Shown here: positions 1 to 38,300 of the stretch, in pieces
How positions within the stretch are numbered: the first letter of the stretch is position 1
Layout: each line of letters begins with the position of its first letter
DNA from: Spraguea lophii
Taxonomy: Eukaryota; Microsporidia; Spragueidae
Length of the DNA stretch: 38,300 nucleotides
Direction of reading: 5' to 3'
Assembly (NCBI GenBank): GCA_001887945.1
Contig: LDOQ01000018.1
Location: 1-38,300 of the forward strand
The notes under the pieces: generated by a model
What the model was told of the DNA's origin: nothing
What the model saw: the letters and a program-made list of their open reading frames with translations, nothing else
Databases searched by the model: none
Program-made: the position numbers and the translations under genes

Positions 1-1036
1 ATATCATCATTTTATGTTGTGAATTACGTCCTATATTTAAACACTAACTCTACAATTTTATATCTTAAAATCATCACATAAGAGTTAGGTATTATGAAAA
101 ATTTACTATTTTATTTTAAATGACATTATATTCGTTATTTGTTTTTTCTTCTCCTATTATACTTATATGTGTTCATAGATAAGTTATTCATGACATTCGT
201 TTTTTAAATTCCTTTGACTTATATTTTTTTTAAATACTCATGTGGTTATATTAGTTATAAATTACTCAATCCTCTAGAATGTATTTTTTGGAATATAATA
301 TTCACAAATTATCTCTTAAGATATATGTTATTTTTAAATATTTTTTTTTATTTTTCGTCAATAATTATTTGATACTAAATAACATTTAGTGTAATTTCAG
401 AATAAAAAATAATGTTAATTTTATGTATATATATTATCTATCCGTTGAAAGTGTACCTAAGATTTAAAATAATCTAAATCATATACTTTTTTTAAAATAT
501 CATAACAATACAATACTCTTATAGGCTACAAAATATATTAATATTATAAAGATGAAATAATATATATGCAATATTATATAACTTATTATAATAAATGTTA
601 AAGCTAAAGATATTATATTGTGTACATTTAAAAATATCTAAATATTCATTTAATCAATTCAAACATAATTTCATTCTGTACCGTATTTTGCTTATATTTA
701 TTTCTAAATAAATATAAAGATGTCTATTTAATAATTTTTACCAAATATAAAATATTATAATTTGATAGGTGCTATAAATGTTTTATTATTGAAACTATAC
801 TATTAAATTGTTAAAATAATAAAAAATATAATAGCAAATGGAAATAAGAGTATTCACAATATTAATGGATTTTTTCTTTTTACACAAATAAGATATATAG
901 TTTTAACCAATAAAATATAGATATATATATATGTATAATTTGCTTTAAAACAGTTTCTTTTTCCCGTGAAAAGTAATATGTCATATTTCTATCAAAGATT
1001 TTTTAATTTATATTTTTTTAAAAAATTCAATACCTA
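1..1036. other. AT-rich intergenic region, nothing recognised
   Basis: Very AT-rich sequence before the first gene. I found no ORF with a C-rich start motif, no tRNA-like A/B boxes and no copy of the dispersed SINE-like repeat seen elsewhere in the window. The last bases before position 1037 contain the CCT triplet that marks the start of the downstream phosphotransferase gene. Confidence 0.6.
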
Positions 1037-2188
1037 ATGTTAGAATTTTTAGAAATAAGAAAACGAACGGAAAACATGAAAGGATACAAATATACGTGCA
1101 CTGATAAATCTATACTAGCTAATTATATATTGAAATATTATTGGAACTATGTTATTGAATTTATACCATTATGGATTGCACCGAATCTCCTTACTCTTAT
1201 TGGATTACTTATAATGTTAGCCACAGTTATTATTAACTTATTCTATTCTATTGATCTTGATGGTAACGTACCCACTTTCATTTTTTTGTTAAATGGAATA
1301 TCTCTTTTTCTTTATTCCACATTCGATTGTATCGATGGAAAACATGCCCGCCGAACAAAATCAAGCTCTTCACTGGGTCAGATGTTTGATCATGGCGTAG
1401 ATTCATTAGTAAGCTCTTTAACCGCAATACTGATAGCACAATCAACAGCGTTGGGTATTGGTATGAATAAGTTTATGTTTCTATTCTCTTTTCTTATTGG
1501 ATTTTACACAGTAACAATAGATGAATATTTTACCCACAGTTTTTATTTGGGATATATCAATGGACCAACAGAAGGAATAATATTTGGATCTATTGCACAG
1601 ATAATAGTATTTTTTACTGGTCCAGAACTTTTCAAATCATTCAAAGCATATACAATATGCGATTATTTTTCATTTATTCCTTATAGACTCACTAATTTAG
1701 AAATTGTTGGTATAATCTTCATATCAACTACATATATTTCTTCCACCATTTCTACTATGATGAATAAGAAAAAAGGTTCCGTGTTTGATGTATTACTTCA
1801 TTCTACCACACCCTTGATTCTATTCTTGTCAACCATTCTTTATTATTTTAGATTTATTGAGACTAATTACTCCTCATATATTTATATTATGATATTCATC
1901 AATTTGATGCTTAATTTCAGTCTTATGAACATTCTTATAATTTTTGCGCATCAAACAAGATCAGATGTTATTTATTACACACCAATGTTTTACGTTTTTG
2001 TTTGTTCATCATTTTTAGTCCATTTTTTGACATATGAATTGAGTATTATAGTGTTGGTATTTTTTACTATCATTTCAATATTTATATATTTTTCTGTTGT
2101 TTATGAAATAATTGATGCAGTAAGTAAGCATTTGAAAATATATTGTTTTACATTAGAAATAAGAAAACAAAGCAAAAGAAAAGAATAG
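1037..2188 (+). CDS. EPT1: CDP-alcohol phosphotransferase (ethanolamine/choline phosphotransferase)
   Basis: 383-residue polytopic membrane protein, predicted to transfer phosphoethanolamine or phosphocholine from the CDP-alcohol to diacylglycerol in the ER (last step of the Kennedy pathway). The family signature DxxDGxxAR(x8)GxxxDxxxD is complete: D97, D100, G101, A104, R105, G114, D118 and D122, so the catalytic aspartates are present. Many hydrophobic segments follow, and the length matches the roughly 390 residues of yeast EPT1/CPT1. The chosen start has CCT three bases upstream; a second in-frame Met at residue 14 is possible. Ethanolamine versus choline specificity cannot be told from sequence. 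The gene symbol is by family. Confidence 0.9.
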   Translation: MLEFLEIRKRTENMKGYKYTCTDKSILANYILKYYWNYVIEFIPLWIAPNLLTLIGLLIMLATVIINLFYSIDLDGNVPTFIFLLNGISLFLYSTFDCIDGKHARRTKSSSSLGQMFDHGVDSLVSSLTAILIAQSTALGIGMNKFMFLFSFLIGFYTVTIDEYFTHSFYLGYINGPTEGIIFGSIAQIIVFFTGPELFKSFKAYTICDYFSFIPYRLTNLEIVGIIFISTTYISSTISTMMNKKKGSVFDVLLHSTTPLILFLSTILYYFRFIETNYSSYIYIMIFINLMLNFSLMNILIIFAHQTRSDVIYYTPMFYVFVCSSFLVHFLTYELSIIVLVFFTIISIFIYFSVVYEIIDAVSKHLKIYCFTLEIRKQSKRKE

Positions 2189-2491
2189 ATAAAATATTTT
2201 TATGGAATAATAATTTTGGTCAATCTACAAAATATAAAAAATAATTTCTATTTTTTTTTATTTCTTGTTTTTATTTTATAAATATTATTTTCGAGTTTTA
2301 GAGATCCGCTCATTTCTTCTGTTACCATAGCATTACAAACAATTCATAGAAAGATATAATAATTAATGTTATTTTATTCTTAATGGTTCCATGACTTACG
2401 ATTGTTATTTTTTTTACCGTACATTAATTTTATGAAAGATCATTTTTTCTTTGATAGAATTGATTTTTTTATAAAAAAAGAATGATACCAT

Positions 2492-3100
2492 ATGTTTAGT
2501 AATATTACTTCGTCGAGAACGCTTCTTAAGAAATTAATATATCTTGAAAAAAGTTTTCTTGAAAATTACATAAGCAATGAAACACTTGAAAAATATCTCA
2601 AACATATAAGAAATAATATATTGGAACATAAAATAAATATTAAAAAAGTTGAAAGTGTTATGAATGATTATTTAGCATCCATGATAATAATTGAAAGATT
2701 AGAAGCTACTATAGCTACAAATATAAAAATTGAGGAACAAGTACAATCTTTGGTGGCAAAATTTATAAGTTTTTCAGAAAAAGCATCATTTGAAGTTATA
2801 AATTACATAGATGAAACAGCACTGGCAAGTAAGAATGATTCAATAAAAACAACATTAAAAGTAACCCAAGCACATGACAGCTATATATTATTTAAGAAAA
2901 GAAAAAACTTCTCATCTCAAGCCGTCAATAAACTAAAAAAATGGATTATTCAGAATAAAAAAAATCCGTACCCAACCAATGAGAAGAAATTACAACTATG
3001 TTTAGAAACCGGTTTAGAACCCAAACAAATTAACAACTGGTTTATTAATGCAAGAAGAAGACTTCTTAACACGTCTTCTCCGGATAACGACATTGATTAA
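2492..3100 (+). CDS. TALE-class homeodomain protein
   Basis: 202 residues. The C-terminal part, residues about 135-193, is a homeodomain with recognition helix [13 protein letters not shown] (residues 178-190), including the conserved W-F-N-R core. The loop between helices 1 and 2 contains NPYP (residues 158-161), the three-residue extension that defines TALE homeodomains. The N-terminal 130 residues are helical and Lys/Glu-rich and match nothing I know. TALE proteins are sequence-specific DNA-binding factors, and microsporidia carry a small set of homeobox genes, some compared to fungal mating-type HD proteins. No partner homeodomain gene lies in this window. Start supported by ACC immediately upstream (ACCATATG). 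Confidence 0.88.
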
Positions 3101-4322
3101 AAATTTTGCTAACAAATAAAATATTTATTTTATTTCCATTTTTTATTTATAAACTAATTGACTTTATTTATTATAAGATTATTAAACCTAATGAAAAGTA
3201 TTATAACTTATTTAACCATCTTTTTTAATATATTTGTATCATAGTATATATAAATCATCAGCAATCATCAAGGATTCACCCGTAATAATCAAACATCATA
3301 GATTATATATGTAAATATTACGACAGCAAAGGACAATATCTTATAAGATTTAGAATGTATTATATAAATATAAACAACATTTATAATTAAAATATATGGA
3401 TTCAATTAAAATCTTTATTTTCTTTTTCATCTTTATCTTATATTCAATAATTGTCTTTTTTTTCATTAATGAATATTTCAAATAAAAAATCTTTAGTTTT
3501 ACAGCAATCCTTATAATGATATAGCCAATTTGCATATATTACATTATACTAAAGTAGATATTTCCTGTCATCGATATTCACCAATATATTTCCTTATCAA
3601 ATCATCTTTATTCCTATTTATTGTTGTTTATATAAGTTATATCTATTTTAAAAAGATTTCTAGAATCTGTAACAAACAGATATTATTGTTATTCTGCTAT
3701 TTATAATATAGACGTTATTGTTCATTAGTTCATAATTGTTCTGAGTTCAGAGAATCATTATGAGATAAAAATATATTCTGAAAAAAAGAAAAAAATGTAA
3801 TGTCACAAATCTCTTTTTTTCAGGAAATTTAATATTAATAAAAAATTCATAAGAATCTTATGCTTAAAAAAATATAATGTTTAAAAGTAGTAATGTACTT
3901 TATATTTTGCAAAAAATATTCTCAGAAAAATCAAAAAAAATTATGAAAAACGAAGAAGGTATTTTTCCATTTTTTAAAAAAGTGTATTAAAATAAAATTG
4001 TTTATGTAAATCAAAGGGATATTGAAAAATATATCAGTTGAAAAAGGAGTTATTTTTTTTAAAAAAGTAGAAAAATAATAAAAATAAAAAGTATTAATTT
4101 AAATAATATTTTATAATAGGTTAACTGCAATACCACTTTTAAAAAATGCAATTTCGAATAATGAATACAATGTACAATTATTGTTTTATATTTTTTAATA
4201 TAGCTATAATCATTTTATAAATCAAATTTGAACAGAAGACCTTTTTAATAAAATATCATATAAACTTTCAAAAAAATTATATAAATATATTTTTGTGTAG
4301 AATTTGATATTGTTAACTTAAA
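3101..4322. other. intergenic region, no gene recognised
   Basis: About 1.2 kb of AT-rich DNA. A 61-codon minus-strand ORF at 3350-3535 is Lys/Ile-rich, lacks the C-rich start motif and looks like chance. Part of the 3' half may be decayed 5' sequence of the adjacent transposase-like remnant, but I could not align it. Confidence 0.5.
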
Positions 4323-4778
4323 TTGGTTTGTTTTATCTGGTTCAAAACACCCAAAATTTTTATAATTGACTTATCAGTGTTAATATTTTGTTCGAAGTGT
4401 AAAAAAAATCTTAAATTGATATTTTTTGATGATATTATAAATATTTATAAAAATATACAAATATTCAATGTATTAAAACAACTTTTCCAGCGAGAAAGGA
4501 ATCAACATTTTATGGTATTAAGTTATCATTTACAACCGGCATTATGATTATTTAGGATATTGCAAAAAAATAAAAGAATTTTTTCAAAGAAAAACAATAT
4601 TTCTAATAACGGTTTTAATAATATAAAGACAATAGGAAATAAGGGATTGATCGTTGAAATAGATGAAGCATACCCTGTTAAAAGAAGATTCAGAGAAGAT
4701 GGAATAACAAAAAAGAACGATAATATGTTAGGAAAGGATGTGATTAAACAAAGATGTGTTTTTCAGGGTTTCAAGTAA
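4323..4778 (+). pseudogene. decayed Merlin/IS1595 (ISXO2-like) transposase remnant
   Basis: Two consecutive reading frames separated by a stop look like pieces of one broken transposase. The first (about 4323-4547) contains FCSKCKKNLKLI, resembling the N-terminal zinc-ribbon of ISXO2/Merlin transposases. The second (about 4560-4778) contains GLIVEIDEAYPVKRRF followed by a QRCVFQGF stretch. This parallels the VEIDES..KRKYNRG..WVFGG block around the first catalytic Asp of the family. The two C-terminal catalytic acidic residues are missing and neither piece has a proper start. Merlin/ISXO2-like transposons are known in microsporidia. The assignment rests on short motifs, so family-level confidence is moderate. 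No terminal inverted repeats were found. Confidence 0.5.
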
Positions 4779-4884
4779 AAAAGTAGCTTTAAATTAAAAC
4801 AAAAATAATATTTAAAAATATTAAAAAAGTACAACTATAATTTTCGATTGTTAGAGGGAATAATAATATCTCAGAAATGAATTA

Positions 4885-5039
4885 TACAAAATTCCAACAT
4901 TTCGGAACATAAGGTAAGATGAAATTAATACATAACTGTAGCAAAACTAATTAGTATAAATTTAAATATATTTTCGACTTAAATTTCATTGGCCACTGTA
5001 GATCAGGGTCACAGGAAACTTCTATAAAAAAGTTTCATT
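4885..5039 (+). mobile_element. SINE-like repeat, 3' fragment (copy F)
   Basis: About 155 bp matching only the 3' third of the dispersed repeat. It contains a stretch close to CATAAGGTAAGATGAAATTAA, equivalent to 8967-8985 and 36013-36033, and TGTAGCAAAACTAATTAG, shared with the fragment near 36390. It ends with the tail hairpin GAAACTT/AAGTTTC (5015-5036). The tRNA-like head is absent, so the copy is 5'-truncated. Confidence 0.7.
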
Positions 5040-5383
5040 TTTAAAAAAAGATTTATACACACAAATCATAAAAAACATATGAAACCAGTTAAAAATCTAT
5101 TTAAAAACAAAGAAAATCAATAGAAGTGGAAATTTAAAAAATTATATAAAAGAATAATTTTATTTATACATAAAAAATACTCATTTGCCTCTCTATTAGA
5201 ATTATTAAAAGTTAATTAATAAATTATTTCTTTTCAAATAATTTATTTTATATCTTTTTTTGAAATCTAATATGTCATTTTATTTATTTTATTGTCAGAG
5301 AAAGAAAAGTTATTTAAAATTTTAAAAAAAGATAGAAAAAGGTTAATAAATTATTTTTATCCTGTCACTGAAAGTAAGTTTAT

Positions 5384-6715
5384 CTATTTTTTATCCAATT
5401 TCTTTTTGATATCAGATTCCTTCAATACTAAATTCATCTCTTCAAGACTTAATTTTTCATTATTCTGTATTTTCTTCTTAAGAATCTCAATAATTTGGAT
5501 TTTTTCTTTTAATTCTTCAGTATTTTCAACTTTAACCTGCTTTTTTATTGGCTTATGTGTCTTAACTTTTTTTTCAATTCTTCCTCGTCTATTTGGCGGT
5601 ATATAAACCTCTTCTTGTTCTAGATTCTTAACTTTAGGTTCTTCTAACTTTTTAAAAGTAGAGTTACCTACCCAATCCACTCTTTCTAGATTTTTAAATT
5701 CTCTTTCTGCTATCTTTCTACCATAGTAATCATAGATTACTATTTTGTTATCAACTTTTAAAATATTAGTAACTGCCGTACATAAATACGTTCCGGAAGG
5801 AGACCACATTATTTCAGAAACACCCAGCATTTTTGTCTTGAATATTGTATCTCTTTTAGTACAGTCAAATATTTCAATATTTCCAGAAAGATTATCCATT
5901 CCACAAAAACACACCATCTTCATATTGCTGTTGTAGTATACTCTGTTCCTGAATCCAGACGGATATTCCTCTTTTATTCTATTTTGACATATAACTATCT
6001 TACTAGGTTGATGTCCATAACATATAACATATTTATCATCTAAAAACTGATAATCATTCACAATCTTATAATCCAAGAATCTAAATTTATTCTCATCTAA
6101 AAAATATAAATATAATTCTTTTGTTCCAAAATAATTATTATCTACGTATTCTGTTGTAAGCAATAACATAATTTTATTTTCTTTATTATTTATTTTACAT
6201 TCTAAACCTTCAATATTTTTAAATTCTTTTGTAAATACCATTTTTTTGTCTTTGTAAATACTAATAGTTTTTTTCTTTTGTAAAGTAATTAATATATCGT
6301 TAAATTGATAAAATTCATTAACATTTTTTAAGGTTAAAATATTATTGTTTTCATGATAAAAAGTAAGTTCACCTTTGTACTGGGTAGATAAATATTTACC
6401 ACTATAAATAAATTGTTCAACATCTTGTAGTTCTTTTATGATTTTATTATTCCTAATTAAATATAATTTTTTATCGTACGTTAAAATACCGGCACTATCT
6501 TCTCCATTGATTTTCATAATTTTTATATCGTTGAATTGAAATGTTTCTCCTTTAACACCGCTTACAATATCATAAAAATATATGGAGTTCTTATTTTTAA
6601 TAAGTAATTTATTATTATATCTCTCATAACCATCACTTTCTATAATCTTTTCATCATTAAATAATCCTAATATTATACCAGATTCACAGAGTACTACAAC
6701 AGTGTCTTCTATCAT
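5384..6715 (-). CDS. EIF2A: eukaryotic translation initiation factor 2A
   Basis: 443 residues, a WD-type beta-propeller protein shorter than human (585) or yeast (642) eIF2A. The best-conserved block corresponds to MVCFCGMDNLSGNIEIFD, then a WSPSGTYL repeat and IYDYYGRKI, as in the eIF2A propeller end. It is followed by YIPPNRRGR, equivalent to the YVPPALR linker, and a Lys/Glu-rich coiled tail for ribosome or mRNA binding. In other eukaryotes the factor delivers Met-tRNAi to 40S subunits independently of GTP. The start at 6715 is chosen because CCCCTTATAATG places the C-rich motif directly before it; the frame opens 18 bases earlier only at a TTG codon. Confidence 0.88.
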   Translation of the reverse strand: MIEDTVVVLCESGIILGLFNDEKIIESDGYERYNNKLLIKNKNSIYFYDIVSGVKGETFQFNDIKIMKINGEDSAGILTYDKKLYLIRNNKIIKELQDVEQFIYSGKYLSTQYKGELTFYHENNNILTLKNVNEFYQFNDILITLQKKKTISIYKDKKMVFTKEFKNIEGLECKINNKENKIMLLLTTEYVDNNYFGTKELYLYFLDENKFRFLDYKIVNDYQFLDDKYVICYGHQPSKIVICQNRIKEEYPSGFRNRVYYNSNMKMVCFCGMDNLSGNIEIFDCTKRDTIFKTKMLGVSEIMWSPSGTYLCTAVTNILKVDNKIVIYDYYGRKIAEREFKNLERVDWVGNSTFKKLEEPKVKNLEQEEVYIPPNRRGRIEKKVKTHKPIKKQVKVENTEELKEKIQIIEILKKKIQNNEKLSLEEMNLVLKESDIKKKLDKK

Positions 6716-6722
6716 TATAAGG
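6716..6722 (-). promoter_or_regulatory. CCC-like start motif deciding the eIF2A start
   Basis: On the minus strand the sequence reads CCCCTTATAATG into the eIF2A start codon. CCC-like triplets within about ten bases of the ATG are a known microsporidian 5' signal. Here it selects the ATG at 6715 over any upstream in-frame non-ATG opening. Confidence 0.65.
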
Positions 6723-7076
6723 GGAAAATTCAAAATATTTTTTTAAAAATTTTAAATAAAGTATATAGAATATGTTATAACTTGTTTAATAAAGTATTTT
6801 TTATGGTATATGATACTTATAGAATTGATGATAATGTTTTTTTCCTCTTTTGTTACAAACAAATAAAAATGTAATTAAACTAAAAAATATTTTTAAGTTT
6901 AAATTCTAAAGAAAAAATAAGAGTAAAAAAGTATTTTTTTTGTTTTTTACCCAAAAAGAGGAAAAAACCTTTAATCTATATGTTATTATAATTTTATGTC
7001 TACTACACTTCATAAACATAAAGAACATATAAGAATTTTATTACTGTAAAATAAATTTATTTTTAAAGAAGTTTAA

Positions 7077-8573
7077 TTAATAGCTTCTACCAAAAAGGCC
7101 ATCGCTTTTGGCTTCTTTATCGCATTTTATGCATTTTTCTCCAGAATATTTTTTATTTTCTAATGGGATGCACAATGATTTAGCACCCATACTCACCACT
7201 TCGCCATTTTCATCGTGTATTGTACTGCTCTTTCTTATATCATCATCACAATCAGGATCTTGGCACCAAGGAACTAATAACATTTTTTTATCTTCTATCG
7301 CTGTCATAAATTCTTCCCAGCTGTTGGTTCTAACAATCTTACTATCACGCTCTTTTTTAGCAATTTCAAACATAGACTGATGTATTATATCTAATTCCTT
7401 ACTCAGTAATTCTCCAATATTTTCTCTTTTCTCTGATCTTTTATTTTGATTAAATCTTGTGTAAAGCATAACATTTCCATTTTTCAAATCTTTTGGTCCA
7501 ATTTCTAAACGTATTGGTACACCTCTTATTTCCCAATGATTAAATTTATAACCAGGTTGTACATTTAATTTAGAATCAAAATATACTCTTATGTTATTTT
7601 TCTTTAGTTCCTGTTCTATTCCATCAATATATTCAAAGAGTTTTTTATTTGCCTCTTCGTTATTTTTAATTCCACATGGCACGATTACCACTTGTATTTG
7701 TGAAACTCTTGGTGGCATAACCATACCTTTATCATCACCATGTACCATAACCATTACACCGATTGTACGTGTAGTTATTCCCCATGAATTTTGAAATACA
7801 TATTCATCTGTATTTTGGTCATTTACTTTGATATCAAACATTTTAGAGAAGTTTTGGCCTAAAAAATGGGATGTTGCTGCTTGTACTCCTCTTCCAGATT
7901 GTGGAATAAATGCTTCAATTGTTGTTGTAAATTCTGCTCCACCAAATTTTTCATTTTCGGATTTTATTCCAGGAATCACTGGAACTGCTAACCATTCTTC
8001 ATATATTTTTTTGTAGAGATTTAAAATATCAAATACCTCTTCTACAGCTTCTTCCTTTGTTAAAAATGCACTATGTCCCTCTTGCCATAAAAATTCTCGT
8101 CCTCTGATAAAAGGTAGAGTATTCTTTACCTCCCATCTTAAAACATTACACCACTGATTAAGTCTCAATGGTAAATCCCTATGACTTTTTAGCCATTTAG
8201 AGTATGATGGATACATTATGGTCTCCGATGTAGGACGTATAGCAACTGGTTCTGCTATATCTTCATCTCCACATTTCGTGATCCATGCTAATTCGGGAGC
8301 AAAATTTTCAATATGTTTTTTCTCTTTCTCAATTGAAGACTTTGTTACCAACATAGGAAAATAACATTCTTCTACACCTCTTGCATCTATTTCTTTTGTG
8401 AAAAATTCTTTTATTACCTTCCAAATATAATATCCATTAGGTCTCATGATATAACATCCTTTTATATCGTAATAATCTACCAGTTCGGCTTTAATAACAA
8501 CCTGTTGATACCATTCTGGAAAATTTTCTTCTTTTTTCACAGACATACCGAATCTTTGTTCATCTGTATTCAT
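7077..8573 (-). CDS. PRS1: prolyl-tRNA synthetase, cytosolic eukaryotic/archaeal type
   Basis: 498 residues, class II synthetase charging tRNA-Pro. Visible are the motif 1/2 region RPTSETIMYPSYSKWLKSHR and NVLRWEVKNTLPFIRGREFLW, and the ATP-binding motif 3 region with MVHGDDKGMVMPPR. After these comes the ProRS anticodon-binding domain with RGVPIRLEIGPKDL. The C-terminal zinc-binding domain ends with CIKCDKEAKSDGLFGRSY; a terminal Tyr is typical of this class. There is no fused Ybak-like or GluRS domain. Start supported by CCCAAATG on the minus strand. The 5' flank is unusual: a SINE-like element begins only about 60 bp upstream, on the opposite strand. Confidence 0.97.
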   Translation of the reverse strand: MNTDEQRFGMSVKKEENFPEWYQQVVIKAELVDYYDIKGCYIMRPNGYYIWKVIKEFFTKEIDARGVEECYFPMLVTKSSIEKEKKHIENFAPELAWITKCGDEDIAEPVAIRPTSETIMYPSYSKWLKSHRDLPLRLNQWCNVLRWEVKNTLPFIRGREFLWQEGHSAFLTKEEAVEEVFDILNLYKKIYEEWLAVPVIPGIKSENEKFGGAEFTTTIEAFIPQSGRGVQAATSHFLGQNFSKMFDIKVNDQNTDEYVFQNSWGITTRTIGVMVMVHGDDKGMVMPPRVSQIQVVIVPCGIKNNEEANKKLFEYIDGIEQELKKNNIRVYFDSKLNVQPGYKFNHWEIRGVPIRLEIGPKDLKNGNVMLYTRFNQNKRSEKRENIGELLSKELDIIHQSMFEIAKKERDSKIVRTNSWEEFMTAIEDKKMLLVPWCQDPDCDDDIRKSSTIHDENGEVVSMGAKSLCIPLENKKYSGEKCIKCDKEAKSDGLFGRSY

Positions 8574-8635
8574 TTGGGTTAAAAATTAAAAATATTTTTA
8601 ATATAAAAAAAGAGATAATGCAGTAATAAAGAATT

Positions 8636-9103
8636 CTCGCTTGGTCTAATAGCCGTGGGATGATGATCAAATCCCAAGCCCGACGTGTTTGAACCCCTCA
8701 TCCCGAAAAATTTTTAAATAATAATAAAAGGAAGAAGAGAAAAGAAAAAGGTTGTTGAGTGGGTGAGAGTTCGATAGTGCAGCATTAGCTGTGACTTGTA
8801 TGACGATCCCACTACTAAACTAAGTAGTTTTTGGTTGATGTAATTGCAATCCTTGTATTGATTTGTGACTCGGCCGATACTACGTCAAAAAAAAGGTTAG
8901 GAACCTGCGAAAAGCTGGGAGGGATGCTGACGTGCACTATATACAAAAACCTTAACACTTTAGACCATAAGATAAGAAGAGATTAATGTATATATATATA
9001 ATGAAGTAAGTTGTATAAGTTCAAATGTGCATTCTGAACCAAAAATCATAGACCACGGTAGGTCGCAACCGACCAGGAAACTTCTATAAATAAAAGTTTC
9101 ATT
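8636..9103 (+). mobile_element. SINE-like repeat, near full-length (copy A)
   Basis: About 465 bp that aligns along its length with 35687-36145 (+) and 32330-32780 (-). The head is tRNA-like: TTGGTCTAATAGC in the A-box position and GTTTGAACCC (about 8687-8696) in the B-box position, with a GGGAT/ATCCC pairing between them. An A/G-rich stretch follows, then a conserved body containing the perfect hairpin ACTACT(aaacta)AGTAGT, then TTGATTTGTGACTCGGC and CTGGGAGG blocks. The end has a GGTCG/CGACC hairpin and the tail hairpin GAAACTT(n10)AAGTTTC at 9077-9100. No ORF. It lies between the ProRS start and U6. Alternative: a multicopy structured non-coding RNA gene. Confidence 0.75.
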
Positions 9104-9227
9104 AAAAAAATGCAGCAACAAAGAAAAATTTATTAAATTTCAGTCATACAAAAAAATTTTTTTTGATATAATATTTTTTCATCATAATTTTCTATTTTTA
9201 ATTTATTTGTTTTTGAAAAATTTACCC

Positions 9228-9338
9228 CAGCGGTTTCCGCACTACTTGGTTTGGAACAACACAGAGAAGATTAGCATGGCCCCTGCGCAAGGATGACATG
9301 TATTCTTGAGAGATGCCATGACGTAGGTCATGGCTTTT
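9228..9338 (+). ncRNA. U6: U6 spliceosomal snRNA
   Basis: Contains the near-invariant U6 core: TTGGAAC, the ACAGAGA box, GATTAGCATGG (the AGC triad region) and CCCCTGCGCAAGGATGAC leading into the internal stem-loop. The 5' end is set by the small hairpin GCGG-TTT-CCGC near 9230-9240 and is accurate to only a few bases. The 3' end is a T-run (9335-9338), a Pol III terminator. Unusually, an 8-bp perfect hairpin, GCCATGAC-GTAG-GTCATGGC, occupies 9315-9334 just before the T-run, where most U6 RNAs end in an unstructured U-rich tail. U6 pairs with U4 and U2 and forms the catalytic centre of the spliceosome. Confidence 0.95.
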
Positions 9339-9404
9339 AACTTAAATAAAATTTTATTACTCTTACTCTTAATTTTTTAAACAAAATATTTATTCTCATC
9401 CCCT

Positions 9405-9734
9405 ATGGCAGATAACAACGAAATAGAAAAAATAAAGGAAGAAATACCAAAATTTTCCCATCTAATACCAGAAGAAGTAATAGATTATTTTCTAGAAAAA
9501 GCAGGAGTAGATACTGCAGATCCCGATGTTAAAAAAACAATAGCACTTCTTGGACAGAAATTTCTTACAGATGTAGCAGAATCTTCATTTCAATTCCATA
9601 AGTTAAATCAAAAAGCAACACAAAAAGATAAGAGATTTGCAAAAGAAAAAAGACCAACTCTTCAAATGGTTGATCTAGAAAAAGCATTGGAAGAACAAGG
9701 AATAGATATATCAAGACCTCATATTTATATGTAA
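9405..9734 (+). CDS. TAF10: transcription initiation factor TFIID subunit 10
   Basis: 109 residues, essentially just the TAF10 histone-fold domain. IPEEVIDYFLEKAGVDTADP, then KKTIALLGQKFLTDVAESSF, and the C-terminal TLQMVDLEKALEEQGIDI with PHIYM follow the order and spacing of the TAF10 fold (IP..V..YYL..AGF...D, L..QKFI.DIA, LTMEDL..AL.E.GI...KP). TAF10 is shared by TFIID and, in many eukaryotes, SAGA, and pairs with TAF3 or TAF8/SPT7. Fungal homologues carry a long N-terminus that is absent here. Start supported by CCCCTATG. U6 ends only 66 bp upstream. Confidence 0.9.
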   Translation: MADNNEIEKIKEEIPKFSHLIPEEVIDYFLEKAGVDTADPDVKKTIALLGQKFLTDVAESSFQFHKLNQKATQKDKRFAKEKRPTLQMVDLEKALEEQGIDISRPHIYM

Positions 9735-9876
9735 TACTTAGATTATATCATATTAATATATAATGGAGATTTCTTCGTCCACCAATGAAAAATAATAAAT
9801 TATGCAAAAATAAAAGTATTTTAAAACCAATAATATTTTTAAATAAAACAATATACTTAAATTTTTAATTCATAAT

Positions 9877-10626
9877 TTAATGTATTGATAATTCTTTATA
9901 TTCACCAGCAAAGAATTCTCTCTTAGTAGAAAAATCTCTTGTTTCATAAAATCTTATTTTTGACGCCAAATAAGCACCTATGAGTACAGGATGATCTTTA
10001 ATTTCCTCTGATATATGATTAGACTCATTAACATATGTTGGAACAGTTAAAAATTTAAAATTTTTTATCTGTTCCTTATTTCCATTAGCACTTATACTTT
10101 CTATGAATTTATTTTCTACATAAGATTTTATTCTATCATTACCTTCTATTAGAATATTTGATGATAATTTTATTTTATTCTTATGCTGATGTATTATATT
10201 TTGTATTTCATAAACTACTCTACCCAATCTACCAGATAATACCTTAGAAGCAGCTATATCCAACAATGTATCAATTATAACTTCTATTTTAAATTCTACT
10301 TCAATATCCTCGATATTTTTACCATCTAAATCTTCATTTTCTATTTCTACATAAAATATATTTTCTGTATCCAAAGCGAAAGTAGAAAGTGATGATGGTA
10401 TAGAAGTTATTATTCCTTCAATCTCAGAAATATTAAGAATACCTTTTATAAAATCAATTATATATTGCTGTGGTGCATGAAATGATGTAATCAATGATAA
10501 ATATTTTTTATTACGTGAAATACTTATTAAATCTGATTTCTTTTTTATATCTATTTCATTGGAAGACTGAAATATTAATTTTGCTTTATCGTTATTCAAT
10601 ATTTGTAAAATTAAAATATCATCCAT
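9877..10626 (-). CDS. divergent actin-related protein (Arp10-like)
   Basis: 249 residues. The C-terminal half follows the actin subdomain order. SNILIEGNDRIKSYVENKF matches the actin NIVLSGGNTMFPGFAER segment. FKFLTVPTYVNE matches the KIIAPPERKY region, and HPVLIGAYLASKI with TKREFFAGEY matches WIGGSILASL...W.SKQEYDE. The N-terminal actin phosphate-binding loops (DNGSG-type) are not recognisable, and the protein is far shorter than actin (375). That suits the small dynactin pointed-end subunit Arp10/Arp11 (yeast Arp10 about 284 residues), which need not bind ATP. This is pattern recognition only: actin-like fold fairly likely, Arp10 identity tentative. Start supported by CCCAATG. Confidence 0.6.
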   Translation of the reverse strand: MDDILILQILNNDKAKLIFQSSNEIDIKKKSDLISISRNKKYLSLITSFHAPQQYIIDFIKGILNISEIEGIITSIPSSLSTFALDTENIFYVEIENEDLDGKNIEDIEVEFKIEVIIDTLLDIAASKVLSGRLGRVVYEIQNIIHQHKNKIKLSSNILIEGNDRIKSYVENKFIESISANGNKEQIKNFKFLTVPTYVNESNHISEEIKDHPVLIGAYLASKIRFYETRDFSTKREFFAGEYKELSIH

Positions 10627-10810
10627 TGGGTAAACAAAATATAAAATATTAAAAACAATTAAATTTTAAATAGAGGAGAGTTTGCTAATATTACTTAGAT
10701 ATATTTTCTATGACAATTTATTGTTTTATTAAAGCAACTATTAGATGGTATAATTAAGTATATGTATTAACCATGAAATATTATGAAAGATAAGTATATC
10801 ATTTTTTATT

Positions 10811-11243
10811 ATCATCAAAAGTTGTTCTTGTTATTTGTAGTCTACTATTGTTTGAAGATATCGTTTCTTCAAAAGATAAATAATTTGTATTAATTAATTT
10901 TATTATATATATAAATTAATCTCATCTTACTTTATCTTTATATTGTTATGATTTTTTGTATAATGTAATCCTCATTCTTTCATTCTTAATCGATTAGAAT
11001 CTCCTTCATGTCATAGCGTTAACCAGGTTATCAATCTATACACAGATTATAATTATATTAACTAAGTCCTATGTTGTTCTGGTAGTGGTGAAATCGTATA
11101 GGTCATACTCGTGTCACACTATTGAATCTTAACAAACACAATTGCTTTCTTTTCTCCTTCTATTTAACTGGTTTCTTTGATTTTTTTCTGTACGGGAAAG
11201 CTCTAACCCGTCAGGTTTAAGATCTGGTTATCACATCACAACC
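10811..11243 (-). mobile_element. SINE-like repeat, diverged near full-length (copy D)
   Basis: On the minus strand this reads a tRNA-like head with GACGGGTTAGAGCTTTCCCG in the B-box position, then an A/G-rich stretch (GAAGGAGAAAAGAAAG). The body keeps the spacing of the other copies, including AAGTAAGATGAGATTAAT. The tail hairpin is eroded. Divergence from copies A-C is high, so the boundaries are approximate. It lies between the Arp-like and Pam16 genes. Confidence 0.55.
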
Positions 11244-11803
11244 TTTTATCTAAGTCTAATTTAACTATTAATCAGGAAAATATATATGAGAATATTTAAA
11301 AGATTTTATAAAAACAAAATATAATTTTGATGTATTATAAACATTAACTAAACATTTTTAAATATCCTGTTTTTTATAGTTTTTCTGAGACCATTATGGT
11401 ATCATCCACTACTTGTCTATTATCATTAAATAATTATTTTGCTAATAATTTAATTTATGGTCTACAATTAATGATTATTATTTCTTTGATTTTTTATTCT
11501 CCTGTTATAGTTAATTTATATTTTAAATTATTTTTATAATATTACATTGGTTATAATCCGATATAACCAGTAATCCTAGTAGATTCTTTATACATATTGA
11601 TTTTATATGATTATGAGATAACCTGTGTTTATATGACGTTTATAATTAAAAAGATTTTTAGAGCATATAATAAATTTTTATTTACTTTAAATATAATTGT
11701 AATGATTAATGGCTTTATTTATTCTCATTTTTAAAATTCTTTTTTGTATTTATTTCAATTCTAGATCATATGCCTTTAGAATTATTACAATATAAATTTT
11801 ATA
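11244..11803. other. intergenic region with one short inverted repeat
   Basis: AT-rich, no gene recognised. An imperfect inverted repeat at 11541-11574 pairs ATTAC with GTAAT and GGTTATA with TATAACC around a six-base loop. Its role is unknown; it lies downstream of the minus-strand Pam16 gene. Confidence 0.5.
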
Positions 11804-12070
11804 TTATTTTTTATTTTTATATGAATTTATAATATATGTATACGCATTGGATATAATACCTACTATATAAGGAGAACCTTCTTTTATATTATTTTTATGT
11901 AAAAGAAATTTATATCTTTCTTCTATTTCACTTAAAGAATGATTATTTCTTATACTTAAAATTTTATATGCTTCATCTTCTGTAATAAACTTATAATTTA
12001 AATATGATTTTAATGTATTTTTAAATGCTATCACTGGAATATAAAATACTTCTTTTACAATTTGTAACAT
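11804..12070 (-). CDS. PAM16: Pam16/Tim16-like mitosomal import motor subunit
   Basis: 88 residues. ITEDEAYKILSIRNN, LSEIEERYKFLLHKNN and EGSPYIVGIISNAYTYI reproduce the Pam16 J-like domain (EA.KIL, I...YE.LF..N, GGSFYLQSKV.RAKE). As in Pam16, the HPD tripeptide of true J-proteins is missing: KNN stands where the family has degenerate residues. Pam16 pairs with Pam18 to control the mtHsp70 import motor. In a microsporidian it would act at the mitosome inner membrane and serve import for iron-sulfur cluster assembly. The N-terminus is short and hydrophobic-basic. Start GCCTATG; it lies 26 bp downstream of the next minus-strand gene. Confidence 0.72.
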   Translation of the reverse strand: MLQIVKEVFYIPVIAFKNTLKSYLNYKFITEDEAYKILSIRNNHSLSEIEERYKFLLHKNNIKEGSPYIVGIISNAYTYIINSYKNKK

Positions 12071-12096
12071 AGGCTAAAAAAAGTTTTTAAAAAAAA

Positions 12097-13182
12097 TTAT
12101 ATTTCAAAACATGATGATCCACATGATATCTTTTCATTTTGAAATAAAAAATCATAATCTTCATTAATTATAATATTTTTATATTTTATATTTTTGTTTT
12201 TAGAATCGTATAATAATTTATCAAATCTTTCTTCAAATTCTATCTGCTGGAAAATATAATGGTTTAATATATTGTTAATAGCTGAAATATCTTTATTTTT
12301 TATATGTTTTTTAAGTTCTGATTTTTCTTTAAAAAAATAAAAAAAATAAAAGAAGAAATTAGAACTACATTCTACATTTATTCTTTTTTTAAATAATATT
12401 TGTTTATTATTTATTATATAATTATCATTTAAAATATCATTTTTATTCTTTTTTATTGTATATAAGTTTTCTTTAAAAATATTTTTTCTATTCTCTCTTA
12501 TCATAGATGAGTTTTCTTTAAAAATATCTTCATTACTCATTTTTATCATAGAAGAGTTTTCTTCTTTTTTACACGAATAACAATGTTCTTCATTTATATT
12601 ATTTTTACATAAATAATAACATTCTTCATTGATTATTAATTTTAACAATTCTTGAGCCATAAAACATATCTGTCTATCATCCACACCCAACAAATATATT
12701 ATATCTATATTTCCAACAATAATTTTTGTTACTACCATAATTTTCAATCTCTCCAGAGTATTACTCCTCATATATATTTTAATAAAAATATTTATATCAT
12801 ATTTAAATACCGTATACAATATTCTATTATCTTCATTTTCATTATAATCATTATATAACATTTGTATAATATTATAATACATATATATATCTTTTCTTGT
12901 AGAAATATAAAATATAATATCATTTTTATATTTTTTATAAATTTCAATAAGAAAAGACTCTTCAATATTTTCTTCGTATAAAGAAATTAATTTAAATGTT
13001 ATACAAATAAGATGATTATTCGTAAATACAGATAAGCAATCTTTAAGTATTTTAAAATATTCTATATTCTTGTTTAAACATATATATATTTTTATATATT
13101 TATAGAAATTATAATATATATAATAATCATTATATCTTTGATTTATATTTTTATAATTTAAAAGATATTTATGTGCTGACAT
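12097..13182 (-). CDS. helical-repeat protein, possibly CAF40/CNOT9-like
   Basis: 361 residues, Ile/Tyr/Asn-rich and predicted all-helical. Residues about 100-180 can be laid gap-free against the CNOT9 (Caf40) armadillo block: DINIFIKIYMRSNTLERLK against IIPLCLRIMESGSELSK, then VVTKIIVGNIDIIYLL against FILQKILLDDTGLAYI. The C-terminal segment also resembles the last CNOT9 helices. The similarity is of pattern, not high identity, so the CCR4-NOT assignment is only a hypothesis. Between these parts sits a region of internal repeats: three copies of about 15 residues (ENSSMIKMSNEDIFK, ENSSMIRENRKNIFK, ENLYTIKKNKNDILN) and a Cys duplication (EECYYLCK, EEHCYSCK). Start ACCATG. Confidence 0.6.
   Translation of the reverse strand: MSAHKYLLNYKNINQRYNDYYIYYNFYKYIKIYICLNKNIEYFKILKDCLSVFTNNHLICITFKLISLYEENIEESFLIEIYKKYKNDIIFYISTRKDIYMYYNIIQMLYNDYNENEDNRILYTVFKYDINIFIKIYMRSNTLERLKIMVVTKIIVGNIDIIYLLGVDDRQICFMAQELLKLIINEECYYLCKNNINEEHCYSCKKEENSSMIKMSNEDIFKENSSMIRENRKNIFKENLYTIKKNKNDILNDNYIINNKQILFKKRINVECSSNFFFYFFYFFKEKSELKKHIKNKDISAINNILNHYIFQQIEFEERFDKLLYDSKNKNIKYKNIIINEDYDFLFQNEKISCGSSCFEI
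12465..12560 (-). repeat. in-frame tandem repeat, about 45 bp per unit
   Basis: DNA-level source of the 15-residue protein repeats in the 361-residue gene. TTTTCTTTAAAAATAT(C/T)TT blocks recur about 45-60 bp apart and alternate with CT(C/T)TTATCATAGA(T/A)GAG blocks. The repeat length is a multiple of three, so copy-number change would not break the frame. Confidence 0.6.
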
Positions 13183-13369
13183 GGTTAAAATTTTTTTTAA
13201 AAATATAAAAATTATTTATCCCTTTTTGTTGTGTATCTAAGGAAAAAAAGGTATAATAAAATAATAACATCGTAATATGATAATATTATAATAACGATAT
13301 AATAATATAATATGAAGGTTGAAAAGTTTCATATTAAATAAAGATGTAAAGGTCTATTTTTCATAATCA

Positions 13370-13408
13370 ATAATCAAATATATAATCAATCATTATATAT
13401 TTGATTAT
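13370..13408. repeat. 17-bp palindromic hairpin
   Basis: Perfect inverted repeat ATAATCAAATATATAAT / ATTATATATTTGATTAT around a five-base loop. It lies in the non-coding space between the divergent 361-residue gene and the E2F gene. Could be a transcription-factor palindrome or a cruciform; no direct evidence for either. Confidence 0.6.
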
Positions 13409-13539
13409 GAACAATTATTAAATATATTATTTTAAAATAAGCAAATGAAATATAAATTAATATTTTACAAATAAATTAAATGTTTAATAAAATCATAATT
13501 TTATTAATTAAATATTCTTTTAATCATTTATTTTCTAAT

Positions 13540-13694
13540 TAACATATTTATTTATCTGGTTGTTTAATTTAATTTAATTGTACAATAAAATATATTTTTA
13601 AATATTAGAAATACGAAATGTCAGATATCTCATAAAAAATATATTTTATTGTACAATTAAATTAAATTAAACAACCAGATAAATAAATATGTTA
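13540..13694. repeat. 60-bp perfect inverted repeat (foldback)
   Basis: The left arm 13540-13599 and right arm 13635-13694 are exact reverse complements over 60 bases, separated by a 35-base spacer. The arms contain CATATTTATTTATCTGG and TTGTACAATAAAATATA. The element ends 63 bp before the E2F start codon. No obvious target-site duplication flanks it. It could be a MITE-like foldback element or a large hairpin transcribed in the E2F 5' leader. Arm identity this perfect suggests recent origin or ongoing gene conversion. Confidence 0.9.
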
Positions 13695-13757
13695 TTTTTT
13701 ATTTATTTAAACAAATTATAAATTGTAAAAAAAATAAAAAAATACTATGCAACCCAT

Positions 13758-14327
13758 ATGGTACTTTCCACTACAGATAATATACCATCTAGCAGATTAG
13801 AAAATTCATTACACATATTAACAAAAAAATTTATAAAATTTATTTCCGATTCTCTTCCTAAGGCTACTGATACTAGAGCAGCAGCAGAATGTTTGGGAGT
13901 AAGTAAAAGAAGAATTTATGATATAACAAATGCATTGGAAGGTATTGGGTATATTAAAAAACATTCTGTAAATATGGTGTCATGGATAGGTGGTGATATA
14001 AAAAATTATATTGATGATGATAGCGATAAAGAAAAATTAAGTTGTATGTCGTTGGAGGAAAATATGATTGACGAGGAAATAGAAAAATTAAATCAGGAAA
14101 TTGAAGATATTTCGTCTAATGAAATATATTTGAAAAATGGTTATGTTACGTATAAAAATATCTTGGATTCTGATTTGTTAAAGGAAAAACTCATATTCGC
14201 AGTAAAGGCGCCAGCAGATATTGTTTTAGAATCGAAATTGGATGGAAATTTGCCGTCTTTGGAATTATCAACGCAAGAGGGTAGGATAGAGGTATTCTTT
14301 GTATCAGATGATAATTTACCGTCTTAA
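13758..14327 (+). CDS. E2F: E2F/DP-family transcription factor
   Basis: 189 residues. The winged-helix DNA-binding domain spans about 13-80: NSLHILTKKFIKFI, then AAECLGVSKRRIYDITNALE with the RRxYD DNA-contact motif at 51-55, then GIGYIKKHS. A coiled coil and marked-box dimerisation region follow, ending with GYVTYKNILDS, EKLIFAVKAPADIVLE and a short tail. This order and the AVKAP motif indicate E2F rather than DP. There is no C-terminal retinoblastoma-binding motif that I recognise. E2F controls G1/S genes as a heterodimer with DP. Start supported by CCCATATG, which outranks the ATG at 13746. A 60-bp perfect inverted repeat lies immediately upstream. Confidence 0.92.
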   Translation: MVLSTTDNIPSSRLENSLHILTKKFIKFISDSLPKATDTRAAAECLGVSKRRIYDITNALEGIGYIKKHSVNMVSWIGGDIKNYIDDDSDKEKLSCMSLEENMIDEEIEKLNQEIEDISSNEIYLKNGYVTYKNILDSDLLKEKLIFAVKAPADIVLESKLDGNLPSLELSTQEGRIEVFFVSDDNLPS

Positions 14328-14682
14328 AATAAAATAATTATTCTTTAATTTTTTATTTATCAATTTTATAATATTTTTATAATATTTTTATATTAATTAG
14401 TTATTTCTGAGGTTAGTCTGAGGTGTTATCTCTGAGTATTATTTTTATTTAATGATATTTAATGATATTTAGATATCAACTTTTTATAACTTTAAAAGAA
14501 GGAGAAAAGAAATAAACATAAAAAACATTACTTAAAGAAAAACAATGTATCTTTTTACAATCAAAAAATATTAACTTTTAATTTTATAATTACATTTTAA
14601 ATAAAATATATTTTAAATACCTATTAAATAAACAATATAATTAAATATCATCAATTTTCTTAATTTTATTATTCTACCCTTA
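14328..14682. other. intergenic region, nothing recognised
   Basis: About 355 bp of AT-rich sequence between two plus-strand genes. TTATAATATTTTTATA and TAATGATATTTA short direct duplications are present. No ORF or RNA gene seen. Confidence 0.5.
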
Positions 14683-15090
14683 ATGTCTAACGATGCTATG
14701 AAAAAACAATATTTATACAACAAAGAAAAACTAGATATTTTAAAAAATTCATCTCTTTTCAGTAATGTTACAGCAATACTTATTATGTATTTTAAACACC
14801 GTGGTTTAAAAGGATATATGATAAATAGTGCAATAGAATTTATAATGATATCTTTTATATTTTGGATAGCTAGACCTAAATTTGAAAATAGAGTGTTATT
14901 AGACCCAGGTTTGAAATTAGAAGGTTCTTTTTTTAGAATATATTTTGATTGGTTGTATATTCATTGGTTTGTGAAAATATTCGCTATAATTTCACAAAGA
15001 GGATATTATCTTTATGTTTTAACAATAGTTTCTATTGTATATGAAATCAAAAAAGTAAAAGAGAGGATGGGTGGAATGAAGGTAGATTAA
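14683..15090 (+). CDS. SND2/TMEM208-like ER membrane protein
   Basis: 135 residues with three or four hydrophobic segments (about 25-35, 44-62, 83-102, 105-120). The conserved SND2/TMEM208 middle, a D-L-G-DL motif followed by E/K-D and an aromatic helix, is matched by LLDPGLKLEGSFFRIYFDWLY, then IHWFVKIFAIIS and a final YYLYVLTIVSIVYEIKK helix. SND2/TMEM208 acts in SRP-independent targeting of tail-anchored and multipass proteins to the ER. The match is by architecture and a few motif residues. An unrelated small membrane protein cannot be excluded. Start supported by CCCTTAATG. Confidence 0.65.
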   Translation: MSNDAMKKQYLYNKEKLDILKNSSLFSNVTAILIMYFKHRGLKGYMINSAIEFIMISFIFWIARPKFENRVLLDPGLKLEGSFFRIYFDWLYIHWFVKIFAIISQRGYYLYVLTIVSIVYEIKKVKERMGGMKVD

Positions 15091-16432
15091 ATGTGTTATA
15101 AAATTAATTATATTATATTTTATACTTTATTATTTATTTGTAATATACTATATTTTGATTTATATGTTTTATCTGTAATATATTTTAACAGAGTATTATA
15201 TTTGTAATATATTTTATTTTAATGTTTTTTAACTGTGTAATATAATATATTTGTAATATATTATATTTTGATGAACAAAAGAATAATAGAAAATTGTTAT
15301 ATTTAAATTTTAATTATGTTTAATGAAATATAATATATTATCTGATATATCAAATATAATAATATATTCTTTTTTTAATATAAAAATATTTGAAAATTTC
15401 ATTAAATGTTATAATTGGTTAAATAAAGTATTATTGTTTTTGTTATACTTATATTAAATATTCATTCATTTATTTTCTTTTGTTAAAAAGATATCCTTAA
15501 ATTTTTATTATATACCAATAAATTTATATTGAGATTATCATCTTTAAATATTTTATTTAAACACAATTTACAACAATAAGATTTATTTTAAGAATGTTAA
15601 ATGAATATAATACATATTAAATATATTAATTGATATATCTATAATATTTAAAATATAAATATGTAACGATATAAAATAAATATTCATAACATTATAATAA
15701 ATTATTTGTTAGATTCATTGTTATTTGTATATACTAAATAATATTACTAATACCATTCTAATTCTAATTAAACATTATAATAGATTATGATTCACAATAA
15801 TCTGAAATTCTTGATTTCTTAAAGCATGTAATATACTTATACTTACATATTGTAATAATCCTATCGTGCATTATCCTTTAAATCTATTAATTGATTTTAT
15901 GAGATAAATAATTTTTATTGTTATTATTTTGTGCAATCAGATACCACCACAACACATTAAATTTATTAATTAAAAACAATTAATAGAAATTCAATAATCT
16001 TTAAAACATGAAAACCAATAAAGAGTTGATATCAAAAGATTTATTTAAATATTAATTAAAATAAATAAATCATATGCCACTTAATATTATAACATCACTT
16101 TCAAAAGTATAAATATTAACAAAATTATTATAATGAAGTTTCAAAGTATCTAATTTAATAACCTTAATTATAATTATCAAACTTCTTTCTTATTTACGTT
16201 ATCTACGAACAAAAAAGTTATAAATTTCTTTTTATCTTTTACAAAAATATTTTAACTTTATCACTAGTAATGAAGTATAACAATTATTAATTTCTTGTAA
16301 ATGATAGATATTTTAATTTTAAAATCTTATTTCTTTAAATTTAAATAAACAAATCTGACATTAAGAACAATAAATTAAATAAATATTTTTATTTGTTTAA
16401 AAAATAAGATTTCAAAAACATTATCAACCCTT
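15091..16432. other. long AT-rich intergenic region
   Basis: About 1.3 kb without a recognisable gene. The first 170 bp contain a degenerate direct repeat (listed separately). The rest is unstructured AT-rich DNA in which I saw no tRNA boxes, no SINE tail hairpin and no C-rich start motif before an ORF. Confidence 0.55.
15137..15271. repeat. degenerate direct repeat downstream of the SND2-like gene
   Basis: Four imperfect units built on TTTGTAATATA(T/C)TATATTTTGAT occur at about 15137, 15172, 15203 and 15253, spaced 30-50 bp apart. Probably simple-sequence expansion in non-coding DNA. Confidence 0.5.
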
Positions 16433-16627
16433 ATGGTAAAAGCAACAAAAGGATTATTTCTCAAAACAGAACCCAGTGTTAAAGAAGTTATTTTAAAAAT
16501 AAATGAACAAGAAAACTTTATAATAGAAGATATGACAGATGAAGTATTATTTATAAAAGATATACCAATAGAACCAATAAGACAGAAAGTAGAATTAATT
16601 ACATCGTTTACAGCAGTAAAGAAATAA
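16433..16627 (+). CDS. TFB5: TFIIH subunit TFB5/GTF2H5 (p8/TTDA)
   Basis: 64 residues, near the 70-72 of yeast and human Tfb5. MVKATKGLFLKTEPSVKEVILKI matches the family start (MV...KGVL..CDP..KQ..L.), then NFIIEDMTDEVLFI corresponds to FIIQDIDDTHVFV, and a final helix EPIRQKVELI to LQERV.EL. It stabilises the TFIIH core through Tfb2 and takes part in nucleotide excision repair and transcription. Such small genes are easily missed. The start is firmly marked by CCCTTATG. Confidence 0.9.
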   Translation: MVKATKGLFLKTEPSVKEVILKINEQENFIIEDMTDEVLFIKDIPIEPIRQKVELITSFTAVKK

Positions 16628-17020
16628 AATAAAATGTAAAATGTAAAATGTAAAAAGAATAAGAATATAATGATAGTATATTACATCAATCATAAAATAA
16701 ATTTAAAGAAAGAAAATTTATGTTTGTAGATATATATATTTATTTTATAAAATAACAAATAATACGGGTAATCAAAATGAGAAAGAAGTTAATAATAAAT
16801 GTCTTTTTAAAATCTATGTGTATTTTTTATTAAGAAAATATAATTTAAAATCCATATGTATTTTTTTAATAAATAAAATTTAATTTAAAAATTATATTTT
16901 TCAATGATTTGTTAAACACAAAGAATACAGGTTGTATATTTTTTCTTATAAAAAGTTATATTTTGTAATTACCTGTAATTATGCATTTTACTCTTTATTA
17001 TTTATTTTTGTTTTACCCAT
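16628..17020. other. intergenic region with short direct repeats
   Basis: Starts with three copies of AAAATGT just after the TFB5 stop. Around 16800-16885 a segment of about 50 bp is duplicated: CTATGTGTATTTTTTATTAA and CCATATGTATTTTTTTAATA. No gene seen. CCC at 17015-17017 belongs to the SEC23 start. Confidence 0.5.
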
Positions 17021-19162
17021 ATGGAAGAAACAATTAAAGAAATTGAAACCATTGATGGAGTAAGAATGACATGGAATGTCATACCTAATAAAAAAACAAA
17101 GATTGATGATTTTATTGTACCTGTTGCATGTTTATATACACCATTACAAGGAGAACCTACTTTGTTGGATTATGAGCCTGTGTTCTGTACGTCGTGTAGA
17201 GCTATTTTAAATCCATTTTCTGAAATAAACTATGAAAAAAGAGATTGGACATGTCCATTATGTTCAAAAAGAAATATGTTACCAAATCATTATAGAGAAA
17301 TATCATCAGATGATTTACCACCGGAATTGATAAGTGATAATACAACAGTAGAATATATTCTTACGAAAGAAGCTAATTTTCCTCCTGTGTTTGTGTTTTT
17401 AATAGATATTTGTACATTCGATGAAGAAAGACATAAATTGTTGATGGAGAGTGTAAAGGTAACATTTGATAATTTGCTGGATGATTCTCTTGTGATGTTG
17501 GTTACATTTGGAACAAATATAGAACTTTATGATTTTGATTCAGAAATTAAAAGTACATATTTATTTTCAGGTGGTGTATCTTATCAGAAAAATATTTATG
17601 AGAAAATTACAGGGAAGAAAGAAACGAAAGATCATCTTTTATTGGGAAAATTCATAAAAAAGAAATCTTTGGTCAAAGATTATTTTACTAGAACAATAGA
17701 AGCTTTGAAACAAGATTTATTTCCAATAGCAGATGGTAAACGTCCAATTAGATGTTCAGGTTCAACAATATCTTTTGGTGTTTCAATGGCTGAAAATATG
17801 TTTTCCGATACCGCGTTGAAATTTTTCTTATTTACTGAAGGCCCATGTACTTTCGGACCAGGAACTATTGCTTCTTTGTCTTTGAAAGATGTTATTAGGA
17901 GTGGAGATGATATATTAAAAGGAAGATCTATATATACTAAACCAGCACAAGAATTTTATAATGGATTGGCTAAAAGAATGAGTGAAAATGGATATTCAAT
18001 AGATATTATTTGCGCCACATTATATGATGTAGGATTATTTGAGATGAAGGCCTTAACGGATCAAACTGGTGGAATAATAATTATGGCTCAAGATTTTGAT
18101 TCGAATGTTCTTTTATCCTCCTGTAGAAAAAATGTTGAAGGTTATATATTTGATAATGAAGAACAAAAAGTATTAAATCAATGTTTTAATGCTAAATTTA
18201 TGATTAAGACCAGCCCCGGTTTAAAATGGAAAGGTGTAATAGGCCAAGGTTCTTCAACAAAGCAAGGGTGGAAATTACCATCAATTTACAAAAATCATAA
18301 TTTAGCAATACTTTTTGAAACAGAAGAAACTAATATGGAAAACTGCTTTGTTCAGATTATAACACAATACCAAAGAAGTGATAGAAAGATAATAAATAGA
18401 GTTACAACGTTTTCTAGATTATTAGGAGCCCCGGGTGATAACAATATCATTGATGGATTTGATCAAGAAGCTGCCTGTGTTTTACAAAGTAGAATTTTTA
18501 CTTTCAAAGCCTATTTAGACGAGGATATGGATTTAATAAGAAGAATAGATAGATCATTAATTAAGTTTGTTAGAAAATATGGTAAAAGAACCATGGATGA
18601 TGAAATAGACCTACCCGACACTATGTCACTTTTCGCCAAATTTATGTATTTTTTCAGAAGATCAACACTTGTGCAAACACAAGCAAATTCACCAGACGAA
18701 ACAATTTATTTTAGAAATCTATTAATTAGAGAAAGAGTTACTGAAGCCATGACTATGATAGTGCCAACACTTTTATCTTTCCATTATCAAGGAGATATCC
18801 AACCAGTGGAAATGGATTCCAAATCATTAGAACCAGATGTTATATTACTTTTAGATAGTTTTCATAATGTATTAATATGGAGAGGAGAACATATTAATGA
18901 ATGGATGAAAGAAGAAATACATTTAAAAGAAGAATATGCATATTTGAAAGAATGTATTGATACGGCTGAAAAAAGAGCGAATGAGATTGTTGAAGAAAGA
19001 TTACCCACACCACCATATGTTATTACAGAAAGACATGGATCACAAGAAAGAACTTTGCTTTCAAAAGTTAATCCTAGTTTGAAAGGAGATGTTGTGGTAA
19101 CTGATGATATCGATTATGATACATTCTATAAATGCATGTGCAAAATAGTTCATGATAATTAA
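17021..19162 (+). CDS. SEC23: COPII coat GTPase-activating protein Sec23
   Basis: 713 residues, close to the 768 of yeast Sec23. Domains in order: a zinc finger with C56, C59, C78 and C81; the trunk vWA-like domain (FPPVFVFLIDICTFDEE, and later PCTFGPGTIASLSLKDVIR); the beta-sandwich (FMIKTSPGLKWKGVIGQGSS); the helical domain; and a C-terminal gelsolin-like domain (FHNVLIWRGEHINEW). In family members an arginine in the gelsolin-proximal region stimulates Sar1 GTP hydrolysis. Sec23 pairs with Sec24 at ER exit sites to form vesicles. Start supported by CCCATATG. Codon use is like neighbouring genes. Confidence 0.97.
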   Translation: MEETIKEIETIDGVRMTWNVIPNKKTKIDDFIVPVACLYTPLQGEPTLLDYEPVFCTSCRAILNPFSEINYEKRDWTCPLCSKRNMLPNHYREISSDDLPPELISDNTTVEYILTKEANFPPVFVFLIDICTFDEERHKLLMESVKVTFDNLLDDSLVMLVTFGTNIELYDFDSEIKSTYLFSGGVSYQKNIYEKITGKKETKDHLLLGKFIKKKSLVKDYFTRTIEALKQDLFPIADGKRPIRCSGSTISFGVSMAENMFSDTALKFFLFTEGPCTFGPGTIASLSLKDVIRSGDDILKGRSIYTKPAQEFYNGLAKRMSENGYSIDIICATLYDVGLFEMKALTDQTGGIIIMAQDFDSNVLLSSCRKNVEGYIFDNEEQKVLNQCFNAKFMIKTSPGLKWKGVIGQGSSTKQGWKLPSIYKNHNLAILFETEETNMENCFVQIITQYQRSDRKIINRVTTFSRLLGAPGDNNIIDGFDQEAACVLQSRIFTFKAYLDEDMDLIRRIDRSLIKFVRKYGKRTMDDEIDLPDTMSLFAKFMYFFRRSTLVQTQANSPDETIYFRNLLIRERVTEAMTMIVPTLLSFHYQGDIQPVEMDSKSLEPDVILLLDSFHNVLIWRGEHINEWMKEEIHLKEEYAYLKECIDTAEKRANEIVEERLPTPPYVITERHGSQERTLLSKVNPSLKGDVVVTDDIDYDTFYKCMCKIVHDN

Positions 19163-19562
19163 AAATTAAAATAGTGAAAATATTTATTTCAATTAAATTT
19201 TTTAAAAGAATATTTTAATTCAATTAAATTTTAATGTTCGTTATTTCTTACAGAGAAAAACATTTTCTCAAATTAACCAAAATTAAATGTCATTATGTTG
19301 GAAGACATTTATTTCAATTAAATTTTACAAAGAAAAATGTTATAAACCGTAATTATCACAAACTACAAGACTTTAAAATAGAAATTTTTAAATAAACTCT
19401 ATTAATAATAATTAATAATATTATATATTATATTTATAAGTAATAATATATGGTTGTTTAATATTAATAAATACAATTTTCATCTTCTATTAATTCTCTT
19501 CTTTTTTATAAAAATAAATTTCATAAGAAAAATTATTTTTCTAATTTTCATCCCCATAAAAT
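19163..19562. other. intergenic region with dispersed 20-bp repeats
   Basis: ATTTATTTCAATTAAATTTT-type words occur three times, at about 19180, 19217 and 19306, in the 3' flank of SEC23. No gene seen. The CCCC at 19552-19555 marks the NSA2 start. Confidence 0.5.
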
Positions 19563-20342
19563 ATGCCACAGAATAATTTTGTTGAAGAATTTATTAAGAA
19601 ACATGGTAGATATATGAACTATGATGAAAAAGTAGCCAAAAAAGCTGCAAGAGAGCCTAAGAGAATAACAAAATTAGCACAAAATCTTATTGGAATAAAA
19701 GCTAAAATATTCAATCAAAATCAACGTAATAAGAAGATACAGATGAAGAAATTATTAAAACAGAAGAATGAGAAGGAAACAAAACAATATGTAGATGTAG
19801 ACACATGTTCAGCATTACCATTATTTTTACTCGATAGAAATATTCCAGTAACAGGAAAAGAAATAAGCAATAAATTAAAAGAGCAAAGAAAAGAAAAATC
19901 TACTAAATTTGCAGTACCAATACCTAAAGTTAAAGGTGTTTCGGAAAAAGAAGCCTTTGCTGCTATCACCAGTGGTAAAAGAAAAAATAAAGTATGGAAG
20001 AGAATGGTGCTTAAACCATGTTTTGTAGGTGATGGATATACAAGAAAACCACCCAAATATGAAAGATTTATCAGACCTATGGCTCTTAGATTCAAAAAAG
20101 CACATGTTACCCATCCTGAACTTAAAACTACATTCCACTTACCTATAATAGGATTAAAACAAAATCCTCATTCTACGCTCTTTACATCGCTTGGTGTATT
20201 AACAAAAGGAACAATAGTTGAAGTAAATGTGAGTGAATTAGGAATTATAACAGAAGGAGGTAAAGTAGTATGGGGTAAATATGCACAGATTACAAACCAC
20301 CCAGAAAATGATGGATGTGTTAATGCAGTGCTATTGGTATAA
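19563..20342 (+). CDS. NSA2: 60S ribosome biogenesis protein NSA2
   Basis: 259 residues, equal to the 260-261 of yeast and human NSA2 (TINP1). The N-terminus, PQNNFVEEFIKKHGRYMNYD then RITKLAQNLIGIKAKIF, matches PQNEYIE.HIKKHGRRLDYEE and LAQKL.GLKAK.F. The C-terminal eS8e-like domain is highly conserved: RPMALRFKKAHVTHPELKTT, HLPIIGLKQNPHSTLFTSLG, EGGKVVWGKYAQITNHPEND and NAVLLV. NSA2 acts in 27S pre-rRNA processing on late nucleolar pre-60S particles. Start near CCCC. Highly conserved and rather Lys/Arg-rich, as expected. Confidence 0.97.
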   Translation: MPQNNFVEEFIKKHGRYMNYDEKVAKKAAREPKRITKLAQNLIGIKAKIFNQNQRNKKIQMKKLLKQKNEKETKQYVDVDTCSALPLFLLDRNIPVTGKEISNKLKEQRKEKSTKFAVPIPKVKGVSEKEAFAAITSGKRKNKVWKRMVLKPCFVGDGYTRKPPKYERFIRPMALRFKKAHVTHPELKTTFHLPIIGLKQNPHSTLFTSLGVLTKGTIVEVNVSELGIITEGGKVVWGKYAQITNHPENDGCVNAVLLV

Positions 20343-20735
20343 AATCTTTTATAAATTGAATAAATAATTTCTATCGTAAATTTTTTATTTTTTTTATAAA
20401 AATATTTTTTTAATTCCAATTGAATCATATTCCATTATCTTTGAAATAAAAATTATATTTTCTTAATATTACAAATATGTTTTATTTTGATATTTATTTT
20501 ATGTGTTACAGTTTTAATATTTATTCTATAAGCAATAATTTCTGTTACTGATAATAATTATCATTACAATACTTTTTTATTTAAAGTCAAAACATATATA
20601 AATATTTTCCATATGATAAAAAGAGATTATTAATAATAATTATCGATAACAGAAATTATAATTTTTACTATAATTTAATTTACTGCTTATATGTAAACTT
20701 AAAAAATAAATATTGATTTATAAAATTTATTTATG
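20343..20735. other. convergent intergenic region with an imperfect inverted repeat
   Basis: Between the convergent NSA2 (+) and Utp12-domain (-) genes. About 28 bp near 20533-20563 (AATTTCTGTTA..GATAAT) recurs inverted near 20630-20659 with a few mismatches, enclosing about 65 bp. It may be a small MITE-like remnant or serve 3'-end formation of both genes. No ORF with a start motif. Confidence 0.5.
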
Positions 20736-21107
20736 TTATTTTTCTTCTATATGATTGGGTTGTTTTTTATTTCGTTTTTTAAATTCCAAAGAATCTATTT
20801 TACCTTTCAAATATATTAATTTATTATAATTTATAGAATATCTCTTCAATATATTACAACAGTTGTTTATTTCCTTTCTGAATTCTTTATTTAAGAAAAT
20901 ATCTCCACTCTGAAGAATTAATTCTTTTATATTGTTGAAAATATCTTCTCCTCTTTTCAGTAATTTGATTAATATTTGGAGATATTTGATTTTTTCTTCA
21001 GATGATAGAGTATTTAACTGTTGCGTTTTAATATTGTTGTCTAGTTGTTGGAACTGTAATATGGCTTTAAAATCTTCGTTTTCTATGCATTCGGACAAAG
21101 ATTTCAT
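20736..21107 (-). CDS. stand-alone Utp12-domain protein
   Basis: 123 residues, all-helical. The C-terminal part, CNILKRYSINYNKLIYLKGKIDSLEF, matches the end of the Utp12 domain (L...Y..LL.LKGRLD.L), and the preceding helices (IKYLQILIKLLKRGEDIFNN) fit the start of that domain. Utp12 domains normally sit at the C-termini of WD40 proteins in the U3 snoRNP/SSU processome (Utp4, Utp5, Utp12, Utp13). Here there is no WD40 part and no open frame upstream that could supply one. It may be a reduced partner in the UtpA or UtpB subcomplex. Start supported by CACCCATG. Confidence 0.55.
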   Translation of the reverse strand: MKSLSECIENEDFKAILQFQQLDNNIKTQQLNTLSSEEKIKYLQILIKLLKRGEDIFNNIKELILQSGDIFLNKEFRKEINNCCNILKRYSINYNKLIYLKGKIDSLEFKKRNKKQPNHIEEK

Positions 21108-21165
21108 GGGTGAAAAATATTAGAAAAATTTTATGTATAAAAAAGAAATATGAAATAAAATAATT

Positions 21166-22182
21166 TTATTCGTTAGGATCTGCTATTCCTCCTTCGGTAA
21201 GCGCAAACATGGCTTCAGATTCTGGGAGGCATGGGGAATCATAAATTTTACATATTCTGTTTTCACCCCTTCCTTTTCTTAAATATAATCGTGTTGTACT
21301 GGCATGGGCCATAATATTTCCACCAATAGGTTTTTTAGGATCTGCATTAAACATTGCAGCTGCTCCATCTACCGATGCTACTACTTGATTTGTTATTACT
21401 ACAGCTACACCAAATTCATCTGCTAATCTAAGTAACATTCTTAAAAATCGGGCTAAATGTAATTGTCTAGCACCTAATTCTCCTCTTCCACTAAAATCTG
21501 TTCTATATAAAGCCATTGCTGAATCTACAATTAATAATCCGTAATTTGATTCGGACATCATTGCTGCCGCTTGAACTAAAAGTTGAGATTGGTGGTCAGA
21601 ATTATAAGCTCTTGCGTATGAAATATTATCTAATACGGTAGTAGGATCCAATCCAAATCTCTCTGCTATTGCTATACATCTTTCTGGTCTAAAAGTACCT
21701 TCTGTATCTATGTATAAACATTTACCAGATGCTCCACCCGATTCTGGATCTAACTGTGATGTAACGGCTATCGTATGACATAATTGTGTTTTACCCGTTC
21801 TAAATTCTCCAAAAATTTCTGTAATACTACCAGATTCTATTCCACCGTTTAACAATCTATCAAGTTCAGTTGATCCCGTCGTTATATAAACAGTTTCTGA
21901 TCTTTTCTGATGATATAAAGTAGCAGATGTAAACCCCATTGGAATAAGTTTTGATGCTTCTTTCAATATTTTATCCGCTTTTATTTCTGAAAATCCTTTT
22001 ATATCCATTATATGCTTCTTGGGTGTATACGCCAAACTTTCTACTGTTGAAAATCCCGCATCTACTAATTTACTGATATCAGATGCTGAAATACCTACTT
22101 CTTTTAACTCACCAATTGGTATTGGTCCAGTAGTATTCATTTGTATTTCATCATTCTCTTCCTTATAATCTTGAGCTGCCAT
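21166..22182 (-). CDS. RAD51: RAD51 recombinase
   Basis: 338 residues, matching the usual 339-400. An N-terminal helix-hairpin-helix region (about 25-80) precedes the RecA core. Walker A is GEFRTGKT (125-132), Walker B is LLIVD (216-220), and the ATP-cap and L2 regions are preserved ([35 protein letters not shown]). [14 protein letters not shown] and the GEFRTGKTQ form favour RAD51 over DMC1, but a single microsporidian RecA-family protein could serve mitotic and meiotic recombination. The start at 22182 is chosen for CCCTATGGCAGC; the frame stays open further upstream, but that extension is AT-biased and looks like chance. Confidence 0.96.
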
Positions 22183-22188
22183 AGGGCA
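22183..22188 (-). promoter_or_regulatory. CCC start motif deciding the RAD51 start
   Basis: GCCCTATG on the minus strand places CCC directly before the Met at 22182. The 84-residue N-terminal extension that the open frame would allow (to 22434) has no resemblance to RAD51 and an Ile/Tyr-heavy composition typical of translated AT-rich spacer. Confidence 0.7.
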
Positions 22189-23057
22189 TAAAAATATTAT
22201 ATTGAAATATCTACAAAATAAAATATAGAAATTTAATAAATAATTTAGAATATAGAGTTGATAGTCAATTAAGAATATTTGTATCATAGATTCTTTATTT
22301 ATTATCAGAAGTTCTATAAAATCTATTGTTACAATATAATTATTTTCTATAACATATAATTCTATAATATATATTATAATAAATCTAATGTAAGATTTAA
22401 AATATATTTCTATCGTTGAAAACCAATTAAACAATTACAGAAAGGATGTAAAAAATCCTTATACTAATAATTATATATATTTCCTATAAAACATAATTTT
22501 TTTCCATCAAAAAAGGAAATAACTTTTCATTCATCTATTATCAAGATATAAAACAGATTAAATATATTATTTTATTATTATAAAATTTAAATTATACTTA
22601 AATGTCATACATTTAATCTACTGTGATTAAAAAAATGATAGAAATTTGTAACGTTAAAAGAAGAAATATTATAATAATAATGTATTTTATTTTCTTATGT
22701 TAAAAAAAATAAATATTATAGAATTGAAATCCTCTTAAATTAAGAATAATAATATATAATAAATAATAAAAAATATAAAAAATATTACTTAATAACGAAA
22801 AACATTCTTATATAATATTTATAATTAAAAATCCTATACTTAAATATTATAATAATAATGTATTTTATTTTAAATAATTAATTTCTCTTAAATCAATATG
22901 TTTTATAATGTGGATATATTATAAAATAATATATGTATGTTACTTTATTACAAATAAATAAATATATAAAATATTCTTAATAAAATCAATTTATCATATT
23001 TACCACCATGTTTCATTTTTTTTATTTATTCTATAAAAATATATTTTATAGGCCTAA
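22189..23057. other. divergent intergenic region
   Basis: About 870 bp between RAD51 (-) and the CCCH-RRM gene (+). A word TATTATAATAATAATGTATTTTATTTT appears twice, near 22667 and 22847. CTCTTAAAT also follows each copy, which suggests an old duplication of about 60-80 bp. No gene or RNA recognised. Confidence 0.5.
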
Positions 23058-23852
23058 ATGAATGAATCAGAACAAAAAGAACATAACATACAAAATAATA
23101 CAGATGAAGAGTATATCCCATTAAATAGTAAAGAAGAAAATATTATAAATCAGAATAGAATAAAACAAGTAAAAAGAAATCATCCTCATAAATCATACGT
23201 AGAATTAAGAAAAGATTTAATAAAATTCATAAGAACGGAAAATGATAATTATGATGAAGAAGAAAAAGATAAAATTATAGAAATTATAAAAACAACCATT
23301 ATTAATTCGGATGATAAAAATTTATATAAAAAATTAATCGAAGAACTTAAATTTATGGAAGACCCACATAAATTTGTTAGCAAATTTTTATTATATTATA
23401 GAAGAACGTGTAGAAACGGAAAAGAATGCAAAATAAAAGATTGTTTTTTTAACCATCATCCAGATATCAAGGGTTTTAGAAAAAAAGAAATAGTAATTAA
23501 TAAAATACCCGAAAATCTACAAAACCCAGAAACCATTTTATCATATTGTTCCCAATTTGGAGATGTTCAGATCTTAAAAATCCTAAAACCCTCAAAATAC
23601 CTATTAAAATTTGATGATGAAGAAAATGCATCTAAATTTATAAATGATAAATTACCTATCATGGGAGATGAAACAATAACTAAATTTTATAATATTTTTA
23701 CCACAGATAAAGAAAAATTATTAGAATTAATACAAGAAGAACAAAAAATCATTAAAGAATTATTTTCAAAAGGAGAAAAAGATATAGCAAATAATTTAAA
23801 ACAAATACAATATAAAATGAAGAAAATTATATTACAATTAGAAGATGAATAA
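23058..23852 (+). CDS. CCCH zinc finger and RRM protein, RBM26/27 (Rmn1)-like
   Basis: 264 residues. A single CCCH-like finger, C-RNGKE-C-KIKD-C-FFN-H (about 117-131), is followed by an RRM (about 144-210) starting EIVINKIPENLQ and containing YCSQFGDVQILKI and YLLKFDDEENASKFI. It ends in a Lys/Glu-rich coiled coil (212-262). A CCCH finger directly followed by a non-canonical RRM whose first strand reads (L/I)-x-(V/I)-x-KIPxxL is the arrangement of RBM26/RBM27 and fission yeast Rmn1, which link to nuclear RNA decay. RNP1 aromatics are replaced, as in that family. Family identity is moderate; RNA binding is likely. Start GCCTAAATG. Confidence 0.7.
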   Translation: MNESEQKEHNIQNNTDEEYIPLNSKEENIINQNRIKQVKRNHPHKSYVELRKDLIKFIRTENDNYDEEEKDKIIEIIKTTIINSDDKNLYKKLIEELKFMEDPHKFVSKFLLYYRRTCRNGKECKIKDCFFNHHPDIKGFRKKEIVINKIPENLQNPETILSYCSQFGDVQILKILKPSKYLLKFDDEENASKFINDKLPIMGDETITKFYNIFTTDKEKLLELIQEEQKIIKELFSKGEKDIANNLKQIQYKMKKIILQLEDE

Positions 23853-24055
23853 ATTATAATGAAATATATTTTTATTAAATAAAAAGTAATTCTATTTAAT
23901 TATAAAGGATAATAATGTTTTTCTTTAAGTAATATTTTATTGTTGTTATTTCAAATATCATTAATTATAAAAATATTTAAAAATATAAAATAATTATAAT
24001 TATCGTTGTTAATTGATTATAATAACAATTATCTTTTATAATTACAATAATTATT

Positions 24056-24703
24056 TTATATTTTTAATTTTATTAAATGTAATATACTTTTTAATTCATT
24101 TATTATTTTTTTCAATTGTTCTTCTCCATCTGTCATATTATCTGCTATTACAAATAATTGTATAAAATTATTTATTATTTTAAAATAAATATTATCTTTA
24201 TTATAAACTATCTTTTTAATTTCCATGTGATTTGTATTATTATCTTTAATATTGTTATCGTTGTTATCGTTGTTATCGTTGGTAGTAATGGTAATATTCT
24301 TATCATTGTTAGTATTGTTAGTATTATCCTTATTATTATTTGTATTATCTTTATTGTTATTACTATTATTATCATCTACGTTATCTTTATCTTTACTATC
24401 ATTACTATTATTATCATCTGTATTAGAACATATAAATCCTAAGTCTTTTAAACATCCTTCTACATTACCTTTTATTATCTTAGCTTCTTCATATCTACAA
24501 CAAATAGATATTCTATTTTTACTTTTATCAGGTGGATATAAACATGATAATTTATTATCATCTATATTATAATATATTTTAACACCTTCTTTATTTTTAT
24601 ATATTTTTTCATTTAAAATATCTTTTGTATAATTGTTAGATGTAAAATATTTATATAATTTTTCTTTATTTTCTAAACAAGAATAAAGAGAGCAGAGATA
24701 CAT
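24056..24703 (-). CDS. hypothetical protein with Asn/Asp-rich insert, possible Med18
   Basis: 215 residues. The N-terminal 95 residues begin YLCSLYSCLENKEKLYKYF and the C-terminus reads FIQLFVIADNMTDGEEQLKKIINELKSILHLIKL. The order (a first beta strand with LYS/LFG, a late LKDLGF, then a final strand and long helix) recalls the Mediator head subunit Med18, but no signature is strong. Residues about 95-160 are a low-complexity Asn/Asp/Lys tract coded by imperfect 9-base repeats. Start ACCATCCATG. The low-complexity insert could inflate chance matches, so treat the Med18 idea as a hypothesis. Confidence 0.5.
   Translation of the reverse strand: MYLCSLYSCLENKEKLYKYFTSNNYTKDILNEKIYKNKEGVKIYYNIDDNKLSCLYPPDKSKNRISICCRYEEAKIIKGNVEGCLKDLGFICSNTDDNNSNDSKDKDNVDDNNSNNNKDNTNNNKDNTNNTNNDKNITITTNDNNDNNDNNIKDNNTNHMEIKKIVYNKDNIYFKIINNFIQLFVIADNMTDGEEQLKKIINELKSILHLIKLKI
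24238..24430 (-). repeat. in-frame low-complexity repeats (Asn/Asp tract)
   Basis: Contains TTGTTATCG repeated in tandem near 24252-24282, and further imperfect TTATTATT/TTAGTATTG words, giving an N/D/K-rich stretch in the encoded protein. Typical of replication slippage in AT-rich genes. Confidence 0.7.
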
Positions 24704-25345
24704 GGATGGTAAAAATAAAATAAATATATTTATAATGAATAAAACATAAAAGATAATAGAATAAAATAGATAATAAGAGATAATATAATAAATATATTTA
24801 TATTGGATAGAATAGGGTAGAAGATACTTTTAATTATTTTTTCAGAAGGTATATTTATCCCAATTATTGTAAATGATAACAAAATATATATTATTGAAGA
24901 TATAATATTTTTTAAAAAATTTTTAATATAGAAGATTAGAAATAACAGAAGAAAATGCGAATAGAATAGGAATTTTATAACATAATTATTTTGTGACTAA
25001 ATTATCATCATACTAGAAAGAAAGAGTAATCTTTCATTAAAGATTAGAAAATGGTCTTTGCCTCCATAAGAATATATCCAATACTATAAAATATAAAATG
25101 ATAATAATATATAGGTATAATAAAACCAATTAATATAAATATATTAAATTTTTTAAAAAACTGTATTCTTTAGATGATGATAAATTACTATATAATTTTA
25201 TTTGTAGTTAAATTCTTATTACTTAAAGGTTTAATAGAATCTAAATTAATTAATTCATATATAATAAAAAGTACAAATAAAAAAATATATTTCTCTATAA
25301 AGACATAACAATTTTTTCTTATATTAAAAATATTTTATTTTTTTG
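24704..25345. other. intergenic region, nothing coding
   Basis: About 640 bp. It contains an A/G-rich run (24740-24820) and a perfect 8-bp hairpin TAATCTTT-CATT-AAAGATTA at 25028-25047. No gene, tRNA box or C-rich start seen. Confidence 0.5.
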
Positions 25346-25373
25346 AATGAAACTTTTATTTATAGAAATTTCC
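25346..25373 (-). mobile_element. SINE-like repeat, 28-bp 3' terminal fragment (copy I)
   Basis: On the minus strand GGAAATTTCTATAAATAAAAGTTTCATT differs at one position from the terminal 28 bp of copies A and C, including the tail hairpin. It begins 5 bp after the Sec15-like stop codon, in the same orientation as that gene. So short a fragment is consistent with an extremely 5'-truncated insertion, or with a functional 3' hairpin shared by gene and repeat. Confidence 0.6.
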
Positions 25374-25378
25374 TCTTT

Positions 25379-27022
25379 TTATTTAAAATACGTATTTTTA
25401 AATTTTAAGAATATAACTCTTTTCTCTTCACTCTGTTTTTCATCTTCTATCTTATCTATCATTACTTCTAAATTTGTAAGAAATATTTTATATACACTTT
25501 CTTTATATCCATCATTCATATTTTTTATTTCAAGAGATAAATTTTTATATATTTCTTCTAAATTATCTCCAAAGTCTTTCTTTCTTAGTATTTTTTCAAC
25601 TTTTGATGCATATTCATTAGCCTTATTATCTATTTCATTTTTAAATATTCTATCTATAAGCATATATGAATTAAATTTATATTTATGATATTTTTTAATA
25701 CATTTTTTTAGTTTTTCATATATTTTCTCTTTATCTTTTTCATCTTCTATTCCATTTTCTATTTTCTCATAAAATATATCATCTAGATTTTTTAAATAAA
25801 AATCCCATAGATCCTTATATTTAACTTGTTCTAACATCTTATTGGATTCTTTCATAAATTCTTCTATTTTCTCTAAAAAATTATATTCATTTTCTGCAAA
25901 CATAGATCTCTGTTGTATTATATGATTATAAAATTCTTCTTTAAATCTATTTTCTATGTCTTTGTAACTATTTTTAAAATATTTTTTAAAATCTATGATT
26001 TTTACATAAAAATATTTATCAACACCTTTCTCTATTACTTTCTCTGTGATGGTTTTATCGCATTCAAAACCATTATAAATATCCATTAAATAAAAATTAA
26101 CTATTTCATATCCTAAGCATATTTTTAGGTATTTAATACTTTTACTGTTATTATCTAACAATGATGTACTGATATTATCCTCTTTTGATAATTCTTCCAA
26201 AATAATATTTTTTTGTTCTTTAGAAATAATCTCTGCTATTTCTGATTTACTTTTAAGTTTATCAAATACGTAGAGTGCTTGTAATATTATTTCAAAATTT
26301 ATTTCTTTTCTTAAGAAATATTTTTTATCAAAGATAAGATAATATTTAGATATTCCTTCTTTGAATATGGAATTAAGCATAATATAATGTGTTTCATCTA
26401 ATATATCACCTACTTCTTCTCCAAATTTATATTCGAAATTATTCATATTATCTAATATCATTGTTCCATATCTTTCATAATTTTTAAAAATATTATTACA
26501 CCATTCTTTTACATTTTTTTTAGTTTCTTTTATTAATGTATATTTCTTGTTATTATAAATATCATAGAAATACGAATAAAATGGGCTATCGTATAAATAT
26601 GTTATATTCTCTTTAAGCAAATTTATATTTTTTATCGTATAAAATACTCCAAGGTTTTTTTCTTCTGATATTTTTATAATTGATATTATTTTTTGTAGAA
26701 TATTTTTTATATTGTTTATATTACTCAAAGTTTGTTCTATTTCATTAAGATCTCCAACACTATATTCTATCCTTGTATTTAATTCATTAAAATAAGATTC
26801 TATATTGTTATTTAGTGTTTTTAATTCTGTTATAGGTTTTTTAAGATTTTCTAAGGATTTACAAAGAGTGATGATTCTAATATATTCATCTGTGATGTAT
26901 GACAAAAGATCTTTTTCTTTCGTTTCAATCTTTTCCATGATTTCTGAGATGTTTTTATCAAATGTTTTTTCTTCAAAACATGCTTTTATCTTCTTTATAC
27001 TTGATTTGGATATAAAGCTCAT
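25379..27022 (-). CDS. SEC15: exocyst subunit Sec15-like protein
   Basis: 547 residues, shorter than yeast Sec15 (910). The protein is helical throughout. Its N-terminal order fits Sec15: a coiled-coil segment (ITDEYIRIITLCKSLENLKK, LNNNIESYFNEL), then NIKNILQKIISIIKISEEKN, then LGVFYTIKNINLLKENITYL, then SYFYDIYNNKKYTLIKETKKNVKEWC. This parallels the Sec15 blocks with KRYYPALKTLEQLE and IP.LR..I. The C-terminal half is diverged. The exocyst tethers secretory vesicles at the plasma membrane via Sec4/Rab. Assignment is by fold-level pattern, so other tethering proteins (Sec6/Exo70/Vps53 types) remain possible. Start supported by CACCCATG. Confidence 0.6.
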   Translation of the reverse strand: MSFISKSSIKKIKACFEEKTFDKNISEIMEKIETKEKDLLSYITDEYIRIITLCKSLENLKKPITELKTLNNNIESYFNELNTRIEYSVGDLNEIEQTLSNINNIKNILQKIISIIKISEEKNLGVFYTIKNINLLKENITYLYDSPFYSYFYDIYNNKKYTLIKETKKNVKEWCNNIFKNYERYGTMILDNMNNFEYKFGEEVGDILDETHYIMLNSIFKEGISKYYLIFDKKYFLRKEINFEIILQALYVFDKLKSKSEIAEIISKEQKNIILEELSKEDNISTSLLDNNSKSIKYLKICLGYEIVNFYLMDIYNGFECDKTITEKVIEKGVDKYFYVKIIDFKKYFKNSYKDIENRFKEEFYNHIIQQRSMFAENEYNFLEKIEEFMKESNKMLEQVKYKDLWDFYLKNLDDIFYEKIENGIEDEKDKEKIYEKLKKCIKKYHKYKFNSYMLIDRIFKNEIDNKANEYASKVEKILRKKDFGDNLEEIYKNLSLEIKNMNDGYKESVYKIFLTNLEVMIDKIEDEKQSEEKRVIFLKFKNTYFK

Positions 27023-27049
27023 GGGTGATGTTTCATATAAGAATAATTA

Positions 27050-27248
27050 ATTAATGCATAAAACAAATAATTTTAATGGTATTTTAATTTACTATGGTAT
27101 ATTTATTATTATTAAGATATATATTAATGCATATAACAAATAATTATATTTTGCATAAAACATAGAATTTTAATGTTATTTTAATTTACTATAGTATATT
27201 TATTATTATTAAGATATATATTAATGTATAAAACAAATATTTATATTT
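27050..27248. repeat. 97-bp direct repeat in a divergent promoter
   Basis: The segment around TTTACTATGGTATATTTATT at about 27088 recurs at about 27185 (TTTACTATAGTATATTTATT), a period of 97 bp. Both copies are followed by ATTATTAAGATATATATTAATG and preceded by GCATAAAACA and TTTTAATG. A partial third unit ends near 27248. It fills the 271 bp between the divergent Sec15-like and UTP14 start codons. Confidence 0.8.
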
Positions 27249-27293
27249 TATGTAAAAATAAATTATTATTTCTTTCTTTTAAAAAATTATCCC

Positions 27294-28133
27294 ATGGCAC
27301 AAAAAATCTCATTAGATGATTTAATTGATAGTAAATATAAAGAGGAAGAGAAAATAGATGGTCAATACGTAATTGATTTAATAAGAGATAAGAAACAAGA
27401 AAATGAAGGGAAAAAGAATAATTTTACACCAAAAAATGCTTTTGAAAAAGCGTTAGATGAAGAAATGAACAAAGAAAAAGAATTTATTTTAAAAAAGAGA
27501 CATGAAAATATTGTAATGGCTGAATTTGATAAAAAAATGCAAAGATTAAAAAGAATAAAAAGTAAAAACTACAGAAGAATTAGGAAACAAAATCTTGAAA
27601 AAAATAAAATTGTCATCAAAAAAAAGGAAAATATAGAAATACCCGAACACTTAGAAGAAAAAAGAATTATATTTAAATTTGATGGAGAAGATGAAATAGA
27701 AGATATTACAGAATCCGAAGAATCATTATCAGATGAATATGAAGAAGAATTTTGGAAAGAAAAGAAAGAAATTATGGATAAAGAAAAACCAACAGTTGAA
27801 GAAATGATACTACCAGGATGGAATACATGGGGAGGTGCATATATTGATGTAACTGAAAATAAAAATAATAAAATAGTAAGTACTAAAGATGGAATAAGCA
27901 TCAAAGATAGAAAAGATTATAAACATAAACATTTGATAATTAATGAAAATATCGGAATAAAAGAAGATAAATATAAAATACAACTACCACATGGATATAC
28001 ACAGGAAGAATATTTAGCTAAGCTTAACATACCAGTCTCAAAAGAAAGAAATGCTTTTAGTGTATTCAAACAGATAATAAAGAAAAATAAACAAGAAAAA
28101 AATACGACACATAGCTATAGGACAGAAAAATAA
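27294..28133 (+). CDS. UTP14: reduced U3 snoRNP protein UTP14
   Basis: 279 residues against about 900 in yeast. Two conserved Utp14 regions survive. The N-terminal third has FTPKNAFEKALDEEMNKE and a basic block KMQRLKRIKSKNYRRIRKQ (Utp14: ..KIKSKSYRKI.RK). An acidic stretch (about 125-160) follows, then the C-terminal PGWNTWGGAYID, YKHKHLIINEN and QLPHGYTQEEYLAKLNIPVS, corresponding to GWGSW.G, KHVIINEK and LPYPFTSREQYE.S...P. Utp14 activates the helicase Dhr1 during 18S maturation. The long central region of other species is missing, a typical microsporidian trimming. Start supported by CCCATG. Confidence 0.9.
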   Translation: MAQKISLDDLIDSKYKEEEKIDGQYVIDLIRDKKQENEGKKNNFTPKNAFEKALDEEMNKEKEFILKKRHENIVMAEFDKKMQRLKRIKSKNYRRIRKQNLEKNKIVIKKKENIEIPEHLEEKRIIFKFDGEDEIEDITESEESLSDEYEEEFWKEKKEIMDKEKPTVEEMILPGWNTWGGAYIDVTENKNNKIVSTKDGISIKDRKDYKHKHLIINENIGIKEDKYKIQLPHGYTQEEYLAKLNIPVSKERNAFSVFKQIIKKNKQEKNTTHSYRTEK

Positions 28134-28300
28134 ATATTTAATAATAAATCATAACATCAAATAATTTTTTATTATATCCGATTGTATATTTTCTTGTTTT
28201 TTATTTGTAAAAGGTTTATAGCTATAAATAATTTATTTCTAAATTAAATATCTTTTTCCTTTGTTTTACATACAAATATAGAATTTTTTTAAAATTTTTA

Positions 28301-28360
28301 AATGAAACTTTTACTCATAGAAGCTTTCTCGTAGATTGTTGTCTATTGTGATTGATGGCG
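28301..28360 (-). mobile_element. SINE-like repeat, short 3' fragment (copy H)
   Basis: On the minus strand the end reads GAAAGCTTCTATGAGTAAAAGTTTCATT, the tail hairpin with a few changes, preceded by a ACAACAATCTACGAG-type remnant of the pre-tail region. The rest of the element is absent or unrecognisable. Confidence 0.55.
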
Positions 28361-28564
28361 TTTATTTCTTAAATAAAAACTTCTTTATTTTTATTTACAA
28401 CTTCTAACAAGATATTATTTTTGTTTGGGTATAAAAGACATGTGGCAAATCATAATAAAAAATATATTCTATTATAATTTGCTAAATAACGTATATTTAT
28501 GCCGGGATCATTTATACATTCTTTTTTGTTTCAAATTATTTTTATATTTCTGATTTATTTTATG

Positions 28565-28567
28565 CCC
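28565..28567 (+). promoter_or_regulatory. CCC motif favouring an internal BRL1 start
   Basis: CCCATG sits in frame 69 bases after the first in-frame ATG (28499). The first ATG has no C-rich triplet upstream, whereas almost every other gene in the window does. This makes 28568 the likelier start. Confidence 0.55.
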
Positions 28568-29191
28568 ATGATTCCTACAGATAATAATTATACATTCAAT
28601 TGGGAGTGTGAAGAACGAGAAACCAAAAGACCATGTAAATATATTTCTGATGAAATAAGATATTCTATTGTTCCTATTAACAAAAATAGTTATTCTGGAG
28701 AGAATAAACAAATAAATAGTTTAGAAAAACAAGAATGTAATAAAATATCTACTAGAGACAATGAAAATAATCATAATATTGTAAAATCTATTCCTATGTA
28801 TATCATACCTTTTCTACATATTATATTTAACATATTAGTTTTATTTGTGTTATCATATGCTTTAATATCATTTGCATCTTATTTTAGAAATGATCTAAGA
28901 ATAAGAATTGATGAAGAAATAGAAAAAAATAGTTATATTATTTCTGAAGCGACAAGAAATTATCGTGAAAACAATTGTATTAACTGTGTTCCGGCTTTAA
29001 AAGAACCGTGTTATAAATGGAAGGTAGAAATGTCTATGGATAAAAACAAAGTAAAAGTATTGCCTATATTATCTTCTATAGCAGCCGAGGTTATATCAAC
29101 AGTGGTGGATAATATTTCATATAAGGGATTTATCCTTGGTGTAGGGTTGATGGTAGTGTATTTAAAATATTCTAAAAATAATTTAAAATAA
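28568..29191 (+). CDS. BRL1: nuclear envelope biogenesis protein Brl1/Brr6
   Basis: 207 residues from this start. Two transmembrane segments (in the longer numbering about 98-120 and 205-220) flank a Cys-rich perinuclear domain. That domain matches Brr6/Brl1: NCINCVPALKEPCYKWKVEMSMDK then AAEVISTVVDNISYKG, as in NLC....PPA....C..W..CM..D...........AEILN.F...IS.K. These proteins help fuse inner and outer nuclear membranes during nuclear pore insertion in organisms with closed mitosis, which fits microsporidia. An ATG at 28499 would add 23 residues including a hydrophobic stretch, giving 230 residues. I prefer 28568 because of CCCATG, but both remain possible. Confidence 0.75.
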   Translation: MIPTDNNYTFNWECEERETKRPCKYISDEIRYSIVPINKNSYSGENKQINSLEKQECNKISTRDNENNHNIVKSIPMYIIPFLHIIFNILVLFVLSYALISFASYFRNDLRIRIDEEIEKNSYIISEATRNYRENNCINCVPALKEPCYKWKVEMSMDKNKVKVLPILSSIAAEVISTVVDNISYKGFILGVGLMVVYLKYSKNNLK

Positions 29192-29269
29192 AAATTATTA
29201 ATTTTATATTTATCTTGAATTTATCATACAGATTATTTTTCTACAGTTATAATTTTATTATACCCTCAG

Positions 29270-32173
29270 ATGGTTAGTAATAATGATAAAATTATAATTG
29301 ACATTGATGAAGAGAAACCTAATAATCGTAGAGAATATTGGGAATCTACTCCAAGAACGGTCACACAATCTAAGCGTTTAAAATGGGATCAAACACCTAT
29401 TGGAACTACAAAAATGGTGGAAATGTTGGAAAAAGCCAATCTTTGGGATATTCCACCATATGAAATAGAAGAAACTGAATATAAAAATATAAATTTCAAT
29501 ATTGATGATCTTATAAAAATTCTTCCATCAAAAGGATATAATGTATATTCTTATAATAAAAAAGATTTTAAGAAAGAAATATTTGAGATAATTTATGCTA
29601 TAAAAAATGGAGAAAAGATTAAAGATTTTAAAATGTGGAAGAAAATAGTATATGAAGTATTAAGAGATAATATAGATATATTAATAGAATTTAATAAGAT
29701 AAATAATATTCTTATAGAAAATATAACACATATTATAATAAATTCAACTCTGAACACCGAAGAAACGATTAATCTTTTAAATCTAATTAAATTAATATTT
29801 GATGATGAAAATACAAATAATGAATGTAAGTGCTGTGCTAAGGAAGAAAGTATAACATTCGATAGTTATTATATACCTGATACCGAAATATTAAAAGATA
29901 AAGAAAATATAAAAAAGAAACCTTTTACGTGTTATAATAAAGAACTTATTCTTATTCTTTCACATTATACAATGAGTAATGAAGAGAAGGTAAAATATAT
30001 GGCGAAAAATATTTTAAAAGAAATTTTTATGAATAAATGTTACAAAGAATTATTATTGGAGATAAAAGATTATTTTAATGAATTTACAACAGAAATACAG
30101 ATATCTTATGTATTATTTAATATGGTGGAATATTATTCTTTAGAAAATTTTGTTTGTTTATTTGAAGCTATAAAAGGAAGTGATTTGCTTTATGCTAAGA
30201 GAATACTTATTCATACAGTGATACTTATACTAAAAGTTAATAAAACAGGTAAAATATTTTATCTAATAGATATTTTAGAGTTGTTCTTATTTAAAGATAA
30301 AATTATGTTGGCAGCAGATGGATTATCTGTTGTTTGCAAAACTTTAGGTATGAAGTTGGAAATAGTAAAAGAATTAGAGAATCTTATTTACAATAAAAAT
30401 ATACGTGATATTTCCATAGATTATAAATCTAGAAAACTTATAAATTTATATGTACATATGACAAATGTAGATAAGACTTTAGAATCTGGATTTTTCAGTA
30501 TATTAGATAAAATTATATTAAAGACAGCAAAAGATAATCAATTTTTAATGAAAATTCTATCGAAGAAAAGGATACTAAATAAAAAATGGATTATGGTTGC
30601 ATTGGATTTTGATAAATGTATTATTTTAGAAAACGAAGAAGGTTTTTATAGATTAATCAGCAGAAATATAAAGAATTTTAATATAGAAGATGTAAATGTT
30701 GTAAAAGAAAGAATTTTGGAATACATAAGAGATAAAGAATTATTTAATCTAGGCTTAAGATTATTAATACTTATAAATAATCATTTATCGGATGAAGATT
30801 TTAAAATCATTCTACTTTATTTGAAGAACCACATTGAAGATGATAAAACCATAGCACTCTTACCAAAAACCCTAAAATTTTTAAAAAGAAATGATATTCT
30901 TGATATTGTTCAAATGCTCATTCAACTTTTTGAAAATAAGGAAAAAATAACGATTAGTCTTAAAATACTCTCTAAAATTATTATATATTTAGATGAGGAT
31001 GATTTGCATCATTTCACAACAATATTATACGAAGAGATTTCATCTCAAAATAAAAACATCACAAGATATCATCTTAAACCATTTCTTACATTATTCAACC
31101 ATATAATTATCAGTATTTCAGATAATAAAGAATCAAAAAAAGATTTTCCATTTATTTCAACAGTAAATATTGATAAGGATAATGAAAATAAATATAAACA
31201 ATCTCAAATGATAGAAATTAATAATAATGAGATATTCTATAACGAAGAAAATCCTATATTTAATTCTGTAATAAGTAGTTTACCTTTTACAATGGAAGAA
31301 TTTATTTATACATTAAATCCATTATTAAAAAATCAAGATGAAAGATTAACAATTATAGTACTCCAAATACTTGATATTCTTCTTAATCTTAAAATAAATA
31401 TTAAAAATAGAGAATTTATAAGAATAGCCTATGAAGCAGTAGATAATCTCAGTAGTAGAAATAAATATGTTCAAGAGTGTTCTATCCGTGTTATCGGTAA
31501 AATAAGTGAGAAGGTTGGTTATTATCAGATATTAAATATTCTATTAGACAGTTTAAGATTACCAGATAGAATTCATAGAAATAATGCAGCATTAGCAATC
31601 TCTGTATTATGTCAATATCATAATATAGAATATATAATACCATTTATACTTACAGAATATTCTGTACCAGATCTTAATATACAACATGGTATTTTAAAAT
31701 CATTATCTTTTATTGTAAAGAATATAAATTATGAATATATAAATTATATCTTATATATCTGTGTAGATTCTTTAAAGGAAAAAGATATTGTTCATAGACA
31801 AATGGGAATGGATATTATAAAGAATATTCTTATAAGAATAAAAAAAGAAAAAGAGTATTCTGAAAATAATTATAATAATAAAAGAATAGATATAAATATC
31901 TTTAATTATTCTGAAGGTGATAATTTCTTATATAAAATTTTTGATCTATTATTCCCGAATATCTTTGAAGAATCATTAAAAGAACTGTATGATAGTTGTT
32001 TTTCATTGTTTATTGATATATTAGGATCTGAATATGTATATAAATATATAGTTGAAGGTTTATATCATCCATCAAAAAGAGTTAGAATGAGATATAAAGA
32101 ATTGTATATACTTATATGTCATAAGAAATTACCTGTAGTAAATAATATTAATTTTTTTATTCAAAACAATTAA
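29270..32173 (+). CDS. HSH155: U2 snRNP splicing factor SF3B1/Hsh155
   Basis: 967 residues, the size of yeast Hsh155 (971). The short N-terminus keeps ESTPRTVTQSKRLKWDQTP (a WDxTP U2AF-ligand-like motif) and ILPSKGYNVY (LP.EGY.I in the family). The rest is HEAT repeats, with clear ones at SSRNKYVQECSIRVIGKISEK and RIHRNNAALAISVLCQYH, ending HPSKRVRMRYKELYILICHK. The region forms the superhelix that clamps the branch-site U2 duplex. With U6 in the same window, it implies retained, low-level splicing. Start supported by CCCTCAGATG. Most of the human-type N-terminal TP repeats are absent, as in yeast. Confidence 0.95.
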   Translation: MVSNNDKIIIDIDEEKPNNRREYWESTPRTVTQSKRLKWDQTPIGTTKMVEMLEKANLWDIPPYEIEETEYKNINFNIDDLIKILPSKGYNVYSYNKKDFKKEIFEIIYAIKNGEKIKDFKMWKKIVYEVLRDNIDILIEFNKINNILIENITHIIINSTLNTEETINLLNLIKLIFDDENTNNECKCCAKEESITFDSYYIPDTEILKDKENIKKKPFTCYNKELILILSHYTMSNEEKVKYMAKNILKEIFMNKCYKELLLEIKDYFNEFTTEIQISYVLFNMVEYYSLENFVCLFEAIKGSDLLYAKRILIHTVILILKVNKTGKIFYLIDILELFLFKDKIMLAADGLSVVCKTLGMKLEIVKELENLIYNKNIRDISIDYKSRKLINLYVHMTNVDKTLESGFFSILDKIILKTAKDNQFLMKILSKKRILNKKWIMVALDFDKCIILENEEGFYRLISRNIKNFNIEDVNVVKERILEYIRDKELFNLGLRLLILINNHLSDEDFKIILLYLKNHIEDDKTIALLPKTLKFLKRNDILDIVQMLIQLFENKEKITISLKILSKIIIYLDEDDLHHFTTILYEEISSQNKNITRYHLKPFLTLFNHIIISISDNKESKKDFPFISTVNIDKDNENKYKQSQMIEINNNEIFYNEENPIFNSVISSLPFTMEEFIYTLNPLLKNQDERLTIIVLQILDILLNLKINIKNREFIRIAYEAVDNLSSRNKYVQECSIRVIGKISEKVGYYQILNILLDSLRLPDRIHRNNAALAISVLCQYHNIEYIIPFILTEYSVPDLNIQHGILKSLSFIVKNINYEYINYILYICVDSLKEKDIVHRQMGMDIIKNILIRIKKEKEYSENNYNNKRIDINIFNYSEGDNFLYKIFDLLFPNIFEESLKELYDSCFSLFIDILGSEYVYKYIVEGLYHPSKRVRMRYKELYILICHKKLPVVNNINFFIQNN

Positions 32174-32329
32174 ACCTTCTGATTCTTAAATAAAATATTT
32201 TACTTCAATTTCGTTTAGGTAATAGATAGTTGGAAAATTTTTGTCTTTTCTAATGGAAAACCAAAAAGCTTTATTTAAGTTAAAATAGAATCTATTCTAG
32301 TTAAATGATATTTTATCTAATTTTCTTTA

Positions 32330-32780
32330 AATGAAACTTTTATTTATAGAAGTTTCTTGCCCGGCTGTAAATTTATTTTGGTTTACAACCTTTGGTTCCT
32401 AAAGTACATTTAAATTTGTATTAATTGGTTTTGCTATAGATAAGATAAACATCAATTTCATGTTACCTTATTTTCCAGAGCGTTAGGGCTTTGTATATGA
32501 TACGCGTCACCGCCCAGCTTCCTAGATACTCTCAACCTCTTTTTTGACATAATATTGGCTGAGTTACAAATCAATCCAGGAATTGCAATTACACCAGCTA
32601 AACACTACTTTAATCTAACAGTAAAGACATCATCCACGACATAACCGATTCTATACTACCGAACTTTCACCCATTCAACAGTATTCTTCTCTTCTACATT
32701 TTTTTTGAAAATTCTTCTTGATGAGAGATTCGGATCCGCCAGGCCTGGACTTTGGTTAGCACCTCATGATCATATCATAT
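32330..32780 (-). mobile_element. SINE-like repeat, near full-length (copy C)
   Basis: About 450 bp on the minus strand. The head has GGATCCGAATCTC in the B-box position and GATCATGAGGTGCTAACC in the A-box position. The body includes AGATTAAAGTAGTGTTTAGC, TTGATTTGTAACTCAGCC, AAGCTGGGCGGTGACG, CCCTAACGCTCTGG and GGTAACATGAAATTGATG, each with an equivalent in copies A and B. The tail hairpin (32333-32356) is identical to that of copy A: GAAACTTCTATAAATAAAAG then TTTC. It lies 157 bp downstream of SF3B1. The strong match of the 3' end confirms the family. Confidence 0.75.
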
Positions 32781-34284
32781 ATTTTATTCGAAGAATAATT
32801 TTTATCTTAAAATAAGAAAAGATAGAAAGTTCTTTAAACAAAATATATGATATGTTTTTAATTAAAGTAATCTTTATGTTAAACATAATTACTATATTTT
32901 ATTAAGAATTAAGTTTAATTAATAATTAAATTATTGTTTATTCTTAATTAAAAATAATAAATTTTATCTTATATAGTAAATTAAATTTTATTATACATTC
33001 TTTTTTTAAAAAAAGTAATTTCTATTTATATATGCTTTCCTATTATCTATATTATACATTAGATCTATCTTTTGACTAAAAGAGGAACTTTTTTCATATT
33101 TGTTAGTTATTATAGTATATACATTAATCTCATCTTATTTTATGCTCTGAATATTAAAATTTCAGGTATGATACACATTACAAACATTTTTCCTTTTTGC
33201 GGGATCTTGAATTTCTTTAATAGCATAATACTTACAGAAATTAGTATTTAATATATGTTCTTTCATAAGACCACTCAGACGTTCGGTTAATCTATCAACG
33301 AGGTTGTATACAAGTAAGTAATACTATGGTATCATCATCTAAAGTGATATTAAGGATGGACTAAACTCGTTAATCCCAAATATTTTTATACAATCATTGT
33401 ATTTCTATTATTCATTCATTTTGTATGTATTATTCTTAGATAAATACATTAATATAAACGCAATAATAGTAAATCGTATAAATATTTTGTTTAATGATAT
33501 TGTTAATTTGATTATAAATCTGATAAACTATAAATATAATATCAAGAACATATATTTTTAACAGGCTTGTAATATTGATCATATTTATTCACAATTAACT
33601 CTTTTAAATATCTCTAATACATAAAAACATATCTTCATGGTGTATAACTCCGTATAAAAGTCATTATTTTAATTACAATAATCATTAAATTAGTAGTATT
33701 TATAAAACAATTGTACTTCTTATGTGCATAATACATATATATTTTATAAAATATATATTTACTACATAAATAAAATTAATGTTATCATTTCCGAATGAAT
33801 TTTTATATCCTAGCTAGATTATCTATTCTTTCATATTAATGTTACCATACGATATATTCTTTTTCAAAATGCTTTTAAATGAAATAAAATATTTTATAAA
33901 ATATTATTATCAACCACCATATATCAATTATTTTCTATTGTTGTGTATAAAATAATTACAGTATTTTATTTTATAATGTAATAAGTTATTATAATAAATA
34001 ATATTTTATAGAATGAATATAATGTTATATGACTAATATATTCCTATGTATATGTTATAATACATATAGTTTAAAGGATAATAAATTGAAATTAAGGTTT
34101 TATAATAAATAATTGAAATTAATAACAAACATTAAATGGAGAATGTTAAAAGATATAATATAGAAAAACAAAGAAGTAATAAAAGAATATAAATAATTAA
34201 ATAGACGTAAGAATACAAAGTAATTTTTAAAAATTAAATTTACTAACTTGAATAGATTTTATTCAAGAAAGGATCTTAATTCAC
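32781..34284. other. long intergenic region with an old repeat copy
   Basis: Apart from the partial repeat at 33110-33380 (listed separately) it is AT-rich with no gene. Near 32885-32955 a cluster of TTAATTAATAATTAA palindromic words is present. From 33400 to 34250 I see only AT-rich, weakly palindromic DNA (for example ATTTTATAAAATATATATTT near 33745). Confidence 0.5.
33110..33380 (-). mobile_element. SINE-like repeat, diverged partial copy (copy E)
   Basis: On the minus strand the 3' half carries AATGTGTATCATACCTGA and CATAAAATAAGATGAGATTA plus ATGTATATA, equivalent to body sequence of copies A-C. The 5' half is only vaguely alignable and no head or tail hairpin is clear. Boundaries are approximate. 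Confidence 0.5.
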
Positions 34285-34563
34285 TTACTGTCCTAATAAT
34301 GAAGACATTGCTAATACTGCAAATGCAGAGAAAAATGCTACCATTGGCACACTATTAGCATCTGATGGTTTTTTGCTATCATTTCCTTTATCATCTGCTG
34401 GTTTAGTTTTTCCGTCATTATCCTGTCCTTTTGCTGGTTTCTCAGGCTTTGCTGGTTCATCGTCTGCTGCTCTTTTTACTATTCCACTAAGGTTACTATT
34501 GAATGCTCCTACTACTGCTGCAATTCCGAGGATTGTAAGAATGTTGTAGATTATGGTCTTCAT
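34285..34563 (-). CDS. small predicted secreted/GPI-anchored Lys-Pro-Asp-rich protein
   Basis: 92 residues, not recognised. An N-terminal signal peptide is clear (MKTIIYNILTILGIAAVVGA, cleavage near 20). It is followed by a KR dibasic site (30-31) and a low-complexity hydrophilic mid-region rich in Lys, Pro, Asp and Ala (about 32-68). The C-terminus is a hydrophobic tail (about 73-92) preceded by DANS, fitting a GPI-attachment signal or a single tail segment. Its base composition is visibly less AT-rich than the neighbours. It stands alone between two non-coding regions of about 2 kb. Start supported by ACCCTTTAATG. A surface or host-interface role is possible but is inference. Confidence 0.85.
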   Translation of the reverse strand: MKTIIYNILTILGIAAVVGAFNSNLSGIVKRAADDEPAKPEKPAKGQDNDGKTKPADDKGNDSKKPSDANSVPMVAFFSAFAVLAMSSLLGQ

Positions 34564-35686
34564 TAAAGGGTTATAAAAAACAATATTTATATATTTGATT
34601 AATCAATCCTTTTTAAAACATATTTTTTAAAAATTATGACATTTTTTTAATCACAAAAAATATTATTTGTTTTTAGTTGGTTTCGAAACAAGAAAATGGT
34701 GGTTTTGTTTTGATTTGTGGTAAAAAATGATATAGAACTTGGTAATACCAAACACATGATTTTATTTTAAATAGTTTTATATTTGATTTGTTGATGGAAA
34801 ATAATATTTCTTCTTCTTTTTTTCTAAATATTTTATGAAAAGATCATTTTTTTTATTTTAAAGATAAATTATAGAAGACATAATATTTCAATGTTATTTT
34901 AATTAAATGTATGTCTTTATTTAAATTAGTTTAGAATATTCTTTTTAAAAAAATTATTGGAATATATAAAAATAAAAAAAGATAAAATTTATTGGTGATT
35001 TTATGTTTTTGATATTACGATTAAAATGAATAGAATGTTTGTTGAATATGATTGAAATGATTTTGATTGGCTAAATATGATTGAAATGAAATTTAATGAA
35101 AAGATATGATTCGTTCCTGTATTTTCATCTAAATGTTCAGATCTAAAGATTTGTCCATAATAAAACACAGATAAAGATTTAATAATATTTTATTTTATTT
35201 CGTGTAAAAGAATAATTAATCAATAACATAACATTTCTACAAAGAATATCGTTGTAAGGTTATTTGTTCAATAAATATTTTTTTATATCTTTTTTTGTTT
35301 TCGAAAAAATGATTTTATTTTTATTGCATAATATTTTTTTATTACAGTGTATGAATGGTTGTTAAATGCCAATTGAAGTATAATACATAATTTTATTCTC
35401 TTTTTATTTATTAAGAAACAAAATAATGTTTGTTGATAACCAAAATATTTTTATGGAAAGTATCATAAATGAAAAGTGGAAACATATTTTATTAAATATT
35501 TAATTTATATTTTCGTATTGTAATTCAATTTTATTATAATTTAAAAAACTGTTTTGTTGTATCATCTTTCAAGCAACACTTGTTATAATGAATGATGCTT
35601 GGAAATATTTTTATATTGCATTGGTTTGAATTGTTTTCTTTGTATATGATTTAATAAATTAGATTTATCATATATTTAATTTATAA
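34564..35686. other. intergenic region, no gene recognised
   Basis: About 1.1 kb. Near 35043-35088 AATATGATTGAAATGA occurs twice (GTTGAATATGATTGAAATGA and CTAAATATGATTGAAATGA), about 32 bp apart. An imperfect inverted pair, TTTCAAGCA and TGCTTGGAAA, occurs around 35568-35606. No ORF with a start motif. Confidence 0.5.
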
Positions 35687-36145
35687 GCCCGTTTGGTCAA
35701 GTGGTTGTCGGGTAATAAATAAATCCCAAGCCTAGGGGTTCGAATCCCTTATCTAGAAGAATTTTCGAAAAAAAAGATAGAAGAAGAGAAGAGAAAACGT
35801 TACTGAGCAGGTATGGTTTAATAGCGCAGCATTATTTGTGCAGTGTACGACGGCCCGCTACTAGATTAAAGTAGTGTTCAGCTGATATAACTGCAACATT
35901 GTATTGATTTGTGGCTCGGCTAATATTATGCCAAGAAAGACATTAGGAATCTCTGAAAAACTGGGAGGCGGATGGTGATATGTATCATACGCAAACCCCA
36001 ACGCTTTGGAGAATAAGCTAAGATGAGATTAATGATATATGTGGTGAAACTAGTTAATACAAATGTAGATTGCTTTAGGAGCCAAAGGTCTCAGATCTTG
36101 TACGCTGCAACCGACCCGGAGACTTAAAATAAATAAAAGCCTTAT
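35687..36145 (+). mobile_element. SINE-like repeat, best-preserved tRNA-like head (copy B)
   Basis: About 460 bp. The head has TGGTCAAGTGG (35694-35704), close to the Pol III A box. It also has a perfect B box GGTTCGAATCC (35737-35747) inside a T-arm-like AGGGG-TTCGAAT-CCCTT. No acceptor stem pairs across the head, so it is not an intact tRNA. The body aligns with copies A and C (CTACT-agatta-AAGTAG hairpin; TTGATTTGTGGCTCGGC; CTGGGAGG; AACGCTTTGGAGAATAAG; AAGATGAGATTAATG). The tail hairpin is eroded (GAGACTT..AAAGCCTT). It may be a transcriptionally competent copy by its promoter. Confidence 0.75.
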
Positions 36146-36319
36146 AAAAAATATTTAATCTGTATATGTTTCTTAAAATTGATTTACTCAAAATCCTTTC
36201 CATTACAATAAGATTACTATTAAATAAAATTTATATCTATTATATGAAAATGATTTTAAACAACAGAAATTAATATACGGAATTAAATAAATTTTATTTG
36301 TTACGTGATGATAAAAACT

Positions 36320-36500
36320 ACAATGTGCATTATACACAAAATAATAACAGTCTAAAGCATAATGTAAGATGAAATTAATGCATATTTGTAGCAAAACTAA
36401 TTAGTTCAAATTTAAATAATATTTGGAACCAAAAGACATATACAATAATAGTCAGAGACTGACAGGAATGCTTTGATTATAAAAAGAATGATGTTTGAAA
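36320..36500 (+). mobile_element. SINE-like repeat, 3' fragment (copy G)
   Basis: About 180 bp matching the 3' part of the family: ACAATGTGCATTATACACAA, TCTAAAGCATAATGTAAGAT, TTGTAGCAAAACTAATTAG and GGAACCAAAAG. The tail is diverged. It lies 175 bp after copy B, in the same orientation, and shares the TGTAGCAAAACTAATTAG word with copy F. Confidence 0.6.
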
Positions 36501-36572
36501 AAAAAAGTATTGAATTATCATATATACAAAAATACACTGATTTTTTATTATTGAAATAAAAATAAAAATTTT

Positions 36573-36654
36573 TGGCCAGAGCGGGGTTCGAACCCGCGCC
36601 TCCGAAGAGAACAGCACCTTAAACTATCGCCTTAGACCACTCGGCCATCTGACC
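36573..36654 (-). tRNA. tRNA-Leu(AAG): tRNA-Leu (anticodon AAG)
   Basis: 82-nt class II tRNA on the minus strand. The acceptor stem pairs GGTCAGA with TCTGGCC, discriminator A. The A box is TGGCCGAGTGG and the B box GGTTCGAACCC, and the T arm pairs GCGGG with CCCGC. The anticodon stem ATAGT/GCTGT (with G-U pairs) closes the loop TTAAGGT, giving anticodon AAG (reads CUU) with purine G37. The variable arm contains CTCTTCGGAG, typical of tRNA-Leu. No intron. The 3' flank on the minus strand has T-runs, fitting Pol III termination. Confidence 0.96.
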
Positions 36655-38300
36655 TCGTAATTCAGATTACTTAATAATTATAAATAACATCTAAGTATAT
36701 GAGCATTTTAATCAAAACGTAATGAGAAACATAATAATTTAAACAGCTGTATATATTATTGTATATTAAGGAATATAAATAAAAATACTGAAAAAAAAGT
36801 AATTAAATAGACTGTTAGAATAGTGTATTGGAAATCACACAAACCAATTTATATATTTTTAATTATAAATTATATGTTTTTATTTACTATTTGTAAGATG
36901 ATGTAAATGTCTTTATATATTTTATTAATATTTATTTCGATATTAGCTAATTACACTATATGTTCTTATTAATATTGTGATAATTTTAACATTATATCAT
37001 TTAAAACTGTAACATTTGTAAAATACGAGCGAAAGGAGGAGAAATAAAATCCTTTGCTCTTATAATTATATTTTAATATAATCCATTTTTGAGATATAAC
37101 AATTGATAAGAATATTAAAAATAAAATATATCAAATTTATAATGCATTTAAAATTTTAAGTTTATTATGAATTTAAATAAAGTATATCAAATATTCATAT
37201 CTTAGATCTCTATTAACGCCATGTTTTGCACGTATATATTGTATCAGAGGAATAGCTTTATATTGTATTTGTGTGTATAGTACTATTTAATGAAGCAACA
37301 AACTATAATGAATGGTTAATTATCATCTGGTTTACAGTGGAATCGTGGTTATGGATACTTATTATGTTATTCATTCATCGGTTATTATTGTCGTTCTACC
37401 TTTTTCATACTTTCTCTTAAAAAATAAACTTTCATCCAATTCAACTATAATATTCTCCATTACTATCAACATTCGCTATCTTATTATTTGTTTTAGAAAT
37501 ATTTTGGATATAATATTCTCTTAATTTCTTCATATATTTCAGATATTATATTTTTGATTAATAATAAATTCATCAACAATGTAGTTATGTTTTAATCATC
37601 TAATTAATTTATATGAAACCTTTAATATTTTATTTATTTCGAATTTCTGGAGATAAAAAAACTGCTTTTCTTATATTTTGTAACTTTTATATCTTCATGC
37701 ATACTTATTAGAAAATCCATTAACATAAACAAATGGCATATATATATTACAAATCTCATACATATTCCTATTATATATAACTTTACATTTTGCAGCAAAT
37801 TTAAATATTTTTCAGCTGAATTATTATACCTATTTGAGACATTTTTATTGATTTTCATTTGGTTTACTATGTTATTACTAAATATTTCATGCTGTATGGT
37901 ACAAATAAAAATGTTTTATTTGTACCATAAAGCCTATCAATTCTTAATCCCCCAATTGGTTATTTTCGATACATGATCGGATATATTATGTATTTTGGTT
38001 GCTTCAGAATAATTTATTTTTATTATATATATATATTTTTTTAAATAAACTTTTATAAAACCGAATTTAAATCATACTTATATTTATAATCTATATATAA
38101 CCGATTTAAGAAATATTATTAGAGGATATAGAAATTTTCTAATTTCGTTTCAAATATTTTTAATATAACCAAATAATTTATCCAATTGTAAGCGCCGTTT
38201 TTATATTTAAAAAATTTACAATAAATAATTTTGTTGCAACGAGGGATGTATAATTATGAATATCGAATCCTTCTATTAACAAAAAAGTAAATGATGATAC
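36655..38300. other. AT-rich right end with two hairpins, no gene recognised
   Basis: About 1.6 kb. Two ORFs of 70 and 74 codons are present, but neither looks conserved. Notable are an imperfect hairpin at 37028-37061, GAGCGAAAGGA paired with TCCTTTGCTC, and the perfect hairpin at 37895-37929. A gene may begin beyond the window edge, but nothing at 38200-38300 shows it. Confidence 0.5.
37895..37929. repeat. perfect 16-bp hairpin, 3-base loop
   Basis: TATGGTACAAATAAAA is followed by ATG and then its exact reverse complement, making a 35-base perfect stem-loop. It lies in non-coding DNA, 37 bp from the start of a 74-codon minus-strand ORF of doubtful reality. Possible roles are a terminator, a processing signal or a MITE core. 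Confidence 0.8.

What the first reader, a model, noticed from the sequence alone, without database searches (positions are those of the whole stretch)
35687..36145. A tRNA-headed SINE-like family in a microsporidian genome
Sequence shows: three near full-length copies (8636-9103, 35687-36145, 32330-32780 reversed), two diverged ones (10811-11243, 33110-33380) and four 3' fragments in 38 kb, all non-coding. Copy B has an A-box-like TGGTCAAGTGG and a perfect B box GGTTCGAATCC about 32 bp later. Knowledge: this plan (Pol III tRNA head, unrelated body, specific tail, no ORF) defines SINEs. I am not aware of a well-described SINE family in Microsporidia, but cannot check. Inference: this is a retroposon family mobilised in trans.
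Basis: partly seen in the sequence, partly recalled or inferred. Interest (0 to 1): 0.88.

Follow-up and report, generated by a model that had tools for sequence, protein, structure and literature searches.

The report
A SINE family in a microsporidian
A tiny-genomed intracellular parasite carries hundreds of copies or pieces of a short selfish DNA element that has tRNA-type promoter motifs at its front and shares its tail, and most likely its copying machine, with a larger mobile element in the same genome.

Summary
The repeat is genome-wide: the 5.27-Mb assembly holds 235 matches to its 3' tail (at most 1 mismatch; reversed-pattern control 0) and 114 to its head (at most 3 mismatches; control 0). 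The 482-bp consensus has A and B boxes 44 bp apart, no ORF beyond chance and a poly(A) tail. Exact target-site duplications of 12-17 bp flank 21 of 30 copies examined, against 0 of 900 mismatched flank pairs. The three long window copies are old (about 76-80% identical to the consensus), but 26 of those 30 copies are 95-99% identical, so activity was recent. I found the likely partner LINE: a 49-55-bp block of its 3' UTR (about 84-90% identical) recurs near the SINE's 3' end, and 5 of 7 of its copies have duplications too. Source tRNA, LINE clade and transcription are unresolved. In the paper searches made, I saw only a one-line 'SINE 0.18%' table entry for Nosema bombycis. This is a new SINE family in a group where I found none characterised: a new member of a known kind.

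The parts
8636..9108 (+). SINE copy A, full length (old)
   Evidence: nhmmer E 1e-123 (profile included it), BLAST 71% to copy B; GC 0.37, 90 differences in 460 aligned bases from consensus
8617..8633 (+). 5' target-site duplication of copy A (AATGCAGTAATAAAGAA)
   Evidence: 15 of 17 bases match 9109-9125; random flank pairs reach this score in 0.75% of 2000 trials
9109..9125 (+). 3' target-site duplication of copy A (AATGCAGCAACAAAGAA)
35687..36150 (+). SINE copy B, full length (old): the finding
   Evidence: nhmmer E 1e-120 (profile included it); 35687-36145 was the query that found the genome-wide family; 75.6% identical to consensus
35694..35704 (+). A-box-like motif TGGTCAAGTGG of copy B
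   Evidence: matches TRGYNNARNNG (recalled consensus), 43 bp start to start before the B box
35737..35747 (+). B box GGTTCGAATCC of copy B
   Evidence: exact match to GGTTCGANTCC (recalled consensus)
32321..32785 (-). SINE copy C, nearly full length (old, eroded head)
   Evidence: nhmmer E 7e-109 (profile included it), BLAST 69% to A; no convincing duplication
10836..11243 (-). strongly diverged SINE copy
   Evidence: nhmmer E 9e-27
33117..33232 (-). short diverged SINE fragment
   Evidence: nhmmer E 1e-5, profile positions 250-369 only
4884..5048 (+). 5'-truncated SINE (3' third)
   Evidence: nhmmer E 5e-20
36323..36486 (+). 5'-truncated SINE (3' third), about 170 bp downstream of copy B
   Evidence: nhmmer E 2e-18
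25339..25374 (-). tail-only piece (last ~36 bp)
   Evidence: BLAST 94% over 36 bp, E 1e-10; not reported by nhmmer
28295..28338 (-). tail-only piece
   Evidence: BLAST 82% over 44 bp, E 7e-7; not reported by nhmmer

Best explanation
This is a SINE family with a tRNA-type promoter head. The internal A and B boxes would drive RNA polymerase III transcription of a ~480-nt RNA (inferred). Its last ~100 nt are homologous to the 3' UTR of a resident LINE with an APE-like endonuclease, with an internal deletion, and are predicted to fold into three hairpins ahead of a poly(A) tail. The LINE protein would recognise this shared 3' end, nick DNA at an AT-rich site and reverse-transcribe the SINE RNA there (target-primed reverse transcription), leaving 12-17-bp target-site duplications and many 5'-truncated copies. 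Shown by sequence: copy number, promoter boxes, tail, duplications, shared LINE 3' end, recent copies. Inferred: transcription, recognition, mobilisation in trans.
For: Genome-wide family: 235 tail and 114 head matches, 0 control matches. Of 30 copies aligned 26 are 95-99% identical to consensus. Target-site duplications (score 11 or more) in 21 of 30, control 0 of 900; exact, 12-17 bp. A plus B boxes 43-44 bp apart in 28 of 30. Stop-free runs no longer than in shuffled sequence; flanks mostly unrelated. LINE: a 676-bp probe of its 3' end has 24 hits that cover only a 49-55-bp stretch at 84-86%; 23 of these 24 lie in listed SINE copies. SINE 3' end against six LINE copies scores 65.9-82.7; 300 shuffles of the SINE end against one of them reach at most 30.7. 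LINE and SINE both end in an ATAAATAAAA-(G/T)TTTC-like stretch before poly(A) (by eye). Of 7 LINE copies, 5 have duplications scoring 9 or more (L134 21 bp including A's, L136 14, L135 13, L056 10, L055 9); 0 of 42 mismatched pairs do. SINE consensus and LINE ORF pieces have GC 0.43-0.47; the window has 0.226 and four host genes 0.28-0.335. 3' end fold z -3.6.
Against: No transcript data. Rfam's tRNA model does not match the head in any of 5 young copies at E up to 5. The best own-genome tRNA match of the consensus head (Arg-TCG, 43) barely exceeds 200 shuffled heads (max 39); for copy A the best match (Leu-TAG, 29) does not. The terminal ~30 bp match to the LINE is weak by itself (16-25; 500 shuffles mean 12.3, max 27). 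Covariation in the shared hairpins is weak (2 pairs with two-sided changes, reached by 53 of 500 shuffles). I found no intact LINE: the pieces seen lie on different contigs and contig ends. Nine of 30 copies show no duplication at the score; two LINE copies (L053, L057) show none convincing. Fewer LINE than SINE copies were available to examine.
Confidence: 0.93

Rival explanations
1. The repeats are short internally deleted or 5'-rearranged derivatives of the LINE itself, moved by the LINE, and the tRNA-type boxes in the head are incidental.
For: The SINE's 3' ~100 bp is LINE-related and truncated LINE copies with similar duplications exist.
Against: In BLAST against 12 LINE-bearing loci the first ~330 bp of the SINE match only low-complexity A/T stretches or separate SINE copies lying nearby. 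A fixed start with A and B boxes 44 bp apart in 27 of 30 copies and 43 bp in one is not what random truncation gives. The LINE's 5' end is only partly available, so this is not fully excluded.
Confidence: 0.04
2. The SINE is mobilised by a different retroelement, and the 3' sharing with this LINE is ancient or was acquired from the SINE.
For: Other broken reverse transcriptase remnants exist: C48:24621-25244 is 40% identical to this LINE's protein, and C48:16630, C5:73895 and C56:47827 carry stops. The terminal match is weak.
Against: SINE and LINE copies share poly(A) tails, duplication length and 3' UTR block. The two gypsy-type elements found would not produce poly(A) tails with 12-17-bp duplications (general knowledge).
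Confidence: 0.1
3. The repeats are Pol III-transcribed functional noncoding RNA genes in many copies, not transposons.
For: Promoter boxes and a stable predicted fold (nearly whole element of L030 z -2.0; 3' end z -3.6).
Confidence: 0.01

Closest known systems
Fungal tRNA-derived SINEs (Mg-SINE of Magnaporthe, SINE2-1_BG of Blumeria; passages seen in PMC3747384 and PMC5063351)
   Same: Similar length (Mg-SINE 472 bp, ca. 100 copies), tRNA-type head, listed as sharing a 3' end with a LINE
   Different: Their listed partners are MgL/MGR583 and a Tad1 LINE in Magnaporthe and Blumeria; here the host is a microsporidian and some of the LINE's nearest database relatives are named TX1. Sequence relationship to those SINEs not tested.
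L1-clade SINE/LINE pairs with a shared 3' end (ZmSINE2, ZmSINE3, TS SINE, Chlamydomonas SINEX-3_CR; passages of PMC3747384)
   Same: 3' sequence shared between SINE and LINE, with stem-loops described for the maize/sorghum group and poly(A) for the Chlamydomonas pair
   Different: Those pairs are in flowering plants and a green alga; here the LINE clade is unproven and covariation is weak.
'SINE' class line in the Nosema bombycis repeat table (28,669 bp, 0.18%; PMC3614468, passages)
   Same: A microsporidian genome with something classed as SINE
LINEs in Microsporidia (families tabulated in PMC4202319, passages; non-LTR transcripts in Spraguea, PMC3749934, passages)
   Same: LINE-type elements in microsporidian genomes, some transcribed
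   Different: The term 'sine' occurs 0 times in either main text. Relationship of their LINEs to this one not tested.

Membership tests
tRNA-type SINE | Dispersed multicopy family | tested here: met
   235 tail and 114 head matches; the 100 places listed for each spread over many contigs; controls 0
tRNA-type SINE | Short and without coding capacity | tested here: met
   482 bp; longest stop-free run 43-113 aa in 30 copies; 95% point of 500 shuffled consensuses 113
tRNA-type SINE | Internal Pol III promoter (A and B boxes) | tested here: met
   28 of 30 copies have both motifs 43-44 bp apart; motif consensus recalled; transcription not tested
tRNA-type SINE | Head derived from an identifiable tRNA | tested here: inconclusive
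   Best of 48 distinct tRNA sequences: Arg-TCG 43, Ser-GCT 41, Leu-TAG 40; 200 shuffles mean 24.5, max 39; copy A only 29; no Rfam tRNA match in 5 copies
tRNA-type SINE | Target-site duplications and simple 3' tail | tested here: met
   21 of 30, control 0 of 900; A-rich tail
SINE/LINE pair of the shared-3'-end type | SINE 3' end homologous to a LINE of the same genome | tested here: met
   extreme terminus weak on its own
SINE/LINE pair of the shared-3'-end type | Mobilisation by that LINE's protein | not testable with these tools
   needs a biochemical or cell assay
Partner LINE: APE-type non-LTR element | APE-like endonuclease plus reverse transcriptase | tested here: inconclusive
   PF14529 18.7 bits and RVT_1 18.6 bits, both below Pfam cut-offs on a contig-end fragment; 31% identity over 99% to P0001, which passes PF14529 and PF03372
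Partner LINE: L1/Tx1 clade | RT phylogeny within L1/Tx1 | tested here: inconclusive
   Only L1 ORF2p-type chains among PDB sequences match the fragment (5 distinct sequences, best E 7.6e-10), but relative P0002 matches R2 and L1 about equally; no tree built, the RT core is not at hand

The most novel reading that the evidence does not exclude
The LINE is an L1/Tx1-clade element with stringent recognition of a structured 3' end plus poly(A), so the pair would be such an L1-type SINE/LINE couple outside green plants and algae; and both partners, compositionally foreign to this very AT-rich genome (GC 0.43-0.47 against 0.23), entered the microsporidian lineage together by horizontal transfer and then radiated.
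Probability: 0.2. Interest if true: 0.7.

Novelty: new member of a known kind. Interest (0 to 1): 0.5.

Why it matters
Microsporidia are the textbook case of genome reduction, yet this ~5.3-Mb genome maintains a recently active SINE and a probable LINE partner. It gives intergenic presence/absence markers, an internal record of LINE activity, and a test of how 3' recognition by LINEs evolved outside plants and animals. If the copies are transcribed by Pol III they also affect annotation of noncoding RNA in these genomes; and near-identical copies plausibly break assemblies, since several contigs end inside SINE or LINE copies.

Tried and rejected
Targeting of Pol III genes: SINEs lie near U6 (window), 5S (L030) and RNase P RNA (L010), so I tested nearness to tRNA genes; 2 of 36 tRNAs on contigs C1-C40 (36 of the 58 matches) lie within 500 bp of one of 113 SINE intervals against 1.6 expected (intervals taken from the capped lists, some contig lengths estimated). 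Rejected.

Head as a recognisable tRNA: not supported by Rfam; no isoacceptor assigned.

Head-only pieces on C63 (L047, L048) as a second family: a search with one of them found 3 places, itself included. Probably eroded SINEs; not pursued.

Conserved RNA structure by covariation: too weak to claim.

Insertion-site motif: T at -1 in 17 of 22 (binomial 3e-4) and A at +5 in 16 of 22 (1e-3), uncorrected for the 16 positions looked at; suggestive only.

A 16-base pattern scan of viral contigs gave 17 stretches, taken as chance and not followed up. The SSU rRNA search found nothing in the assembly. One search failed on a wrong end coordinate; its ORFs were read instead. One search failed on wrong coordinates; one search used the right ORF. 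One search failed on a search term and was not repeated.

Correction made on re-checking: locus L021 holds two SINE copies on one strand, and the scripts measured the neighbour of the copy aligned. By eye the copy has a 13-bp duplication with one mismatch.

Full report
Observation. BLASTN inside the window and an nhmmer profile of 30 genomic copies plus A, B and C find the three long copies, the diverged copy at 10836-11243, a short piece at 33117-33232, and 3' pieces at 4884-5048 and 36323-36486; two tail-only pieces at 25339-25374 and 28295-28338 are seen by BLAST only. A, B and C were in the profile, so they match by construction. The reversed window gives no nhmmer hit. Copy B has the two promoter boxes exactly as described.

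Host. Of the first ten relatives of the window's prolyl-tRNA synthetase (7077-8573, minus) that carry an organism name, nine are microsporidian, at 55-61% identity (Dictyocoela muelleri 61%, Ordospora 59%, Encephalitozoon 57-58%), and one is labelled Papilio xuthus, which I take to be contamination; further down the 120 listed (of 7998) come other microsporidia, chytrids, a Perkinsus and some others. The assembly is 5,273,041 bases in 73 contigs. No SSU rRNA match was found. So the host is a microsporidian, on the evidence of one protein, without a close named relative in that list.

Copy number and age. With copy B as query, 45 matches are listed; 40 of 318 candidates were scored. The 19-bp tail occurs 235 times (116 + 119, up to 1 mismatch), none for the reversed pattern; a 37-bp head pattern occurs 114 times (42 + 72, up to 3 mismatches), control none. 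The 30 copies fetched are the best matches to copy B, itself included, not a random sample. Of these, 26 are 95.0-99.0% identical to the majority consensus; the other four, B among them, are 75.6-83.0%. The window copies A, B and C differ from the consensus at 90 of 460, 91 of 449 and 103 of 436 aligned bases, mostly G/C to A/T (64, 59 and 70). There was a recent burst on top of old copies.

Retroposition marks. Of 30 loci, 21 have an exact target-site duplication of 12-17 bp (score 11 or more) after the A-rich tail; pairing each 5' flank with another copy's 3' flank gives 0 of 900 at that score (4 at 10 or more, 8 at 9 or more, 25 at 8 or more, against 21 real ones at each). Leading A's of a duplication may belong to the tail. 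In locus L021 the script measured a second SINE copy of the same locus. A pass with a wider offset finds 22 of 30 at score 9.5 or more, 12-17 bp (no control run for it). In the window, copy A has a 17-bp duplication with 2 mismatches (0.75% of random flank pairs do as well), copy B a doubtful one (5.4%), copy C none (79%). Among the 500-bp flanks of the 30 copies 2 (5') and 3 (3') pairs are similar; four of the five trace to other SINE pieces, the pair L003/L019 (39 bp) was not traced. No copy has a stop-free run above the 95% point of shuffled consensus (113 aa).

Head. Both boxes are present 43-44 bp apart in 28 of 30 copies. Compared with 48 distinct tRNA sequences from this genome, the consensus head scores best with Arg-TCG (43), then Ser-GCT (41) and Leu-TAG (40); 200 shuffled heads reach at most 39. 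Copy B also prefers Arg-TCG (40, shuffles max 38); copy A's best is Leu-TAG at 29, within chance. Rfam's tRNA model does not match any of five young copies up to E 5, and ARAGORN and Rfam report only the tRNA-Leu gene as tRNA in the window. So the head is tRNA-like by its promoter boxes and its parent is unknown.

The partner LINE. A Pfam RVT_1 search of the genome gives 9 matches: two gypsy-like elements (L031, L033), a telomerase-like protein (two matches, L035/L038), four broken pieces on C48 (two), C5 and C56, and one LINE fragment at the left end of C72 (458 aa). Searching with that fragment gives 6 matches and led to C21, whose locus L042 carries, upstream of the match, a LINE C-terminal region and 3' UTR. 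A 676-bp probe of that end gives 41 matches (40 of 109 candidates scored): 17 LINE-type, and 24 that cover only about probe positions 489-544 at 84-86% identity. Of these 24, 23 lie in SINE copies listed; the other (C48:6445) was not checked further. SINE consensus 406-454 matches the LINE 3' UTR at 85.7-89.8% at five places (C21, C63 twice, C11, C61), and 406-464 at 77-82% at two more (L051, L053). Local alignment of the SINE's last 152 bp with six LINE copies scores 65.9-82.7; 300 mononucleotide shuffles against one of them reach at most 30.7. The LINE ends with GTATCATAAATAAAATTTTCTTATT-like sequence plus poly(A), the SINE with GATAAATAAAAGTTTCATTCGT plus poly(A); this terminal match alone is weak (16-25 against a shuffle mean of 12.3, max 27). 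By eye, the LINE has roughly 100 bp between the two shared blocks that the SINE lacks. Of seven short or 5'-truncated LINE copies with boundaries set by hand, five have duplications scoring 9 or more (L134, L136, L135, L056, L055), L053 and L057 do not; 0 of 42 mismatched pairs reach 9 (max 7.5). Both ends of C63, the left end of C11 and the end of C27 break at the same LINE position within a base or two, which suggests that near-identical LINE copies were collapsed in assembly.

LINE class. The fragment's best relative is P0001 (31% over 99%); of 49 hits four are Smittium culicis proteins named Transposon TX1 by the source, which I take to be automatic names. Among PDB sequences only L1 ORF2p-type chains match it (5 distinct sequences, best E 7.6e-10), but relative P0002 matches R2 and L1 about equally. 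Its endonuclease and RT Pfam scores are below cut-off on this partial sequence, and the C-terminal piece matches no Pfam family. The clade stays open.

Composition. SINE consensus GC 0.469, LINE ORF pieces 0.431 and 0.443, LINE 3' UTR 0.35, window 0.226, four host genes 0.28-0.335, gypsy-like ORFs 0.276 and 0.31. Both partners look compositionally foreign or recently arrived; old SINE copies drift towards A/T. Horizontal acquisition is one explanation and was not tested.

Structure. The 3' end of young copies folds into three hairpins (-23.6 kcal/mol, z -3.6, 1 of 200 shuffles as good). The first two lie in the LINE-shared block; 91.4% of 128 cells pair (35 of 500 shuffles do as well; at most 46.9% when partners are slid), but only two pairs show two-sided changes and 53 of 500 shuffles reach that. 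It is a candidate recognition element, not a proven one.

Literature. Full-text searches showed no described microsporidian SINE in the papers listed; several lists were cut (for example 20 of 271, 25 of 460, 10 of 3,332). Three mosquito-symbiont papers hold 'short interspersed'; I did not open them and presume it refers to the mosquito. The one mention found is a table line for Nosema bombycis, 'SINE - 28,669 0.18' (PMC3614468, passages). PMC4202319 (microsporidian transposons), PMC3749934 and PMC4948709 (Spraguea) hold the term 0 times in the main text (passages). The library holds only open-licence papers and supplements were not searched, so a description elsewhere is possible. [quoted passage not shown] that makes this LINE's clade worth settling.

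Verdict. A genuine SINE family with an identified probable LINE partner, recently active in a reduced genome. It is a known kind of element in a group where I found none characterised.

Noticed in passing
window 9230-9325 (+): U6 snRNA gene (Rfam RF00026, 67.6 bits) about 100 bp downstream of SINE copy A.
   Followed up: no
C72:1-1376 (L059), C63 both ends (L047, L048), C11 (L049), C27 (L052): LINE pieces sit at contig ends, four of them breaking at nearly the identical LINE position: probable collapsed near-identical LINE copies.
   Followed up: partly
L042 (C21:482-3586), about 1500-1640: One LINE's poly(A) tail is followed directly by a stretch resembling the reading frame of another LINE copy; possible LINE-into-LINE or head-to-tail arrangement (by eye).
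   Followed up: no
L042 about 3060-3090: A short TTAGG-type run (ggttaggttaggttaggg), possibly an interstitial telomere repeat (by eye).
   Followed up: no
L035/L038 (C2:66528-67271): Telomerase-like reverse transcriptase in a 1239-aa open frame with long Asn-rich insertions; RVT_1 match plus a Telomerase_RBD match below cut-off; GC 0.174.
   Followed up: no
L031, L033: Two gypsy-like LTR retrotransposon regions with separate open frames; described only.
   Followed up: no
SINE consensus and LINE ORF pieces: GC of 0.43-0.47 in a genome whose window has 0.226: the mobile pair is compositionally unlike its host.
   Followed up: partly
L030 616-734; L010 1386-1153: 5S rRNA and nuclear RNase P RNA genes lie near young SINE copies; enrichment near tRNA genes tested and not found.
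   Followed up: yes
L047 about 1225-1296 (-), L048 about 1362-1430 (+), both on C63: Two isolated ~73-bp head-like pieces (78-79% to consensus 15-89) without a SINE body beside them.
   Followed up: partly
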